Shown here: positions 1 to 64,000 of the stretch, one piece after another | Layout of the letters: each line of letters opens with the position of its first letter | Numbering within the stretch: position 1 is the first letter of the stretch | Assembly (NCBI GenBank): GCA_947489685.1 | Contig: CANLEM010000001.1 | Coordinates: 124,001 to 188,000, forward strand | Source of the DNA: an uncultured Aquimarina sp. | Lineage (GTDB): Bacteria; Bacteroidota; Bacteroidia; Flavobacteriales; Flavobacteriaceae | Direction of reading: 5' to 3' | Length of the DNA stretch: 64,000 nucleotides | Program-made: the position numbers and the translations under genes | Notes under the pieces: model-generated | What the model saw: the letters and a program-made list of their open reading frames with translations, nothing else | Told to the model about the DNA's origin: nothing | The model's database searches: none

Positions 1-648
1 ATCTTTCTTAGCAACCTGTACGTCTTCTTTTAAAACCAATCTTTTAGAATAATATGTTGCAGTGTTCGCAAGTTTTAGGCGAATACTATCTTTAGAAAAA
101 TCTAGAATGCTATATTCTAACGATCTTCTGGCACCTTTTTTAAAGCCTTTTTTGTTACCATACGCATCGGTTTTGGGTACCATTTCGATCATTTTAATGT
201 AGTAGATATCTTTTTTTGCAGGATCTTCAATTTTGTCCTCGGTTTCGGCATTGAGCTTGTTATTTTCCTGTCTTTTTTCTATGGATTCAATTCCTTTCTC
301 GGCAGATCTTGTGATCTCTTTAGTAAGATTAAGGACCAGCATACCAATTAAGAATAAAACAGGAGTCATAAGAACAAAAAAACCAATGTATGTCCAGTAT
401 GGGGTTTTGGTGCGGGCTTCTGTTTTAAAAAGCTTAGTGCGTAATTCTGCATCTGTAGGGACCTCCTTATTGGTAAGTTTATCCTTTACTTTCCAAAATC
501 GGGTTATCGGAAAAACCGGAATAAAAAATAAGAAGAAAAAGGTTTGATATAGTTGAAATTTTAAATGACCATAACTTTCGTCTAGCCCTAATTCTTTATG
601 ATCATATGTTTTGGTTCGTAAAGAATATCTTCCGTAAAAAATTACCAT
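1..648 (-). CDS. Membrane protein of unknown function, 3' part cut by window edge
   Basis: An open frame runs on the minus strand from an ATG at 648 to the first base of the window (216 codons, no stop), so the C-terminal part is missing. The protein begins MVIFYGRYSLRTKTYDHKE and shows two hydrophobic stretches, about residues 30-50 and 85-108. A charged, soluble segment follows (EKGIESIEKRQENNK, then basic residues). There is no signal peptide or lipobox. I do not recognise a family. The length of clean frame and the flavobacterial codon use support a real gene. It points the same way as the M56/BlaI pair upstream but is separated from it by a terminator-like hairpin, so it is probably transcribed separately. 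Confidence 0.7.
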   Translation of the reverse strand, partial: MVIFYGRYSLRTKTYDHKELGLDESYGHLKFQLYQTFFFLFFIPVFPITRFWKVKDKLTNKEVPTDAELRTKLFKTEARTKTPYWTYIGFFVLMTPVLFLIGMLVLNLTKEITRSAEKGIESIEKRQENNKLNAETEDKIEDPAKKDIYYIKMIEMVPKTDAYGNKKGFKKGARRSLEYSILDFSKDSIRLKLANTATYYSKRLVLKEDVQVAKKD

Positions 649-751
649 ATCCAGCTGTATATTTAGTGAGTTTCTTTTTTGTAATTTAAATCAAAAAATT
701 GACTTTGCAGGAAATACGAAAAAAATCCTCAAAAAGGATATACAAAAAAAT

Positions 752-780
752 AAAGCCAAAGCATTGATAACTTTGGCTTT
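752..780 (-). terminator. Rho-independent terminator of the BlaI/M56 operon
   Basis: A perfect 10-bp inverted repeat (AAAGCCAAAG / CTTTGGCTTT, 9-nt loop) lies 27 nt past the stop of the M56 gene. Read on the minus strand it is followed by a run of eight T, so it fits an intrinsic terminator for the operon upstream. Confidence 0.8.
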
Positions 781-806
781 ACATAAAATAACTATTTCTA
801 CTACTG

Positions 807-2231
807 CTACTTTTTTATTTCAAATACAATAGGTAATTCATAGATGACACCTACATTAATACCATCATGAGAACCTGGAGTCATTTTGGGTAACTTATTA
901 GCCAGTCTAGATGCTTCAGCCTTTAACTCAGGATCTTTAGTGTTTACTTTTATATCGCCAACTTTTCCGGTACGATCAATTTTAAATTGCACTTTGATTT
1001 TTTGTCTTCCGATTAAATTATTTTTTTCGGCCACTTTCACATTAAATTCAGTGGCAACGAATTTTGAAATTTTCTGACTAAAACACTTTTTTGTTTCTTC
1101 TTGAGAAAGACCTTCGCAACCTGGATATACAGGAACTTTTTCGATAACTCCATAAGGAATCTCTGCATACTCGACTACATCATTAAAGAATGGATCTTTA
1201 AGTCCGTTTGGGGAGGTAAGCATTAAGAGTGTTTTTAATTCTTTCTCCTCCTTATCAGTCATATTTCCTTGTTTAGCGATGGCATCTTTTAGGTTTTCTA
1301 TACTTTTGATGACTTCACTTTTAGATGAGTTAGAAATACTATTTTGCGCACGAGCGTCCTGAGAGCAAGAGGTATAAATAAGCATACTGCATACTACTGG
1401 CAGTAACAATAAATACTTTAATTGAAAGATTTTTTTTGATTTTGATTTTGATAACATAACTATTCGATTTTTGATTAATGAATGATTGAAAAATGTATTG
1501 ATAAATGAGATCTTATCTGTTTGAAAAATTTGAGATAATAGATCTTGGTAATATTCTTTTTTATTGGTTTTTGATACTGCTTTTGCATCGGCAATATACT
1601 CTTGCAGTATGGCCATTCTACTTTGATATATATAGACCAAAGGATTAAACCAAAATATAATTCGAAGTATCTCAAAAAGTATAAGGTCTAGTGAGTGATA
1701 TTGAGAGACATGAATCTTTTCGTGCAGCAGAATATTTGTTTTTTGAGTTTCAGAAAGGCGTGTGCCCAAAAAAATGGTATTAAAAAATGAAAAAGCAGTG
1801 TTGGTACCTGGTAAAGAAACAATGGTATGCCCTGATACTTTGGTCTTATTTCCGGATTGTCTTAATTTAATTATTTTGTAAAGCTTGAAACAAAATAATA
1901 GTAAACTCACTAGCATTCCTGTATACCATACAAATTCTACAGTGAGAAACTCAAAAAATGAGCCTTTATTGGTAAGAACAACCTCAGAGAGTAATATATG
2001 TTGAGCATTGATATCCCCTATCAATACTGCTGGTAATTGAAAAGTGTATTGAGGAGGTATATGTTCTTGTATAAGGGCAATTTTAATATTGGGGAGTACC
2101 ATACTTAGAATAGGTGTAACTATAAGGTATATACGATTCCAGTTAAAAAAGGTCTCCTTTTTAAGAAAAACATCATACACTATCAAAAACAAGAGTTGTA
2201 GTGCCAAAATTTGTAACATATAGTGTATCAT
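807..2231 (-). CDS. M56 (BlaR1-type) membrane metallopeptidase with TonB-like C-terminus
   Basis: 474 aa. The N-terminal half has hydrophobic segments (about 1-20, 35-50, 98-118) and then the zinc motif HEKIH at 170-174 within a LLHEKIHVSQYHSLD context, with a downstream EYIAD at 211-215. This is the layout of the M56/BlaR1 family. A further membrane segment lies at about 272-288. Instead of a penicillin-binding sensor domain, the C-terminus (about 390-474) resembles a TonB C-terminal domain (QRKIKVQFKIDRTGKVGDIKV, ending YELPIVFEIKK). It overlaps the BlaI-type repressor gene by 4 nt (ATGA), so the two are translationally coupled. By analogy with BlaR1/BlaI it may sense envelope stress and trigger repressor cleavage. 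The signal and target genes are unknown; no beta-lactamase lies here. Confidence 0.88.
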   Translation of the reverse strand: MIHYMLQILALQLLFLIVYDVFLKKETFFNWNRIYLIVTPILSMVLPNIKIALIQEHIPPQYTFQLPAVLIGDINAQHILLSEVVLTNKGSFFEFLTVEFVWYTGMLVSLLLFCFKLYKIIKLRQSGNKTKVSGHTIVSLPGTNTAFSFFNTIFLGTRLSETQKTNILLHEKIHVSQYHSLDLILFEILRIIFWFNPLVYIYQSRMAILQEYIADAKAVSKTNKKEYYQDLLSQIFQTDKISFINTFFNHSLIKNRIVMLSKSKSKKIFQLKYLLLLPVVCSMLIYTSCSQDARAQNSISNSSKSEVIKSIENLKDAIAKQGNMTDKEEKELKTLLMLTSPNGLKDPFFNDVVEYAEIPYGVIEKVPVYPGCEGLSQEETKKCFSQKISKFVATEFNVKVAEKNNLIGRQKIKVQFKIDRTGKVGDIKVNTKDPELKAEASRLANKLPKMTPGSHDGINVGVIYELPIVFEIKK

Positions 2232-2599
2232 TTCTTGTCTTTTTCTTGTTTGTTTATTTCACGCATAGCAGCTTCCATTTCTTCCAGACTTATATCATTT
2301 TTTTTCATAAAAAATGAAACCATACTTTTAAACGAACCTTGAAAATAACCATCAATCAATTTGTTTAAACTCTGATTGCTATAGTCATTTTTGTGGACGA
2401 TGGGGAAATAGATATGAATTCTCCCTTCTTTTCTATGAGTTACAAACCCTTTGTCTTCAAGAATTCTTACAATAGTAGATACCGTATTATATGCGGGTTT
2501 TGGTTCTGGTAGCTTTTCTAGGATGGCAATAACACTGCCTTCATCCAACTCCCATAGGATTTTCATGATATCCTCTTCGGCTTTAGTAAGTTGTTTCAT
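2228..2599 (-). CDS. BlaI/MecI/CopY-family winged-helix repressor
   Basis: 123 aa, the usual size for the family. Residues 1-75 form the winged helix (LTKAEEDIMKILWELDEG, then YNTVSTIVRILEDKGFVTHRKEGR), which matches the BlaI signature closely. The C-terminal half would be the dimerisation region (SFKSMVSFFMKKNDISLEEMEA). It is the first gene of a two-gene operon with the M56 protease. Family members repress their own operon until the partner protease acts. Palindromic AT-rich sequences just upstream (see 2663-2680) could be its operator. There is no obvious antibiotic-resistance gene beside it, so this is best read as a generic envelope-response pair. Confidence 0.92.
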   Translation of the reverse strand: MKQLTKAEEDIMKILWELDEGSVIAILEKLPEPKPAYNTVSTIVRILEDKGFVTHRKEGRIHIYFPIVHKNDYSNQSLNKLIDGYFQGSFKSMVSFFMKKNDISLEEMEAAMREINKQEKDKK

Positions 2600-2662
2600 T
2601 TGTAAAAGACTTTTCGCAATTCATAATTAACGTGTAATCGTTTCTTTTGAGAATGCTAATAT

Positions 2663-2680
2663 AAACTAAATTTTTAGTTT
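2663..2680. promoter_or_regulatory. Candidate operator dyad for the BlaI-type repressor
   Basis: Perfect palindrome AAACTAAA-TT-TTTAGTTT, 64 nt upstream of the repressor start. More AACTA/TTAGTTT half-sites follow to about 2730. BlaI-family proteins bind short dyads in their own promoters; the assignment here is by position and symmetry only, since the motif does not match the Gram-positive TACA-TGTA consensus. Confidence 0.4.
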
Positions 2681-2970
2681 GAACTATTTTCTTAGTTTGA
2701 AATTTCAAAAAACAATAATTTTTCAAACTATTAATAAACAGAATAGGGCCTGTAAAATGAGTGTATGAAGAGTTTACACAAATATTGCGAACGGCCTAAA
2801 ATTTATTTTAGAATTAAAAAAATATCATATGTCAGATTTTTTAGGAGAATTGTACGTAAAACCATATTGTTTTGAACAAATAATTGAGAATTATGAAGAG
2901 ATTATATAAATATTCAAATCCGACAAAAGACAGTATTAAACGGTGAAACACACATTTTATAGTTAAAAAT

Positions 2971-3001
2971 TTGTTAACTCATGATATTTTCCTGATTTTT
3001 G
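2971..3001 (+). promoter_or_regulatory. Bacteroidetes-type promoter for the lipoprotein gene
   Basis: TTG at 2971-2973, 20-nt spacer, then GATTTTTG at 2994-3001, one mismatch from the -7 consensus TAnnTTTG. Transcription would begin near 3006, giving a leader of about 20 nt before the ATG at 3026. The TTG at 3011 would then lie at the extreme 5' end, which supports the ATG as start. Confidence 0.6.
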
Positions 3002-3025
3002 CCGCTGTAATTGGAAATACAACTT

Positions 3026-3505
3026 ATGAAGAAACTTTTACTTGCACCAATGATGTGGTTGGCAGTGTTTAGTGTATTGTTTTATTCTTGCGGTAGTAGT
3101 GGTGCTAAGATTCCTGAAAGTACCATTATTGGAACATGGCAATTGAGACAGGAATTTAATAATGAAGGTAATGATACACCACTCACCGAATTTCCTTTGT
3201 CTCAATGTGATAAGGCAACTACCCTCGAAATTATGGAAAGCGGAAGATTTGTCGAAAAGAGCTATTACAAAAGTTCAAGTATTGCGGGAGAGTGTATAAA
3301 AGATAATAGAGAAACCAAAGGCGTTTGGAGAAAAGGAAAACAAGATCAAGGAATGTTTTTTTTTATCTACGATAAGGACACTGTTCTTTCTCTAAAAGGA
3401 TCTAAAATTACTATAGAAAATGGTAATTTGGTAGTTTTGACTGTATATAACGATCAAGATTTGGGCCCTAGAACAAAGCTTAAATTTATTTATTCGAAAG
3501 TTTAA
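3026..3505 (+). CDS. Lipocalin-like lipoprotein
   Basis: 159 aa from the ATG at 3026 (an in-frame TTG at 3011 would add five residues but weakens the signal peptide). MKKLLLAPMMWLAVFSVLFYSCGSSG is a clear lipoprotein signal with the lipobox cysteine followed by GSS. The mature part starts IIGTWQLRQEF and continues with beta-strand-like segments, a pattern typical of the small lipocalin-like proteins common in Bacteroidetes. Ligand and role are unknown. It is a single-gene unit: its own promoter lies just upstream and a strong terminator follows 18 nt after the stop. Function beyond 'exported lipoprotein' cannot be inferred. Confidence 0.85.
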   Translation: MKKLLLAPMMWLAVFSVLFYSCGSSGAKIPESTIIGTWQLRQEFNNEGNDTPLTEFPLSQCDKATTLEIMESGRFVEKSYYKSSSIAGECIKDNRETKGVWRKGKQDQGMFFFIYDKDTVLSLKGSKITIENGNLVVLTVYNDQDLGPRTKLKFIYSKV

Positions 3506-3523
3506 TATTTTTAGTGTTACTAT

Positions 3524-3554
3524 AAAAGCCTGTGCAATATGCACAGGCTTTTTT
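3524..3554 (+). terminator. Rho-independent terminator after the lipocalin-like gene
   Basis: 12-bp perfect stem AAAAGCCTGTGC / GCACAGGCTTTT with a 5-nt loop, running into six T on the plus strand. The A-rich left arm would let it work on the minus strand too. Confidence 0.9.
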
Positions 3555-3565
3555 GCCAATATTCC

Positions 3566-3613
3566 CCCTGCCATTTACACTGGTAAATAATGAGTGGGGC
3601 TCATGTAGCAGGG
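3566..3613. other. Structured 48-nt element able to form a three-way junction
   Basis: Outer stem CCCTGC (3566-3571) with GCAGGG (3608-3613). Inside it are two perfect hairpins: ATTTAC-actg-GTAAAT (3573-3588) and ATGAG-tgggg-CTCAT (3590-3604). Only 1-3 unpaired bases lie at the junction. It sits between a terminator and the 3' end of the convergent DUF6261 gene. Its GC-rich outer stem stands out from the AT-rich surroundings. It could be a small RNA domain, part of a 3' UTR, or a REP-like palindromic element. Confidence 0.45.
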
Positions 3614-3674
3614 TTATAAGAGGCAATACTATTTTTTTATAAGACGAATTAATTTAACAAAGTATATTTCATTT

Positions 3675-4409
3675 TTAGGTTATACCGATATCACGAATAT
3701 CTTTAAGAACATTTAATCTTTTTTGGACCAATAGATTATAGTTTGCCGTTAATAGATTAATATCTTTTATTACTTTGGTGTAGCTATTAGACGGGTAAAC
3801 TATGGCATGAGCTGTAATGTGATTTGTAAGCGCACTGTAACTTTCAAGGGCTTTATCTCTAAATTTAGCGACATCCACTTTGCTACTCTTGGTGTATTCT
3901 TTGTTATGCTCTAGATATATAGTATTAAAAGAAATATTGCTAGTTCTAATTTCTTGTTCCCAATCCTTTAAATCCAGCGTTATTAAAGCCGCTTTAAGAA
4001 CTAATATTTTCTCCCAGTCTTCAATTAGATTACGTAATAAGATGGTTTTTGCATGATAATTTTGTTTAATAATAGCAACTCGATATTGATCAATACTTTG
4101 CAAGAGTACTCTACCCGCTGCTCGCTTTGCAGTATCAAAATGATAGGTGTGCGATTCAAGAATCGATCGCAATCCAATAATTGCAAAATCTCTTCTTTCA
4201 TCTAGCATCTCCAAGTCTTTTGTGATCGTATTTCCTATTTGCATTGTATAGACTTCACTAATAAGATTGAGATGATCATTTAGCATAATGATCTGGGGTA
4301 CTACATTTAAAATTTTAGGATCATGTTTGGTTACAATACTTTTAACTTCTTTTAGATAAAGAATAAACTCCGTATTGCGAAACTTAATGAATGTGGGGAC
4401 AGTAAACAT
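3675..4409 (-). CDS. DUF6261 family protein
   Basis: 244 aa, soluble, mostly alpha-helical, without signal peptide or membrane segment. The N-terminus MFTVPTFIKFRNTEF, the LDERRDFAIIGLRSIL block and YHFDTAKRAAGRVL block are what I remember from DUF6261, a Bacteroidetes family often found in paralogous copies. Its function is unknown; the helical-bundle look has invited comparison with structural or host-interaction proteins, but nothing here settles that. It stands alone, convergent with the lipocalin-like gene. The ATG at 4409 has no Shine-Dalgarno sequence, which is normal for the phylum. Confidence 0.8.
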   Translation of the reverse strand: MFTVPTFIKFRNTEFILYLKEVKSIVTKHDPKILNVVPQIIMLNDHLNLISEVYTMQIGNTITKDLEMLDERRDFAIIGLRSILESHTYHFDTAKRAAGRVLLQSIDQYRVAIIKQNYHAKTILLRNLIEDWEKILVLKAALITLDLKDWEQEIRTSNISFNTIYLEHNKEYTKSSKVDVAKFRDKALESYSALTNHITAHAIVYPSNSYTKVIKDINLLTANYNLLVQKRLNVLKDIRDIGIT

Positions 4410-4713
4410 CTGGAGGTTACAGGTTTTAGTAGTTTGTATTTTGCTATAAATTCAGGAGTCTTTTCGGACCTACAATATTTTGCATGCCAAGCTATGGCGA
4501 ATATTTAAAATCTCCTTACGGGAAGCCGTAGCGATACTAAAAGAATTTGTTGTATACGACAAATGATGTTTTAAGACTTTGAATATAAGCAGTGTTTTAC
4601 GAATCCCATGTTAACCTTTTACTCAATTTAATATTAAGGTAGTAAAGTACTTATCTGGCACAATACGAATTGTGTTAGATAGGTGTATTCATTAACTTAA
4701 AACCTTTGTATAT
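4410..4713. other. Divergent intergenic region, DUF6261 gene / Cys-rich lipoprotein
   Basis: About 300 nt. It holds a small hairpin TACGG-gaag-CCGTA at 4517-4530. An AAccTTTG element at 4701-4708, six nt before the lipoprotein ATG, resembles a -7 box, but no TTG stands at the right distance. No small gene seen. Confidence 0.4.
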
Positions 4714-5397
4714 ATGAAAAAAGCAATTGTATTTGGGCTAATGTTCATTGCATTATGGGCATGCCAAAAAGAAAATGATTTGATAACACAAGAGGTGGTT
4801 CAAGAAATATATCTTGATGATGTACAAACACAAACAAATATTAAGGGGCCTTCGGGTAGATTATGTAGATTTACGTTTGAATACGGAACCCGAGTTTGCG
4901 ATCCCATTACGGGAGATTGTTATTGTGACGATAGTTCTGCAAACATTTGTGGATTAAGTGCGCAATGCTATCCGGATCCTTTTGCAGAGATTAATCTACC
5001 TCCTGTAGTTTGGGATCCTTGTAAAATAATCCCTTGCGGTTGGAATTATAGAGATCCATGGATTATTTATGATAAAGTACCTCCTCAAAAATTTGGTTCT
5101 ATTAAGGAGTATCTTCAGTTAGACATAGAACAGCCAACTGCACAAGCAATACCTTTTGTTATGAATGAGGAAATACTTGCATTACAGTTCTATCAACCTA
5201 ATAATTTAATGTTAGGGTTTGCTTTTGAAGATCCTACGCCTACGCCTATTAAATTGTATCTTAAGCAAAGTTTAGTATTAAGTGCCTCTTTTGCTAAAAA
5301 CATGGGGCTTAAAGGACATGTTATTAAAGCAGGCAAATACCCTGTGATTTTTAACGAAAAAAACAAGACTTATAATGTAATTTTAAAAGTACAGTAG
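4714..5397 (+). CDS. Cysteine-rich exported lipoprotein of unknown function
   Basis: 227 aa. MKKAIVFGLMFIALWACQKEND is a typical lipoprotein signal (lipobox cysteine at 17). The mature N-terminal half carries eight cysteines in about 60 residues (LCRFTF, RVCDPITGDCYCDD, NICGLSAQCYP, DPCKIIPCG), likely paired as disulfides in the periplasm or at the surface. The C-terminal half (about 125-227) lacks cysteine and reads as beta-rich (FGSIKEYLQLDIEQP, LGFAFEDPTPTPIKLYLKQ). I do not recognise the family. The gene stands alone and ends in a shared hairpin region with the convergent trpS. Confidence 0.75.
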   Translation: MKKAIVFGLMFIALWACQKENDLITQEVVQEIYLDDVQTQTNIKGPSGRLCRFTFEYGTRVCDPITGDCYCDDSSANICGLSAQCYPDPFAEINLPPVVWDPCKIIPCGWNYRDPWIIYDKVPPQKFGSIKEYLQLDIEQPTAQAIPFVMNEEILALQFYQPNNLMLGFAFEDPTPTPIKLYLKQSLVLSASFAKNMGLKGHVIKAGKYPVIFNEKNKTYNVILKVQ

Positions 5398-5411
5398 TAC
5401 ATATAGTATCT

Positions 5412-5468
5412 CATACCAAATATGGTCTAAAAGCATTATTTTTTTGCCTTAGCACTATATTTGGTATG
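5412..5468. terminator. Long-armed inverted repeat between convergent genes (possible terminator)
   Basis: Perfect 12-bp arms CATACCAAATAT (5412-5423) and ATATTTGGTATG (5457-5468) enclose a 33-nt loop containing a run of seven T. It lies between the stops of the lipoprotein gene and trpS. The geometry is unusual for an intrinsic terminator because of the long loop, but the position suggests a shared 3'-end structure. Confidence 0.45.
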
Positions 5469-5485
5469 CTTGTAAGTAAGCGGTA

Positions 5486-6454
5486 TTAATACCCCACTTT
5501 GTCTCTAACTCTAGCTAATACGTCATTGGCAATAGCCGACGCTTTTTTTGCTCCAATAGCAAGGGCTTCATCTATTTCATTAAGATGTTCCATAAAGTAG
5601 GTATATCGCTCGCGCTCAATCTTAAACTTTTCAATTAGTAGTTCGAAAAGTGCTTGTTTTGCATGGCCATACCCAAAGTTTCCGCCCAAATAATTAGCTC
5701 GCATTTGCTTTTCTTGCTCTGGCGTAGCAATTAATTTGTATAAGGCAAATACATTACAAGTATCAGGATCTTTAGGTTCTTCTAAAGGTGTGCTATCAGT
5801 TTCGATAGACATAATTTGTTTACGCAGTTTTTTATCTGGTAAAAATAAATTGATCGTATTCCCTTTAGATTTACTCATCTTAGCTCCATCTGTACCTGGT
5901 ACATACATGGTTTCTTTTTGTACCTGTGCATCTGGTAATACAAATAAATCTCCTACTTGAGAATGTATTCTTGATGCGACATCACGAGTCATTTCTAAAT
6001 GCTGTAATTGATCCTTTCCAACAGGAACAATCTCCGCATCATATAATAATATATCGGCAGCCATAAGCATAGGATACGTAAATAACCCAGCATTAACATC
6101 TTCAAGACGATCGGCCTTATCCTTAAAAGAGTGAGCAAGCGTTAATCGTTGATATGGAAAAAAACAACTTAAATACCAAGAGAGTTCTGTAACTTGAGGG
6201 ATATCACTTTGTCTATAAAAAACAGTTTTTTCTATGTCTAGTCCAAAGGCCATCCAAGTAGCAGCTGTAGAGTATGTGTTTTCTCTTAAAACTTGAGCAT
6301 CTTTAATCTGCGTTAACGAATGCATATCAGCGATGAACAGGAAGGATTCATTCGAAGGCTGATTGGCCATTTCGATAGCAGGAATGATAGCACCTAATAG
6401 GTTTCCTAAGTGTGGAGTACCTGTACTTTGTACTCCCGTTAGAATTCTAGACAT
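5486..6454 (-). CDS. trpS: Tryptophanyl-tRNA synthetase
   Basis: 322 aa, the normal length for bacterial TrpRS. It charges tRNA-Trp with tryptophan using ATP in the cytoplasm. Class I signatures are intact: the HIGH-type motif as TGTPHLGN (HLGN at 15-18) and KMSKS at 192-196 (AKMSKSKGN). The adenylate-pocket region around PMLMAADILLYDA and VPVGKDQLQHLEMTRD is classic TrpRS. It is transcribed alone on the minus strand, with a divergent acyltransferase upstream. Confidence 0.98.
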   Translation of the reverse strand: MSRILTGVQSTGTPHLGNLLGAIIPAIEMANQPSNESFLFIADMHSLTQIKDAQVLRENTYSTAATWMAFGLDIEKTVFYRQSDIPQVTELSWYLSCFFPYQRLTLAHSFKDKADRLEDVNAGLFTYPMLMAADILLYDAEIVPVGKDQLQHLEMTRDVASRIHSQVGDLFVLPDAQVQKETMYVPGTDGAKMSKSKGNTINLFLPDKKLRKQIMSIETDSTPLEEPKDPDTCNVFALYKLIATPEQEKQMRANYLGGNFGYGHAKQALFELLIEKFKIERERYTYFMEHLNEIDEALAIGAKKASAIANDVLARVRDKVGY

Positions 6455-6563
6455 AATAATTCAATAGTTTCCCGCAAAGGTAATTTTTTTTATGAATTCG
6501 TCTTTGATTTTTGTGGCCATTCAAAACCTATAATTTGTTTTAGAAATAAAAAGTCGATAGAAC

Positions 6564-6597
6564 TTGAGTACATACCTAAACCAATTGTGTATTTTTG
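6564..6597 (+). promoter_or_regulatory. Promoter of the PlsC-type gene; predicts a leaderless mRNA
   Basis: TTG at 6564-6566, 23-nt spacer, then TAttTTTG at 6590-6597, an exact match to the Bacteroidetes -7 consensus TAnnTTTG. Transcription would start at about 6601-6603, at the ATG itself. The -33 TTG is the codon an automatic caller would take as the start, which argues for the ATG at 6603. Confidence 0.6.
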
Positions 6598-6602
6598 ATA
6601 TA

Positions 6603-7349
6603 ATGTTACTTATTAGGAAGATTCTAATTTTACTTTGGCGCATTTGGTTCTATATAATAATGGGAGTACCTATTATCATAATGTTTCCAATATTATTGAT
6701 ATTTACTTCAAGAGAAAAGTGGTATCCTCAATTTTTTGTAGTTGCCAGATTTTGGGCAAAGATTGTATTGTACGGATGTGGATTTGTTCCTAAAGTAACC
6801 AAAGAGGCACCGGTAGATCGTACCAAGAGTTATATGATTGTTGCTAATCATACCTCGATGACGGATATTATGTTTATGCTATACTGTATTAAGAATCCTT
6901 TTGTATTTGTAGGTAAAAAAGAATTAGCAAAAATTCCAATTTTTGGCTTCTTCTATAAGCGTACTTGTATATTGGTAGATCGCAATAGTCAGCGTAGCAG
7001 GAAAGAAGTTTTTGATCGTGCGCATGCTCGACTACATGATGGTACTAGTATTTGCATTTTTCCTGAAGGTGGTGTGCCCGAAGATCAATCTTTGGTTTTG
7101 GATAGTTTTAAAGATGGTGCGTTTAGATTGGCAATAGATCACCAAATCCCTATTTTACCGCTAACATTTTTTGATAACAAAAAACGATTCTCGTATACTT
7201 TTTTTAGCGGTAGCCCAGGAAAAATGAGAGGGTATATTCATAAAGAGATCTCGACCAAAGGATTAACTCAAGCTGATAAAAAAGAACTGAATGAAAAAAC
7301 AAGAAACATTCTTTTACAGGCATTAGAATCAGATTTGGCAGAAAATTAA
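6603..7349 (+). CDS. 1-acyl-sn-glycerol-3-phosphate acyltransferase (PlsC family)
   Basis: 248 aa from the ATG at 6603. It transfers a fatty acyl chain to lysophosphatidic acid at the inner membrane, the second acylation of phospholipid synthesis. The N-terminus is a membrane anchor (MLLIRKILILLWRIWFYIIM and a second hydrophobic run to about 35). The acyltransferase motif I is NHTSMTD (H83 and D88 as the HX4D pair), and motif III is FPEGG at 153-157. An earlier in-frame TTG is rejected because it falls on the -33 promoter element. A strong hairpin follows the gene. The exact acyl acceptor cannot be told from sequence; lyso-ornithine lipid would be an alternative. Confidence 0.9.
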   Translation: MLLIRKILILLWRIWFYIIMGVPIIIMFPILLIFTSREKWYPQFFVVARFWAKIVLYGCGFVPKVTKEAPVDRTKSYMIVANHTSMTDIMFMLYCIKNPFVFVGKKELAKIPIFGFFYKRTCILVDRNSQRSRKEVFDRAHARLHDGTSICIFPEGGVPEDQSLVLDSFKDGAFRLAIDHQIPILPLTFFDNKKRFSYTFFSGSPGKMRGYIHKEISTKGLTQADKKELNEKTRNILLQALESDLAEN

Positions 7350-7377
7350 AAAGAATAGAAGTATATATAAAATCCAA

Positions 7378-7405
7378 AAAGCCGTTCCTCCCCAGGAACG
7401 GCTTT
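7378..7405. terminator. Bidirectional hairpin terminator between convergent genes
   Basis: Perfect 12-bp stem AAAGCCGTTCCT / AGGAACGGCTTT with a CCCC loop. The T-tract is better on the minus strand (five T). It separates the PlsC-type gene from the sigma/anti-sigma operon. Confidence 0.8.
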
Positions 7406-7486
7406 GTTCATCATTGCTTATTTATGCAATAACTACCTAACCAACTAAACTATCTTGATACTGATTTTTGAAATCAGTATAATGTT

Positions 7487-9043
7487 TTAAAATCTAAAAT
7501 TGACACCTGTATATATTCCAAAAGAATAAGGTGTAAAATCGCTAGAGCTGTTTTTAAAGCCGTTAAATTGATATTTGAAAATGGGTTCCAAATTAATTTG
7601 AAACTCGTTTGATAATTTATAATTCACACCAAATCCAATATTACCACTAAAACTAACATCATTAACATTAAATTCTCTATCCACACGATCAGTTTCAAAC
7701 CCTCCTGCAATAACAGATACATCATCCTCATTTAAAAATAAAGTACTTACTCCTCCGATCATATGCATACCAATTTTTGTGTCTACTATATCGTATTTAA
7801 TTTCCAAAGGAACCTCGATATAACCAATGCGATGATTAAGTACACCTGGATTTTGACTCTGAACCAGGCTTTCGCTACTAATATCTGGAGACAATACATT
7901 GTTAGATTGGCCATTATAATCAGAGACAATCACATTTTGAAGATTTGAGCGACCTATAGTAGGAATCTCAAAACCAATATCTTCGGTATTGTAACTTAAA
8001 TCAAGTTTATGTATACCAGAACGAATACTAAGCCTATCGTTTATTTCATAAGCAACCTGAATACCATAACTAAAATTTACTTCTCCAGATTTGACATTGT
8101 CTGCAAATTCTGAATTAAGAGAGGAACCATTTCCTATAGCGTCATAATATACTGGAGCAACATTAGGAGCAACATTCCATTTCTTCGAAGATGCTTCTGT
8201 TTTTTCTACAATTGCATCTTCTTCTTTGGCGATCGCATCAAAAATGGATTTTTTATGATCACTATTTTCTTCATCCGTAACAACTTCATTGTTATCCTTT
8301 TGATCAGTATTGTTTTTGACATCAGAACCACGCTCTGTAATCCGATCTTTACTAGTGGATTCCTTTATGTCGGGTTGAGCAAATAATGAGTTCTTTTTTT
8401 CTGATTTTAAATCTTGCTGCTGATTAGAAATTGCATTTGTGTTCCGCTTAACATTTTTTGAACCCGTATCTTTTTTATTAGCGATATGTGCCATTTCGGA
8501 CGTAGGAGCGCTATCGTTCGCAGGAATAGTGGTTGCTATTTTCGTTTCCGTTTTAGGAATTACACTTTTATTTTCTTCTATTTTAGGGTCAGGAAGCTTT
8601 TGTTTTGATTGAGATGCTGTTGTTGTATTCTGACTATTTTTAAAGGAGTCAATATGCTCTTTGTTTTTTGTAGTGCTCGAAGGAGCTTTTGTATTGTTCG
8701 AAACAGGAGGGTTTTCCTCTTTTTTATCTGAAATCACTAAAGCATCATTATCAATAATAGTAGTGTTAATTTCTTCTTCGGTTTTAGGAATATTTATGTT
8801 TTCTTGCTCAGAATCCACAATAGTTTCTGCTGGTTCTTGATATAAAGAAGCATATCCTATCATTAACATCACAGCTAATATAGCCGCTACACCCGCTACT
8901 TTATACCAAAATGGTACTACAAGAAGTCGTCTTCGTTTATTTTTGCGATCCTTAATTTTTTCCCATACAGCCTCATCAGGGGTTACTTCAAAATCTTTAA
9001 ATTTTTCCTGAAACAGCCGATCTATGTTTTTTTTATCACTCAT
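7487..9043 (-). CDS. Anti-sigma-like inner-membrane protein with C-terminal outer-membrane beta-barrel-type domain
   Basis: 518 aa. The N-terminus (MSDKKNIDRLFQEKFKDFEVTPDEAVWEKIKDRK) is a short cytoplasmic segment, followed by one membrane segment at about 45-66. Residues about 70-285 are low-complexity and rich in N, S, K, E and T. The C-terminal 230 residues resemble a porin/OMP-b-barrel domain (FSYGIQVAYEINDRLSIRSGIHKL, IGFGVNYKLSNEFQINLEP, ending YSFGIYTGVNFRF with terminal aromatic). Its start overlaps the stop of the ECF sigma gene by 4 nt, so it very likely controls that sigma factor. Fusions of this form are common in Flavobacteriaceae. How one chain could link inner membrane and barrel is not obvious; the barrel-like part may be a periplasmic beta domain. 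Confidence 0.75.
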   Translation of the reverse strand: MSDKKNIDRLFQEKFKDFEVTPDEAVWEKIKDRKNKRRRLLVVPFWYKVAGVAAILAVMLMIGYASLYQEPAETIVDSEQENINIPKTEEEINTTIIDNDALVISDKKEENPPVSNNTKAPSSTTKNKEHIDSFKNSQNTTTASQSKQKLPDPKIEENKSVIPKTETKIATTIPANDSAPTSEMAHIANKKDTGSKNVKRNTNAISNQQQDLKSEKKNSLFAQPDIKESTSKDRITERGSDVKNNTDQKDNNEVVTDEENSDHKKSIFDAIAKEEDAIVEKTEASSKKWNVAPNVAPVYYDAIGNGSSLNSEFADNVKSGEVNFSYGIQVAYEINDRLSIRSGIHKLDLSYNTEDIGFEIPTIGRSNLQNVIVSDYNGQSNNVLSPDISSESLVQSQNPGVLNHRIGYIEVPLEIKYDIVDTKIGMHMIGGVSTLFLNEDDVSVIAGGFETDRVDREFNVNDVSFSGNIGFGVNYKLSNEFQINLEPIFKYQFNGFKNSSSDFTPYSFGIYTGVNFRF

Positions 9044-9591
9044 CTTCGTTCATCGATTGCTCGAACATATGGTTCTTGGTTGGTTTCTATCTTGGTTTTT
9101 AAAATATATCTGGCTCTAGCCAAATTCGATTTAGAAGTACCTATAGAAATACCTAACATCTCTGCAATTTCTTTATGCGAATAGCCATCCAAAACATAAA
9201 GATTGAATACCAAACGATATCGATCTGGTAATTGTTGGATGATCTGTAAAAGAAAATCTAATGAGATATCTTCTTGGTCTATTTCTACATCAACCTCTTC
9301 AATTTGTTCTTCATTAATAATATCAAAAACCTTTTGTTTACGGTATTTTTGAAGCGCGGTGTTAATGGTAACTCGTTTCATCCACCCTTCAAAAGATCCT
9401 TGACTTTTATATTGCGTTATTTTTTCAAAAATAGTTATAAATGCATCCTGCAAGGTATCTTCGGCACTTGGATAATCGTTAGAATATTTCAAGCATAACG
9501 AAAATAACTTACCACTATATAGCCTGTACAATTGCTCTTGCGCCTTGGCATTTTTTTTCTTGCATTTTTTTATGAGTTGATCTAAACCCAC
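9040..9591 (-). CDS. ECF-type RNA polymerase sigma-70 factor
   Basis: 183 aa. Region 2 is visible at about 22-85 (LYRLYSGKLFSLCLKYSNDYPSAEDTLQDAF, then GSFEGWMKRVTINTALQKYRK) and region 4 at about 115-165 (LPDRYRLVFNLYVLDGYSHKEIAEMLGIS with helix-turn-helix SIGTSKSNLARAR). No sigma 3 region, as expected for ECF factors. The start is a GTG at 9591; no ATG lies upstream before a stop. It overlaps the anti-sigma-like gene by 4 nt and follows a lipoprotein gene by 24 nt, so all three are probably one operon. The regulon is unknown. Confidence 0.93.
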   Translation of the reverse strand: MGLDQLIKKCKKKNAKAQEQLYRLYSGKLFSLCLKYSNDYPSAEDTLQDAFITIFEKITQYKSQGSFEGWMKRVTINTALQKYRKQKVFDIINEEQIEEVDVEIDQEDISLDFLLQIIQQLPDRYRLVFNLYVLDGYSHKEIAEMLGISIGTSKSNLARARYILKTKIETNQEPYVRAIDERR

Positions 9592-9615
9592 TAATAACGT
9601 TTTTGATTAAAATAA

Positions 9616-10032
9616 TTATAATACTACTACTGGAACTTCAATACTTAAAAATTTATTGTTTCCTAATTCATCCAGACCTTGCCAAAATCTAAAAATATAA
9701 GACTCTTCTTGTCCTACAAAAAAATCCAAAGTCTCTTCAACCAAATCCGTTTGTTCTAAATCTTGACATTGATTTGGATTAACCACAACATTAACAACGG
9801 CTACCGTACGTTCATTATTTAATCTGTTATAGTCAAATCCTGCAAAACCATGACAAGAGGTTGGTCTAAAATAGGAAACACTAATCGTATAGGTTTCGCC
9901 TCTTGTAAACTCATCCGGAACTACTGCTGATTCGATCGGAACCAAATCATAAAAGAAACCAGTATTATCATTATCACATCCTGCAAAAAAGGTTGCCAGA
10001 AAAAAAACTAAAATTATTTTTATCCTCTTCAT
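9616..10032 (-). CDS. Small exported lipoprotein, first gene of the sigma-factor operon
   Basis: 138 aa. MKRIKIILVFFLATFFAGCDNDNTG is a strong lipoprotein signal (AGC lipobox). The mature part is beta-rich (GETYTISVSYFRPTSCHGFAGFDYNR, RTVAVVNVVV, ESYIFRFWQG) with two further cysteines (C60, C88). I do not recognise the family. It ends 24 nt before the ECF sigma gene on the same strand. The position suggests a possible envelope sensor or a target of the sigma system, but this is inference from neighbourhood only. Confidence 0.75.
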   Translation of the reverse strand: MKRIKIILVFFLATFFAGCDNDNTGFFYDLVPIESAVVPDEFTRGETYTISVSYFRPTSCHGFAGFDYNRLNNERTVAVVNVVVNPNQCQDLEQTDLVEETLDFFVGQEESYIFRFWQGLDELGNNKFLSIEVPVVVL

Positions 10033-10110
10033 ATTTTTTGGGTTATATAAATAATATATACAATGTAATATATAGATGTAAGCAAATCACTTTGGTTGCT
10101 TTTAAGGTAT

Positions 10111-10149
10111 AAAAAAATCCTATCCCAATGATTATCAGGATAGGATTTT
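10111..10149 (-). terminator. Rho-independent terminator of recA
   Basis: 12-bp perfect stem AAAATCCTATCC / GGATAGGATTTT with a 12-nt loop, followed on the minus strand by a run of seven T, 20 nt past the recA stop. Confidence 0.9.
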
Positions 10150-10168
10150 GCCTTTAAACGCTCTTTTT

Positions 10169-11206
10169 TTATTCTTTTACAATCTTTATAGCTTCGATAA
10201 TTTTTTCTTCAAGCTCTTCCATCAATTCAGGATTGTCATTAAGTAATGCTTTTACAGCATCTCTTCCTTGTCCCAATTTAGTGTCTTGATAGCTAAACCA
10301 AGAGCCACTTTTTTTAATGATTTCGTAATCTACCCCAATATCAATAATTTCTCCATTTTTAGAAATCCCTTCGCCATACATGATATCAAACTCTGCAGTT
10401 CTAAATGGTGGAGCTACTTTGTTTTTTACAACTTTTACACGAGTTTTATTCCCCTGTACTTCGCTATTACTATTTTTGATTTGGGTAGAACGACGAATAT
10501 CCAAACGCACCGAAGCATAAAACTTTAATGCATTACCACCGGTTGTAGTTTCTGGGTTTCCAAACATAACCCCAATCTTTTCTCTAAGCTGATTGATAAA
10601 TATAACTGTACAATTTGTTTTGCTAATCGAACTTGTTAATTTCCGAAGTGCCTGAGACATTAATCTTGCATGTAATCCCATCTTAGAATCCCCCATTTCA
10701 CCTTCAATTTCACTTTTTGGAGTAAGAGCGGCTACAGAATCAATTACGATAATGTCAATCGCACCAGATCGTATAAGATTATCTGCGATTTCTAAAGCTT
10801 GCTCACCATGATCAGGTTGAGAAATAATAAGATCGTCAATATCAACTCCTAGTTTTTCGGCATAAAAACGATCAAAAGCATGCTCTGCATCTATAAAAGC
10901 AGCAATACCTCCTGCTTTTTGTGCTTGAGCAATCGCATGTAAAGTAAGGGTAGTTTTTCCAGAAGATTCTGGTCCGTAAATTTCAATTACTCTACCTCTT
11001 GGATATCCTCCAACACCCAAAGCTAAATCCAAACCAAGAGACCCGGTTGAGATTACATCTACTTCTTGAACCGAGCTATCGCTCATCTTCATTACTGTTC
11101 CTTTTCCGTATGCTTTATCTAATTTATCTAGGGTAAGTTTTAATGCTTTTAATTTCGCGTCTTTCTCTGTACTCATTTGTTGTTCAAATATATCGGGATT
11201 TGACAT
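10169..11206 (-). CDS. recA: Recombinase RecA
   Basis: 345 aa. RecA forms ATP-dependent filaments on single-stranded DNA for homologous recombination and activates LexA-type cleavage. Walker A is [10 protein letters not shown] at 78-87, Walker B region [12 protein letters not shown], and the L2 loop region [22 protein letters not shown] is intact. The first ten residues ([10 protein letters not shown]) are an extension; related proteins generally begin at what is here Met11 ([30 protein letters not shown]), so the true start may be 11176. Monocistronic with its own terminator. No LexA-like box is obvious upstream. Confidence 0.98.
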
Positions 11207-11357
11207 TCATATTAACTTTTTGCTAAAGTACTATTTCTTTTTGTAGTTGCGATGTCGATTCTAAAATGGTTATTAACAACAAGATTTGAGGTCGTTTGAT
11301 GATCAAATTATTGTATAAAAAAGACCCCAAATTCTCCTAATTTATATTTTTTAAAAG

Positions 11358-11522
11358 ATGCAACGCAACCATTATTCTTTTTTGGCATCTACCAAAAAAG
11401 CAAACAAGAACAAAATTGTCGGAGAACGGTGTAAGATGAAATTTCTTAAAAGAGTTATAAGCCATCATCATGATGGCTGTACAATTACTAAAATTAGTAA
11501 TTGTATAGTAGAAGGAGGTTAG
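11358..11522 (+). CDS. Doubtful 54-aa ORF inside the structured block
   Basis: ATG at 11358 to TAG at 11522. The peptide starts MQRNHYSFLASTKKANKNK and ends ISNCIVEGG. It is basic, with no signal peptide or membrane segment, and carries three cysteines and a terminal Gly-Gly. Two hairpins lie inside the frame, and no promoter is clear. Nothing I recognise resembles it. It may be chance, a decayed gene, or a small peptide gene; I list it because it occupies most of an otherwise unexplained gap ahead of a strong terminator. Confidence 0.2.
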   Translation: MQRNHYSFLASTKKANKNKIVGERCKMKFLKRVISHHHDGCTITKISNCIVEGG

Positions 11523-11571
11523 CTTCGTTATTTCATTTAGTCGTTTAATTAAATAAATAACGAATTAGCCC

Positions 11572-11608
11572 AAAAAATGCCTTGAATATACTTTCAAGGC
11601 ATTTTTTA
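11572..11608 (+). terminator. Strong terminator, copy 1 of a duplicated element
   Basis: 15-bp perfect stem AAAAAATGCCTTGAA / TTCAAGGCATTTTTT with loop TATACT. No recognised gene precedes it on the plus strand, so it marks the end of an unannotated transcript. A near-identical copy lies at 12540-12575. Confidence 0.85.
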
Positions 11609-11763
11609 TTTCATAATAGTATTTGTCTTTTGCCAAGGATAAAAATAATCAACGTAGGATGATTAGGGAACAATAGTACATGATATAGAAACATATGTTC
11701 AAGTAGGCTTCCTTTGGTTAGTTTACTTTTAGACGTAATGTTTAATTTTAAAATTCAACTATC

Positions 11764-12381
11764 ATGAAAAAACTATTTTTCATCATTGGGGTATTGGTAC
11801 TAGCACAAATATCCTGTGAAAAAGAAGACATTGAAGAATTAGAATTGGAAACATCTATTACCGAGAGTGAAAAAATGTATCCAACATCATCATTTCCATT
11901 ATCAACAACACCATCGCCAACAAAAATGGTGCTTCGTGAAATTCGCTTATCAAATGACCATGAAAATATATTACGAGGAAAAGCAGATATTTATGCAATT
12001 ATTTCGGGATTTAAAGATGCACAGAAAAACCCCTTGGTTAAAAAGGTACAATTAAAATTTTTGGATCATGATAAGAAGACCTATCGTCCAGAAAACTTTA
12101 TTCTAGTCGATTGGACCGAATTTAAGTTGAATACAGTAAGAATAGAATTATGGGAACACGATTGTTGCCCTAGTGGTGGTAATTTCCGCAATTCATTTGA
12201 AGATGGAGAATTTGCACATATGAGTGAGTTCGAAGCTTTGGATGCGATTTACCAAAAATTTATTTATCATGGGATACAAGATGACAAGGTAGACACATTT
12301 AAATATGTTGAAAAAAATCGAAACTATAGTAATCACTATGGCAGTTTGAATAATGCTAAAGTAAAATTCTATAAAAGGTAA
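11764..12381 (+). CDS. Exported lipoprotein of unknown function (possibly DUF3103-like)
   Basis: 205 aa. MKKLFFIIGVLVLAQISCEKED is a lipoprotein signal with cysteine at 18. A Thr/Ser/Pro-rich linker follows (about 35-55). The middle (GKADIYAIISGFKDAQKNPLVKK, LKFLDHDKKTYRPENFILVDW, RIELWEHDCCP) reminds me of the C-terminal region of DUF3103 proteins; this is from memory and not verified. The vicinal CC and the acidic stretch after it are notable. The gene is bracketed by two copies of the same terminator and faces two small minus-strand peptide genes. Function unknown. Confidence 0.7.
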   Translation: MKKLFFIIGVLVLAQISCEKEDIEELELETSITESEKMYPTSSFPLSTTPSPTKMVLREIRLSNDHENILRGKADIYAIISGFKDAQKNPLVKKVQLKFLDHDKKTYRPENFILVDWTEFKLNTVRIELWEHDCCPSGGNFRNSFEDGEFAHMSEFEALDAIYQKFIYHGIQDDKVDTFKYVEKNRNYSNHYGSLNNAKVKFYKR

Positions 12382-12539
12382 TAACAAGTATATTATGATC
12401 TGATGGCAGGAATGAAATCTACCGACTATTGAGAATACTGAAAAATGGTATACCAGACTCGTTAACAACTCTATGCTATCAGGGTAATTTTATCGGAAAT
12501 TGTACAACCACATAAACCCATTAAATAAAGAATTGGCTC

Positions 12540-12576
12540 AAAAAATGCCTTGAAAGTGCTTTCAAGGCATTTTTTA
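12540..12576. terminator. Bidirectional terminator, copy 2 of a duplicated element
   Basis: Stem AAAAAATGCCTTGAA / TTCAAGGCATTTTTT, which extends inward (AAG/CTT), giving a very stable hairpin with T-runs on both strands. It would end both the lipoprotein gene and the minus-strand peptide genes. The flanks match copy 1 at 11572 (preceding TAAATAA.GAATT.G.CC in both). Confidence 0.88.
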
Positions 12577-12626
12577 TAGTACAAAGGTCGTTTGAATATC
12601 ATTAAATTACTCCCCCGTAATTGCTA

Positions 12627-12791
12627 TTAACGACAAGCGCATTCGCTAATGTCGCATGTTCCTCCAGAATAAGGGATGTCACAAACATTCCTGTCAGTCA
12701 AAACGCTACCCCCTTTAATTGTTTGACTCTGGAAGTTTGAAATAACCATTTTGTCTAAATTTAATTTTGTCGGTTTCTTTTTTCTTTTCAT
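12627..12791 (-). CDS. Candidate class I lanthipeptide-type precursor peptide
   Basis: 54 aa, ATG at 12791, TAA at 12627; too short for the usual ORF cut-off. The basic N-terminus MKRKKKPTK is followed by LNLDKMVISNF, close to the LxLxKxTIxxL leader motif of Bacteroidetes class I lanthipeptides (pinensin type). A KGG cleavage site follows at 26-28. The 26-residue core begins SVLTDRNVCDIP and has four Cys (37, 46, 51, 53) with Ser/Thr at 29, 32, 42, 45 and 49, suited to (methyl)lanthionine formation. No LanB, LanC or peptidase-transporter gene is in the window, so modification would rely on enzymes elsewhere, or the peptide stays linear. It lies 83 nt downstream of another GG-leader peptide on the same strand and ends before the bidirectional terminator. 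Confidence 0.65.
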   Translation of the reverse strand: MKRKKKPTKLNLDKMVISNFQSQTIKGGSVLTDRNVCDIPYSGGTCDISECACR

Positions 12792-12838
12792 GATTTAAAT
12801 ATTTAATTATTCTAATTTTAGAAATACTACACTTCAGC

Positions 12839-12857
12839 TGTCTTTTGTGAAAAGACA
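12839..12857 (-). promoter_or_regulatory. Intercistronic hairpin between the two small peptide genes
   Basis: Perfect 8-bp stem TGTCTTTT / AAAAGACA with a 3-nt loop, in the 83-nt gap between the two peptide ORFs. No T-run follows on the minus strand, so it is more likely a processing or attenuation structure than a full terminator. Confidence 0.4.
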
Positions 12858-12874
12858 AAGTTGTTTTTTTGTTA

Positions 12875-13069
12875 CTATTTACATTGATTTCTTGTAGTGC
12901 CGCCGTAGCAATTCCCTCCTGGGGCTAGAATACCAAACCCGCCGTTAGGCCCTTCTCCTGTGCTTCCCAAACCGTTGTAGGTGTCTTGGTGATTTCCCCC
13001 TTTTACGCCAATTTGTTGTTTCTTGTTTAATTGATTTACACCTGCTACTTTTAAAATGTTTACTAACAT
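12875..13069 (-). CDS. Candidate double-glycine leader (bacteriocin-type) peptide precursor
   Basis: 64 aa, ATG start, TAG stop. The leader MLVNILKVAGVNQLNKKQQIGVKGG fits the Bacteroidetes short GG-leader pattern (ILKV.GV..LNK.QQ..VKGG), which is normally cut by a C39-type peptidase-ABC exporter. The 39-residue core (from N26) is very Gly-rich (13 Gly) with Ser/Thr/Asn, and has two cysteines, C54 and C63, near the end (GGNCYGG, RNQCK), which could form one disulfide or thioether. No exporter or modifying enzyme is nearby. It is probably the first gene of a two-peptide unit with the lanthipeptide-like ORF. It could also be a peptide signal rather than an antimicrobial. Confidence 0.7.
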   Translation of the reverse strand: MLVNILKVAGVNQLNKKQQIGVKGGNHQDTYNGLGSTGEGPNGGFGILAPGGNCYGGTTRNQCK

Positions 13070-13163
13070 ATTTTACAATATTTTTTATAAGTTTTCTTGA
13101 ACCTTTTATAGACACTCAAGATTTATGTCTTCAACAATATGCTATTTGTTTTCTATCACGGAT

Positions 13164-13177
13164 TTTGATCGATCAAA
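13164..13177. promoter_or_regulatory. Perfect palindrome upstream of the peptide genes (candidate operator)
   Basis: TTTGATCGATCAAA, a 14-nt perfect dyad about 95 nt upstream of the first peptide ATG. A related odd palindrome TTTGATgATCAAA lies at 11295-11307 upstream of the structured block. The sharing may reflect a common regulator or chance in AT-rich DNA. Confidence 0.35.
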
Positions 13178-13390
13178 TCATTTAAATAAACTTTTCATGA
13201 TATAACAAATAGTATTGTTGCTAACAAATGTAGAGAAGGTAGGAGAGGAAAAACAAGTACGATTAACCGCTATTCCGCGAAAACACACTGCGTTTTCAAG
13301 GAATGTAGGTTGGTTATTTTTAAAACTTTAAGGGTTTATATATTTTTCAGAATAGACAGGGGGTATTTTTAGCAAAAAAAGAATAGTCTT

Positions 13391-13420
13391 TTGTGTATGA
13401 AGATAGTATTCGTATTTTTG
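13391..13420 (+). promoter_or_regulatory. Consensus Bacteroidetes promoter for trhO
   Basis: TTG at 13391-13393, 19-nt spacer, TAttTTTG at 13413-13420: an exact match to TTG-N19-TAnnTTTG. Predicted start near 13425, leader about 36 nt. Confidence 0.75.
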
Positions 13421-13460
13421 CGCCAAATAATATCTTTTTAACTTAAAACATTAGTATAGC

Positions 13461-14492
13461 ATGCAACTGTACAATAAATTAAGTGCAAAAGAAAGAGCAG
13501 CACTTATCGATGAGGCAGGAACAGACCGCCTTACGCTATCTTTCTATCAATACGCACACATTGGTAATACAGAGATTTTTAGAAATCACCTTTTTATTCA
13601 CTGGAACGAGCTTGATGTCCTGGGTAGGATTTATGTAGCACACGAAGGAATCAATGGTCAATTATCGGTTCCGGCGCCAAATTTTAAAGCCTTCAAAGAG
13701 CATTTGGATAGCATATCGTTTTTAGAAAACGTACGTCTTAATATAGCTAGAGAGCAGGATATTAAATCTTTTCTAAAGCTAAAAGTAAAAGTCCGCCATA
13801 AAATAGTTGCCGATGGACTTAATGATGAGACTTTTGATGTTACCAACAAAGGTATGCATGTCGATGCAAAAGGATTTAATGATTTGATCGAAGATCCCAA
13901 TACGGTTTTGGTAGATATGCGTAATCATTATGAAAGTGAGATAGGTCATTTTAAAGGAGCGATAACACCTGATGTAGATACATTTAGAGATTCTTTGGAT
14001 ATTATCGAAGAAGACCTTAAAGATCACAAGGAAGATAAAAAATTAGTAATGTATTGCACAGGGGGGATTCGTTGCGAAAAAGCCAGCGCATATTACAAGC
14101 ACAAAGGTTTCAAAAATGTTTTTCAGTTAGAAGGTGGTATTATAGAATATGCCAGACAAGTTGAAGAAAAAGGTTTGGAAAACAAATTTTTGGGTAAAAA
14201 CTTCGTTTTTGATCATAGAAGAGCAGAACGAATCACAGATGATGTCATCTCAAATTGTCATCAATGTGGTAAGCCCTGTGACACACATGTAAATTGTGAA
14301 AACGAAGCCTGTCATTTACTTTTTATTCAGTGCGAGGACTGTGCTTCAGAAATGGATAACTGTTGTTCTACAGATTGTAAAGAAATAAATAGTTTGCCTT
14401 TTGAAGAGCAAAAAGCGCTTCGAAAAGGAAAAGGAAATAGTAATAAAATTTTTAAAAAAGGACGTTCGGCAGCTCTGAAATTCAAGGAGTAG
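13461..14492 (+). CDS. trhO: tRNA uridine(34) hydroxylase, rhodanese family (TrhO/YceA)
   Basis: 343 aa. TrhO makes 5-hydroxyuridine at position 34 of certain tRNAs using oxygen. The N-terminal YceA domain (about 1-120, with RIYVAHEGINGQLSVP) is followed by a rhodanese domain (about 140-240) carrying the catalytic loop CTGGIRC at 199-205. A C-terminal cysteine-rich region (CHQCGKPCDTHVNC, CEDCASEMDNCCS, about 270-310) fits the zinc-binding tail found in many homologues. The last 30 residues are basic. Transcribed alone from a consensus promoter. Confidence 0.95.
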   Translation: MQLYNKLSAKERAALIDEAGTDRLTLSFYQYAHIGNTEIFRNHLFIHWNELDVLGRIYVAHEGINGQLSVPAPNFKAFKEHLDSISFLENVRLNIAREQDIKSFLKLKVKVRHKIVADGLNDETFDVTNKGMHVDAKGFNDLIEDPNTVLVDMRNHYESEIGHFKGAITPDVDTFRDSLDIIEEDLKDHKEDKKLVMYCTGGIRCEKASAYYKHKGFKNVFQLEGGIIEYARQVEEKGLENKFLGKNFVFDHRRAERITDDVISNCHQCGKPCDTHVNCENEACHLLFIQCEDCASEMDNCCSTDCKEINSLPFEEQKALRKGKGNSNKIFKKGRSAALKFKE

Positions 14493-14601
14493 TGCTAAAA
14501 TGCTAAAGATGCTATGGCAGATAATTTTTTTCATAGTATCTTTAACAATTGAGAAGTAAAGTACAGTATGTAGTACTTATCTTTAGTAAGAACCATTTTT
14601 G

Positions 14602-14619
14602 TCATGATCTATATCATGA
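14602..14619. promoter_or_regulatory. Perfect dyad upstream of the ricT-like/gldH/PBP1A operon
   Basis: TCATGAT-ctat-ATCATGA, 7-bp perfect arms, and outside them TTTGT/ACAAA also pair with one bulged base. It lies 26 nt before the first gene. It could be an operator or a 5' UTR hairpin. Confidence 0.35.
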
Positions 14620-14644
14620 ACAAATTACAATATAGTAGGAAAAT

Positions 14645-15925
14645 ATGGGGTGTAGTAGTTGTTCCTCCGGTAAAGACGGACAACCGAAAGGATGTAAGAA
14701 TAATGGGACCTGTGGTACAGATGGTTGTAATAAATTAACCGTTTTTGATTGGTTGTCTAATATGTCGCTTCCTAGCGGCTCAACGCCTTTTCATTGTGTA
14801 GAAATACGATTTAAGAATGGAAGAAAAGGCTTTTTTAAGAATACCGAAAATCTTTCTCTAAGTATTGGTGATGTTGTAGCCACTGAAGCCTCTCCGGGGC
14901 ATGATGTAGGGATAGTTTCTTTAACTGGGGAGCTGGTTCGCATACAAATGAAAAAGAAAAAGGTCGATTTGGATAGCGAAGACATTAAAAAAGTGTATCG
15001 CAAAGCTTCTCAAAAAGACATTGATATCTGGCAAAAATCTCGTGATAAAGAAGAAAAAATGAAAGTTAGAGCCAGAGAAATTGCAATCAGATTAGAATTG
15101 CAAATGAAAATCTCTGATATCGAGTTTCAAGGAGATGGATCAAAAGCCACATTTTATTATACTGCCGAAGAACGGGTAGATTTCAGACAATTAATAAAAG
15201 AATTTGCTCACGAGTTTAGTACAAGAATCGAAATGCGCCAGGTAGGTTTCAGGCAAGAAGCTGCCAGGTTAGGAGGTGTTGGTTCTTGTGGTCGTGAATT
15301 GTGTTGTTCTACCTGGTTAACAGATTTTAGATCTGTAAATACAAGTGCGGCAAGGTATCAACAGTTATCGCTTAATCCACAAAAATTGGCGGGGCAATGC
15401 GGAAAATTAAAATGCTGCCTTAACTATGAGTTAGATGCTTATATTGATGCATTAAATAGTTTTCCTAAAACCGATACAAAACTGAAAACAGAAAAAGGTA
15501 CTGCCGTATGCCAAAAAATTGATATTTTCAAAGGATTTTTGTGGTATGCTTATGAAGGAGAGTGGATGAATTGGCATAAAATTTCTGCCGAACATGCAAG
15601 TGAAATTATTACCGCAAATACCAATAATGAAAAAGTTGCAAGTCTAGAAGAGTTTGCTTCAGAATTGTTAGAAGACACTAAAACAGATTTTGAGAACGTT
15701 GTAGGACAAGATAGTTTAACGCGATTTGATCAACCAAAGCATAGTAAAAGAAGAAGAAAAAACCGCAATAAGAAAAAGAATGCAAATAAAGGTAATGCCC
15801 AAAAACAAGCGGTAGCTTCGAATAAACCAAAAGAAAAAAACCCTGAAAATAAGAACAATAATAAATCAAGAAATCAACGTAATAAAAGACATCGATCACG
15901 TAATAAGAACAATGATAAGTCGTAA
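14645..15925 (+). CDS. PSP1-domain protein, RicT/YaaT-like
   Basis: 426 aa. The N-terminus is Cys-rich (GCSSCSSGKDGQPKGCKNNGTCGTDGC). The PSP1/RicT core runs from about 45 to 270 with the signature GSCGRELCCSTWL and GQCGKLKCCLNYE, whose cysteines in Bacillus RicT help hold iron-sulfur clusters in the Y-complex that assists RNase Y. The last 60 residues are strongly basic (Lys/Arg/Asn-rich), a tail that may bind RNA. In Flavobacteria this gene commonly precedes gldH, and here its end overlaps the gldH start by 14 nt. The exact role in Bacteroidetes is not established. Confidence 0.9.
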   Translation: MGCSSCSSGKDGQPKGCKNNGTCGTDGCNKLTVFDWLSNMSLPSGSTPFHCVEIRFKNGRKGFFKNTENLSLSIGDVVATEASPGHDVGIVSLTGELVRIQMKKKKVDLDSEDIKKVYRKASQKDIDIWQKSRDKEEKMKVRAREIAIRLELQMKISDIEFQGDGSKATFYYTAEERVDFRQLIKEFAHEFSTRIEMRQVGFRQEAARLGGVGSCGRELCCSTWLTDFRSVNTSAARYQQLSLNPQKLAGQCGKLKCCLNYELDAYIDALNSFPKTDTKLKTEKGTAVCQKIDIFKGFLWYAYEGEWMNWHKISAEHASEIITANTNNEKVASLEEFASELLEDTKTDFENVVGQDSLTRFDQPKHSKRRRKNRNKKKNANKGNAQKQAVASNKPKEKNPENKNNNKSRNQRNKRHRSRNKNNDKS

Positions 15926-16403
15926 GTTCATAATTATAATTTTTGTTGCAATTATTGCAGTTTCTTGTGATGATACCGGAGTTCTGGATGAGTATCAAAC
16001 CGTTGCAGAATCCTGGGAAATGGATGAAAAAATAAGTTTTACTTTACCAGAACTGGATTCGCAAAAACCATATAACTTGTTTATTAATGTTCGAAACACA
16101 AATGACTATAAGTTTAGTAATTTGTACTTAATAGCCGAAATGAGATTTCCTAATGGCAAGGTGATTACCGATACGCTAGAGTATGATATGGCAGCACCAA
16201 ATGGAGAATGGCTAGGAACAGGTTTTTCAGATGTAAAAGAAAATAAACTGTGGTATAAAGAAAAAGTAAACTTTAAAGAAGAAGGAACATATACCATTAC
16301 ACTACAGCATGCTATGAGAAAGAATGGAGATGTAGACGGAGTAACTTCTTTAGAAGGAATTACAGATATTGGATTTAGAATAGAATATGCTCAAAACCCT
16401 TAA
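15912..16403 (+). CDS. gldH: Gliding-motility lipoprotein GldH
   Basis: 163 aa. Signal MISRKFIIIIFVAIIAVSCDD with lipobox cysteine at 19, then a conserved GldH-type body (YQTVAESWEMDEKISFTLPELDSQKPYNLFINVRN..., MRFPNGKVITDTLEYDMA). GldH is one of the lipoproteins required for gliding and for type IX secretion function in Flavobacterium johnsoniae. The order ricT-like, gldH, mrcA/PBP1A is the usual flavobacterial arrangement. It overlaps the preceding gene by 14 nt and is followed 5 nt later by PBP1A, so it is cotranscribed. No other gld gene is in the window. Confidence 0.93.
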   Translation: MISRKFIIIIFVAIIAVSCDDTGVLDEYQTVAESWEMDEKISFTLPELDSQKPYNLFINVRNTNDYKFSNLYLIAEMRFPNGKVITDTLEYDMAAPNGEWLGTGFSDVKENKLWYKEKVNFKEEGTYTITLQHAMRKNGDVDGVTSLEGITDIGFRIEYAQNP

Positions 16404-16408
16404 TTACA

Positions 16409-18742
16409 ATGGCAAAGGCAACACCCAAATCAACAAAGAAAAAAAAGCAGAACACTGGGACTAACACTCTCAAGTTTATAAAAGCATTTTGGATCGCATT
16501 CGCATCAGGAGTTTTTCTGATTGTTTTATTATTTCTCCTAGCTAGTTGGGGGGCATATGGTGAGATGCCAAAATTTGAAGAGCTAGAAAATCCTCAAAAT
16601 GATCTAGCTACGCAAATTATTTCCTCAGATGGAGTGCAAATAGGAACATTTTTTAAAGAAAACCGAACTCCGGTAAGTTATGACGATCTACCACAACATT
16701 TGGTAGACGCATTGGTGGCTACAGAAGATGCAAGATACTATGATCATTCGGGTATAGATGCTCGAGGAACACTACGTGCGTTTATTTTTCTGGGTAGTAA
16801 AGGAGGAGCAAGTACCATTTCTCAACAGTTGGCAAAACAATTATTCACAGGTGGTTCGAAAAACAAGTTCGAGCGATATCTACAAAAAATTCAGGAATGG
16901 GTAATTGCTACAAGACTCGAACGACAATACACCAAGAAAGAAATCATCACAATGTACCTTAACAAGTATGATTTCTTAAATCAAGCTATTGGTATTAGTT
17001 CTGCTTCTAGAATTTATTTTGGGAAAAAGCCAAAAGATCTTAAAAAAGAAGAAGCGGCCGTATTGGTAGGGATGTTAAAAAACTCATCGCTTTTTAATCC
17101 ATTACGACGACCAGAGTTAGTGAAAACCAGAAGAGATGTAGTACTTAATCAAATGGAGAAGTACGAGTATATCAACGAACAAGAAAGAGATAGCTTAAAG
17201 CAACTACCTCTTGAGTTGGATTATTCTCCCGAGGGGCACTCTGATGGTACGGCAACATATTTTAGAGAGTATGTAAGAAGCTGGATGTCTAAATGGGTAA
17301 AAGAAAATCCAAAAGGCGTGAACGAAGAGGGAGAAACAACGTATTTTGACATCTATAGAGATGGATTACGAATTAATGTAACTATTGATTCTAGAATGCA
17401 AAAATATGCAGAAGAAGCCGTAGAGGAACATATGGCAAATCTTCAAAAAGAATTTGATAAACAAGAAAAAAATAACAAAACCTCTCCATTTAGAGATATA
17501 ACAAAAGCTGAAGTAGAGGGTATTGTCAAAAGAGGAATAAGAAGCTCTGCTCGAAGAGATGTAATGCTTAAACAAGGTAAAAGCGAAAAAGAAATCACTG
17601 CATCTTTTGATAAAAAAGCAGAGATGAAGATATTTTCCTGGAAAGGAGAAATTGATACCATCATGACTCCAAAAGACTCTATTCTGTATTACAAGAAATT
17701 TTTAAGATCGGGGTTGATGTCTATGGAGCCGCAGACCGGTCATGTAAAAGCCTGGGTTGGAGGTGTTAATTACAAACATTTTCAATACGATCATGTATAT
17801 CAGGGAGCTCGCCAGGTAGGGTCTACATTTAAACCTTTTGTTTATGCTACCGCAATTGATCAATTAAAGCTTTCGCCTTGCGATACTTTACCGAGATCAC
17901 AAATTACGATTCCTGTAGGATCTCATGGGGTGACCGAAAATGATTGGACACCCAAAAATAGCGACGGAGAGTATACGGGTTATTTAAGTCTTAAAGACGC
18001 GTTAGCCAAATCTGTAAACACGATTTCTGCTCGCCTATTGGATAGAATTGGTCCTGATCCTATAGTTGGCTTGGTAAAGAAAACAGGAGTAAATTCTGAC
18101 ATTATACCCGTAGCTTCAATTGCGTTAGGGTCGGTAGACTTAAAACTATCCGAAATGGTTGGAGCATATAGCACATTTGCTAATCAGGGGATTTATACAA
18201 AACCGGTGATGATAACCAGTATTGAGGATAAAAACGGGACTCTTTTATATCAGTTTGTTCCAGAAACCAAAGATGTTATAAGTAAAGAAGCTGCATATGT
18301 GACTATTAATCTAATGGAAGGAGTTACTCAATCTGGTTCTGGTGTGCGATTACGAACGGGCCCGTCTACTAGGTACGATATTAAAAATGTAGTTACAGGT
18401 CACCCTTATTTATTTGATAATCCTATTGCTGGTAAAACGGGGACCACTCAAAATCAAAGTGATGGTTGGTTTATGGGTATTGTACCAAATCTATGCACTG
18501 GTGTGTGGGTTGGCGGTGATGATAGAGCGACTCATTTTGAAACAACAACATTTGGACAAGGAGCAACAATGGCTTTACCGATATGGGGGTTATATATGAA
18601 AAAATGCTATGCCGATAAGACATTAAAGGTATCCAAAGAAGCGTTTAAAAAACCAGAATCATTAACAATTGAAGTAGATTGTGAAAACTTTAAAAAGGTA
18701 AACGTACAAGATGAGAATATCGATGATGAGTTCTCTTTATAA
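16409..18742 (+). CDS. Bifunctional penicillin-binding protein 1A
   Basis: 777 aa. It polymerises and cross-links peptidoglycan at the periplasmic face. After a basic cytoplasmic tail, one membrane segment lies at about 28-52. The GT51 glycosyltransferase domain follows (EDARYYDHSGIDARGTLRAF, GGASTISQQLAKQLFTGG). The transpeptidase domain shows SxxK in VGSTFKPF, SxN in KSVNTI, and KTG in AGKTGTTQNQSDGWFMG. All three active-site motifs are intact. Last gene of the ricT-like/gldH operon. Confidence 0.97.
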   Translation: MAKATPKSTKKKKQNTGTNTLKFIKAFWIAFASGVFLIVLLFLLASWGAYGEMPKFEELENPQNDLATQIISSDGVQIGTFFKENRTPVSYDDLPQHLVDALVATEDARYYDHSGIDARGTLRAFIFLGSKGGASTISQQLAKQLFTGGSKNKFERYLQKIQEWVIATRLERQYTKKEIITMYLNKYDFLNQAIGISSASRIYFGKKPKDLKKEEAAVLVGMLKNSSLFNPLRRPELVKTRRDVVLNQMEKYEYINEQERDSLKQLPLELDYSPEGHSDGTATYFREYVRSWMSKWVKENPKGVNEEGETTYFDIYRDGLRINVTIDSRMQKYAEEAVEEHMANLQKEFDKQEKNNKTSPFRDITKAEVEGIVKRGIRSSARRDVMLKQGKSEKEITASFDKKAEMKIFSWKGEIDTIMTPKDSILYYKKFLRSGLMSMEPQTGHVKAWVGGVNYKHFQYDHVYQGARQVGSTFKPFVYATAIDQLKLSPCDTLPRSQITIPVGSHGVTENDWTPKNSDGEYTGYLSLKDALAKSVNTISARLLDRIGPDPIVGLVKKTGVNSDIIPVASIALGSVDLKLSEMVGAYSTFANQGIYTKPVMITSIEDKNGTLLYQFVPETKDVISKEAAYVTINLMEGVTQSGSGVRLRTGPSTRYDIKNVVTGHPYLFDNPIAGKTGTTQNQSDGWFMGIVPNLCTGVWVGGDDRATHFETTTFGQGATMALPIWGLYMKKCYADKTLKVSKEAFKKPESLTIEVDCENFKKVNVQDENIDDEFSL

Positions 18743-18843
18743 CACACCTTTTTTATTACCTTAAATTATTTATAAAACTATCATAGTTCAAACGATATAG
18801 TACTATTTTTTTAGTACTTTTAGTCAGCTAAAATTTGAACAAT

Positions 18844-19545
18844 ATGATCAGTAGAACGGTACCCAATGTTACCGAAGCTTTATCGGGAGTCCAGGATGAT
18901 ATGACCTTCATGTTAGGAGGTTTTGGTTTATGTGGTATTCCTGAAAATGCTATTGCAGAACTTGTGAAATTAAATGTCACGGGCCTTACTTGTATTTCTA
19001 ATAATGCTGGAGTCGACGACTTTGGTCTAGGGCTTTTACTTCAGCAAAAACAAATAAAAAAAATGATATCCTCTTATGTGGGGGAGAATGATGAGTTCGA
19101 ACGCCAAATGCTTAGTGGCGAATTGGATGTAGAACTAATACCACAAGGCACGCTGGCAGAACGTTGCAGAGCTGCTCAGGGCGGTTTTCCGGCTTTTTAT
19201 ACTCCAGCAGGCTACGGCACCGAAGTAGCCGAAGGAAAAGAAACTAGAGAGTTTAATGGGAAAATGTATGTGCTAGAACATGCTTTTAAAGCCGATTTTG
19301 CATTTGTAAAGGCTTGGAAAGGTGATGAAGCTGGAAATTTAATATTTAAAGGAACTTCAAGAAATTTTAATCCATGTATGTGCGGAGCAGCAAAAATTAC
19401 TGTTGCCGAGGTCGAAGAACTGGTACCGGTCGGAACATTAGATCCTGATCAAATACATATTCCCGGGATTTTTGTGCAACGCATTTTTCAAGGAGAAAAG
19501 TATGAAAAAAGAATTGAGCAACGCACAGTTCGAAAAAGAGGATAA
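18844..19545 (+). CDS. 3-oxoacid (succinyl-CoA:acetoacetate-type) CoA-transferase subunit A
   Basis: 233 aa from the ATG at 18844 ([13 protein letters not shown]); an in-frame TTG nine nt upstream is less likely. The glycine-rich CoA site [13 protein letters not shown] is at about 25-37, and the family block [46 protein letters not shown] is complete. With subunit B it moves CoA between succinyl-CoA and acetoacetate or related 3-oxoacids, letting ketone bodies or amino-acid breakdown products enter as acetoacetyl-CoA. Subunit B is 0.7 kb downstream, separated by a peroxiredoxin gene. Confidence 0.95.
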
Positions 19546-19573
19546 TATAATTTTATAAAAAAACACATAAATC

Positions 19574-20215
19574 ATGGCAGCATTAAGATTAGGAGATGAA
19601 GCTCCAAACTTTATTGCCCAAACAACAGAAGGGCAGATTGATTTTCATAACTGGTTAGGTGATAGTTGGGGAATATTATTTTCGCACCCTGCAGATTATA
19701 CACCAGTATGTACTACAGAGTTAGGTACTGTTGCAAAATATACAGGTGAGTTTAATAAACGTAATGTAAAGGTAACTGCACTTAGCGTTGATGGATTAGA
19801 ATCTCATCATGGTTGGATTAAGGATATTAATGAGACGCAAAATACTACAGTTAATTTTCCGATTATTGCAGATGAGGATAGAAAGGTCTCTGAGCTATAT
19901 GATATGATCCACCCTAACGCAGATAGCCAACTAACGGTACGCTCTGTTTTTGTCATTGGTCCGGATAAGAAAATTAAACTTACGATCACATATCCGGCTT
20001 CAACCGGAAGAAATTTTGATGAGTTGCTAAGAGTAATTGATTCTCTACAATTAACCGCATATCATAAAGTGGCAACGCCGGCAAATTGGAATTCTGGTGA
20101 TGATTGTGTAATTGTTCCTTCTGTAACTAATGAAGAGATACCTAATCTTTTCCCTAAAGGTCATAAAGAGGTAAAATCATACCTAAGAATGACACCACAA
20201 CCAAATTTAAATTAA
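19574..20215 (+). CDS. Peroxiredoxin, 1-Cys Prx6/AhpC-TSA type
   Basis: 213 aa. It reduces peroxides through the peroxidatic cysteine C46 in the motif FSHPADYTPVCTTE, typical of the Prx6 subfamily. The C-terminal extension (about 160-213, NWNSGDDCVIVPSVTNEEIPNLFPKGHKEVKSYLRMTPQP) is the usual Prx6 dimerisation arm, with a second cysteine in GDDC. It lies between the two CoA-transferase subunits, 28 nt after A and 12 nt before B, so it should be translated from the same mRNA. The insertion within a heterodimer operon is odd. Confidence 0.95.
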   Translation: MAALRLGDEAPNFIAQTTEGQIDFHNWLGDSWGILFSHPADYTPVCTTELGTVAKYTGEFNKRNVKVTALSVDGLESHHGWIKDINETQNTTVNFPIIADEDRKVSELYDMIHPNADSQLTVRSVFVIGPDKKIKLTITYPASTGRNFDELLRVIDSLQLTAYHKVATPANWNSGDDCVIVPSVTNEEIPNLFPKGHKEVKSYLRMTPQPNLN

Positions 20216-20227
20216 CCTTTGATAAGT

Positions 20228-20884
20228 ATGCTAGATAAAAATGGAATAGCACGGCGTATAGCCAAGGAGTTACAAGATGGGTATTTTGTTAATCTTGGGA
20301 TCGGAATACCAACATTGGTGGCGAATTATATTCCCAAAGGGATAGAGGTCGAATTTCAGAGTGAAAATGGAGTATTGGGCATGGGGCCGTTCCCTTTTGA
20401 AGGAGAAGAGGATGCAGATATAATTAATGCGGGTAAACAAACCATTACTACAATGCCAGGAGCTTCTTTTTTTGATTCGGCAACTAGCTTTAATATGATC
20501 CGTGGTCAACATGTAGATTTGACTATTTTGGGAGCTATGGAAGTTTCTGAAAATGGAGATATAGCCAACTGGAAAATTCCTGGAAAAATGGTAAAGGGGA
20601 TGGGAGGAGCCATGGATCTTGTGGCAAGCGCAGAAAATATTATTGTAGCTATGATGCATACCAATAAAGCTGGACAATCAAAACTTCTTAAAAATTGTTC
20701 GTTACCCTTAACTGGGGTAAATTGCGTAAAAAAGGTGGTTACAAACCTTGCTTTTATGGAGATCACTGATAAAGGTTTTAAACTCTTAGAACGAGCACCA
20801 GGAGTAAGTGTAGAGGATATTAAAAATGCTACTGAAGGAGATCTCATTATAGAAGGTGATATTCCTGAAATGATTTTGGAGTAA
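20228..20884 (+). CDS. 3-oxoacid CoA-transferase subunit B
   Basis: 218 aa from the ATG at 20228 (MLDKNGIARRIAKEL); a TTG at 20219 would add three residues. The NLGIGIPTLVANYIP block and the catalytic glutamate motif SENG (in EVEFQSENGVLGMGPFP) are intact. It pairs with subunit A upstream. The GMGGAMDLV stretch is also characteristic of the family. Confidence 0.95.
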   Translation: MLDKNGIARRIAKELQDGYFVNLGIGIPTLVANYIPKGIEVEFQSENGVLGMGPFPFEGEEDADIINAGKQTITTMPGASFFDSATSFNMIRGQHVDLTILGAMEVSENGDIANWKIPGKMVKGMGGAMDLVASAENIIVAMMHTNKAGQSKLLKNCSLPLTGVNCVKKVVTNLAFMEITDKGFKLLERAPGVSVEDIKNATEGDLIIEGDIPEMILE

Positions 20885-21232
20885 CCAATATCTAATTCTT
20901 TATACAGGTTTACGAATAATAATTAAGAGTCAACGAATAATAATTTTGAGAAAGTACCGTTTGGTATAAATATACGTTGCAAACTCAATTTTGAAGGAAA
21001 AATACTACACTTTAAGAAAGCTTTCAGTTTTCTTAAACCTTTGCTTTAACCAATAAAACATAAGTTTTACGATTTAAATGTTAAAATTTTGTGTATTTTG
21101 TCGATTTATTGAGTATTTAAACGTAAATACTAAAAATAATTTGCATATTAGTGTCCCCGTAAGAACGATACCCCTAAATATTGTTTTTCAGGATTAAAAT
21201 AATTTATTAACCCACACAATATTGTCCCTATT

Positions 21233-21334
21233 ATGAAAAAGCGTATGAATCGTCTACAGCAGTCTGTTAAACCAACTATGGAGCTACTTTCTAACTGTAT
21301 GTATTTAGCGAAAAAAGTATTTTTGTTGATGTGA
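21233..21334 (+). CDS. Doubtful 33-aa ORF before an orphan terminator
   Basis: ATG to TGA, peptide starting MKKRMNRLQQSVKPTMELL and ending in a short hydrophobic run KKVFLLM. Its only support is position: it sits 48 nt before a strong terminator in a gap without other genes. No family recognised. Could be chance. Confidence 0.2.
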   Translation: MKKRMNRLQQSVKPTMELLSNCMYLAKKVFLLM

Positions 21335-21381
21335 TTTTTTGTTGTTAATTAATCGCAGATTTCCCCAAGTCGCGATGAGTG

Positions 21382-21418
21382 AAACCTGTTAAACTGTTAG
21401 GCTTAACAGGTTTTTTTT
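21382..21418 (+). terminator. Rho-independent terminator of an unassigned transcript
   Basis: 11-bp stem AAACCTGTTAA / TTAACAGGTTT with a 10-nt loop and eight T. It may also slow transcripts coming from the convergent protease gene. Confidence 0.85.
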
Positions 21419-21442
21419 ATTGAAATAATTTATTCCCTTTTC

Positions 21443-22279
21443 TTAGTACACAAACCTTAAAGCAGTTCTGTCTGCATTGGTAAAAGGTCTGTCAGATCCA
21501 TCACTACAGGCTAACATATAAGAACCATTTTCTGGCCCTCTTGGTGTACCGGGTACAAATAATGCACCTGGATTAGGAAAGCTTTGCTCATTTACCGGTT
21601 GCCCGCCACAACTAAAAGAACGATCAAAAAGATCGGTATGTCTGAACCCGATTGCATGTCCTATTTCATGAGCAATTACAGTAGGTGCATCTGCTGGTGT
21701 TCTAGAACCAAATATTCTAGAATTTAAGGTAATAGGTGTTGCCGGTTGTTGATTCCTGGGAAACCCTGCACTTCTACCAAGTACGACACCTCCATCTGGA
21801 GTATTGGGGATATCTCGTAGTAAGATTGCAATATCCGATGCAGATTGGCTAGAAGTACTTCTAAAAGAAACATTAAGATTAAGTTCATTATATCTCAACA
21901 ATGCTTCATTAAAAGCAGCTCTCATTGTAGAACTAAACGAAGAATCGAAGTATACATCTACCGTAACAGCTCTGTTTCTAGGTAGTAAACTGGGCGTTAC
22001 ATAATGTTTACTAGGTGTAGCTTCAAAAGTTTCAGATTCTTTCTCTTTTAAAAGTTGTAATACCATCTCTTTATCCAAAAAGATATCCCCCTCGACAACG
22101 AAGCCTAGTTTTCCTTCCATTTCAGCTTCATACATTGTTTCTGAAGCTAAGCCCAAGGATGCTATTTGAGAGGCTAATAATGATTGTTCTGTTTCTTGCG
22201 ATTCATCAGCTTCTGATTGGCAGGATGTAAATCCAAGAATTGCGATGCCTAAAATGGCAGAAAAAATGCTTTTTTTCAT
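21443..22279 (-). CDS. Exported HEIGH-type zinc metalloprotease (M57 family), lipoprotein
   Basis: 278 aa from the ATG at 22279 (MKKSIFSAILGIAILGFTSCQ, lipobox cysteine at 20); an upstream in-frame ATG at 22324 would spoil the signal. A propeptide-like region (about 30-100) precedes the catalytic domain. The metzincin motif HEIGHAIGFRHTD lies at 204-216 and contains all three zinc ligands. This is the M57 'dual-action HEIGH' family. Substrate unknown. A diverged paralogue lies at 30043 on the other strand, and both share the short GxxVEGDIFLDKE / GYIVDGDIFITNE segment before the catalytic domain. Confidence 0.88.
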   Translation of the reverse strand: MKKSIFSAILGIAILGFTSCQSEADESQETEQSLLASQIASLGLASETMYEAEMEGKLGFVVEGDIFLDKEMVLQLLKEKESETFEATPSKHYVTPSLLPRNRAVTVDVYFDSSFSSTMRAAFNEALLRYNELNLNVSFRSTSSQSASDIAILLRDIPNTPDGGVVLGRSAGFPRNQQPATPITLNSRIFGSRTPADAPTVIAHEIGHAIGFRHTDLFDRSFSCGGQPVNEQSFPNPGALFVPGTPRGPENGSYMLACSDGSDRPFTNADRTALRFVY

Positions 22280-22659
22280 AATTATAATAAGTTTTAAGTT
22301 TGTATTAGACATCAAGATATACATTGTGAAAAAGTGGGTTTTAACGGTTTTAACAATGCTTTTATTTGTTGCAAGGGAAAAACCTTACTCAAAAAACACC
22401 CTTACCGTAAAATCAAAAATGTGATGTTTGTAGCTTATAAAGGAGATGATAGATGTACCCTGCTGATTATGTGTAGTAAGACTACATTTTGTGAGGTAAA
22501 AATGATTCGATTTTTACGTATGTTAAGATAAACACAACAAAAAATAAAGCCTTGTATGTTTTATTAAAAGTTTAACCTTGTTTATAAAAGATTTTGGACC
22601 TGTTTATCTTGTTTTTAGGTTCAATTTTGAAAACCTTCTTGGACAATCATGCAATGATA
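22280..22659. other. Intergenic region between the M57 protease and the ABC ATPase gene
   Basis: About 380 nt. A 65-codon frame from a GTG at 22334 has poor codon character and no homology I recognise. The right end has a weak inverted repeat (GACCT/AGGTT) near 22596-22620 that might be a poor terminator of the ABC gene. Nothing else seen. Confidence 0.4.
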
Positions 22660-24348
22660 TCAACTTTTAGGAATAGCGTGTATTAACTTTTTGGTATACG
22701 CTTTGTTCGGGTTTTCATAAACCTGATCCGCATCTCCTCTTTCCTCTATTTTACCCTTATTCATGACCAATAGTTGATCAGACATATATTTTACTACTGC
22801 CAGATCATGAGATATAAAAATATAGGTAAACCCAAAATTTTCTTTAAGCTCATTTAATAAATTTAAAACTTGAGCCTGAACCGAGATGTCCAGAGCGCTT
22901 ACAGATTCATCGCAGATAATCAGTTTGGGCTGCAAGGCAATCGTGCGGGCGATACCAATACGTTGCCTTTGACCTCCGCTAAACTCATGCGGATATCTAT
23001 TAAAATGAGAAGGATCCAAGCCTACTTGTTCTAATAATCGAATTACATTCTCTTTTCTTTCACGATCGGTTTTATATAATCCGTGTACTTTCATCGGTTC
23101 CATAATCGCTCTGCCCACAGTCATTCTTGGATTAAGCGATGCAAATGGATCTTGAAAAATGAGTTGTATGTCCTTTCTAAGACTCCGTATTTCAGAAGAA
23201 GACAATTGAGTAATATCCTGACCCTTGTAAATAACCTGGCCATTATTTGCCTTATCTAATTGTAGAATAGTATTACCAAGTGTGGACTTACCGCAACCTG
23301 ATTCTCCTACTAATCCTAATGTTTCTCCTTCAAACAATTTGAAACTAACATCATTTACAGCCTTGAACTCTTTTTTCCCAAACAATCCAACTTTAGAAAA
23401 GTATATTTTTTCGAGGTTTACAACCTCTAATAAAGGTACATTATTATAGAGTTTTTGATGCTGCTGCTCTCTTTGTGCTTTGGTAATAATTTCTCGTTTT
23501 CCTCCTTGATCATTTAAATAATCAGAGATTGTAGGCAACCTTTTAAACCTTACATCTAATGTAGGTCTGGCATGTATTAAGGCCTTTGTATATTCTTGAA
23601 CGGGGGAGTTAAAAATACGTTTAGTAGGGCCATATTCTATCATTTTTCCTTGATACATAACCAAGACATTATCCGCAATTTCAGAGACCAACGAAAGATC
23701 ATGAGAAATGAACAAAACACTCATTTTATATTCCGTTTGTAGCGTTTTTAATAAACTCATGATTTCTTTTTGAACCGTAACATCGAGTGCAGTGGTAGGT
23801 TCATCAGCAATAAGTAATTTTGGTTTGCAAGCAATGGCCATAGCAATCATAATGCGTTGTTTTTGACCACCACTTAATTGATGGGGATATGATTGATATG
23901 CTCTTTCGGGGTCAGGAAGTTGTACCTTTTTAAATAAGGTAAATACTTCTGATTTTACTTCATTTTTAGAAAGAGTGGTATGTTGAAAAAGAATTTCGGC
24001 AACTTGTTTTCCACATTTCATCGAAGGATTTAAAGAGCTCATAGGTTCTTGAAAAATCATAGCTATTTCATTACCACGAATGCTCTGATATTCTTTCTCA
24101 CTTAACCCTAATAGTGTATTGCCATCAAATACTATTTCTCCTTTAGATATCGTCGAAACCTTATGCGGTAATAATCCCATTATTGCCAAAGACGCTACAG
24201 ATTTTCCACTTCCTGATTCTCCAACTACTCCTAATATTTCATTTTTATGAATATCAAAAGAAATAGTATGAAGTACTTGATTTTCGGATTTTTCTGAAAA
24301 AAAAGAAACGCAAAGATCTCGAACAGAAAGTAGTATTGTTTCATCCAT
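22660..24348 (-). CDS. Fused double-ATPase subunit of an oligopeptide-type ABC transporter (DppDF/YejF-like)
   Basis: 562 aa with two complete nucleotide-binding domains. The first has Walker A GESGSGKS near 40-47, LSGGQKQR, and Walker B LLIADEPTTALD; the second has Walker A GESGCGKST, FSGGQRQRIGIARTIAL, and LIICDESVSALD. Each domain carries the peptide-transporter C-terminal extension (VQEYTKALIHARP, NKAYTKKLIHAIP), which marks the Opp/Dpp family. The second Walker B has DES rather than DEP, which is common in this family. No permease or binding protein lies beside it, so partners must be elsewhere; orphan placement is usual in Flavobacteria. Confidence 0.93.
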   Translation of the reverse strand: MDETILLSVRDLCVSFFSEKSENQVLHTISFDIHKNEILGVVGESGSGKSVASLAIMGLLPHKVSTISKGEIVFDGNTLLGLSEKEYQSIRGNEIAMIFQEPMSSLNPSMKCGKQVAEILFQHTTLSKNEVKSEVFTLFKKVQLPDPERAYQSYPHQLSGGQKQRIMIAMAIACKPKLLIADEPTTALDVTVQKEIMSLLKTLQTEYKMSVLFISHDLSLVSEIADNVLVMYQGKMIEYGPTKRIFNSPVQEYTKALIHARPTLDVRFKRLPTISDYLNDQGGKREIITKAQREQQHQKLYNNVPLLEVVNLEKIYFSKVGLFGKKEFKAVNDVSFKLFEGETLGLVGESGCGKSTLGNTILQLDKANNGQVIYKGQDITQLSSSEIRSLRKDIQLIFQDPFASLNPRMTVGRAIMEPMKVHGLYKTDRERKENVIRLLEQVGLDPSHFNRYPHEFSGGQRQRIGIARTIALQPKLIICDESVSALDISVQAQVLNLLNELKENFGFTYIFISHDLAVVKYMSDQLLVMNKGKIEERGDADQVYENPNKAYTKKLIHAIPKS

Positions 24349-24450
24349 AACGTAAAGCTAGTTAAATTTAGGTAATACTGTACTTTTCAAGATTTCTTTT
24401 TAGGTTTATTTTGGTGCGATATTTGTTATATTTACCTATCAAAATATACT

Positions 24451-25914
24451 ATGAAGCTACTTAAACTCTCTCTCCGTACTCGAATTTTTATCTCTATGAC
24501 GGCCTTGGTACTATTAGCTTCAATATTAATCGCGGCGGTTTCTATATATCAATATAAAGAAGAAGCCGAAGAATACCACCAGGAACGACTGGATAGAAAA
24601 GAGGCCAGGATACAAATTGCGATAGATAATGCTTTAAGGAGTACTACATACCCTGTTGATGAAGAGCATCTTTCCAGAATTTTTGGCTATAAACAAAAAA
24701 TATATCAGATATCTGAAGAGCACACCTTACCTATTAATATCTACGGTCTTTCTGGTCAACTTTTAATAAAGTCCGAAGGTTTTTTTGCTGGAGATACTAT
24801 AGATAAACAATTAAGCACAGTGATTCTGGATACCCTAGCTTCTTTGTATGATAAAAAATACCTCGTTAAATCTGAAAAAGATGGAGAAAAATTCTTGTCT
24901 TCCTATACCTATATCACAGATATTAGTTCTAAGCCCCTGGGGATTTTAAACCTTCCTTATCTAGAGGACGATGACTTGATTACGCGAGAACTCATAGAAT
25001 TTTTACAACGAGTTGGGCAGGTATATTTATTAATGATGTTAATCGCTATTGCGCTGGCTTACTTTTTATCAAAATATATTACAAGATCTTTAAAAACAAT
25101 TTCTGAAACAATTGATCAAACTAGACTGGATAAAAGAAACAAGCGAATTCAAATTGGTGATGCCAGTGATGAAATTTATACTTTGGTAAATGCCTATAAT
25201 AGTATGATTGATGAGTTAGAAGAAAGTGCAGCAATGCTGGCAAAAAGTGAACGAGAAGCTGCATGGAGAGAAATGGCCAAACAGGTCGCTCATGAGATTA
25301 AGAATCCTTTAACTCCTATGCGATTAACTGTACAAAGTTTTCAAAGAAAATTTGATCCTAAAGACCCGGGCATTGATCAAAAAATAAATGAGTACAGCGA
25401 TACGTTAATTCAGCAGATAGATACAATGAGTTCTATTGCTTCTGCATTTTCAAATTTTGCCCAAATGCCCGCTCAAAAGAATGAAACATTAGATGTTGTT
25501 AAAATCGTTGGACTAGCGCTTGATATTTTTAATGAAGATTATATTGTCTTTCCTTCAGAAAAAGAGAAAATTATAGCAAAATTTGATAGAACACAGCTCA
25601 TTCGAGTGGTTACCAATCTTGTAAAAAATGGAATACAAGCTATTCCCGAAGATCGTACACCAAAGGTTATGGTAAATGTATTTACCGAAGATAATAATGT
25701 TATCATAACGGTTGCAGATAATGGTGTTGGGATCACCGAAGACAATAAAAAGATGATTTTTGAACCTAAATTTACAACGAAAACTAGCGGAATGGGATTA
25801 GGGCTAGGAATGGTGAAAAATATTGTGGAAACCTATAAAGGAAGTATTACCTTTACCTCGCAGGAAGGAAAAGGAACAGTGTTCAAAGTTAAATTTCCTC
25901 GAGAGCAATTGTAA
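24451..25914 (+). CDS. Sensor histidine kinase, NtrY-like
   Basis: 487 aa. Membrane segments at about 10-33 and 190-208 bracket a periplasmic sensor of about 155 residues. A HAMP linker follows (about 209-262), then the HisKA domain with H281 in the motif AWREMAKQVAHEIKNPLTPMRL, which is typical of NtrY-like kinases. The ATPase domain has the N box (NLVKNGIQAI), DNGVGI and GMGLGLGMVKNI. No response regulator is adjacent, so it is an orphan kinase. It is followed closely by a DUF4177 gene and an enoyl-CoA hydratase, but this need not reflect function. Confidence 0.93.
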   Translation: MKLLKLSLRTRIFISMTALVLLASILIAAVSIYQYKEEAEEYHQERLDRKEARIQIAIDNALRSTTYPVDEEHLSRIFGYKQKIYQISEEHTLPINIYGLSGQLLIKSEGFFAGDTIDKQLSTVILDTLASLYDKKYLVKSEKDGEKFLSSYTYITDISSKPLGILNLPYLEDDDLITRELIEFLQRVGQVYLLMMLIAIALAYFLSKYITRSLKTISETIDQTRLDKRNKRIQIGDASDEIYTLVNAYNSMIDELEESAAMLAKSEREAAWREMAKQVAHEIKNPLTPMRLTVQSFQRKFDPKDPGIDQKINEYSDTLIQQIDTMSSIASAFSNFAQMPAQKNETLDVVKIVGLALDIFNEDYIVFPSEKEKIIAKFDRTQLIRVVTNLVKNGIQAIPEDRTPKVMVNVFTEDNNVIITVADNGVGITEDNKKMIFEPKFTTKTSGMGLGLGMVKNIVETYKGSITFTSQEGKGTVFKVKFPREQL

Positions 25915-25925
25915 GATACTTATCT

Positions 25926-26132
25926 ATGAAAGAATATAAAGTAGAATCACTCATTTATTACTCTAAATTTACTGCAGATAGAGAACATATCCTAAAATCT
26001 TCTTCAAATGATATTCAGGCAAAATTAGATGAATATGCAAAAGAAGGATGGAGATTAGCATCTACCGATGTCGAAACTTTTGGAGTAGGGATGTACTTCT
26101 ATTTGTATTTTGAAAGAGACATAAAAGAATAA
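25926..26132 (+). CDS. DUF4177-like small protein
   Basis: 68 aa, soluble. The pattern YKVESLIYYSKF...DIQAKLDEYAKEGWRLASTD...YLYFERD matches the DUF4177 family (two strands around LNEYAKEGWELVS-type helix). Function unknown. It starts 11 nt after the kinase stop, so it is probably cotranscribed. Confidence 0.75.
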   Translation: MKEYKVESLIYYSKFTADREHILKSSSNDIQAKLDEYAKEGWRLASTDVETFGVGMYFYLYFERDIKE

Positions 26133-26158
26133 ACTACCACAAAAAAATAATATAAAAA

Positions 26159-26938
26159 ATGTATACCAACATTCTCACTTCGCAAAATAACGGGATCACT
26201 ACAATTACGATTAATAGACCGTCAAAATTAAATGCTCTTAATAAAGAAACAATTCAAGAATTACATGCTGCTTTTAGAGTAGCAGATTTGGATGCAGATA
26301 CCAAAGTGATTATCATTACCGGAAGCGGAGAGAAAGCATTTGTTGCAGGAGCCGATATTAGCGAATTTGCAGATTTTTCTATAGCCGAAGGAGGTAAACT
26401 TGCCGCAAAAGGACAAGAATTGTTATTTGATTTTGTAGCAAACCTTTCTACACCAGTTATAGCTGCCGTAAATGGTTTTGCACTTGGTGGAGGATTAGAA
26501 TTGGCTATGGCCGCTCATTTTAGAGTTGCCAGTGATAATGCAAAAATGGGACTGCCAGAAGTTTCGCTTGGTGTAATACCAGGTTATGGTGGAACGCAAC
26601 GATTACCGCAATTAGTAGGAAAAGGAAGAGCCATGGAAATGATCATGACAGCAGGAATGATTGATGCCAATCAAGCTTTACAATACGGACTTGTAAACCA
26701 CGTAACTGCGCAAGAAGAATTAGTGCCATTGGCCGAAAAACTGGCAAGCCGTATTATGAGAAATTCTTCGGTCGCTATTGCGGCAGCAATTACATCGGTG
26801 AATGCAGCTTATCAAGATGGAGTAGATGGTTTTAAGGTGGAAATAGAACAATTTGGAAATTGCTTTGGTACCGAAGACTTTAAAGAAGGTACGGCTGCCT
26901 TTTTAGAAAAGCGTAAAGCAGATTTTCCGGGTAAATAG
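26159..26938 (+). CDS. Enoyl-CoA hydratase/isomerase family protein
   Basis: 259 aa, the family's normal length. Crotonase-fold signatures are intact: AFVAGADISEFADF (first oxyanion-hole region), GFALGGGLELAMAAHFRVAS with the catalytic glutamate region, and MGLPEVSLGVIPGYGGTQRLPQLVG with the second glutamate. It likely hydrates 2-enoyl-CoA in fatty-acid or branched-chain amino-acid breakdown. Twenty-six nt after the DUF4177 gene; probably the end of the same transcript. Confidence 0.95.
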   Translation: MYTNILTSQNNGITTITINRPSKLNALNKETIQELHAAFRVADLDADTKVIIITGSGEKAFVAGADISEFADFSIAEGGKLAAKGQELLFDFVANLSTPVIAAVNGFALGGGLELAMAAHFRVASDNAKMGLPEVSLGVIPGYGGTQRLPQLVGKGRAMEMIMTAGMIDANQALQYGLVNHVTAQEELVPLAEKLASRIMRNSSVAIAAAITSVNAAYQDGVDGFKVEIEQFGNCFGTEDFKEGTAAFLEKRKADFPGK

Positions 26939-27024
26939 AAATTAAAACCAGTATCGATAAAACGGGATTTGTATTTTCTATTTTGCTTTTTCGTATTTTT
27001 ATAGTCACTCTTAAACCTTAATGT

Positions 27025-27666
27025 ATGAAGTCGCTATACAAAAACCCAGTAGCTATTGTTTCTGTTGTACTGGCCACTGCTAGTTTTATTTATTTTGAAG
27101 ACCGTTTACCGGCTATTAACCTTTCTGATTTAGATACAGCAAGTATTATTGCCGCACTCGGTTATTTGTCTGTTGTGATATTGATTGTAGAACAGTTTAT
27201 AGAGATTTTTGTGTATGATCCCAATGAGAAAGTTAAAATGCAATGTAAAGAACGCATTGCTGATATTAATAAATACCTCGAGAGTAGAAATAATCCTATA
27301 GATACAGATATTGAAGAAGATGAAGATGAAGAAACTGTTGATACCGAATCAACAGAAAAGACAGCGAAAGTGATGAAAGAGAAACGGGAATTAGAAGAAT
27401 ACCTAATGACCCGAGGATTAAAAAGACAACGAAAAACTACCATTATTGCTTTTATAATTGGACTAGTATTATCATTATCAGGTCTTCGTCTTATGTCTGG
27501 GATTATTTTTAATGGTCCAGAAGAAGAACTATCGAGTATACAAGTTACCATTGTTCAATCTTTGGATATTATTCTTACAGCTGGGATTATTGCTGGAGGT
27601 AGCGGTAGGGTACATCGTCTTATTAAAAGAATAAAAGAAGCAATGGGTTCTTCAGAAAGCTTTTAG
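27025..27666 (+). CDS. Hypothetical membrane protein with acidic coiled linker
   Basis: 213 aa. Hydrophobic segments lie at about 10-25, 42-63, 140-162 and 175-195. Between the second and third is a highly charged stretch (about 68-135) with an acidic block DIEEDEDEETVDTES, then a predicted helix KVMKEKRELEEYL. It ends in a basic tail (VHRLIKRIKEA). I do not recognise it. It is monocistronic, convergent with nadD; a TTG-N22-TAttTTTa promoter-like sequence lies at 26969-27001. Confidence 0.7.
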   Translation: MKSLYKNPVAIVSVVLATASFIYFEDRLPAINLSDLDTASIIAALGYLSVVILIVEQFIEIFVYDPNEKVKMQCKERIADINKYLESRNNPIDTDIEEDEDEETVDTESTEKTAKVMKEKRELEEYLMTRGLKRQRKTTIIAFIIGLVLSLSGLRLMSGIIFNGPEEELSSIQVTIVQSLDIILTAGIIAGGSGRVHRLIKRIKEAMGSSESF

Positions 27667-27684
27667 AATAGCTGTATAAAACGG

Positions 27685-28266
27685 TTATCTATAAAAATTC
27701 ATCTGATCGATATACTCCCATACTTCTTTAGACAATAATGGTCTAATGTTTTTTCCTTCAGAAATTGATTTTCGAATAAAAGTAGATGAGATTTCCATAA
27801 TAGGAGCATTTACTCTATTAATTTTTGGATGATCCTTAAACTGACTCTCTATTGTCCCTTCGGCAATGCGAGGGTACACATAGATATTGTGATTTTCGAG
27901 AATAACTTCATAATTTTTCCATTTATGAAAACTTTTCAAGTTATCTTCTCCCATAATGAGATGAAATTGATCATTAGGATAAGACTCTCCCAAGTGAGCC
28001 AAGGTATACACAGTATAATTGGGCTGAGGTAGTTTAAATTCAATATCACTGGGTTTTAGGCTGGGATATGATTCTGTGGCACGATAGACCATTTCATAAC
28101 GATGGTGATTATCGAGCAAAGAGCTTTTCTTTTTAAAAGGATTATGGGGGGTTACGACCATCCATATCTCATCAAGGTCAGAGTTTTCGGCCATATGATT
28201 TGCTATGGCTAAATGACCAATATGAATGGGATTAAAAGTCCCGAAATATAGTCCGATTTTTTTCAT
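27685..28266 (-). CDS. nadD: Nicotinate-nucleotide adenylyltransferase
   Basis: 193 aa. It makes deamido-NAD from nicotinate mononucleotide and ATP in NAD synthesis. The nucleotidyltransferase motif GTFNPIHIGH is at 9-18 and the ISSTFIRKSISEGK motif near the C-terminus. Third gene of the yicC-gmk-nadD cluster, 47 nt after gmk; a palindrome sits in that gap. Confidence 0.95.
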   Translation of the reverse strand: MKKIGLYFGTFNPIHIGHLAIANHMAENSDLDEIWMVVTPHNPFKKKSSLLDNHHRYEMVYRATESYPSLKPSDIEFKLPQPNYTVYTLAHLGESYPNDQFHLIMGEDNLKSFHKWKNYEVILENHNIYVYPRIAEGTIESQFKDHPKINRVNAPIMEISSTFIRKSISEGKNIRPLLSKEVWEYIDQMNFYR

Positions 28267-28282
28267 GAAAACTATGTTTTCA

Positions 28283-28300
28283 TTTCCGCGAAGGCGGAAA
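28283..28300. repeat. Short palindrome of the TTTCCGC-type in the gmk-nadD gap
   Basis: TTTCCGC-gaag-GCGGAAA, a perfect 7-bp GC-richer stem with a tetraloop, between two genes of one operon. Similar TTCCGC...GCGGAA palindromes recur in intergenic regions of Flavobacteriaceae as I recall them, so this may be one copy of a dispersed element. Only one perfect copy is in this window. Confidence 0.4.
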
Positions 28301-28313
28301 TCTTTAATTCTAG

Positions 28314-28886
28314 TTACTTAAAAAGAAACTTCCTTACCAATTGCGATACCTCTACTTTTGCCTTTTCTAGATCATCATTCGTAACGATTGCATCAAATTG
28401 TGGGGCAGTTGCCATTTCTGTAGACGCCTTTGCTACACGCATATTGATTTTATCTTCAGATTCGGTTTTGCGTTTTTTTAAACGAATCTTTAATTCTTCA
28501 ATACTTGGTGGCTTTACAAAGATAGCTAGGGTTCGATCCGGATATATTCTTTTAATATCAAGACCTCCAACGACATCGATGTCAAAAATAACATGTTTTC
28601 CACTATCCCAAAGTCGTTGGACTTCGGTTTTTAAGGTTCCGTAAAAGTTATCCCGATAAACCTCTTCCCATTCTAAAAATTCATCAGATTTAATCTTGTC
28701 TTTAAATTCACGTAGAGATAAAAAATAATAATCCTTACCATGTACCTCTTCTCCACGAGGATCCCGCGAAGCTGCGGATATAGAAAACCCAAGATTAAAT
28801 TCTTCTTGGTTTAATAAGTGTTTAACTAAAGTAGTTTTTCCGCTTCCCGAAGGTGCCGAAAGTACAATAAGTTTACCCTGGTTCAT
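28314..28886 (-). CDS. gmk: Guanylate kinase
   Basis: 190 aa. It phosphorylates GMP to GDP. Walker A is APSGSGKTTL at 11-20. The GMP-binding region (SAASRDPRGEEVHGKDYYFLS) is intact, as is IDVVGGLDIKRIYPD. It starts immediately next to the yicC stop (no gap), so they are cotranscribed. Confidence 0.97.
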   Translation of the reverse strand: MNQGKLIVLSAPSGSGKTTLVKHLLNQEEFNLGFSISAASRDPRGEEVHGKDYYFLSLREFKDKIKSDEFLEWEEVYRDNFYGTLKTEVQRLWDSGKHVIFDIDVVGGLDIKRIYPDRTLAIFVKPPSIEELKIRLKKRKTESEDKINMRVAKASTEMATAPQFDAIVTNDDLEKAKVEVSQLVRKFLFK

Positions 28887-29753
28887 TTACAATACATTTA
28901 GTAATTGTTCCTTTATTTTTTCAAGTTCATCTTTCATCTGAACGACCAATTGCTGCATAGGTGCATAATTGGATTTACTACCTATGGTATTGATCTCTCT
29001 CCCTATTTCTTGAGTGATAAATCCTAATTTCTTTCCATTCGAATCTGATGTAGCAAGTGTAGTTATAAAATAAGAAATGTGATTTGCAAGTCGCACTTTT
29101 TCTTCAGTAATATCAAATTTTTCGAGATAATAAATTAACTCTTGCTCAAAACGATTTTGATCTACTTCTTCCTTAAGATCCGAGACTGCTTTTAATAAAC
29201 GCTCGCGTACCCCTTCGATACGTTCGGGATCCATCTGGATTACTTTCTCTAGTAATTCTCCTATATTTTTGATTCTAATATTAAAATCTTTTTCAAGAGC
29301 TTTTCCCTCATCTGTTCGGTACGTATCAATTTTGGTCAATGCACTTAAAAGAGCATCATTTATTGCCTTAAATTCTTCTTCGTTTATTTCTTCTCTGATG
29401 GTTTTGAGAGCATCTGGCATACGAATTGCCATTTTTAATAACTCTACTTCTTCCTGCTTTGCATATAAAGAAATCTTGGATAGTTGTTTCATATAATCTT
29501 TTACAACCGCCTCGTTAATTTGAGTTGAAGTTTCTTCGGCTGTGATTTCGACATATAGACCAAAATCAACTTTTCCCCTTACCAAAGATTTTGCAATGGT
29601 ATTACGCATCTGCAATTCTTTCTCTCGATATTGAGAAGGAATCCTTGCATTAAGATCTAGGTTTTTGCTATTAAGAGATTTAACCTCTATGGTTACTTTT
29701 TTTGTAGGTAGCTGAAGGATAGACTTCCCAAAGCCAGTCATGGATTTGATCAT
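28887..29753 (-). CDS. YicC family endoribonuclease-type protein
   Basis: 288 aa. MIKSMTGFGKSILQLPTKKVTIEVKSLNSKNLDLNARIP is the canonical YicC start, and the C-terminus (EVDQNRFEQELIYYLEKFDITEEKVRLANHISYF..., GREINTIGSKSNYAPMQQLVVQMKDELEKIKEQLLNV) is conserved. YicC/YloC proteins have been described as endoribonucleases acting with RNA decay. First gene of the yicC-gmk-nadD cluster. Confidence 0.95.
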   Translation of the reverse strand: MIKSMTGFGKSILQLPTKKVTIEVKSLNSKNLDLNARIPSQYREKELQMRNTIAKSLVRGKVDFGLYVEITAEETSTQINEAVVKDYMKQLSKISLYAKQEEVELLKMAIRMPDALKTIREEINEEEFKAINDALLSALTKIDTYRTDEGKALEKDFNIRIKNIGELLEKVIQMDPERIEGVRERLLKAVSDLKEEVDQNRFEQELIYYLEKFDITEEKVRLANHISYFITTLATSDSNGKKLGFITQEIGREINTIGSKSNYAPMQQLVVQMKDELEKIKEQLLNVL

Positions 29754-30042
29754 AGAATTATGCTAAAAGTTGCACGAAGATACGGAAAAGTCTGAAGACC
29801 AAAGCCGGAAGTCAATAACGAAATTTTTCTATGATTTTGTTCGAGTTGTTTATAGTCAACAATTTTTTAAATCACTTTTAAAAGATATATAGATGAATTT
29901 CATATTGTAGCAATCAAAAAATTTAATTATCGAAATTTCTATTACTAAGAAAAATATTTGTAATAAAATGTAAGCTGTCTAACATTGCTGTGAATCAGTG
30001 AATTAGTATATTTATAGTACACAAATTCAAAACATATTTATT

Positions 30043-30837
30043 ATGAAAACTTTCAAATTTTTTATGCTGGCCATTTTGGCTTTAAGCATAGCGCAATGTA
30101 CAACCGAGGGTGAAAATGATGCTCAACCCGAAGTTACAACAATCTCACAACAGGATGTACCCTCAGAAATTTTATCAAAATTACAAAGTATGGGTTTTGA
30201 TATTGATAAAACATCGGTAATAGTCGAAAAGGGAGGATATATTGTAGATGGAGATATTTTTATCACCAACGAAACACTCGAAGAAAATGACTTTCAAAAA
30301 CAAGCTTTTTTTGGTATTGTTGATTGTAATCGAGTAGGTAACATTCGGATCCAAAATGCATTGGGTAATAATGCCGCGGGAAGAGGTTTTCAAAGAGGCA
30401 TTAATTTATGGAACAGGGTTAATGGATCAACATTACGTTTAATCCCTGTAAATAACAACCCTGATATTTTGGTTCGTTTGGCACGTCGTGGTGAAATCGG
30501 CGGTTGGGGTCGTGGAGAGTTCCCTACAAATGGTAGAGAAGGCCGTTTAATCCTACTCAATCTTAACGAGCCTAGTATTGATGGAGATCCTGTAAACGCT
30601 AGAGAATGGGGTAATATATTGACTCATGAAATAGGCCACAATATTGGTCTCTTGCATATAGAGCAAAGTCAGTTTGGTACACAAGTCCCAGGGACGCCAA
30701 CTTTTGATAGGGCATCAATTATGACTTCCGGGTCAAACCCAGGTGTGGTATTTAATGCTAACAATGTATCTAGAGGTGATAGAAGAACCGTAAGAAGAAT
30801 GTATAGCAATAGAAATAATAGATTATGTGGTCGATAA
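30043..30837 (+). CDS. Exported HEIGH-type zinc metalloprotease (M57 family), second copy
   Basis: 264 aa. MKTFKFFMLAILALSIAQCTTEGEN is a lipoprotein signal (lipobox cysteine at 19). The propeptide-like part (about 25-95) includes GYIVDGDIFITNE. Catalytic motif HEIGHNIGLLH at 195-205, with the three zinc histidines. Compared with the copy at 21443 it lacks the following Asp (LLHIEQ rather than FRHTD) and the catalytic domain is shorter. Substrate unknown. Monocistronic with its own terminator. Confidence 0.88.
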   Translation: MKTFKFFMLAILALSIAQCTTEGENDAQPEVTTISQQDVPSEILSKLQSMGFDIDKTSVIVEKGGYIVDGDIFITNETLEENDFQKQAFFGIVDCNRVGNIRIQNALGNNAAGRGFQRGINLWNRVNGSTLRLIPVNNNPDILVRLARRGEIGGWGRGEFPTNGREGRLILLNLNEPSIDGDPVNAREWGNILTHEIGHNIGLLHIEQSQFGTQVPGTPTFDRASIMTSGSNPGVVFNANNVSRGDRRTVRRMYSNRNNRLCGR

Positions 30838-30867
30838 AATTAACCAAATAACCCAATAGATTAAGAG

Positions 30868-30897
30868 ACTGTTCAGAGAATATCTGGGCAGTTTTTT
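30868..30897 (+). terminator. Terminator of the second M57 protease gene
   Basis: 10-bp stem ACTGTTCAGA / TCTGGGCAGT (two G-U pairs), 5-nt loop, then six T, 30 nt after the stop. Confidence 0.8.
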
Positions 30898-30929
30898 ATG
30901 TTATATTCAAACCTTTGGTGAGGATGACT

Positions 30930-31475
30930 TTAGAGATTAATTGTCATCGTAATTTTATCAATGTATTTTTTGTTTTCATTAAAGAAATTTTCAATACGAC
31001 CACACTCTTTAAGTCCCATTTTCTCATACAAAGCAATACCAGCTTTATTAGTTGCATATACCTCTAACCAAATGATTTTGATCAATGTATTTTGTCGGGA
31101 CCAATCAATAACATTTTGAATCAAAAACGTACCTACACCTTGGTTTTGCCATGTAGTATGAATGCCCATGCCTACAACAGCGGTATGAGACATTTTCTTT
31201 CTCCAACTACCAGTAAGATCAATATTACCTACTAAATTTCCTTCGTTTTCGGCAACTAATAAAATACTGTTGGGTTGTTTGAGATACCGTTTGATCAATT
31301 GATACTCTTCTGTTACATTATTCGAATACTCATAATCGAATAAAGGGATAGTATTCGTGTTTTTTAAGTATTCAAGCTTGAGTTGTAGTAATTGAGTTGC
31401 ATCTTCAGGTACTGCTTCTCTAATAATTATAGTTTGATTGGATTTTGTTTGATATGTTTTTTGAAGAAAGTTCAA
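30930..31475 (-). CDS. GNAT family N-acetyltransferase
   Basis: 181 aa. IIIREAVPEDATQLLQLKLEYLK is a typical GNAT N-terminus; the acetyl-CoA motif A is VVGMGIHTTWQNQGVGTFLIQNVIDW (QxxGxG/A as QNQGVG), and KAGIALYEKMGLKECGR is motif B. Substrate unknown (protein, antibiotic or small amine). Last gene of a three-gene unit with the BNR protein and hemJ; 5 nt after hemJ. Confidence 0.9.
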   Translation of the reverse strand: MNFLQKTYQTKSNQTIIIREAVPEDATQLLQLKLEYLKNTNTIPLFDYEYSNNVTEEYQLIKRYLKQPNSILLVAENEGNLVGNIDLTGSWRKKMSHTAVVGMGIHTTWQNQGVGTFLIQNVIDWSRQNTLIKIIWLEVYATNKAGIALYEKMGLKECGRIENFFNENKKYIDKITMTINL

Positions 31476-31480
31476 AATAA

Positions 31481-32032
31481 TTATGCATTTGGATTTTTAT
31501 CCCTAATTCTTTTGTAGAGTTTAATTCCCAACATCAGTATTACCGCAAGCGATATAATGCCTATAACACCATATATCCAGTTTACGGCATCTCTAACAAT
31601 CACAAGAAATATTACCGAAAACAAAATAATGGTCGAGCCCTCGTTCCACATGCGCATTTGATTCGAGGACCATTTTATGATATCATTTTGTAATTGTTTG
31701 AAGATGTGATGGCATTTTAAATGATACCCAAATAGCAACACAACAAAACCCAATTTAACATGCATCCATGGTTGTTGTAACCATGCAGGCATTAAAATTA
31801 ATAGCCATATAGCAAATAGTGTGGCCAATATTGCCGAAGGCCATGTAATTATGAACCATAATCGTTTTGCCATGAGTTTGAGTTGTGTGCCCAAAATTTC
31901 TTTATCCGGAGAAGGTTTTTGGTACGCCTCTATCTGGTATATGAACAATCTTGGAATATAAAACAAGCCTGCAAACCAAGTGATCACAAAGATGAGATGT
32001 AGGGATTTTATGTAATTATAGTACTCTAGCAT
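31481..32032 (-). CDS. hemJ: Protoporphyrinogen IX oxidase, HemJ type
   Basis: 183 aa integral membrane protein with four to five hydrophobic segments. The N-terminus YIKSLHLIFVITWFAGLFYIPRLFIYQ is the HemJ (UPF0093) signature, with the conserved His at 12. HemJ oxidises protoporphyrinogen IX to protoporphyrin IX, the step before ferrochelatase. No HemG or HemY gene is in the window, so this is the candidate for that step in a genome whose other haem genes lie 8-16 kb away. It starts 3 nt after the BNR gene stop, an unexpected operon partner. Confidence 0.88.
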   Translation of the reverse strand: MLEYYNYIKSLHLIFVITWFAGLFYIPRLFIYQIEAYQKPSPDKEILGTQLKLMAKRLWFIITWPSAILATLFAIWLLILMPAWLQQPWMHVKLGFVVLLFGYHLKCHHIFKQLQNDIIKWSSNQMRMWNEGSTIILFSVIFLVIVRDAVNWIYGVIGIISLAVILMLGIKLYKRIRDKNPNA

Positions 32033-32035
32033 GTA

Positions 32036-35000
32036 TTATTCTACAAAAAGATAGTTAAGTTGCAAGGTATTGAATTCGCTATTAAAGCTTTTAATTTCTG
32101 AAGAAATTAATTTATCAAAAGTACTTAACTGCCCTTCTATTTTTTTAACCAATTCGTTCTTAACAGCAATATCTTGTGCAGTTGGGCCAAAATCTCCCAT
32201 ACCGACAAGAGAGTTTAAGTGCCCTAGTTTATTGGTTAATTTGATCGGGAAATTTAAAGGATCCTGATTGCTTTTATTTTTGGTTTGATATAAAGCTTTT
32301 TCAATATCACCAAACTTTTTCTGTAATTCTTCGGCTTTTTTGACCAATTCCTTTGTTTTGGGATCATCTTCATATTGAGTCGCAAAACTCTTAAGTTGAG
32401 TATTGATTTTCTTTATCTTTTTAATTGATTTATGAGCCTTGTCAACTGTTTTGTTTACACTGGTTATAAAATCAAATTGTGCCTGCATTTCTTGTTGAGA
32501 AGCTTCTGCTCTTGGATCTGCAATAATTTTGAAAGATTGATTGGCTACTTCTTTCTTGTTTACAGCCAGACTTACCGAGTACGTTCCAGGAGTTGCTTTA
32601 GGGCCATCAAGATTTGCCCACCATAGGATCATTCCTTTTAATTTTTCGGCTCCATCACCTCTCATATTCCAATTAAATTGATTGGCCCCTTTTTCTAGAT
32701 CAATGAGTTTATCTTTTTTATCTTTACCAGAAGTGCTATACGATTTGATCGTATCGTTTTTGGTATTCAAATAAGTAAGCGAAACGGTATCTTTTTCTTT
32801 ATCATAATTTTTGAGATAAAAATAAGTCATTACCCCTGCAGGATGATTGGTTCCTTCTGTTTTAGAGTTTTTTACGCTACCACCACGCATTCTATAGGTG
32901 TCTTTTGGTTGAAATAATATATGATTTTGATTTTTTAGAGTATTGTTAAGTTGATGCAACACAGTTAAATCATCTATAATCCATAGACTTCTTCCTTGGG
33001 TAGCAACAATAAGATTGTTTTCTTTGATAGTTAAATCTGTAATAGGTACAATAGGAAGATTTAATTGAAATGTATTCCAGTTTCTTCCATCATCAAAAGA
33101 AATATACATACCTGTTTCTGTTCCGGCATATAATAATCCTTTTCTTTTAGGGTCTTCTCGAAGTACTCTGGTAAAATGTTCGGGTTGAATTCCGTTTGTA
33201 ATTTTAGTCCAGGATTTTCCGTAATCTGTGGTTTTATATAAATAAGGCGCAAAGTCACCTGATTTATAACGAGTACCGGCAATGTAACAAGTACCTTCAT
33301 TAAATGCACTAGGTTCTATGCTATTAATCATCATCCATTCTGGCATTCCTTTTGGTGTTACATTATTCCAGGAAGTTCCTCCATCTTGACTTATATGTAC
33401 CAATCCATCATCACTTCCTACCCATAAAACCCCTTCCTTTATGGGGCTTTCTGCAGCGGCAAAAATGGTACAGTAATACTCTACAGAGGTATTATCTTGT
33501 GTAATAGGCCCTCCTGATGATTTTAACTTTTCAGGATCATTTCTGGTTAAGTCGGGACTTATTACATTCCAACTTTGGCCTTCATTTTCGGTTACATGCA
33601 CGTGATTAGAAAAAGTATATAGTTTATTTGGATTGTGTTTAGAGAATAATATGGGAAAATTCCATTGAAAACGATACTTCATATCTTCTGCACCATGTCC
33701 CATTGGATTATCTGGCCATACGCTTATAGATCTAATAGTTTCGGTTTTGTGGTTTACACGAGTTAAGAAACCATCGTAACTTCCACCATAGACGATATCG
33801 TTGTTTTTTGGATCTACAGCTATATGGGCTGATTCTCCACCGGCAGTTCTTTCCCAGTCATTTTCGGATATTGAAGTGCCGGTGCTACGATGATTAATTC
33901 TTATGGTAGAGTTATCCTGCTGCGCCACATATATACGATATGGAAAACTATTATCTGTGGTGACTCTATAAAACTGAGAGGTTGGTTGGTTATGGTATGT
34001 ACTCCAGGTTTCGCCTCCGTCATATGTGATTTGTGCACCTCCATCATCTCCTATAATCATACGTTTAGGATTTTCTGGTGCAATCCATAGGTCATGATGG
34101 TCACCGTGTGGCGCTCTATAACTACTAAAGTTCTTTCCACCATCTTTACTTTTGTGATACGATACATTTACCACATAAACCACGTCTTTATCTTTAGAAT
34201 CGGCATAAATACGAGAATAGTACCATGCACGCTGTCTTAGACTTCGTTCACTATTTAGCAAGGACCAAGTTTCTCCACCATCATCACTGCGATATACTCC
34301 TCCTTTTTCTTTGTTTTCTACAATTGCCCATACTCGTTCGCTATCTACTGGGGACACAGTAACTCCAATAATACCAAGGGTGTCCTTTGCAAACCCTTTA
34401 TTTTTTGAGATTTCTTTCCATGTCTGACCACTATCAGTACTTTTCCATAGAGCAGAGCCTTTACCTCCAGAACTCAAGCTATATGGTGTTCTTCTGGCAT
34501 TCCATGTCGAAGCATACAAAATTCTGGGATTATTTGGATCCAGAGTTAAATCTACTGCTCCTGCATTTTGATTGGCAAATAATACTTTTGTCCATGTTTT
34601 TCCGCCATCCATACTTTTGTATACTCCTCGATCTTGAGTGGGTTTATATATATTACCCAAAACACCTGCGTACACGATATTTGGATCTGTAGGGTGGATG
34701 GCAATTCGTGGGATATGTCTACTTTTTGGTAATCCGGATTGTATCCATGTTTTTCCTGCATCCACACTTTTCCATACTCCGTAACCCGAAGAAACATTAC
34801 CACGAAGTGTTTTTTCACCCCCACCAACATAAATTACATTAGGATCACTTTTGGCCACAGCAATTGAGCCAATTGAGCCACCAAAAAATCCATCAGAAAT
34901 ATTTTCCCAAGTACGTCCTCCATCCGTAGTTTTCCAGATGCCTCCTCCGGTTGCGCCAAAATAAAATAGGTTTGGTTTTCCGGGAACCCCAGTAACGGCA

Positions 35001-35146
35001 GCACTTCTACCACCTCTAAAAGGCCCAACTAATCGATATTCGAGAGCATCATATAGTTCTTGATTATATGTTTGAGAATGGATTGGAGTAAAACCTAAGA
35101 GAGCAAAAAAAAGTAAGAGAATTACTTTAGAAAATTGTGAATACAT
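32036..35146 (-). CDS. Large exported BNR/sortilin-like beta-propeller protein
   Basis: 1036 aa. Signal peptide MYSQFSKVILLLFFALLGFTPIHSQ. Residues about 30-720 hold many BNR/Asp-box repeats (TTDGGRTWENIS, SVDAGKTWIQSG, SMDGGKTWTKV, SDDGGETWSLL, SQDGGTSWNNV, TTDYGKSWTKI), the VPS10/sortilin-type propeller often annotated as 'glycosyl hydrolase'. A beta-rich region (about 750-870) and a helical C-terminus (about 880-1036) follow. There is no type IX secretion C-terminal domain in sight. Enzymatic activity is not established for this family. First gene of a unit with hemJ and a GNAT protein. Confidence 0.88.
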   Translation of the reverse strand: MYSQFSKVILLLFFALLGFTPIHSQTYNQELYDALEYRLVGPFRGGRSAAVTGVPGKPNLFYFGATGGGIWKTTDGGRTWENISDGFFGGSIGSIAVAKSDPNVIYVGGGEKTLRGNVSSGYGVWKSVDAGKTWIQSGLPKSRHIPRIAIHPTDPNIVYAGVLGNIYKPTQDRGVYKSMDGGKTWTKVLFANQNAGAVDLTLDPNNPRILYASTWNARRTPYSLSSGGKGSALWKSTDSGQTWKEISKNKGFAKDTLGIIGVTVSPVDSERVWAIVENKEKGGVYRSDDGGETWSLLNSERSLRQRAWYYSRIYADSKDKDVVYVVNVSYHKSKDGGKNFSSYRAPHGDHHDLWIAPENPKRMIIGDDGGAQITYDGGETWSTYHNQPTSQFYRVTTDNSFPYRIYVAQQDNSTIRINHRSTGTSISENDWERTAGGESAHIAVDPKNNDIVYGGSYDGFLTRVNHKTETIRSISVWPDNPMGHGAEDMKYRFQWNFPILFSKHNPNKLYTFSNHVHVTENEGQSWNVISPDLTRNDPEKLKSSGGPITQDNTSVEYYCTIFAAAESPIKEGVLWVGSDDGLVHISQDGGTSWNNVTPKGMPEWMMINSIEPSAFNEGTCYIAGTRYKSGDFAPYLYKTTDYGKSWTKITNGIQPEHFTRVLREDPKRKGLLYAGTETGMYISFDDGRNWNTFQLNLPIVPITDLTIKENNLIVATQGRSLWIIDDLTVLHQLNNTLKNQNHILFQPKDTYRMRGGSVKNSKTEGTNHPAGVMTYFYLKNYDKEKDTVSLTYLNTKNDTIKSYSTSGKDKKDKLIDLEKGANQFNWNMRGDGAEKLKGMILWWANLDGPKATPGTYSVSLAVNKKEVANQSFKIIADPRAEASQQEMQAQFDFITSVNKTVDKAHKSIKKIKKINTQLKSFATQYEDDPKTKELVKKAEELQKKFGDIEKALYQTKNKSNQDPLNFPIKLTNKLGHLNSLVGMGDFGPTAQDIAVKNELVKKIEGQLSTFDKLISSEIKSFNSEFNTLQLNYLFVE

Positions 35147-35271
35147 CTGTGTTGAGTTTTTATGTTTAAAAACCTTAGTATAGTATAGAAATGTCTATAA
35201 AGATAGATTTGATGGCATACGAAAGTCAGGAATTAAAAAGAATTCAGAAAGATTTTCACGTAATTTTAACC

Positions 35272-35301
35272 TTGGTATATGGGTGATCATTATTATTTTT
35301 G
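35272..35301 (+). promoter_or_regulatory. Consensus promoter of the membrane AraC gene; predicts a leaderless mRNA
   Basis: TTG at 35272-35274, 19-nt spacer, TAttTTTG at 35294-35301, an exact consensus match. The last G is only 5 nt before the ATG at 35306, so the predicted transcription start falls on the start codon. Confidence 0.7.
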
Positions 35302-35305
35302 AAAG

Positions 35306-36319
35306 ATGTTCGAAAAAGGTGTAATACTCGTATTAAGTTGTCTTGGTGTTATCCAGGCTCTTTTTTTATGTTTTTATCTCTTAACTTTAAAGAAAGGGAA
35401 TAGACAAGCTAATCAGTTTTTGGCATTTGTGTTATTGGGGTTAACCATCCGAATCGGAAAATCTATCTTCCATAACTATATAGAGGTGGATCCTCGAATC
35501 CGAAATTTGGCCATTTCGGCAATTTTGGCGGTAGGGCCGTTTTTATGGTTTTATGGGATATCTCTTTTTGAGAAACATAAAGAGTTTTCCAGAAAACGAT
35601 ATGTTCATCTCATTCCATTCGCTGTTTTTGTCCTATGTAGTCCAATAATACCTAATAATGGAGATTTTATATCCTATATGGCCTACATATTGGTTTTTGC
35701 GCATTTGGGTGTGTATCTAGTTATAAGTTGGAGATATAGTGTTAAAGTTGGAAACGATACAAAATCGCAACTTTTAACATGGTATCGCAATATTGTGATA
35801 GGAGTGAGTTTGATATGGATACTATATGTTGGAATTCTTTTAGGGTGGATTCCTTTTTACATCTTGGGTGCGATTTCATTTTCGTTTCTAGTATATGTAT
35901 TCTCATATTTGCTACTTAAAAAACATGTTTTTGCATTAGAAAAGTATAGTAATTCGAGTTTAGATAAAACCACTTCAAGAAAAGTCCTTGAAGAGATTAA
36001 GTCATTGTTTAAAAATGAGGAAACTTATCTCGAAAACAATATTTCTTTGCATAGTATTGCCGAGCAACTATCGATAACACCTAGAGAATTATCACAGGTG
36101 ATTAATGAAAATGAAGCAAAGAATTTTTCGGAATTTGTAAATCATTATCGAATAAAAAAGGCTAAAAACCTATTAGTCGACCCGCATTATATCAACGAAA
36201 AAATTGCTACAATAGCATATGATTGCGGCTTTGGTAATGTAACCTCATTTAATTTGGCCTTTAAAGCTGAAACCCGAACAACACCTTCTCAGTATAGAAA
36301 TCAAAATATGATTTCGTGA
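35306..36319 (+). CDS. AraC-family regulator with N-terminal seven-helix membrane domain
   Basis: 337 aa. Residues 1-210 contain about seven membrane segments (LVLSCLGVIQALFLCFYLLTL, NLAISAILAVGPFLWFYGISL, LILYVGILLGWIPF and others). The C-terminus (about 235-337) is an AraC DNA-binding domain: LHSIAEQLSITPRELSQVINE, then IATIAYDCGFGNVTSFNLAFKAETRTTPSQYR. This membrane-sensor AraC type is common in Flavobacteria. It lies 83 nt before a sugar dehydrogenase gene on the same strand and may control it. The mRNA may be leaderless. Confidence 0.92.
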   Translation: MFEKGVILVLSCLGVIQALFLCFYLLTLKKGNRQANQFLAFVLLGLTIRIGKSIFHNYIEVDPRIRNLAISAILAVGPFLWFYGISLFEKHKEFSRKRYVHLIPFAVFVLCSPIIPNNGDFISYMAYILVFAHLGVYLVISWRYSVKVGNDTKSQLLTWYRNIVIGVSLIWILYVGILLGWIPFYILGAISFSFLVYVFSYLLLKKHVFALEKYSNSSLDKTTSRKVLEEIKSLFKNEETYLENNISLHSIAEQLSITPRELSQVINENEAKNFSEFVNHYRIKKAKNLLVDPHYINEKIATIAYDCGFGNVTSFNLAFKAETRTTPSQYRNQNMIS

Positions 36320-36346
36320 TTTTTCGTTTTAAAAATCATGTTTTTT
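36316..36346 (+). terminator. AT-rich hairpin terminator after the AraC gene
   Basis: Stem TGATTTTT / AAAAATCA (plus a G-U pair), 6-nt loop, then TG and six T. It overlaps the stop codon region, so read-through to the dehydrogenase gene may be reduced. Confidence 0.5.
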
Positions 36347-36402
36347 AAAGAGTTTAAAGCTATACTTTTTGATTTTGCGGTCTAATTGGTCAAAATCAAA
36401 AA

Positions 36403-37572
36403 ATGAACAAGCTTTTTCTGTTATACATATGCATTGCAATTGGTTGTGCAAAATCTAAAAATCCTATTTCGCCCTCTTTTTCAAAAACAAATCCTGTTAA
36501 AGAAATGATTGTCGATAGCCTTAATCATCCCTGGAGTATGGCTTTTATTTCTGAAGATGATGTATTGATAACAGAAAAAGATGGGGACCTTTTACGGGTT
36601 CATCTTACATCAAAAAAGAGAAGTATTGTAAAGGGATTCCCAAGAGACCTTACAGATAGTATAAGAGTAGTATGGCGCGGAGATAATTCTGGGATTTTTG
36701 AAGTGGTATTACATCCTGATTTTAAAAATAATAAACAGCTATATATTTCCTATGCTAGCAAAAAACAAAATAAAGGAAGTACAACCAAAGTAATACGAGC
36801 ACAATTAGAAAATGACACTTTAACCAACATAAAAACCATTTTAGAAGCTGGACCATTTACTAGAGAATATTTTCATTATGGTGGTGGAATGGTTTTTGGC
36901 CAAGATGGTAAATTATATATCACAATAGGAGAGCGATTGTTTAAAGAAATCGATGAACCCCAATTACCTATTGCCCAAAATCTAACCGATAAACGGGGTA
37001 AAATTTATCGGCTCAATCCAGATGGGACCATTCCTGGAGATAATCCCGATTTTGGATCGGATGCCGTGCCAGGATTATATGCTGTTGGTATACGAGCTGC
37101 GCAAGGAATTACTGTGCAGCCCGAAACAGGTACTATTTGGTTTAGTGAGCACGGTACCAGGCAAGGAGACGAAATCAATATATTAAAAAAGAAAGCCAAT
37201 TATGGTTGGCCTATTGTTACTACAGGTGGATACCGAAGTAGAGCATATGTGCCTCCTGTAATAGAAGGTGCGGTATATACAGACCCTATATGGTATTGGC
37301 CACACACGGTAGCACCAACAGGACTTACATTTTACACAGGAAATGAGTTTGCCGAGTGGAAAAACGATCTTTTGGTTCCCGGTTTATCAAGAGGAAGTCT
37401 TTGGCGATTTAGAATAGAAAATGACACCATAACAAGTGCCGAAGAGTTATTCGTAAATGATCGAGTACGATCAAGAAAAGTTATACAAAGCCCAGAAGGG
37501 AAACTCTATATACTTACCGATGAAGACAACGGTAAGGTAGTAAGAATACGAAATCATAAACTTAAAAATTAA
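36403..37572 (+). CDS. PQQ-type soluble glucose/sorbosone dehydrogenase-like lipoprotein
   Basis: 389 aa. MNKLFLLYICIAIGCAKSKNP is a lipoprotein signal (lipobox cysteine at 15). The propeller of the glucose/sorbosone dehydrogenase family is clear: LNHPWSMAFISEDDVLITEKDGDLLRV at the start, GIFEVVLHPDFKNNKQLYISYA, YHYGGGMVFGQDGKLYITIGER, GKIYRLNPDGTIPGDNP, VGIRAAQGI, FSEHGTRQGDEINILKKKANYGWP. It probably oxidises an aldose in the periplasm with PQQ, but no pqq synthesis genes are here, and substrate is unknown. Followed 4 nt later by an NTF2-like gene. Confidence 0.9.
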   Translation: MNKLFLLYICIAIGCAKSKNPISPSFSKTNPVKEMIVDSLNHPWSMAFISEDDVLITEKDGDLLRVHLTSKKRSIVKGFPRDLTDSIRVVWRGDNSGIFEVVLHPDFKNNKQLYISYASKKQNKGSTTKVIRAQLENDTLTNIKTILEAGPFTREYFHYGGGMVFGQDGKLYITIGERLFKEIDEPQLPIAQNLTDKRGKIYRLNPDGTIPGDNPDFGSDAVPGLYAVGIRAAQGITVQPETGTIWFSEHGTRQGDEINILKKKANYGWPIVTTGGYRSRAYVPPVIEGAVYTDPIWYWPHTVAPTGLTFYTGNEFAEWKNDLLVPGLSRGSLWRFRIENDTITSAEELFVNDRVRSRKVIQSPEGKLYILTDEDNGKVVRIRNHKLKN

Positions 37573-37576
37573 ACCT

Positions 37577-37999
37577 ATGAGAACTTGCTTTTTTGCAACA
37601 CTATTTTTGATGTCTTGTAACCTGATGATCGGGCAAGCCGAAGAAAGTAAAATTAGAAAGACGATTAATTATTATATCGAAGGCACTTCATATAATAACC
37701 CAGAAATGATCCAACAAGCTTTTTATGAAGAAGCCGATTTGTTTTTGAGTCATAAGGATAAGCCTTTATGGATCGTACCAATCAAAAAATATGCTTCTGG
37801 ATTTGCAAAAAAAGAAAAGGGAAAGTTTAACGGAAGAAAAGGTAAAATCCTATCTGTAGATATCGAGAATGATATCGCACTAGCAAAAGCCGAAATTTTA
37901 ATCCCAAATCTCGAAATGCGATTTATAGACATTTTCCTTCTTAAAAAAATAGAAGATAAATGGTTGATCATTAGTAAAGCCGCCACACGAACAAATTAA
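37577..37999 (+). CDS. Exported NTF2-like (putative lumazine-binding) protein
   Basis: 140 aa. An N-terminal signal (MRTCFFATLFLMSCNLMIGQ) contains a cysteine at 14, but the AEE start of the mature part suits a normal signal peptidase. The body (IRKTINYYIEGTSYNNPEMIQQAFYEEADLFLSHKDKPLW..., FIDIFLLKKIEDKWLIISKAAT) matches the small NTF2-fold family Pfam calls 'putative lumazine-binding'. Function unknown. Cotranscribed with the dehydrogenase. Confidence 0.8.
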   Translation: MRTCFFATLFLMSCNLMIGQAEESKIRKTINYYIEGTSYNNPEMIQQAFYEEADLFLSHKDKPLWIVPIKKYASGFAKKEKGKFNGRKGKILSVDIENDIALAKAEILIPNLEMRFIDIFLLKKIEDKWLIISKAATRTN

Positions 38000-38002
38000 T
38001 TT

Positions 38003-39394
38003 TTATACTGTTTTAGAGGTAGTAAGTTTTGTTCTCACTTCGCGGTTTAAAAAATAACCGGTTACAATTGTGGCCAAAATATCTGCTATAGGAAACGAGA
38101 TCCAAACTCCTAATTCACCATAAAAATTAGGTAAAATTAAAACAAGAGGAATAAAAAAGAACCCTTGCCGTGATAGTGTTAATAATAACGCAGGAATTGC
38201 TTTACCAACCGCTTGAAAATAGGCAGCACCGATCAATTGCAATGCAATAATTGGTGTTGCTGCAAAGACCCAACGCATGGGAGTTGCAGTGTTTTTAAGA
38301 ACAAACTGATTTAAAGCAAGTTCTTTTGCCGAGATATTTGGATTATCGCTTATAAAAAGAGCTGTAATTTCGGTAGGAAAGATCATTAATCCTATAAAAA
38401 CTAATGTTGCTAAGATAGCGGCATATGTAATGGCTGTGTTAATAGTTTCTCTAACGCGAGGGTACTGTTTTGCGCCATAATTATAACCTGCAATAGGTAA
38501 AAACCCTTGAGTAACACCAAATACCGGAAATAAGGCAAACATCAACATTCTACCTATAATTGCATAAACAGCAACCAAACCTTCTTGCCCAATATCAAAT
38601 AAAATATTGTTCATTAATAAATATGTGATGCTTACTACGGCTTGCCTGGCCATGGTTACTCCGCCAAGAGAAGCTATTTCTGATACAATGTCTTTTTGTA
38701 GCCTTAAATGACGAAATCCAATTTTTAATTCAGAATTTTTTGAAGCAAAGAACCAAAAGATGTATAAAAAACAGGCTAAATACGATCCGGTAGTTGCCCA
38801 AGCGGCTCCATGCATACCCATATCTAATAGATAGATGAATACATAATCCAACAATAAATTGCTAATCGTAGGAATGATCATTGCGATCATTGCAAATTTA
38901 GGTTTTCCTTCGGCACGGATAACCGTGTTTCCCATCATGGCAAAACCTAAAATAGGAACCCCGTATAAGATAATAGTATAGTAGATTTTGGCAGGTTCAA
39001 AAATATCACCTTTTCCTCCAAAACTTGGAATAATGTCATCTACAAATGTTAGCCCAAGAATTACCAAAGGAACCATAACGAGAAATCCAAGAGAAATCTG
39101 ATTACCAAAGGTTTTTAGTGCTTTTTCTCTGTTTTCGGCACCTAAAGCACGTGAAATAATACTAGATCCACCCACCCCAATAGACATCCCCAGAGCACCA
39201 ATAAAAAACGACACAGGCAGTACCACATTAATCGAAGCAAAGGCGATGGATCCAATCCAATTTCCTACAAAAATAGAGTCGATAAGGATGTTAAGTGACA
39301 TCACCAAAATCCCAATCGAAGCAGGAACAGCTTGCTTAATCAATAATTTACCTATGGGTTCTATCCCCAGCGCTTCAGAAGTTACTTTGGCCAT
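38003..39394 (-). CDS. MATE family efflux transporter
   Basis: 463 aa with about twelve membrane segments. Family blocks are visible: LLIKQAVPASIGILVMSLNILIDSIFVGNWIG, GMSIGVGGSSIISRALGAENREKALKTFGNQ, and VFGVTQGFLPIAGYNYGAKQYPRVRETIN in the second half. It would export cationic or drug-like compounds using an ion gradient. Its start overlaps the hemH stop by one nt. The coupling to ferrochelatase is curious; porphyrin export is a possibility but only inference. Confidence 0.92.
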   Translation of the reverse strand: MAKVTSEALGIEPIGKLLIKQAVPASIGILVMSLNILIDSIFVGNWIGSIAFASINVVLPVSFFIGALGMSIGVGGSSIISRALGAENREKALKTFGNQISLGFLVMVPLVILGLTFVDDIIPSFGGKGDIFEPAKIYYTIILYGVPILGFAMMGNTVIRAEGKPKFAMIAMIIPTISNLLLDYVFIYLLDMGMHGAAWATTGSYLACFLYIFWFFASKNSELKIGFRHLRLQKDIVSEIASLGGVTMARQAVVSITYLLMNNILFDIGQEGLVAVYAIIGRMLMFALFPVFGVTQGFLPIAGYNYGAKQYPRVRETINTAITYAAILATLVFIGLMIFPTEITALFISDNPNISAKELALNQFVLKNTATPMRWVFAATPIIALQLIGAAYFQAVGKAIPALLLTLSRQGFFFIPLVLILPNFYGELGVWISFPIADILATIVTGYFLNREVRTKLTTSKTV

Positions 39395-40431
39395 TATGTA
39401 ACCGGAGTATTAGCTTCACTCCATACATTTATCCAATTAGAAAGTACATCAGCCCAATCATCTCGATCATTCAGACAAGGAATCGTAGTAAATTCCTTTC
39501 CGCCGACTTCATGAAATATCTCTTCTCCTTCCATAGCTATTTCTTCTAGCGTCTCTAGACAATCTGAAACAAAAGCTGGAGTTACAATGGCCATTTTCTT
39601 AATACCATCTTTTCCCATTCGTTCAATAGTGCGATCAGTATACGGTTGTAACCATGGATCAAAACCTAATCGAGATTGAAAAGAGGTAGAGTACGTTCCA
39701 TTTTTAAGTCCTAATTTTTTGGCTACTTGTACGGTTGTCATTTCACATTGATGGCGATAACAAAATTCATGTTGCTCTGATCCTTTTTTAAAACAACATT
39801 TGCCATCCATCTTACAGTTTCCGTTAGTAATGTCACTCTTCCTGATATGCCTTTCTGGTACTCCATGATACGAAAAAAGTAAATGTTCATAATCTAAGTT
39901 TTCTATGCTTTCAGAAATACTCTTGGTAAGCACATCAATGTACTCTGATTTATTATAAAATGCTGGGATATGAGTAATTTTCATATCCGGAAAATACGTT
40001 GCCTGCAATTCGTCTGCCAGTACCAAGATAGTTTCGGTTGTAGCCATTGCAAATTGAGGATAGAGCGGTACAATCATTACTTCATCTACTCCCTGATCTT
40101 GTAATTGTTGCAATCCATTTTTAATAGTCATCGAGCCATATCGCATAGCTAGTCCTACCGGAATCGAGGTGCGATCTGCTACTTTTTTCTGTAATCTTTC
40201 TGAAAGCACTATTAATGGAGAACCTTCATCCCACCATATTTTTTTATAAGCTGCAGCCGATTTTTTTGGTCGAGTATTCAGAATAATTCCTTTAACCAAT
40301 AATGTTCTTGCCCAAAGAGGAAGATCAATTACTCGAGGATCCATTAAAAATTCGCCTAGATATTTTTTTACATCTTTTGGATCGGTACTATCTGGCGATC
40401 CAAGATTAACAAGGAGAACTCCTTTACTCAT
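39394..40431 (-). CDS. hemH: Ferrochelatase
   Basis: 345 aa from the ATG at 40431 (MSKGVLLVNLGSPDSTDPKDVKKYLGEFLMDPRVI); an in-frame upstream start would add twelve residues that do not resemble the family. It inserts iron into protoporphyrin IX. Catalytic region LLFSYHGVPERHIRKSD with the conserved His; C-terminal VTPAFVSDCLETLEEIAMEGEEIF. A cysteine-rich insertion (GNCKMDGKCCFKKGSEQHEFCYRHQCEMTT) is typical of Bacteroidetes ferrochelatases. Upstream, on the other side of an AraC gene, is the hemA operon. Confidence 0.96.
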   Translation of the reverse strand: MSKGVLLVNLGSPDSTDPKDVKKYLGEFLMDPRVIDLPLWARTLLVKGIILNTRPKKSAAAYKKIWWDEGSPLIVLSERLQKKVADRTSIPVGLAMRYGSMTIKNGLQQLQDQGVDEVMIVPLYPQFAMATTETILVLADELQATYFPDMKITHIPAFYNKSEYIDVLTKSISESIENLDYEHLLFSYHGVPERHIRKSDITNGNCKMDGKCCFKKGSEQHEFCYRHQCEMTTVQVAKKLGLKNGTYSTSFQSRLGFDPWLQPYTDRTIERMGKDGIKKMAIVTPAFVSDCLETLEEIAMEGEEIFHEVGGKEFTTIPCLNDRDDWADVLSNWINVWSEANTPVT

Positions 40432-40600
40432 AATTTTTCTTTTTATGCAAAGCAAAAATACAAACAATAAGAACTATTGAAGATAAAAACAATAAGAGTT
40501 TTTGATAGAGAGATTTGTAAATGTTACTGTTATGCACGGATAAATATTTTTAAATATAAAACATTACTTATAAATACGTTAAAATCTAGTAAACTGAAAG

Positions 40601-40628
40601 TTGGGTTGTTTTATTTTTAGTATTTTTA
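40601..40628 (+). promoter_or_regulatory. Probable promoter of the 59-aa ORF
   Basis: TTG at 40601-40603, 17-nt spacer, TAttTTTA at 40621-40628, one mismatch from the -7 consensus. It implies a leader of about 95 nt before the ATG at 40726. Confidence 0.45.
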
Positions 40629-40725
40629 GGTAATTAAAAAAGCAAAGATGAACCCGACCCAATCAAAGTTCAAATTTTGATGGTGAAGGTTGCATGTGAC
40701 TGTTAACAAACAATAATTATAACAC

Positions 40726-40905
40726 ATGAAACGAATAATCGTAGATGTCGAAAAAGACAAGCTACCTTTTGTCCTGGAACTATTAGAACAATTTGACTTT
40801 GTATCTGTATTGGCTGATACCACTGAAGAAAACAGAGGTATGTATGATTCTATTGTTTCTTTACAAAAAGGAGTTGGTATTCCGGGTGCAGAATCAGTAG
40901 ACTAA
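40726..40905 (+). CDS. Small conserved-looking protein of unknown function (59 aa)
   Basis: ATG to TAA, 59 aa: it begins MKRIIVDVEKDKLPFVLEL, continues with LEQFDFVSVLADTTEENRG and ends GVGIPGAESVD. Amphipathic helix and strand pattern and normal codon use suggest a real gene below usual length cut-offs. I recall similar short 'MKR(I/L)IV(D/E)' proteins in Flavobacteria, some next to toxin-like genes, but no partner toxin is here. It is convergent with the AraC gene, 8 nt apart. It lies between hemH and hemA; a link to haem control is possible but unsupported. Confidence 0.6.
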   Translation: MKRIIVDVEKDKLPFVLELLEQFDFVSVLADTTEENRGMYDSIVSLQKGVGIPGAESVD

Positions 40906-40913
40906 ATTACATT

Positions 40914-41804
40914 TTAATTTAGGCTCATCACGTATTTTTTTGGAGTAGTTCCAAATTTCTTTTTAAAAGCTGCAATAAAGTGGCTTGCAGTACTATAGCC
41001 TACTTTTAACCCTACTTCGTTTACATTATGACTCCCCGATGCTAAGAGTTGTCTGGCTAATTCCATTTTATAATCAAACAAAAATGCATATACCGGTTCT
41101 CCGTAGATTTGTTTAAAACCGTCCTTCAGTTTTTTTAATGGTAATCCTATTTCTTTCGAAAGCTCTTGTAATGTAGGTGGTTCTGCCATTCGAGCAATAA
41201 TAATCTCTTTTGCTTTTCGAATTTTCAAAACATTTTCTTCATCTACAAGAAAAGGGCATTGCTCAATGTTGGCGTCTTCTGGTCTATTAAAATAAAGACT
41301 TAATAACTCATATGCTTTACCTTTAAAATATAATAATTTAATAGAAGGGTGTAGACTATAATTCATAATCTGATTTAATACAACTGCCATAGATGGAGAA
41401 ATTACCGCATCGGTATAGTACTTTTTATCTCTGTTTCCTTCGCCTAAAAAAGGAATGTAATCGGCTTCTCTAGAAAATAAAGAATGGAACTTTTTTATTG
41501 AAATAAGGATAGTAATTAACCATGAATCTTTTTCCATTTCGAGATTCATTGGCAGGTCACGTTGCGGATTGTAGAGCAGTAACGAATTTTCTTCAGAAAG
41601 ACTGATGGCGTAACTACCATTGTTAAAATTAAATTTTATTGCGCCTTTTATGCAAAAATGAAATTGAATAAAACTACTATCAATATCACGTATAACTCTT
41701 TGATTATCATTGGATTCATTTTGAAATTTTAGCACAAAAAAGCCATCCTCTATTTGGGTTTCTTCTAAAATCCCTGGAGCGTTATTTTTCAGTTCAATTT
41801 CCAT
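40914..41804 (-). CDS. AraC-family transcriptional regulator divergent from hemA
   Basis: 296 aa, soluble. The N-terminal half (about 1-185) is a cupin-like sensing domain (FIQFHFCIKGAIKFNFNNGSYAISL). The C-terminus (about 195-296) is an AraC DNA-binding domain: PPTLQELSKEIGLPLKKLKDGFKQIYGEPVYAFLFDYKMELARQLL, then VNEVGLKVGYSTASHFIAAFKKKFGTTPKKYV. It is read divergently from the hemA operon, with 199 nt between starts. This AraC-hemA layout is, as I recall, usual in Flavobacteriaceae, so it probably controls the haem genes; the effector is unknown. Confidence 0.92.
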   Translation of the reverse strand: MEIELKNNAPGILEETQIEDGFFVLKFQNESNDNQRVIRDIDSSFIQFHFCIKGAIKFNFNNGSYAISLSEENSLLLYNPQRDLPMNLEMEKDSWLITILISIKKFHSLFSREADYIPFLGEGNRDKKYYTDAVISPSMAVVLNQIMNYSLHPSIKLLYFKGKAYELLSLYFNRPEDANIEQCPFLVDEENVLKIRKAKEIIIARMAEPPTLQELSKEIGLPLKKLKDGFKQIYGEPVYAFLFDYKMELARQLLASGSHNVNEVGLKVGYSTASHFIAAFKKKFGTTPKKYVMSLN

Positions 41805-41868
41805 ATTTATAAAAATGTTTTATTTAGAAATAATCTAAACTATCGCCAAAGGTTATTGATTATATCAG

Positions 41869-41876
41869 CAAAAATA
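41869..41876 (-). promoter_or_regulatory. -7 element for the AraC gene
   Basis: On the minus strand the sequence is TAttTTTG, an exact -7 consensus, preceded 20 nt upstream by TGG rather than TTG. Predicted leader of about 60 nt. Confidence 0.45.
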
Positions 41877-41971
41877 GTAGTTTTGGGTGATTTAGGCCAG
41901 AAAAATATCGAGAATACCGTTTTTCGTTACTTATTGTTCCTCTAGCGTTATTTTATAAGAGTTTTGTAAAA

Positions 41972-41979
41972 TATTTTTG
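41972..41979 (+). promoter_or_regulatory. -7 element for the hemA operon
   Basis: TAttTTTG, an exact -7 match, 25 nt before the hemA ATG at 42004. No TTG stands at the usual -33 distance, so it may depend on an activator such as the divergent AraC protein. It covers the TTG that an automatic caller would use as start. Confidence 0.5.
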
Positions 41980-42003
41980 CTTGGTAAACGGAATATAGAC
42001 TAC

Positions 42004-43254
42004 ATGGAGCCCCATTTGCGAGCAAAAGGAAAACATTTTTATGCCATTGGCCTTAGTTATAAAAAGGCTGATGCCGAGGTAAGAGGGCATTTTAGCATTG
42101 ATGATAATGCCAAGAAAAATATTCTTCTGCAGGCTAAGACCGAAGGAATATCTTCTCTGGTTGTTATTTCTACATGTAATAGAACCGAATTATACGGATT
42201 TGCAGAACACCCTTTTCAACTCATCAAATTATTATGTGAACATACTCAGGGAACAGTTGAAGAATTTGAAAAAGTAGCCTATGTTCATAAAAATAATGCT
42301 GCGGTTTCACACCTGTTTAGAGTAGGTACAGGACTGGACAGTCAGATTTTAGGCGATTTTGAAATCATAAGTCAAATAAAAATTAGTTTTAAAGAGTCGA
42401 AGAAGAAAGAGATGGTTAACCCTTTTATGGAGCGGTTGGCCAATGCGGTAATCCAGGCAAGTAAACGAATTAAAAATGAGACCGAAATTTCTAGCGGAGC
42501 TACATCGGTAAGTTTTGCAGCAGTACAATATATATTGGCCAGAGTGCCTCATGTATCTGATAAGAATTTATTGCTTTTTGGTACGGGTAAAATAGGAAGA
42601 AACACATGCGAAAACCTGGTAAAACATACCAAAAATGAGCATATTGTATTAATTAATAGAACCAAAACGAAGGCCGAGAAAATAGCCGGTAAGTTTAACC
42701 TTTTGGTAAAAGATTATGCCAATATACAGTCCGAAATTAAAAACTCGGATGTATTGATAGTGGCAACCGGAGCACAAAAACCTACAATTTCTAAGGCATT
42801 AATTCATTCTGAAAAGCCTTTATTGATTTTAGATTTATCTATACCTAGAAATGTGGCAATGGATGTTACAGAGTTATCCAATGTTACTTTGGTACATTTG
42901 GATGATTTGTCGAAAATGACCGATAGAACTTTGGAACGTAGAAAAGAACATATTCCCGATGCGCAACGTATTATCGAAGATATTAAAGCTGAATTCGATA
43001 GTTGGTTAGAGACTCGTAAATTTGCACCTACGATTAAGGCATTAAAAAATAAGCTTACTACATTAAAAGATGCCGAAATTAACTTGCAGAGAAAAAAGCA
43101 TGCAGATTTTAATGAAGAACAGGCAGATATTATAAGTGATCGAATTATACAAAAGATCACAAATCATTTTGCTAATCATCTAAAAGATGATAGTACCTCG
43201 GCAGATGAGAGCATAGAACTGATCCAGAAAGTATTTCAATTACAAAACAAGTAA
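42004..43254 (+). CDS. hemA: Glutamyl-tRNA reductase
   Basis: 416 aa from the ATG at 42004 (MEPHLRAKGKHFYAIGLSYKKADAEVRGHFS); a TTG at 41977 lies inside the promoter and is rejected. It reduces glutamyl-tRNA to glutamate-1-semialdehyde, the first step of C5-pathway tetrapyrrole synthesis. The catalytic cysteine is C58 in STCNRTE; HLFRVGTGLDSQILGDFEI and the NADPH-binding LLFGTGKIGRNTCENLVKH are intact. First gene of the hem operon; hemC follows 2 nt later. Confidence 0.97.
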   Translation: MEPHLRAKGKHFYAIGLSYKKADAEVRGHFSIDDNAKKNILLQAKTEGISSLVVISTCNRTELYGFAEHPFQLIKLLCEHTQGTVEEFEKVAYVHKNNAAVSHLFRVGTGLDSQILGDFEIISQIKISFKESKKKEMVNPFMERLANAVIQASKRIKNETEISSGATSVSFAAVQYILARVPHVSDKNLLLFGTGKIGRNTCENLVKHTKNEHIVLINRTKTKAEKIAGKFNLLVKDYANIQSEIKNSDVLIVATGAQKPTISKALIHSEKPLLILDLSIPRNVAMDVTELSNVTLVHLDDLSKMTDRTLERRKEHIPDAQRIIEDIKAEFDSWLETRKFAPTIKALKNKLTTLKDAEINLQRKKHADFNEEQADIISDRIIQKITNHFANHLKDDSTSADESIELIQKVFQLQNK

Positions 43255-43256
43255 CC

Positions 43257-44168
43257 TTGGCAAAAAAAATTCGCATAGGTACCAGAGATAGTGAATTGGC
43301 ACTTTGGCAGGCCAATACAGTTCAAAAAAAACTAGAAAACTATGGTTATCAAAGCGAATTGCTTCCTGTAAAATCTACAGGTGATATCATTTTGGATAAA
43401 CCTTTATATGAGTTGGGTATTACGGGAGTTTTTACAAAAACTTTGGATATTGCAATGCTTAACAATGATATTGATATTGCAGTGCACTCTATGAAAGATG
43501 TACCTACTATATTACCTCACGGAATTGTCGAAGCGGCCGTTTTAGAAAGAGCCAATGTAAATGATATTTTAGTCCATAAAGGTGTCGAATTTTTAGACGA
43601 TAAAGGTACTATAGCTACCGGGAGTTTAAGGCGAAAAGCACAATGGTTACATAAATTCCCTACCCATAATGTTGTTGACTTACGAGGTAATGTAAATACA
43701 CGAATGCAAAAACTCGCTGATAGTGATTGGAACGGGGCTATATTTGCGGCAGCAGGCTTAGAGCGTATTAATTTAAAACCAGAAAACTATATTAATTTAG
43801 ATTGGATGGTTCCTGCACCCGCTCAAGGAGCTATGCTAGTAGTCGCCAAGGAAACAGACGAATATTGTAAAGAAGCACTAAGGCATTTAAATCATTCGTC
43901 TACAGAAATTTGCGTTCATGTAGAAAGAGAGTTCCTAAGAGAGTTAGAAGGAGGTTGTACAGCACCCATAGGAGCTTTGGCAAAAATCCACAATGGAATT
44001 ATTGATTTTACAGGAGTACTACACAGTTTGAATGGTACCCAGAAAATAGAAGTGCATAAAGAGATTAAAGTTGCAGAACGGCTTAATTTTGGAAAAAACT
44101 GTGCACAAGAAATTTTAAATAATGGGGGGAGAGCATTAATGAAGGAGATCAAAGAAATCATGAAATAA
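43257..44168 (+). CDS. hemC: Hydroxymethylbilane synthase (porphobilinogen deaminase)
   Basis: 303 aa. It joins four porphobilinogens into hydroxymethylbilane. The start must be the TTG at 43257: it gives (M)AKKIRIGTRDSELALWQANTV, the normal HemC N-terminus, and no ATG exists before residue 67. The dipyrromethane-binding cysteine is C234 in LEGGCTAPIGA; HSMKDVPT and TGSLRRKAQW are intact. Two nt after hemA, overlapping hemD by one nt. Confidence 0.97.
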   Translation: MAKKIRIGTRDSELALWQANTVQKKLENYGYQSELLPVKSTGDIILDKPLYELGITGVFTKTLDIAMLNNDIDIAVHSMKDVPTILPHGIVEAAVLERANVNDILVHKGVEFLDDKGTIATGSLRRKAQWLHKFPTHNVVDLRGNVNTRMQKLADSDWNGAIFAAAGLERINLKPENYINLDWMVPAPAQGAMLVVAKETDEYCKEALRHLNHSSTEICVHVEREFLRELEGGCTAPIGALAKIHNGIIDFTGVLHSLNGTQKIEVHKEIKVAERLNFGKNCAQEILNNGGRALMKEIKEIMK

Positions 44169-44824
44169 TGATCGAGGCAACCGTGTTATCAACAAAGAAA
44201 TTATCGCTGCCTCAGAAAGGATTACTTCTGAATTCGGGTATGGGTTTTACCGAATATAATGCCATAACAATAGCGTTTATAAAACAAAATTCGACGGCTC
44301 ATATCGCAAATGCAATTTTTACGAGTAAAAATGCGGTTAAGGCGATTTTGGATTCTGAAATAAGCGTTTCAAATTGTTTTTGTGTAGGAGAAAACACCAA
44401 GAAGTTATTACAAAAAAATGATCTTAAAGTGATAGAAGTAGCACAAAATGCTACTAATTTGGCCAAAACCATCGTAAAAAAGTATAAAAATGAAGATTTT
44501 TCATTCTTTTGCGGAAATTTGAGAAGAAACGAATTGCCTGAGCTATTAAAACAGAACAATATTAATTTTAATGAGCATATAGTATACAATACACACCTAA
44601 ATACGAAGAAATTTAGTCGTTTTTTTGATGGGGTTTTATTTTTTAGCCCTTCTGGCGTACAAAGTTATGTTTCGGAAAACACTTTGGATCAAAGTGTAGC
44701 CTTTTGTATAGGAAACACGACAGCTTCTGAAGCAAAAAAATATTGTAAAACTATTGTTATCGCCAATAAACCAACTGTTGAAAATGTTATTGTTCAGGTT
44801 GTAAAATATTTTAATAAGAAGTAA
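44168..44824 (+). CDS. hemD: Uroporphyrinogen-III synthase
   Basis: 218 aa. It closes hydroxymethylbilane into uroporphyrinogen III with ring D inversion. HemD sequences are weakly conserved; the assignment rests on length, the pattern IFTSKNAVKAIL, CVGENTKKLL, VLFFSPSGVQSYV, FCIGNTTASEAKKY, and place between hemC and hemE. Starts inside the hemC stop (TAATG). Confidence 0.92.
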   Translation: MIEATVLSTKKLSLPQKGLLLNSGMGFTEYNAITIAFIKQNSTAHIANAIFTSKNAVKAILDSEISVSNCFCVGENTKKLLQKNDLKVIEVAQNATNLAKTIVKKYKNEDFSFFCGNLRRNELPELLKQNNINFNEHIVYNTHLNTKKFSRFFDGVLFFSPSGVQSYVSENTLDQSVAFCIGNTTASEAKKYCKTIVIANKPTVENVIVQVVKYFNKK

Positions 44825-44885
44825 TTGATGAGGTGGTTATCAAATGTAACAACTTCATTTTTATAATAACGATACTAATAAAAAT

Positions 44886-44902
44886 ATCCTGAATATCAGG
44901 AT
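44886..44902. promoter_or_regulatory. Perfect dyad just before hemE
   Basis: ATCCTGA-ata-TCAGGAT, 7-bp perfect arms, ending 9 nt before the hemE ATG. It sits where a repressor or an RNA hairpin could limit hemE translation or expression relative to hemACD. The motif matches no operator I know. Confidence 0.4.
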
Positions 44903-44911
44903 GCAAAAAAT

Positions 44912-45937
44912 ATGATAAAAAACGATCTTTTTCTTAGAGCCTTAAAAGGAGAAACAGTAGAGCGCCCACCAGTATGGATGATGCGTCAAGCCGGAAGATA
45001 TTTGCCAGAATTTAGAGCGTTAAAGGCAAAATATGATTTTTTTACGCGTTGCAGAACACCAGAGTTAGCTTCAGAAATAACGGTACAACCTATTGATATT
45101 ATTGGGCCAGATGCGGCTATTCTTTTTAGTGACATTTTGGTGATTCCGCAAGCCATGAATATAGAGGTGGAGATGAAAGATGGTATTGGCCCATGGTTGC
45201 CTAATCCTATTAGATCGTTGAAGGATTTAGAACAAGTAGTAGTACCAGATGTGCATGAGGAATTGGGATATGTAATGGAGGCTATAAAATTAACCAAGGA
45301 ACAATTGGATAACCGTGTTCCATTAATAGGCTTTGCAGGTTCGCCATGGACAATCCTTTGTTATGCAGTACAAGGCCAAGGGTCTAAGAATTTTGACAAA
45401 GCCAAAGAACTTTGTTTTTCGCAACCCGAAGCAGCACATAAATTACTTCAGATGATCACAGATACTACGATCGCATATTTAAAAGCTAAAGTTGCAGCTG
45501 GAGTAAATGCTATTCAGGTTTTTGATAGCTGGGGAGGCATGTTATCACCTGTAGATTATCAAGAATTTTCATGGAAATATATTCAGCAAATTGTTGACGC
45601 TTTAAAAGATGAGACCGAGGTTATCGTTTTTGGTAAAGGGTGTTGGTTTGCATTACAGGAAATGGCGCAATCTGGCGCATCTGCATTGGGAGTAGATTGG
45701 ACATGCTCTGCTAGAAACGCACGTTACCTTACAGGAGGAAATATTACACTGCAAGGAAACTTTGACCCATCCCGACTATTGTCTCCACCTGCAGATATCA
45801 AAAAAATGGTAAAGCAAATGATTGATGAGTTTGGTAAAGACAAGTATATTGCCAATTTGGGTCATGGGATTTTACCAAATATACCTGTAGATAATGCAAG
45901 AGCATTTGTAGATGCAGTAAAAGAATATCAAGGATAA
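44912..45937 (+). CDS. hemE: Uroporphyrinogen decarboxylase
   Basis: 341 aa. It converts uroporphyrinogen III to coproporphyrinogen III. N-terminal signature [21 protein letters not shown] with the substrate-binding arginines, then [13 protein letters not shown] with the catalytic Asp, [27 protein letters not shown] and [17 protein letters not shown]. Complete. It lies 87 nt after hemD, with a dyad in the gap. Confidence 0.98.
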
Positions 45938-45940
45938 CAT

Positions 45941-46441
45941 ATGGATCTGTTGGGAGTATTAAAACGGTTAAGCATAGTGCAACTATGCCGATTAGCTGTT
46001 TTAACACTGCGATATCCCTTATATATCATTCCAACAATAAAGGCAACAAAACGAACATTGGATATTTGTGATGAGTATTATGGTGATGCACATCACAAAA
46101 ATGGAAGAGAAAATGCATTTAGGCATGCGCTGTGGAATGTTTTAGTTTGCCGAAATACGTTCAAAATCACCAAAAAGCAACAAAAATCAGTGAATTGGGC
46201 CCAGAAGATAACTGATTTGCATGAAAAACTGGCTCCCAACGAACCTATAGAAAATGTTATGGATTTGCATAATAATGAGATGGGAAGAAAGTTTTTTGAA
46301 AACCTGAAGCATAGTTCTGAGAAAGAAATTATTACCTTTTTACGCAATGCGACGCAAAATGCCAGACAAATAATAACGATAAATGATGTTACTAATTTTA
46401 AAAATGATTTGGTGTATTTTGTAGAAAAACCAAATTTGTGA
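45941..46441 (+). CDS. DUF6973-like protein in the hem cluster
   Basis: 166 aa. It has a basic N-terminus with a short hydrophobic run (LCRLAVLTLRYPLYIIPTIKA). The motifs NGRENAFRHALWNVL and VMDLHNNEMGRKFF, with conserved His/Asp/Asn residues, resemble a putative metal-binding helical family that I remember as DUF6973. It starts 3 nt after hemE and sits between hemE and the EI24 gene, so it is cotranscribed. The role is unknown; the NAFRHALWN and DLHNNEMGR pairs look like an active site. Confidence 0.7.
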   Translation: MDLLGVLKRLSIVQLCRLAVLTLRYPLYIIPTIKATKRTLDICDEYYGDAHHKNGRENAFRHALWNVLVCRNTFKITKKQQKSVNWAQKITDLHEKLAPNEPIENVMDLHNNEMGRKFFENLKHSSEKEIITFLRNATQNARQIITINDVTNFKNDLVYFVEKPNL

Positions 46442-46480
46442 AACAAACAGATGGTTTGATATACTAATTGTATAATCAAT

Positions 46481-46496
46481 GCTGTAAAATTACAGC
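46481..46496. promoter_or_regulatory. Small dyad upstream of the EI24 gene
   Basis: GCTGTAA-aa-TTACAGC, a perfect 16-nt palindrome 36 nt before the ATG. Candidate operator; no promoter consensus is clear next to it. Confidence 0.3.
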
Positions 46497-46531
46497 TAGC
46501 AAAACATAAAAACTAATCAATTTATAACATT

Positions 46532-47320
46532 ATGTTCAAGAATATTATAAACGGAATTAAAGCTTATTTTGGAACGTTTAAACTGATATCGAAACTTGGA
46601 TTATGGAAGTTTTTTGCTATTCCGATTTTAATTAGTGTGATAACTGGATTCATTTTTGTAGGATTGGCGTACTTCTTTTCGGATAATTTAGGAACTTTAA
46701 TTGCCAAAATTTGGCCTTGGGAATGGGGATCAGAGACTTTTGCAACAATAAGCACGTATATAGGAGGGTTGTTTATCTTAGTTCTGGGTCTAGTGCTATA
46801 TAAGCACATTGTTATGGCGCTTTCTGCACCGTTTATGAGTCCCGTTTCAGAAAAAGTAGAGGCTCACTTACTTGGTGAAACTAACCATGAACATCGAAAT
46901 ACTTCGTTTAGACAACAATTATCGAGAGGTATTCGTATTAATGTTCGAAATTTATTAAGGGAATTATTATTCATGATTCCGCTGGTTATTTTAAGCTTTA
47001 TACCCGTTATAGGGATAGTATTTACCATATTCATATTTTTAATCCAGGCATATTATGTTGGATTTGGTAATATGGATTATACTATGGAACGACATTTTGG
47101 TTATAAAGAAAGTATTCAATTTGTAAGAAAACATAGAGGTATAGCCATAGGGAATGGAATCGTATTTGTGTTAATGCTTTTTATACCTATTATTGGTTTT
47201 ATCATAACATTACCGATATCTGTTGTTGCTGCGTCTACAGAAACTGTTAAGATTTTGGATGACAAAAAATTAATGGCAATAAATCATTCTTCAGAAGAAC
47301 CTAAGAAAATAAGCGAGTAA
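46532..47320 (+). CDS. EI24-domain membrane protein (CysZ-like)
   Basis: 262 aa. Four to five hydrophobic segments: about 22-48, 68-92, 140-172 and 200-232. The pattern MALSAPFMSPVSEKVEAHLLG and YYVGFGNMDYTMERHFGYKESIQFVRKHRGIAIGNGI is typical of the EI24/CysZ family. CysZ is a sulfate permease in Proteobacteria, but Bacteroidetes members are uncharacterised. Its presence between hemE and hemF is conserved as I recall. It could serve transport of a pathway intermediate, which is inference. Confidence 0.88.
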   Translation: MFKNIINGIKAYFGTFKLISKLGLWKFFAIPILISVITGFIFVGLAYFFSDNLGTLIAKIWPWEWGSETFATISTYIGGLFILVLGLVLYKHIVMALSAPFMSPVSEKVEAHLLGETNHEHRNTSFRQQLSRGIRINVRNLLRELLFMIPLVILSFIPVIGIVFTIFIFLIQAYYVGFGNMDYTMERHFGYKESIQFVRKHRGIAIGNGIVFVLMLFIPIIGFIITLPISVVAASTETVKILDDKKLMAINHSSEEPKKISE

Positions 47321-47354
47321 AATCGTTGCTACATTATAATGATATCATATCCAT

Positions 47355-48257
47355 ATGAAAGATAAATTTTACACTTATATCCAGGAGTTACAAGATACCA
47401 TAACCTCAAAAATAGAAGAGATTGATGGTAAGGCCAAATTTGCTCAAGACATTTGGAAACGCCCAGAAGGTGGAGGAGGGCGAACAAGGGTAATAGAAAA
47501 TGGTGATGTTTTTGAAAAAGGAGGTGTAAATATATCTGGAGTACACGGAGCATTGCCCAAGGCTATGCAAAGTTACTTTAATGTTGGTGAGGTTGATTTT
47601 TTTGCATGTGGTTTATCTCTGGTATTGCATCCTAAAAATCCAATGGTACCAACAGTACATGCTAATTGGCGATATTTTGAAATGTACAACAAACAAGGAG
47701 ATATCGTAGATAGTTGGTTTGGAGGAGGACAAGATTTAACACCATACTATCTTTTTGAAGAAGACGCAATACACTTTCATAGCATATGTAAAAAATCGTG
47801 TGACAAGCATAATGATGCGTTTTATCCTACCTATAAACAAAAGTGTGATGAGTATTTTTACAATGCGCATAGAGAAGAGGCACGTGGGATTGGCGGTTTA
47901 TTTTTTGATTATTGTAAGGCAAACGATCAAATGTCTATGCAAAGCTGGTATGATTTTGTGACCGAGGTTGGTAACAGTTTTTTGGAAGCTTATGTTCCTA
48001 TTGTTGAAAGAAGAAAAGACTTACCTTATACAAAGAATCAAAGAGATTGGCAAGAAATTAGAAGGGGTCGGTATGTAGAATTTAACCTGGTTCATGATAA
48101 AGGAACTCTTTTTGGACTAAAAACTAATGGGCGAATAGAAAGTATACTAATGAGCCTTCCACCCCACGTACAATGGCGGTATGACTACCATCCAAAACCG
48201 GGAAGCGAAGAAGAAAAACTAGTTAAAGTGCTTAAAAAATCCGTTGAATGGTTATAA
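47355..48257 (+). CDS. hemF: Oxygen-dependent coproporphyrinogen III oxidase
   Basis: 300 aa. It decarboxylates coproporphyrinogen III to protoporphyrinogen IX using O2. Signatures: RPEGGGGRTRVIENGDVFEKGGVNISGVHG, HPKNPMVPTVHANWRYFEM, WFGGGQDLTPYY, EEARGIGGLFFDY, RRGRYVEFNLVHDKGTLFGLKTNGRIESILMSLPP. Complete. Its product is oxidised by HemJ, then HemH; both are in the window. Use of HemF indicates aerobic haem synthesis. Confidence 0.98.
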   Translation: MKDKFYTYIQELQDTITSKIEEIDGKAKFAQDIWKRPEGGGGRTRVIENGDVFEKGGVNISGVHGALPKAMQSYFNVGEVDFFACGLSLVLHPKNPMVPTVHANWRYFEMYNKQGDIVDSWFGGGQDLTPYYLFEEDAIHFHSICKKSCDKHNDAFYPTYKQKCDEYFYNAHREEARGIGGLFFDYCKANDQMSMQSWYDFVTEVGNSFLEAYVPIVERRKDLPYTKNQRDWQEIRRGRYVEFNLVHDKGTLFGLKTNGRIESILMSLPPHVQWRYDYHPKPGSEEEKLVKVLKKSVEWL

Positions 48258-48331
48258 TTTGATTTTTTTTTATTATCTTGCGGGGCAATCATCTAAGACT
48301 TACTTATTTATGATTTAAATATTTAACACAA

Positions 48332-48943
48332 ATGCCCATGAAAAAATTTCTACTATTGCTTACCTCAGTCCTTCTTGTTAGTTGCCAATTATTTGAGCCT
48401 AAAAAGGAAGGGTTTGCTAAATTTTCTAAAAACAAAATCGAATTTAAGAATAATACGATTGTTCTTACGAGTGATTACGTAAAAGCAACCCCAGAAGATT
48501 TTAAGTCAAAAATCAACTCATTAGAGGGTGAATTAAAATTCAAAAATGTTGCGCTTGCCGAATTGAAAAAGATTGAAGACAAAAAAGTTGATTTTGAATT
48601 ATTTGTTGATGCAACTAATATCCAGAATTACGTATTTATCTATACATGTGATTATTATCAGTTCGACGAGCATAGAGCTGCCCGAGTGGTACAAGCACTA
48701 AGTGACCAAATAAAAGATGAAGCAAATACTCAAGAAGTGAATTATAAAAGAATTCACGGTAGGTATTTCTTTACACCAACATCAAAGGTGGTAAAACTTA
48801 AGTACTTAAAAGCCTATAAAAAAGATAGAAGATTTCAGACAGAATATATTGTAGCTTCAAAATCTGGTGGAGTAGGATTACTTATCAGTAACCTTGAAGA
48901 TATTGATTTTGAAAATTCTGTAAAACATATAGCTTCAAAATAG
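48332..48943 (+). CDS. Lipoprotein of unknown function
   Basis: 203 aa (201 if the second Met at 48338 is used). Signal MKKFLLLLTSVLLVSCQLFEP with a good lipobox. The mature part is a mixed alpha/beta sequence rich in Lys (IEFKNNTIVLTSDYVKATPEDFKSKIN, ALAELKKIEDKKVDFELFVDATNIQNYVFIYTCDYYQFDEHRAARVVQALSDQI). No family recognised. It follows hemF by 75 nt and may be read from it or its own promoter. Confidence 0.75.
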   Translation: MPMKKFLLLLTSVLLVSCQLFEPKKEGFAKFSKNKIEFKNNTIVLTSDYVKATPEDFKSKINSLEGELKFKNVALAELKKIEDKKVDFELFVDATNIQNYVFIYTCDYYQFDEHRAARVVQALSDQIKDEANTQEVNYKRIHGRYFFTPTSKVVKLKYLKAYKKDRRFQTEYIVASKSGGVGLLISNLEDIDFENSVKHIASK

Positions 48944-48982
48944 TATTGATAACCCTTGCAAAAGGGATTTTTAGACAATTTT

Positions 48983-49028
48983 AAATGCCGTATCTTAGAC
49001 AAAACAATTTGTCCAAGGTATGGCATTT
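48983..49028. other. Long 21-bp hairpin without a T-tract
   Basis: Arms AAATGCCGTATCTTAGACAAA-type (48983-49003) and its near-complement (49008-49028) pair over 21 positions with one A/C mismatch and two G-U pairs, loop ACAA. No run of T follows on either strand. It is 39 nt after one lipoprotein gene and immediately before the -33 element of the next. It may be a 3'-end processing or RNA-stability element. Confidence 0.5.
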
Positions 49029-49055
49029 GATTTGTATAGCACTTTACGATTTTTG
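49027..49055 (+). promoter_or_regulatory. Promoter of the small lipoprotein gene
   Basis: TTG at 49027-49029, 18-nt spacer, GAttTTTG at 49048-49055, one mismatch from the -7 consensus. Predicted start near 49060, leader about 14 nt. Confidence 0.5.
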
Positions 49056-49073
49056 AGATAATCAAAATTACCC

Positions 49074-49475
49074 ATGCAAAAAATAATAATTTTTATTAGC
49101 GTTTTATGCTGTATTGGTTGTGCTCGATCTGTACCACCAACCCCTGAGAATATTAATAAAATTTTTGCTTCAAAAGATTTTACTTTCGAATTTAATACAT
49201 CTAATGATAAATGTAGATCAATAAGTTTTAGAAATGACTATTTGGTATATAAAAGTGATGCGCCAACATTGCGCAGAGGTATAACTTATGAAGAAGTATT
49301 ACTTATTAATGATTATATTCAAAAAATTGTTCATCTTCATTCAAATGCACTGGATCCAGATACATCTTCACATTATATAATAAAAAACACCGCTTATAAA
49401 GTTGTTATTGTACCTGATCAAGAGGATTATTATTTTGATGTGTTGCTCAAGACTTTAAAACTGGATACTCTCTAA
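49074..49475 (+). CDS. Small lipoprotein of unknown function
   Basis: 133 aa. MQKIIIFISVLCCIGCARSVPP: signal with lipobox IGC at 16. The mature part (NINKIFASKDFTFEFNTSNDKCRSISFRNDYLVYKS, TYEEVLLINDYIQKIVHLHSN) looks like a small alpha/beta domain. No family recognised. Convergent with the histidine kinase gene, 20 nt apart. Confidence 0.72.
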   Translation: MQKIIIFISVLCCIGCARSVPPTPENINKIFASKDFTFEFNTSNDKCRSISFRNDYLVYKSDAPTLRRGITYEEVLLINDYIQKIVHLHSNALDPDTSSHYIIKNTAYKVVIVPDQEDYYFDVLLKTLKLDTL

Positions 49476-49495
49476 AATCCATAATTTAGCATTTC

Positions 49496-50845
49496 CTAAA
49501 AAAACAACGAAAAAGAGGTTTCCTTGTACGGAACAGAATGAACGGTTAAACTGCCACCGTGAAGGTGCATAATTTGCTTAGAAAGACTTAGTCCTATCCC
49601 TGTACCGTCATTTTTGGTTGTGTAAAATGGAACAAAGATTTGATTCATATTTTCGGGAGGAATCCCAGGGCCATTATCGACTACGCTTATGTATTTTTTC
49701 CCTTTATCAGTAGTGCCAGAGATCAGCGATACTTTTCCATCCTCTATCCCTTTTAATGCCTGAATAGCGTTTTTTGTAAGATTAATTAATACTTGAGTTA
49801 CTAGCTTTTCATCGGCAAAAATTTCTATTGTTTCTTCAGAGTTGGTATGATGTATAGAAATTTTGGGCAACTCAGTCTCGGGGTTAATTAGCACTTTTAT
49901 TTTTTCTAATAACTTTTTAACGTCTATAATTTCTTTATCTGGATTGGGAACATTTAAAAAACTACGGTACGATTGCACGAAACTCATTAAATCTTTTCCT
50001 TGTTCCTTAATTACCTCTAGCCCCTTTGCTGTAAGGCGTATTTTACTTTCATCAAGTTGCTCTAATGGTAGAATACCATTTTCATTTACATAATAATTCA
50101 AAATCGATTCAGAAATCGATGTGATAGGTGTAACGGTATTCATGATTTCATGAGTTAATACTCGAATTAGTTTCATCCAAGAATCAGTTTCTTTTTTATC
50201 CAATTCGCTATCAATATCCTGGATAGTAACTAGGTTGAGTATTTCTTGATTTAAGATAATTTCATTTGATTTAATAACCAACTGAATAGTTTCTCGTTCA
50301 TTAGTAAGTTGAAAAAGCCTCCTTTCGAAAGAAGTAAGATCGTTAAACATCTCGTACAATTCTTCATCAACTAACGCCAATTGTTTAAGATGGTTTAAAG
50401 GAGTGTAATTTAATAACTTTTCTACTTTTGGATTGGCAAAAAGAATGTGTCCTTTGGCATTAAAAGTCAGGATACCAATCTCTGCTTGATTTAATATTTC
50501 TTGATAATACTTTTCTTGAGCTTGATTTTTTATGTATACTTTTTGCATCATAGTATTAAAAGAATTAAGACTATGATTTAATTCATTAAATGATTTTGCA
50601 TTACCTTGCTCTGGAAAACTAAGTGTAAAATCTTCATTTTTTATCGAATTAAAGAAGAAAGCAATCTTTCTATTATTTTGATTCAAATATTTAATGAGTA
50701 ACAACGTTTGCGATAAAAATATAAACACTAATATTATGACCCAGGCATAGTATTCTTGAAAAAGAGTGAATGCAATTAACAAAGCATTAATAGCAAGACT
50801 AATAACTCGTATAACAAGTTGAAAATAAAAATTCCTGCTTATCAT
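49496..50845 (-). CDS. Sensor histidine kinase paired with a sigma-54 activator
   Basis: 449 aa. Two membrane segments at about 8-28 and 33-52 with almost no periplasmic loop, then a HAMP-like/linker region and a PAS-like domain (about 112-210, IGILTFNAKGHILFANPKVEKLLNY). H-box with H232 in RVLTHEIMNTVTPITSI, an NtrY-type variant. The ATPase domain has NLTKNAIQAL, DNGPGI and GTGIGLSLSKQIM. It follows the response regulator with a one-nt overlap. Lack of a sensor loop suggests it detects changes inside the membrane or cytoplasm, as for antimicrobial peptide or envelope stress. Confidence 0.93.
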   Translation of the reverse strand: MISRNFYFQLVIRVISLAINALLIAFTLFQEYYAWVIILVFIFLSQTLLLIKYLNQNNRKIAFFFNSIKNEDFTLSFPEQGNAKSFNELNHSLNSFNTMMQKVYIKNQAQEKYYQEILNQAEIGILTFNAKGHILFANPKVEKLLNYTPLNHLKQLALVDEELYEMFNDLTSFERRLFQLTNERETIQLVIKSNEIILNQEILNLVTIQDIDSELDKKETDSWMKLIRVLTHEIMNTVTPITSISESILNYYVNENGILPLEQLDESKIRLTAKGLEVIKEQGKDLMSFVQSYRSFLNVPNPDKEIIDVKKLLEKIKVLINPETELPKISIHHTNSEETIEIFADEKLVTQVLINLTKNAIQALKGIEDGKVSLISGTTDKGKKYISVVDNGPGIPPENMNQIFVPFYTTKNDGTGIGLSLSKQIMHLHGGSLTVHSVPYKETSFSLFF

Positions 50846-52209
50846 TAGTTTTTGAATTTCTTGATTTTATTGTATAAAGTTTGCCTTGAAATACCTAGTT
50901 GATTTGCTGCCGCACTATAATTTCCATTATGCTGATTTACTGCCTTATTAATCATTAGTTTTTCCATTTCATCAAGAGTTTCAAGCCCTACATCTACTGA
51001 GGTGTCTTGGCTGGCATTTAACAAAAAATCAGTAGGTTTAAGGACGTTGCCTTCGGATAAAATTACTGCTCTTTCCATGGTGTGTTGTAACTCTCTGACA
51101 TTTCCCGGCCATGCATATTTTAATAATTTTTCTTCGGCAGCACTATTTATGCGCAATGCTGATTTGCCATATTTTGAAGTATATTTATTTAAATAAAAAT
51201 CTGCCAGTATCAAGATATCATTTTCTCTTTCTCTTAAAGGAGGAACTTCGATATGAATAGTGTTAATTCTATACAATAAATCTTCTCTAAAAATACCATC
51301 TGTAACCATTTGGAGAAGGTTACAATTGGTGGCACAAATTAGACGAATATCTACTGGGATAGACTTATTAGACCCTACTCTCACAATAGTTCGGTTCTGT
51401 ATGGCAGACAACAACTTTGCTTGTGTTTGTAAAGATAAATTTCCTATTTCATCAAGAAATAAAGTGCCTCCATTGGCCGCTTCAAATTTACCTGCACGAT
51501 CCTCTTTTGCATCCGTAAAGGCTCCTTTTATATGTCCAAAAAGTTCACTCTCGAACAAAGTCTCAGATATTGAACCCATATCTACTCCAATAAAAACCTC
51601 ATCTTTTTTGGCAGATGTTCTATGTAATTCTCTTGCAATCAATTCTTTTCCGGTACCATTTTCTCCTGTAATTAAAACATTTACATCTGTTTTAGCTACT
51701 TTTCTAACTAAATCTAATACCGAAGTCAAAGCATTCGAATTTCCAATGATAGAATTACTATCCTGATTGATTACCTGTTTTAGGTGACTTTCTTTTTCTT
51801 TTAATTCGGTGATTTCTTTTTTGGATTTACGTAAAAGAATTGCAGATTTTATTGTAACTAATAATTTTTCGTTGTTCCATGGTTTTAATATAAAATCGGT
51901 GGCCCCTTCTTTAAGAGCCTTTACCGCAAGATCTACGGCGCCATATGCAGTCATCATAATAACCGAAATATGAGGTGCTTTCTTCTTAATTTCTCTGAGC
52001 CAAAATAATCCTTCATTGCCTGTATTCACTCCAGCCGAAAAATTCATGTCTAATAAAACAATATCAAAATCAATTAAATTTTGTACCGAAGATATTTGAT
52101 TTGGATTGGATATAGTTTCAATATGTTTGAATTCGAATTGCAATAAAATTTCGAGAGCACTAAGTACACTTTTATTGTCATCGATAACCAATATTTTTCC
52201 ATCCTGCAT
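50845..52209 (-). CDS. Sigma-54-dependent response regulator (NtrC family)
   Basis: 454 aa. Receiver domain (1-125) with phospho-acceptor D54 in VLLDMNFS and acidic pair D10/D11. The AAA+ domain (about 150-380) has Walker A GENGTGKE at 182-189, and the sigma-54 contact loop reads GAFTDA (229-234) instead of GAFTGA, a variant I recall in other Bacteroidetes. C-terminal Fis-type helix-turn-helix (NYSAAANQLGISRQTLYNKIKKF). It is the first gene of a pair with the kinase and is divergent from the TolC-macB operon, its probable target. Confidence 0.95.
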   Translation of the reverse strand: MQDGKILVIDDNKSVLSALEILLQFEFKHIETISNPNQISSVQNLIDFDIVLLDMNFSAGVNTGNEGLFWLREIKKKAPHISVIMMTAYGAVDLAVKALKEGATDFILKPWNNEKLLVTIKSAILLRKSKKEITELKEKESHLKQVINQDSNSIIGNSNALTSVLDLVRKVAKTDVNVLITGENGTGKELIARELHRTSAKKDEVFIGVDMGSISETLFESELFGHIKGAFTDAKEDRAGKFEAANGGTLFLDEIGNLSLQTQAKLLSAIQNRTIVRVGSNKSIPVDIRLICATNCNLLQMVTDGIFREDLLYRINTIHIEVPPLRERENDILILADFYLNKYTSKYGKSALRINSAAEEKLLKYAWPGNVRELQHTMERAVILSEGNVLKPTDFLLNASQDTSVDVGLETLDEMEKLMINKAVNQHNGNYSAAANQLGISRQTLYNKIKKFKN

Positions 52210-52271
52210 AATATTCCGTTTTTATAAAACAGAATAAAAGTACAAATTAGATATACCATTTGTGATTTTTG

Positions 52272-52310
52272 TGTAAAAAAATTATACATCTAGTGTCTAA
52301 TTTTTTTACA
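52272..52310. promoter_or_regulatory. 13-bp inverted repeat, candidate enhancer site of the sigma-54 activator
   Basis: Perfect arms TGTAAAAAAATTA (52272-52284) and TAATTTTTTTACA (52298-52310), 13-nt spacer. It lies between the regulator gene and the efflux operon. Its centre is about 105 nt upstream of the start that the -24/-12-like element at 52374 would give, the usual distance for NtrC-type enhancers. Confidence 0.55.
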
Positions 52311-52373
52311 TAATTGAAATGTGAATTTTAATAAACTGGCCTTAAAGCACTGGTAATCAAGTTATTAATTTTA

Positions 52374-52388
52374 TGGCACAAGATTAGA
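52374..52388 (+). promoter_or_regulatory. Degenerate sigma-54 (-24/-12) promoter of the efflux operon
   Basis: TGGCAC-N5-TAGA, compared with the consensus TGGCAC-N5-TTGC: the -24 half is perfect, the -12 half has two mismatches, including loss of the C. It lies 42 nt before the TolC-type ATG. The match alone is weak; the divergent sigma-54 activator makes it credible. Confidence 0.4.
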
Positions 52389-52429
52389 CTAAGGAATAGC
52401 ATCAAAACATTTTTTAAGTCTTTGAACTA

Positions 52430-53785
52430 ATGAATTACAAAAACAAAATAGTATTTTTTATCTTAATAATAGTGATGAATATCGCAAGCGCTCAAAAAAC
52501 ATGGTCTTTGGATGAGTGTGTAAATTACGCCATAACTAATAATTTACAACTCAATGAGTTTAAATATAATCAAGAAGCGGGTAAAGAAACCTATAGACAA
52601 TCTATAAGAAATTTGTTGCCTAATATTAACGCATCTTCAAGCTATATTAAGAACTTTGGTCGATCAGAGAACCCTAATACTAATCTTTTTGAGAATACAG
52701 AGTTTGTTTCAAATAATTATAATCTCGAAGCACAACTTGATTTGTTTAGAGGTTTTCAAAAAGTAAATACAATAAAGGCTTCAAAATTTTTGTATGCTGC
52801 ATCAAAAGAAGAAACACTTCACCAAAAATATTTATTGGCTTTTAGAGTAATGTCTGCATTTTATGATATTCACTTCATGGAAGGTTTATTAACTATTTCT
52901 AAGGAACAAGAAGAAGTATCAAAAAATAATTTTGATTTGGTTAAAAAACAAGTGGATTTGGGTCAAAAGGCTAAAGCCGATTTGTATGAGGCAGAGTCAG
53001 CTTTACTGGCGGATCAGTTATTAGTTACTCAAAACAAAAATAATCTAATAGCTGCAAAATTAGTTTTAAGACAAGAAATGAATTTGCAAGATGCTATGCC
53101 AATAACTATTGAGTCTTCGGAGGTGGAATTCAATAGCGATGAAATAACTTATAGTAAAGATAGAGATTCTATTTTTAGTAAAGCCAAGAGCTTTATACCT
53201 ATCGTAAAAGCGCAGGAACTTAGAGCCAAGGCAGCTCGAAGAGAATTAGCAGCCACTAGAGGAAGTTTATATCCTTTATTATCCCTAGTAGCTGGATATG
53301 GATCAAGATATGTTGATAATGGTTTTGATGATGCAGGAGAATTGATTCCATTTAATACACAGATAAAAGATAATGCGGCGCAATTTGTAGGTTTTTCAAT
53401 TAATATACCTATTAGTAATGGTTGGTCAAATCATTCACGTGTAAAACAACAAAAAGTAGCTGCCATGCGAGCAGAAAACAATTATAATATTCAAGAACAA
53501 GAATTGTATCAAATTATACAAGAACTTGTTCAAGAAGCTAATGCCTTAGAAACAGAATACCAACAAAGTTCACAAAAAATGGAAGCACAAATATTAACTT
53601 TCGAAATCGCGCAAAAACGATATGAAAGAGGATTGATAAATGCAATAGAACTTAATCAATCAAAAAATTTACTAGCTAATTCTAAAAACGAAAATTTACA
53701 GGTTCAACTAAGATTAAAAGTAAATAAAAGTACATTAGACTTTTATTATGGATTACCTGTGTTTAACATAAATAGAGCACAATAA
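52430..53785 (+). CDS. TolC-family outer-membrane efflux protein
   Basis: 451 aa. Signal peptide ending ASAQ (MNYKNKIVFFILIIVMNIASAQ). Two repeated helical-hairpin halves typical of TolC: WSLDECVNYAITNNLQLNEFKYNQEAGKETYRQSIRNLLPNINAS and the second half from about 240 (IVKAQELRAKAARRELAATRGSLYPLLSLVAGYGSRY). It forms the outer-membrane duct for the adaptor and ABC proteins downstream. First gene of the operon; the adaptor follows after 1 nt. Confidence 0.95.
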   Translation: MNYKNKIVFFILIIVMNIASAQKTWSLDECVNYAITNNLQLNEFKYNQEAGKETYRQSIRNLLPNINASSSYIKNFGRSENPNTNLFENTEFVSNNYNLEAQLDLFRGFQKVNTIKASKFLYAASKEETLHQKYLLAFRVMSAFYDIHFMEGLLTISKEQEEVSKNNFDLVKKQVDLGQKAKADLYEAESALLADQLLVTQNKNNLIAAKLVLRQEMNLQDAMPITIESSEVEFNSDEITYSKDRDSIFSKAKSFIPIVKAQELRAKAARRELAATRGSLYPLLSLVAGYGSRYVDNGFDDAGELIPFNTQIKDNAAQFVGFSINIPISNGWSNHSRVKQQKVAAMRAENNYNIQEQELYQIIQELVQEANALETEYQQSSQKMEAQILTFEIAQKRYERGLINAIELNQSKNLLANSKNENLQVQLRLKVNKSTLDFYYGLPVFNINRAQ

Positions 53786-53786
53786 G

Positions 53787-55037
53787 ATGGATATAAAAAT
53801 TGAAAAGAAAAAAGGACTAAGACCAAAACATTATGGATTTATTGTTATTGGTTTGTTATTACTTTTTATGGGTTATAAAATAGCAACAGGAAACTCTACA
53901 TCAACATTTAGAACCGAGAAAGAGAAACTTTCTATAGGAGAAGTTTCTTTTGGAAAATTTGATGACTATATTACAATTAATGGAGTTGTTGCACCTATAA
54001 GTACGATCTATATGGATGCTTACGAAGGAGGACGGGTTACCGAAAAATTAATTGAAGAAGGGACAATGGTCAAAAAAGGAGACATTATTTTGAAACTAGA
54101 AAATAGAGCATTGTATGAGCAAATACTCGCTAGTGAAAATAACTTAGCTTTGAAACAGAATGATTTACGTTCTACTAAACTTACCTTCGATTCAAGACAA
54201 GTTGCAGGAAAAAAAGACCTGGTAAATTCGAAATATGAATTACAAAAACTAAAAAGAAATTATGAGCAAAACAAAACGCTGTTTGAAGATGAATTAATAT
54301 CAAAAGAAGAATATCTTATTGCCAAAGAGAATTATGAATTATCAAAACAACAATTCGATATTATTAAGGTACAAACGGATCAAGACAATGTGCTGCGTAA
54401 AACTTCTCTAAGTGAATTAGATGCCGATTTGGCAAGAATGAAAAAAACCCTTTCCATGGTATATGAACGCATAGATCACCTTAATGTAAGAGCACCAGCC
54501 GATGGTCAATTAGGGTTTCTTGATGCCGAAATAGGTCAAAATATTCAACAAGGACAAAGAATAGGTCAAATTAACGTACTTACTGATTATAAGATTGAAG
54601 CTACTATTGATGAGCACTATATAGATAGGGTGAAAAGAGATTTAACTGCTATTCTGGATCGTAATGGTAAAGAATATCAATTGAGATTACGTAAAGTATA
54701 CCCAGAAGTAAGAAATGGTAAGTTTAAAGTAGATTTGGTTTTTGTAGATAAAAAACCTGAGACTATTAGATCGGGTCAAACCTATAATCTTAAACTACAA
54801 TTGGGAGCATCAAATGAAGGCTTACTATTACCTAAAGGAGGCTTTTTTCAGAGTACAGGTGGGCAATGGATTTTTGTGGTAGATGCTACTGGAGGTGTTG
54901 CTAGAAAAAGATCAATCCGAGTAGGTAAACAAAACTCTAGATATTATGAATTATTAGAAGGTTTGGAGTCAGGAGAACAAGTGATCACCTCTAATTATGA
55001 TAGTTTTGGAGATGCTGAAAAAATCATATTAAAATAA
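53787..55037 (+). CDS. Periplasmic adaptor (HlyD/MacA-type membrane fusion protein)
   Basis: 416 aa. One N-terminal membrane segment (about 14-30). Lipoyl-like half motif TEKLIEEGTMVKKGDIILKLE, a long coiled-coil hairpin (about 105-225) and the second half NVRAPADGQLGFLDAEIGQNIQQGQRIGQI. The C-terminal barrel ends SGEQVITSNYDSFGDAEKI. It joins the ABC transporter in the inner membrane to the TolC-type duct. Confidence 0.95.
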   Translation: MDIKIEKKKGLRPKHYGFIVIGLLLLFMGYKIATGNSTSTFRTEKEKLSIGEVSFGKFDDYITINGVVAPISTIYMDAYEGGRVTEKLIEEGTMVKKGDIILKLENRALYEQILASENNLALKQNDLRSTKLTFDSRQVAGKKDLVNSKYELQKLKRNYEQNKTLFEDELISKEEYLIAKENYELSKQQFDIIKVQTDQDNVLRKTSLSELDADLARMKKTLSMVYERIDHLNVRAPADGQLGFLDAEIGQNIQQGQRIGQINVLTDYKIEATIDEHYIDRVKRDLTAILDRNGKEYQLRLRKVYPEVRNGKFKVDLVFVDKKPETIRSGQTYNLKLQLGASNEGLLLPKGGFFQSTGGQWIFVVDATGGVARKRSIRVGKQNSRYYELLEGLESGEQVITSNYDSFGDAEKIILK

Positions 55038-55055
55038 ATTTAAAACAAACAAAAA

Positions 55056-55751
55056 ATGATACAGATAGAAAATTTAAAGAAGAGTTTTAGAACCGAAGAA
55101 GTTGAAACTCTAGCCTTGAATAATGTAAATTTAAAAGTAGGTGATGGAGAATTTGTAGCAATTATGGGACCGTCAGGGTGTGGAAAATCTACTTTGCTAA
55201 ACATTATCGGGATGTTGGATAACCCCACAGAAGGGAGTTATCATTTTAGTGGTCATGAAGTTGGCGGTTTAAAAGAAAACCAACGAACTCAAATTCGTAA
55301 AGGAAATCTTGGGTTTGTATTTCAAAGCTTTAACCTAATCGATGAACTAACAGTTTTTGAAAACGTTGAACTTCCTCTAATATATCTTAATATGAAGAAA
55401 AGTGATAGAGAGCAAAAGGTAAGAGCAGTACTTGAACGAATGAAAATTGCACATCGCGAAAAACATTTCCCACAACAACTTTCAGGAGGTCAACAACAAC
55501 GAGTTGCAATTGCTCGAGCTGTAGTGACTAATGCAAAATTGATCCTTGCCGATGAACCAACAGGTAACCTTGATTCTAAGAATGGAATCGAAGTAATGAA
55601 CCTGCTTACAGAGCTTAATCAAGAAGGAACAACTATTGTTATGGTAACCCACTCTGATCGAGATTCTCATTATGCGCACAGAATCATTAACCTATTTGAT
55701 GGGCAAATTGTAACCGAAAGTCAGAATAAGCCTTTTGAAGTAAATGCGTAA
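55056..55751 (+). CDS. MacB/LolD-type ABC transporter ATP-binding protein
   Basis: 231 aa. Walker [12 protein letters not shown]-loop [22 protein letters not shown], signature [14 protein letters not shown], Walker [13 protein letters not shown] and H-loop [13 protein letters not shown]. The [19 protein letters not shown] region is typical of the LolD/MacB group. It is the only ATPase in the operon and should serve all the permeases downstream. Confidence 0.96.
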
Positions 55752-55778
55752 TCTATTTAACACACAAAAAATGAAATC

Positions 55779-56522
55779 ATGGTAAGAGTATTGATCTATA
55801 TTTTAGCATTTATTTTGTCTATGGCTACTAGTTATAGTCAAGAGAAAATCGAAGTTTCCCATTTTGATAAGGCAATCATAAGCCCACATATTCAAGTGAA
55901 ATTTATACAAGCAAATAGAGAAAGTGTGGTTATCGAAAATTCTAAAGTAGCTCGTGAAAAAATTAATATCGAAAACGAAGGAAAAACACTTAGAATATAT
56001 CTAGATGGTGCCAAAATGATTACCAAAAATGTAAAGGTAGATCATAGTAAATGGAATAATCAAAGGAAATCCTTGTATAAAGGAACACAAGTAACGGCTA
56101 TAGTTTACTATAAAGATATCGAAGAACTTTCGGTTAGAGGTGAAGAAATCATTTTATGCGAAAGCCCAATAAAAAAAGATGATTTCAAATTAAAAATATA
56201 TGGAGAGCCTAAAATCACTATAAATTATTTAACTGCAAAATCACTTCAAGTATCCATGTATGGTTCAAGCTATTTAGAAATTAAAGAAGGAATTGTTAAT
56301 ACTCAAAAATATACCGTTTATGGAGAAGGTGAAGTAAATAGTTTAGGGTTAAATAATGAGAACACCAAAATAACTGCTTACGGCGAAGGAAATTTTAGAG
56401 TTAATGTTTCGGATAATTTAAAAGTAACGGCTTTTGGCGAGGCTAAGGTAGCGTATAACGGAAATCCATCAATAAATAAAGGAATCATTATAGGAAAAGC
56501 TAGAATTAAAAGAATGAACTAA
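55779..56522 (+). CDS. Exported head-GIN domain (DUF2807) protein
   Basis: 247 aa. Signal peptide ending SYSQ (MVRVLIYILAFILSMATSYSQ). The rest is a right-handed beta-helix-like repeat (VSHFDKAIISPHIQVKFIQANRESVVIENS, LSVRGEEIILCES, FKLKIYGEPKITINYLTAKSLQVSMYGSSYLEI), the pattern of DUF2807. Repeats of the form (V/T)xxYGEG or AFGEA occur in the C-terminal half. Function unknown; its place between the ATPase and permeases suggests an envelope role in the same stress response. Confidence 0.85.
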   Translation: MVRVLIYILAFILSMATSYSQEKIEVSHFDKAIISPHIQVKFIQANRESVVIENSKVAREKINIENEGKTLRIYLDGAKMITKNVKVDHSKWNNQRKSLYKGTQVTAIVYYKDIEELSVRGEEIILCESPIKKDDFKLKIYGEPKITINYLTAKSLQVSMYGSSYLEIKEGIVNTQKYTVYGEGEVNSLGLNNENTKITAYGEGNFRVNVSDNLKVTAFGEAKVAYNGNPSINKGIIIGKARIKRMN

Positions 56523-56568
56523 AAAACAGATCAAGAACTACTTTCATCATCATCAAAAACGATTAGTT

Positions 56569-58959
56569 ATGTTTAAGAATTATATCAAAATAGCCTGGAG
56601 AAACCTCATCAAAAACAAAGTGTATTCTGGCATTAATATTATTGGATTGGCTATCGGTTTAACGGCGGGCTTTCTGATATTGTCGTTTGTAAATTTTGAA
56701 CGTAGTTATGATAAATTTCATACTAAGGGAGACAATATTTACAGAGTAGTTGCCGATCTTAAAACACCAACAGGTGTTATGACCGATAACCGACCATCAT
56801 GTGCTGTCCCTCCTCATTTAGAAGAAGAGTTTCCTGAGATCATTTCGGCTGTTCGATTTATGACGTTGAAGTTATCTGTAAGAAAAAACAACACAAAATT
56901 AATCGAAAGTAAAGCCGCTGCTGCTGATAGAGCTTTTTTCGAAATGTTTGATTTTAAATTACTTCAGGGCGATAAAAAAAATGCACTTAAAGAACCTTAT
57001 AGTGTAGTGCTAACTAAGGCTACAGCACAGAAGTATTTTGGAGATGAACCCGCTATAGGACAAACCTTAAAAATTAAAGATGAAGACATTAAGGACTTAA
57101 GCTTTACGGTTACCGGAATCATGGACGAGATTCCTGAAAACTCTCAAATCAAATCCAACTTCATTATTTCAATGACTACTTATAGTCAAGGAGTATATAC
57201 CAGTATAGATAATGCTTGGGGTTTGTACGACCCATCAGCTTATATTCTAGTACATCCTAACACAGATCCTAAACAACTAGAAGCTAAATTTCCTGATTTT
57301 TTAGAACGTAATTCTGGAGATATGATGAGAGAAGGAAAGCTATTTGTTTCGCTGTTTTTAGAACCTTTGGAAGAGGTGTACTTATATTCTTCGAGAGGCG
57401 GGGATTATAGTGGTGATATTAGCATGATTTATGTGTTTTCTATTATCGCAATTTTTATTTTGTTAATTGCCTGTATCAATTTTATTAATCTTACAACCGC
57501 ACGTTCGGTAGAACGAGCCAAAGAAGTAGGAGTGCGTAAAGTGATAGGGGCCGAAAAAAGGCAAATTTCACTACAGTTTGTAGGTGAATCTGTAATCATA
57601 AGTCTCATTGCTTTTGTAATCACAATCGTATTAACAGCATTGGTGCTACCAACATTTAATGAGCTGGCGGGAAAAACCATTAGCGAAGGTATATTCTTTA
57701 ATCCTTTCGAACTGTTTTATCTTTTTTTAATTGCTATCTCTATTGGTATTTTTGCGGGAATATACCCCGCTTTCGTGTTATCCTCATTTAAACCAATACA
57801 TGTTCTTAAAGGAAGTTTTTCTACAGGTAAAAAAGGTGTTGCATTGCGTAAAGGATTAGTAATCACTCAATTTACAATTTCTATAGCATTAATTATAGGA
57901 ACGATTATTATCTATAACCAAATGCATTTTATGCGTAATCAAGAGTTAGGATTTAATAAAAATCATACGATTATGCTCCCGGTAACCGTTTCATCGCCAC
58001 AACAAGAACTAAAAGATAATATTGATGATGTTTCTGGAGTATTATCTACAACCCTTGCTTCAACTGCACCTGGAGTATATAATAACTCGGCCTATTCGAT
58101 CATCCAAAACAGTATTGGAGAAGGACAAGTAGCTAACATTAATGCATATTTTGTTGACCATGACTTTATACCACAGTTTGGATTAAAAATGGTGGCCGGA
58201 AGAGAATTCTCTCGAGAATTTGTTACCGATTCGGCAGAAGGGATGATTATTAATGAAAAAGCTGCCCAGTTATTAGGATACATCACTCCCAAAGATGCGC
58301 TGGGAGCGAGCTTTTCTCAGTGGGGTAAGAACGGTCGTATCATAGGAGTTGTACAAGATTTTCACTTTAAATCTTTAGAAGAAAATATACAGCCTCTTAC
58401 CATTACCATAAAACCAGATGAGACAGATTTATTGGCTATTAAAATTAGTGATCAAAATGTACCACAGGTACTAGCAGAAATTCAAGCTAAATGGGAACGT
58501 ATTTTACCCAATGATTCATTTGATTACTATTTTCTTGACGAAGAGTTTGATAAACAATATCGTGCTCAGGATCGTTTTGGAAACTTATTTTTAAACTTTG
58601 CTGTTCTTGCAATTTTAATTTCTTGTCTGGGATTACTAGGTCTTGCAGCCTATACTATACTACAACGAAAACGTGAAATCGGAGTGCGAAAAGTACTAGG
58701 AGCCACGGTTACAGAAGTTGTAAAGTTACTCTCTAAAGATTTTTTAAAACTAGTTACAATCGCATTTTTAATAGCATCTCCTATTGCCTGGTATATTATG
58801 AATGATTGGTTATCTGATTTTGCATATAGAATAAATATTCAGTGGTGGATGTTTTTATTAGCGGGAACCTGTGCCTTGATTATTGCATTAGCAACGGTTA
58901 GTTTTCATGCCATTAAGGCTTCGATGGCTAATCCGGTGAAGAGTCTTCGAACCGAATAA
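56569..58959 (+). CDS. MacB/FtsX-type ABC permease 1
   Basis: 796 aa. N-terminal membrane segment (IKIAWRNLIKNKVYSGINIIGLAIGLTAGFLILSFV), MacB-like periplasmic domain, then FtsX membrane blocks at about 285-420 (IACINFINLTTARSVERAKEVGVRKVIGAEK) and at 680-790 (GLLGLAAYTILQRKREIGVRKVLGATVTEVV). Two FtsX units in one chain. Ends NPVKSLRTE, as do its neighbours. It should couple to the upstream ATPase and push substrate through the adaptor and duct. Confidence 0.95.
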   Translation: MFKNYIKIAWRNLIKNKVYSGINIIGLAIGLTAGFLILSFVNFERSYDKFHTKGDNIYRVVADLKTPTGVMTDNRPSCAVPPHLEEEFPEIISAVRFMTLKLSVRKNNTKLIESKAAAADRAFFEMFDFKLLQGDKKNALKEPYSVVLTKATAQKYFGDEPAIGQTLKIKDEDIKDLSFTVTGIMDEIPENSQIKSNFIISMTTYSQGVYTSIDNAWGLYDPSAYILVHPNTDPKQLEAKFPDFLERNSGDMMREGKLFVSLFLEPLEEVYLYSSRGGDYSGDISMIYVFSIIAIFILLIACINFINLTTARSVERAKEVGVRKVIGAEKRQISLQFVGESVIISLIAFVITIVLTALVLPTFNELAGKTISEGIFFNPFELFYLFLIAISIGIFAGIYPAFVLSSFKPIHVLKGSFSTGKKGVALRKGLVITQFTISIALIIGTIIIYNQMHFMRNQELGFNKNHTIMLPVTVSSPQQELKDNIDDVSGVLSTTLASTAPGVYNNSAYSIIQNSIGEGQVANINAYFVDHDFIPQFGLKMVAGREFSREFVTDSAEGMIINEKAAQLLGYITPKDALGASFSQWGKNGRIIGVVQDFHFKSLEENIQPLTITIKPDETDLLAIKISDQNVPQVLAEIQAKWERILPNDSFDYYFLDEEFDKQYRAQDRFGNLFLNFAVLAILISCLGLLGLAAYTILQRKREIGVRKVLGATVTEVVKLLSKDFLKLVTIAFLIASPIAWYIMNDWLSDFAYRINIQWWMFLLAGTCALIIALATVSFHAIKASMANPVKSLRTE

Positions 58960-58981
58960 AAATCATCAAAAAACGACAATC

Positions 58982-61414
58982 ATGTTTAAGAATCATTTAA
59001 AAATAGCATGGAGAAACATTGGTAAAGATAAAATGTTCACTACCATTAAAATAGGAGGTTTTGCAATTGGTATAGCTGCATGTATACTTATCTTTTTATT
59101 CATCAGAAATGAGATAAGTTATGACACTTATAACACCAAAAAGGATCAGGCATACCGCGTTATTGGAGAAATTATGTTTAACGGAGAAAAAACACGACAT
59201 GTATTTTTCCCCTCTCCTTTTTCAAAAGCACTTAGCAATGATTATCCCGAAATCGAAAAATCTGGTAGATTCCTTAAACATGAATTGCTAAGTCCAGTTG
59301 GTAAAGAATTAAGAACAATAGATCAAACTCAAAGCACCTTTGAAGATGAGTTTGTATTTGTAGACCCTAGTTTACTGGACATATTGGATATTCCTTTGAT
59401 TCTTGGAAATAGAGAAAATGCGCTATCCGCTCCAAATTCGATTGTTATTTCAAAACGAAAAGCTGATAAGTATTTCCCAGACGGAAACGCTTTGGGTAAA
59501 CTGATCATACTAGATGATGATATCGATAATCCTTATACCATTGGTGGAGTAATGGAGGCTACTTCTACAAATTCTCATTTCAAATATGATTTCTTAATTA
59601 CTAAAGCCCATCATGAATTTTGGGAAGGAGAAAGTACGAATTGGTTATCTAGTAATTATGCCAATTATGTGCTATTAAAATCAGATGTCGATGTTGCTGC
59701 TCTCGAGAAAAAGTTAATGCAAATCTTTGACAAATATGCGGCCCCTGCATTGCAGGGTAATGCTTCTGAAAAAGAAATACAAGAGATGCGTAATAGCTCT
59801 CGATTTATTTTACAACCTATTACAGATATTCATTTACGATCTGTAAATATTCATGATAACTTATCACATAGTGATATACGCTTTGTATGGTTGTTTGGTG
59901 GGATCGCTATTTTTATTCTCATTTTGGCCTGCATTAATTTCATTAACCTTTCTACGGCAAAATCTGCCAATAGAGCAAAAGAAGTGGGGCTTCGCAAAAC
60001 GGTAGGAGCTTTTAGACTAAGTTTAATTACTCAATTTTTGATAGAGTCAATAATATTTAGTTGTATATCATTTGCTTTAGGCGTGTTGTTGGCTTGGATA
60101 TTATTGCCTTTTTTTAATGAGATTGCATCCAAAGAACTATATATGCCATGGGACGATTTTTGGTTTTTACCAGTGATAACCGTTGTATCGATTGTAGTAG
60201 GGATTATCGCCGGAATATATCCATCATTTTATCTATCATCATTTAAACCTGTTGATGTACTAAAAGGAAGCTTGAGTTCAGGAAGCAAGAGTAGAAGCTT
60301 ACGAAGTGGATTAGTCATTTTTCAATTTTCGGTATCCGTGATTCTTTTAATAGGCACTCTCGTAATCTATCGACAAATGGATTACATTCTTAATAAAGAA
60401 TTAGGGTATAACAAAGATCAGGTCCTTATTATAAAAGGTACCAATTCCCTTGGTGATAAAGTAATGACTTTTAAAGAAGAGTTACTATCTCTTTCTGGGA
60501 TAAATCAGGTTTCGATTAGTGATTATTTACCGATTACCGAAACCAAAAGAAATAGTAATTCTTTTTGGAAAGAAGGTCTCGTAGGAGAAAATAAAGGTAT
60601 TGCCGGTCAAATGTGGAGGGTCGATGAAGATTATATCAAAACACTTGGTATGAAACTAGAAAAAGGAAGAGATTTTTCTATAAACAGAAGTAATGATATA
60701 GAAAGTGGAGCAATAATTAATCAAAAAATGGTAGAACAATTGGGGTTGATTAACCCTGTAGGTAAAAAGATCACCAACGGAGGTCAAACCTTCGAAGTAA
60801 TAGGAGTTGTAGAAAATTTTCATTTCGATTCATTAAAAGAATCAATTTTACCACTTTGTATGGCCATAGGAAATAGCTCTTCTATTGTTTCTGCTAGAAT
60901 GGACACCGATAGTTCAGAAAACCTTATAAAATCCGTTACCACTATTTGGAACAAATTATCTCCAAATCAAAGCATCAGGTACACATTTTTAGACCAAAGG
61001 TTTGCGGTAATGCATAAGGATATTCGTAGGTTAGGAATCATCTTTAATAGTTTTGCACTTTTTGCATTGTTTGTCGCTTGTTTGGGTTTATTTGCCTTAT
61101 CTGCATTTATGGTAGAACAGCGGAATAAAGAAATAAGTATCCGAATGGTACTCGGAGCTTCTCACTTCACTATCTACAAATTGCTTAGTACTGATTTTTT
61201 GAAACTAGTGAGTATATCCGTAGTAGTTGCATCACCTATTGCCTGGTTTGTAATGCGTAGATGGTTAGAAGATTTTGCGTATAAAGTTACTCTTAATTGG
61301 CAGATTTTTGTTTGGTGCGCAATATTGGTTACAATTATAGCAATTCTTACAGTGAGTTATCAATCTATAAGAGCAACATTTATAAAACCATTAAAAAGTT
61401 TAAGAACAGAATAA
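58982..61414 (+). CDS. MacB/FtsX-type ABC permease 2
   Basis: 810 aa, same architecture as its neighbour (HLKIAWRNIGKDKMFTTIKIGGFAIGIAACILIFLF; INFINLSTAKSANRAKEVGLRKTVGAFR; AFMVEQRNKEISIRMVLGASHFTIY) and end KPLKSLRTE. Paralogous but diverged. It begins 22 nt after the first permease. Confidence 0.95.
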   Translation: MFKNHLKIAWRNIGKDKMFTTIKIGGFAIGIAACILIFLFIRNEISYDTYNTKKDQAYRVIGEIMFNGEKTRHVFFPSPFSKALSNDYPEIEKSGRFLKHELLSPVGKELRTIDQTQSTFEDEFVFVDPSLLDILDIPLILGNRENALSAPNSIVISKRKADKYFPDGNALGKLIILDDDIDNPYTIGGVMEATSTNSHFKYDFLITKAHHEFWEGESTNWLSSNYANYVLLKSDVDVAALEKKLMQIFDKYAAPALQGNASEKEIQEMRNSSRFILQPITDIHLRSVNIHDNLSHSDIRFVWLFGGIAIFILILACINFINLSTAKSANRAKEVGLRKTVGAFRLSLITQFLIESIIFSCISFALGVLLAWILLPFFNEIASKELYMPWDDFWFLPVITVVSIVVGIIAGIYPSFYLSSFKPVDVLKGSLSSGSKSRSLRSGLVIFQFSVSVILLIGTLVIYRQMDYILNKELGYNKDQVLIIKGTNSLGDKVMTFKEELLSLSGINQVSISDYLPITETKRNSNSFWKEGLVGENKGIAGQMWRVDEDYIKTLGMKLEKGRDFSINRSNDIESGAIINQKMVEQLGLINPVGKKITNGGQTFEVIGVVENFHFDSLKESILPLCMAIGNSSSIVSARMDTDSSENLIKSVTTIWNKLSPNQSIRYTFLDQRFAVMHKDIRRLGIIFNSFALFALFVACLGLFALSAFMVEQRNKEISIRMVLGASHFTIYKLLSTDFLKLVSISVVVASPIAWFVMRRWLEDFAYKVTLNWQIFVWCAILVTIIAILTVSYQSIRATFIKPLKSLRTE

Positions 61415-61434
61415 ACCATCTAAAAACTATAGTT

Positions 61435-63813
61435 ATGTTTAGAACACATTTGAAAATAGCTTGGAGAAATCTTAAAAAACGTAAAGTCTTTACTTTTATT
61501 AATATTATAGGGCTTTCGCTTGGATTTGGTTGTGCAATTCTGATATTTTTGTTTATTAATCATCACCTTCAATTTGATAATTTTCATCAAAATTCTGATA
61601 GGATTTTTAGGATCGTAACCGAAGAACACCGTAATGATGTGGAGTTTGAAACCGCAGTACCTCCTGGTTTTGCTGATGGTTTTAGATCAGATTATAACTA
61701 TGCTGAAAAAGTGGCAAAACTTTTTATTAGAGAAGACTGGCAAATCAATAGTACAACAACTTCTAAACGTTTTAAAGAAAACATTGCTTTTGCTGAACCA
61801 GAATTTTTCGAAATATTTAATTATCCCCTTACTCAAGAACTCAATACTCGAACGTTAATAGAACCTAATACCGCCTATGTCACCCAAAAGTTCGCTTCAA
61901 GAATGTTTGGTGATGAAAACCCTTTGGGTAAGAACTTTATTTTAGAAAATACAGAAACGATACAGATTATCGGAATACTTAATGATTTACCAAATAATAC
62001 AATGATCAAAGGAGAAGTGTTTTTATCCTTTAAAACACTTGAAAGTTATGATAATTTTGCATCAAGTAATGCATGGGGAGGGATAAACGGTAGCTTACGT
62101 TGTTATGCACTACTTCATCCAAATCAGAATATTAATAATATCGAGAAATCTCTCATTGCTTTGGTAACCAAACATCGTCCACGAAGTAAAAATGTACACC
62201 GCTATAAACTTCAGGCATTACATGAAATTCATTTTGATAATAATTATGATGGTATTAATGTGAGTTTGTTATGGATTTTTGGTTTAATAGGAATATTTCT
62301 GATCTCTGTCGCATGTATCAATTTTATAAATATCTCAACAGCTCAGGCATTTTCTAGATCCAAAGAAATTGGAATCAAAAAAGTATTGGGAAGTTTTAAA
62401 CAGCATTTATTCTGGCAATTTATTTCAGAAACATTTATAATAAGTTTGTTTGCAATGTGCTTGGGTGTTGTTATAGCTATTGCTGTTTTACCTTATTTTA
62501 ATGCCCTTTTCGAACTTCATCTTTCTGCAAGTGCTTTACTGAATATAAAACTTATAAGCTTCACAATTGGCATGTTGATTTGTGTTTCACTTCTTGCTGG
62601 AAGTTATCCAGGGATTTTATTGGCCAGAATTTTACCAACCCTTGCATTAAAAGGTAAGTTGACACAAAAAGATGCTGGCGGAAAATTAACAAGAAAAGTA
62701 TTAGTAACTACTCAATTTATCATTTCTATATTATTAATAGCAACAACTATAATAATTAGTAGGCAAATTAATTATGCAATTAATGCCGATTTAGGTTTTG
62801 AAAAAGATGCAATTGTGATGGTCGAAATTCCAGAAGATCTTGAACCAGTAAAAATAGAAGGATTAAAAGAACGACTAGCACAATTAGCGGGAGTAGAAAA
62901 TGTAACAGCATGTTTGGCAAGCCCAGGAGCTAGTAATAATAACTGGGGAACTGGAATAAAATATCATAATAGACCAGAGTATGAAGAGTTTTCTATTTCT
63001 GCAAAAATGGCCGATGTAGATTATATCAATACTTTTGACCTCCAATTGGTAACCGGGCGCAATTTTTATACTGGTGATTCGATTACCGAGGTTGTGGTTA
63101 ATGAAAAACTTGCTCAACAATTAGGTTTAACCTCTCCTGATGAATTAATTGGAAAACGTGTAGAGCTTAATGGAGGATCTATCAAGGCTGCTATCGTTGG
63201 AGTGATCGCAGATTTTCATGATAAGAACTTTCACGAAAAAATTAACCCTATTTTCATTGCTCCTCAAACAAATGCTTATAGTGAATTGGCGATTAAAATT
63301 AATGATCGAGACGTAAAAAATACGTTAGCCGGAATTGAAGAAAGATGGAAAGAAGTCTTTACAAAATATATTTATGAATTTGATTTCTTGGATGAAAATG
63401 TAGCTCGACAGTATCAGGAAGAACAACGATTATTATCACTGTCTAAACTGTTCTCGACATTGGCTATTTTTATTAGTTGTTTGGGTCTTTATGGACTGAT
63501 TTCATTTTTCGTAGCGCAAAAAACCAAGGAGGTAGGAATCAGAAAAGTACTTGGTAGTAGTGTTACTGGTATTTTGATTTTGTTTATCCAGGATTTTTTC
63601 AAACTCATCTTAATAGCAGGAGCAGTAGCCACGCCATTAGCATGGTACTTTATGAATAATTGGTTACAAAATTATACCTATCATACCAAAATACATTGGT
63701 GGATTTTTGCAACATCTATAGGTGGATTGTTGATTATAACAATGTTAACGATTAGTTATCAGGCAATCAAGGCCGCTACGGCAAATCCTATAAAAAGCTT
63801 AAGAACAGAATAA
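61435..63813 (+). CDS. MacB/FtsX-type ABC permease 3
   Basis: 792 aa from the ATG at 61435 (MFRTHLKIAWRNLKKRKVFTFINIIGL), 20 nt after permease 2. The frame is open for 46 more codons upstream, but those overlap permease 2 and have no membrane-protein character. Same double FtsX architecture (INFINISTAQAFSRSKEIGIKKVLGSFK; FFVAQKTKEVGIRKVLGSSV); ends NPIKSLRTE. Confidence 0.95.
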   Translation: MFRTHLKIAWRNLKKRKVFTFINIIGLSLGFGCAILIFLFINHHLQFDNFHQNSDRIFRIVTEEHRNDVEFETAVPPGFADGFRSDYNYAEKVAKLFIREDWQINSTTTSKRFKENIAFAEPEFFEIFNYPLTQELNTRTLIEPNTAYVTQKFASRMFGDENPLGKNFILENTETIQIIGILNDLPNNTMIKGEVFLSFKTLESYDNFASSNAWGGINGSLRCYALLHPNQNINNIEKSLIALVTKHRPRSKNVHRYKLQALHEIHFDNNYDGINVSLLWIFGLIGIFLISVACINFINISTAQAFSRSKEIGIKKVLGSFKQHLFWQFISETFIISLFAMCLGVVIAIAVLPYFNALFELHLSASALLNIKLISFTIGMLICVSLLAGSYPGILLARILPTLALKGKLTQKDAGGKLTRKVLVTTQFIISILLIATTIIISRQINYAINADLGFEKDAIVMVEIPEDLEPVKIEGLKERLAQLAGVENVTACLASPGASNNNWGTGIKYHNRPEYEEFSISAKMADVDYINTFDLQLVTGRNFYTGDSITEVVVNEKLAQQLGLTSPDELIGKRVELNGGSIKAAIVGVIADFHDKNFHEKINPIFIAPQTNAYSELAIKINDRDVKNTLAGIEERWKEVFTKYIYEFDFLDENVARQYQEEQRLLSLSKLFSTLAIFISCLGLYGLISFFVAQKTKEVGIRKVLGSSVTGILILFIQDFFKLILIAGAVATPLAWYFMNNWLQNYTYHTKIHWWIFATSIGGLLIITMLTISYQAIKAATANPIKSLRTE

Positions 63814-63833
63814 CGATCTAGTTAATTAACATT

Positions 63834-64000
63834 ATGTACACTTTATATTTCAAAATAGCAATACGATATCTGGTAAAGAATAAACTCTATTCTTTTATCA
63901 ACATACTGGGATTGGCCATTGGAGTAGCATCTTTTATTTTGATTATGATGTACGTTACTTATGAACGTAGTTATGATAAATTTAAAGGCTCTGAACAAGT
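63834..64000 (+). CDS. MacB/FtsX-type ABC permease 4, cut by window end
   Basis: 55 codons are visible from the ATG at 63834. MYTLYFKIAIRYLVKNKLY is followed by SFINILGLAIGVASFILIMMYV and YERSYDKFKGSEQ, the same N-terminal membrane anchor and YERSYDKF motif as permease 1. It starts 20 nt after permease 3, continuing the tandem array beyond the window. Confidence 0.9.
   Translation, partial: MYTLYFKIAIRYLVKNKLYSFINILGLAIGVASFILIMMYVTYERSYDKFKGSEQ

Follow-up and report, generated by a model that had tools for sequence, protein, structure and literature searches.

The window analysed here is the whole 64,000-nt stretch C1:124001-188000 of an uncultured Aquimarina sp., within a 4.7-Mb assembly that is 99% complete. 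It contains two adjacent short open reading frames on the minus strand, in the following called pepA and pepB. They lie in a slot next to a rhodanese-family gene, which we take to be trhO; across the slot from it is a gene that, judged from its sequence, is presumably recA. The 11 trhO loci most similar to the one in the window all bear the name Aquimarina. The features of the region are as follows.

12627..12791, minus strand: pepA precursor, 54 aa, with leader residues 1-28 (MKRKKKPTKLNLDKMVISNFQSQTIKGG) and core residues 29-54 (open reading frame, leave-out leader HMM, orthologues beside trhO)
12708..12791, minus strand: pepA leader, GG-terminated (sequence, class A leader alignment)
12630..12707, minus strand: pepA core peptide (sequence; C-terminal T-C-x-x-S-x-C-x-C common to three orthologues)
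12875..13069, minus strand: pepB precursor, 64 aa, with leader residues 1-25 (MLVNILKVAGVNQLNKKQQIGVKGG) and a Gly-rich 39-residue core with two Cys (open reading frame, leave-out HMM)
12796..13081, minus strand: pepB-bearing segment of ~285 bp that isolate 2-536A lacks in its pepA slot (blastn, alignment)
13225..13256, minus strand: upstream of pepB, a candidate promoter of Bacteroidetes type, TTG-N21-TACATTTG (alignment)
12540..12575, no strand assigned: perfect inverted repeat with T/A tails, a probable bidirectional terminator, just past pepA (sequence)
13461..14492, plus strand: flanking rhodanese-family gene, the presumed trhO (open reading frame; 78-91% identical across the 80 loci kept)
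10169..11206, minus strand: presumed recA, far side of the slot (open reading frame)

Both peptides have a short leader with Lys that ends in GG. In pepA, the motif LNLDKMVISNF is followed by KGG and a 26-residue core with four Cys and five Ser/Thr; pepB carries ILKVAGVNQLNKKQQ, then VKGG and its Gly-rich core. The open reading frames and leaders, GG sites and cores described for them in a sequence-only reading of this DNA were thus borne out, and so was its proposal of RiPP-type precursors. Leader HMMs were built from relatives' leaders and searched against all window ORFs of at least 25 aa. Leaving out pepA together with the two orthologues in the alignment gave a model that ranked pepA first (E 5.1e-12; runner-up ORF 0.3), and a model lacking pepB ranked pepB first (E 2.4e-11; runner-up ORF 0.11). 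The leader likeness of both peptides exceeds chance. Compared with three orthologues, and with few sites available, the pepA leader shows dN of 0.16-0.22 at dS of 0.76-1.34, and the core dN of 0.50-0.59 at dS from 1.04 to saturated. Constraint on these alignments is strong on the leader and much weaker on the core, whose sequence has diverged and whose length falls 7-8 residues short of the orthologous cores. The closest match to pepB among 55 other genomes has 44% identity (E 7.5e-5), and a comparison of pepB with plasmids gave no match.

The resemblance of pepA to Bacteroidetes class I lanthipeptides with GG leaders, also noted in the sequence-only reading, was upheld. Class I leaders of the type LxLxKx5L plus GG, together with split LanB enzymes, have been described for Bacteroidetes by Walker et al. 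2020 (PMC7268733), and LNLDKMVISNF fits this motif save for F in place of the last L. Against RiPP precursor HMMs, pepA gave a weak match to NF038153 (lant_leader_L1a; 14.9 bits, below the cut-off of 22) and pepB had no match in NCBIfam or Pfam. NF038153 used as a query against whole genomes returned zero matches, controls included, and was hence uninformative. The more specific assignment to the pinensin type found no support: neither peptide matched the pinensin leader model NF038180 up to a limit of E 10, a search in which HMMER filters drop most weak matches, and the pinensin reading was ranked second.

Conserved copies in related genomes, which the sequence-only reading had proposed to look for, exist for pepA. 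Orthologues lie beside trhO in G015 (57% identity), in A. aggregata and in isolate 2-536A, in the last within a longer start-to-stop ORF, and the C-terminal T-C-x-x-S-x-C-x-C is common to all four. The presumed trhO borders the slot in every locus; recA lies opposite in 10 of the 11 named Aquimarina loci, the exception being 637-3Z, and in G015 the far side holds other genes and no recA. The content of the slot varies. In Aq78 and A. atlantica a B-like peptide (see below) takes the place of pepA, the slot of A. longa contains a B-like remnant that is broken, and in 4R5, MMG016, 3-198, A. muelleri and A. mytili the slot has no same-strand ORF of at least 20 aa with GG. All three relatives with pepA lack pepB in the slot. 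When the slot was compared by blastn with that of 2-536A, slot positions 1-379 of our genome corresponded to 1-375 and slot positions 665-755 to 380-470. The intervening pepB segment looks like an insertion of ~285 bp between pepA and its upstream region, with loss elsewhere as the alternative. Because deep support in the recA plus trhO tree is weak (32-68, with G015 placed by trhO alone), the tree gives no count of pepA gains or losses and does not discriminate between insertion and loss of pepB.

The candidate promoter upstream of pepB resembles what we take to be the Bacteroidetes consensus. G015 and 2-536A have the same elements at the same spacing in the equivalent position, and it is absent from the corresponding alignment positions of A. 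aggregata, Aq78 and A. atlantica. The pattern alone is near chance, with three occurrences in the window versus 2.06 expected, and a sigma-70 promoter scan (seven sites versus 4.3 expected) was not used as evidence. A palindrome, TTTGATCGATCAAA, lies upstream of pepB at about 13164-13177 and is a possible operator. On the other side, a 56-bp element around the inverted repeat has a match in 8 of 11 relatives' slots, at one place each; a terminator scan listed no terminator, this repeat included. The repeat occurs in two copies (12522-12577 and 11554-11609; 89% identical over 56 bp), which flank a lipoprotein-like ORF at 11764-12381. The simplest reading of this arrangement is a single pepB-then-pepA transcript, in which pepB would have slipped in under the pepA promoter.

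The sequence-only reading had found no modifying enzyme within 10 kb and had placed the enzymes elsewhere in the genome. Both points hold for LanB, LanC and C39, all of which were found by a whole-genome search. The genome has one LanB of the split type, a Lant_dehydr_N protein with a separate, adjoining Lant_dehydr_C protein. There are three LanC (PF05147) matches; their open frames, of 421-457 aa, do not have the length for a class II LanM synthetase. All three carry the WC and CHG motifs, which hold zinc in LanC. Of six C39 matches, four fall in frames 729-760 aa long (in one of these the ABC exporter domains were checked) and two weak ones in fusion proteins described below. On the same contig, LanB lies 137 kb and the closest LanC ~129 kb from pepA; a full-length C39 match comes nearest to the two genes at ~60 kb (60.7 kb from pepA), and 456 kb separate pepB from a fusion protein. 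In G015, a LanC-like gene with two in-frame stops (C15:22580-23470) adjoins LanB and LanC matches without stops.

The leaders of pepA and pepB fell into distinct classes in separate alignments, here called A and B, the latter with the pattern MLxNILxxxGVxxLNKxQQxxIxGG. In a profile search at E 0.01, class A was present in 33 and class B in 43 of 52 genomes of the genus Aquimarina. Across the family (one genome per genus, E 0.001), class B was found in 16 of 149 genomes, our own included. The genome studied here has 14 A and 19 B leaders, and the highest B count in any genome of the genus is 47. Among the 13 of the 14 A leaders that were listed, five lie within 10 kb of LanB or LanC and one within 10 kb of C39; among the 19 B leaders, one is within 10 kb of LanB or LanC and three adjoin a fusion protein. 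More than 10 kb from any LanB, LanC, C39 or fusion match, or on a contig without one, are 7 of the 13 listed A and 15 of the 19 B leaders. The genome thus has ~30 such peptide genes, most of them distant from the enzymes that would process them, and the orphan position that had been called unusual is common in it.

Further genes recur in these surroundings. Next to a C39 exporter lies a run of precursors (L016:11244-14966) whose leaders are of a KKLSLKKMNxAQL type with KGG, perhaps a further leader type. AraC-type HTH proteins of 539-577 aa, the majority of which also have TPR repeats, are found repeatedly close to KGG precursor genes and may regulate them (L258:7172-8896, L267:9593-11302, L012:16787-18520, L012:10870-12489, L016:5231-6949, L015:11196-12908). 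TPR-CHAT proteins of 907-1025 aa are found near class A and B genes (L264:6189-8960, L081:10614-13337, L260:1896-4973), with what we take to be sigma and anti-sigma genes close by.

To relate the two classes to the enzymes, we compared their occurrence in the genus; these statistics, including the rank correlations below, ignore phylogeny. A leaders were present in 32 of 41 LanB-positive versus 1 of 11 LanB-negative genomes (Fisher p 5e-5), and at a completeness of at least 90% in 31 of 39 versus 0 of 7 (Fisher p 1.2e-4). The only LanB-negative genome with an A leader, G030, has a single weak match (E 0.0035). At this cut-off, no A leader was found in nine of the 41 LanB-positive genomes; among the 14 LanC-negative genomes, three each had a single one. 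Raw counts for B leaders were similar (40 of 41 versus 3 of 11, p 1.9e-6). Since both classes correlate with LanB, presence or absence cannot separate A from B, and we therefore used partial rank correlations together with the LanB-less genome G008. Over the 46 genomes at least 90% complete, the correlation with LanC was 0.54 for class A after controlling for B (permutation p 0.0002) and 0.03 for class B after controlling for A (p 0.40). In G008, 22 B leaders occur with no A leader and with no LanB or LanC match.

The cores point in the same direction. They were taken from profile hits of at least 15 bits at loci other than L098-L166 and collapsed at 70% similarity, after 19 class B and two class A hits with a match not ending on GG had been dropped. 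Class A cores, which include one precursor from the L016:11244-14966 run, have an even Cys number in 18 cases and an odd one in 22 (p 0.64), and in 38 of 42 Ser/Thr residues are at least as many as Cys. This make-up agrees with what thioether chemistry would need. Among the 94 class B cores with any Cys, a set to which other genera of the family contribute some members, 81 have an even and 13 an odd number (p 4e-13), mostly four or six, versus the two of pepB, and Ser/Thr equals or exceeds Cys in 45 of 95. This is the pattern that disulfides would be expected to leave.

These data suggest that pepA is a precursor of class I lanthipeptide type, processed in trans, and that pepB belongs to a LanB-independent, disulfide class, a reading to which we assign a probability of about 0.55. 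For pepA by itself a lanthipeptide-type precursor of class I is the best reading: numbers of its leader class follow LanC once class B is allowed for, and orthologues adjoin trhO in three relatives. pepB is most likely not a lanthipeptide; a class I lanthipeptide leader was rejected for it, given that its leader has no library match and that its class is abundant in G008. The slot would probably encode two peptides of different kinds, both secreted, one ring-tied by distant enzymes and one disulfide-held.

That neither peptide carries thioethers, both being GG-leader bacteriocin-like peptides, disulfide-bonded or unmodified and exported by C39, appears unlikely, at about one chance in five. 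Both leaders are GG-terminated, C39 matches occur in 48 of 52 genus genomes, the Cys number of pepA is even and its score lies under the NF038153 cut-off, all of which would fit such peptides. Against this, class A cores show no even-Cys bias and mostly an excess of Ser/Thr, class A counts track LanC once class B is allowed for, and two class A leaders begin 394 and 396 bp ahead of LanC matches.

The sequence-only reading had combined both genes into one two-peptide unit acted on by LanB and LanC, that is, a two-peptide class I lanthipeptide with the distant enzymes acting on both, which on the present data is improbable. It could draw on the adjacency of the genes on one strand, perhaps in a single transcript, and on the clustering of the two classes in this genome, where 5 of the 13 listed A leaders lie within 1 kb of a B leader versus 0.10 expected were B uniform. 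A and B genes adjoin also in G004 and G032, the LanBC cluster of our genome includes precursors of both leader classes, and 1 of 24 class B members scanned matched the pinensin leader NF038180 weakly (E 0.018; another matched NF038153 at E 0.5). However, the leader classes of the two peptides differ, G008 has 22 B leaders without a LanB or LanC match, and the cores of class B tend to even Cys counts and are poorer in Ser/Thr. Because three relatives have pepA in the slot without pepB, the nearness of A and B does not indicate a two-peptide lantibiotic; it may reflect joint regulation or a common insertion habit.

A candidate for the oxidation of class B peptides is a fusion protein of ~525-570 aa whose genes adjoin B genes in our genome (L018) as well as in G014, G008, G017 and G060; the G014 locus had been picked for its B gene, not for a fusion. 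For three related fusion proteins (L018:7923-9629, L015:13563-15245, L083:7555-9150), Pfam assigned C39-like, VKOR and thioredoxin domains, some of the C39 and thioredoxin matches being below cut-off, and further members were found by blastp (L269-L274, L276). In an alignment of ten fusions, the catalytic Cys motif and the Asp of the C39-like part are missing in all ten and the His in eight, hence we call them pseudo-C39-VKOR-thioredoxin fusions. In G008 and G016 the fusion adjoins a C39 exporter. Within 2.5 kb of a fusion lie 18 of 52 B genes and 0 of 24 A genes, counted over large loci of which several were fetched for holding a fusion. From this arrangement we infer that the fusion binds class B leaders and oxidises the cores. 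A search, narrow in wording and coverage, found no paper treating vitamin K epoxide reductase and peptidase C39 together.

Modification of class B by another RiPP enzyme, for instance a radical SAM protein, rather than via disulfides has a low probability. Five of the 24 class B members scanned gave weak matches to TIGR04149 (radical-SAM-modified RiPP; best E 0.0013), whereas pepB itself has none, and the even-Cys bias and the VKOR-thioredoxin fusion near B clusters point to disulfides. In the same scan, two members matched leader_Chryseo (0.01) and one ComC (1.5e-5). Similarly improbable is that pepA, pepB or both are decaying relics that have lost expression or maturation: slots without such a gene in five relatives, the broken remnant in A. 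longa and the shortened, diverged pepA core would allow it, against which stand intact frames with GG sites in both genes, a pepA leader dN far under dS and a promoter-like element retained in three genomes.

For the preferred reading, that of a lanthipeptide-type pepA and a disulfide-class pepB, the following course can be proposed. pepB and pepA would be co-transcribed from a single promoter toward the terminator past pepA. The pepA leader would be recognised in trans by the single split LanB, which would dehydrate Ser/Thr residues of the core, and one of the three LanC proteins would form thioether rings using the four Cys. A C39 exporter would then cleave pepA after GG and secrete the product. 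pepB would likewise be cleaved and exported by a C39 exporter, with no LanB involved, and its Cys pair would be joined as a disulfide, probably by the pseudo-C39-VKOR-thioredoxin fusion; the C39-like domain of this fusion, which seems to be inactive, could bind the leader. As to function, we infer that antagonism or signalling toward related bacteria is most likely.

Parts of this scheme have known counterparts. Like the precursors of Walker et al. (PMC7268733), pepA has a GG site, as KGG, and a core with Cys and Ser/Thr, its LNLDKMVISNF comes close to their leader motif, and its genome has a split LanB and C39; it differs in the last motif position, in its sub-cut-off NCBIfam score and in lacking a cluster of its own around it. 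Pinensins, mentioned in the same paper (PMC7268733), are likewise Bacteroidetes class I products with a split LanB and differ in the leader, as given above. Prochlorosins and synechococsins have scattered precursors, some of them lone genes, and few enzymes, with one enzyme serving many precursors (PMC10783134). The dispersed precursors and few enzymes are matched here by 14 A leaders with one LanB and three LanC matches. Unlike prochlorosins, which rely on class II LanM and are assigned to the Nif11 family (PMC10783134), the Aquimarina system has a split LanB, separate LanC and short GG leaders, and the service of many precursors by one enzyme, described for prochlorosins (PMC10783134), would be a parallel in Aquimarina that the gene counts suggest. 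Bacteroidetocins (class IIf) are GG peptides, probably disulfide-bonded, encoded in the same region as their exporter, and most of the family goes with a thiol oxidoreductase gene (PMC6671954). pepB resembles them in its GG leader, its Cys-bearing core and the presence of a C39 exporter in the genome; it differs in its leader of 25 aa versus 15-16 (PMC6671954), in the distance to the nearest full-length C39 and in that the oxidoreductase proposed for it is a fusion encoded elsewhere. On account of the leader length and the lack of an adjoining C39 exporter, assignment of pepB to class IIf was rejected.

Aquimarina is already known for its wealth of biosynthetic clusters (PMC10734526), and among titles and opening parts of abstracts we found no prior description of lone precursor repertoires in this genus. 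As a tentative model, held at somewhat less than even odds, the genus would run two in-trans repertoires of lone genes: a thioether one, served by one LanB/LanC set, and a larger disulfide one, with as many as 47 leaders in a genome, that would rely on common C39 exporters and the leader-binding fusion oxidase. Small precursor cassettes would enter intergenic slots, where one promoter serves whichever is there, so that products turn over and enzymes stay. If true, a LanB/LanC set of class I acting on many substrates scattered through the genome would parallel the class II prochlorosins, and the pseudo-C39-VKOR-thioredoxin fusion offers a testable route by which a bacterium could oxidise many leader-tagged peptides. 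Cluster mining, which locates RiPPs through their enzymes, could overlook much of the output of this genus should many precursors stand alone, as the counts suggest.
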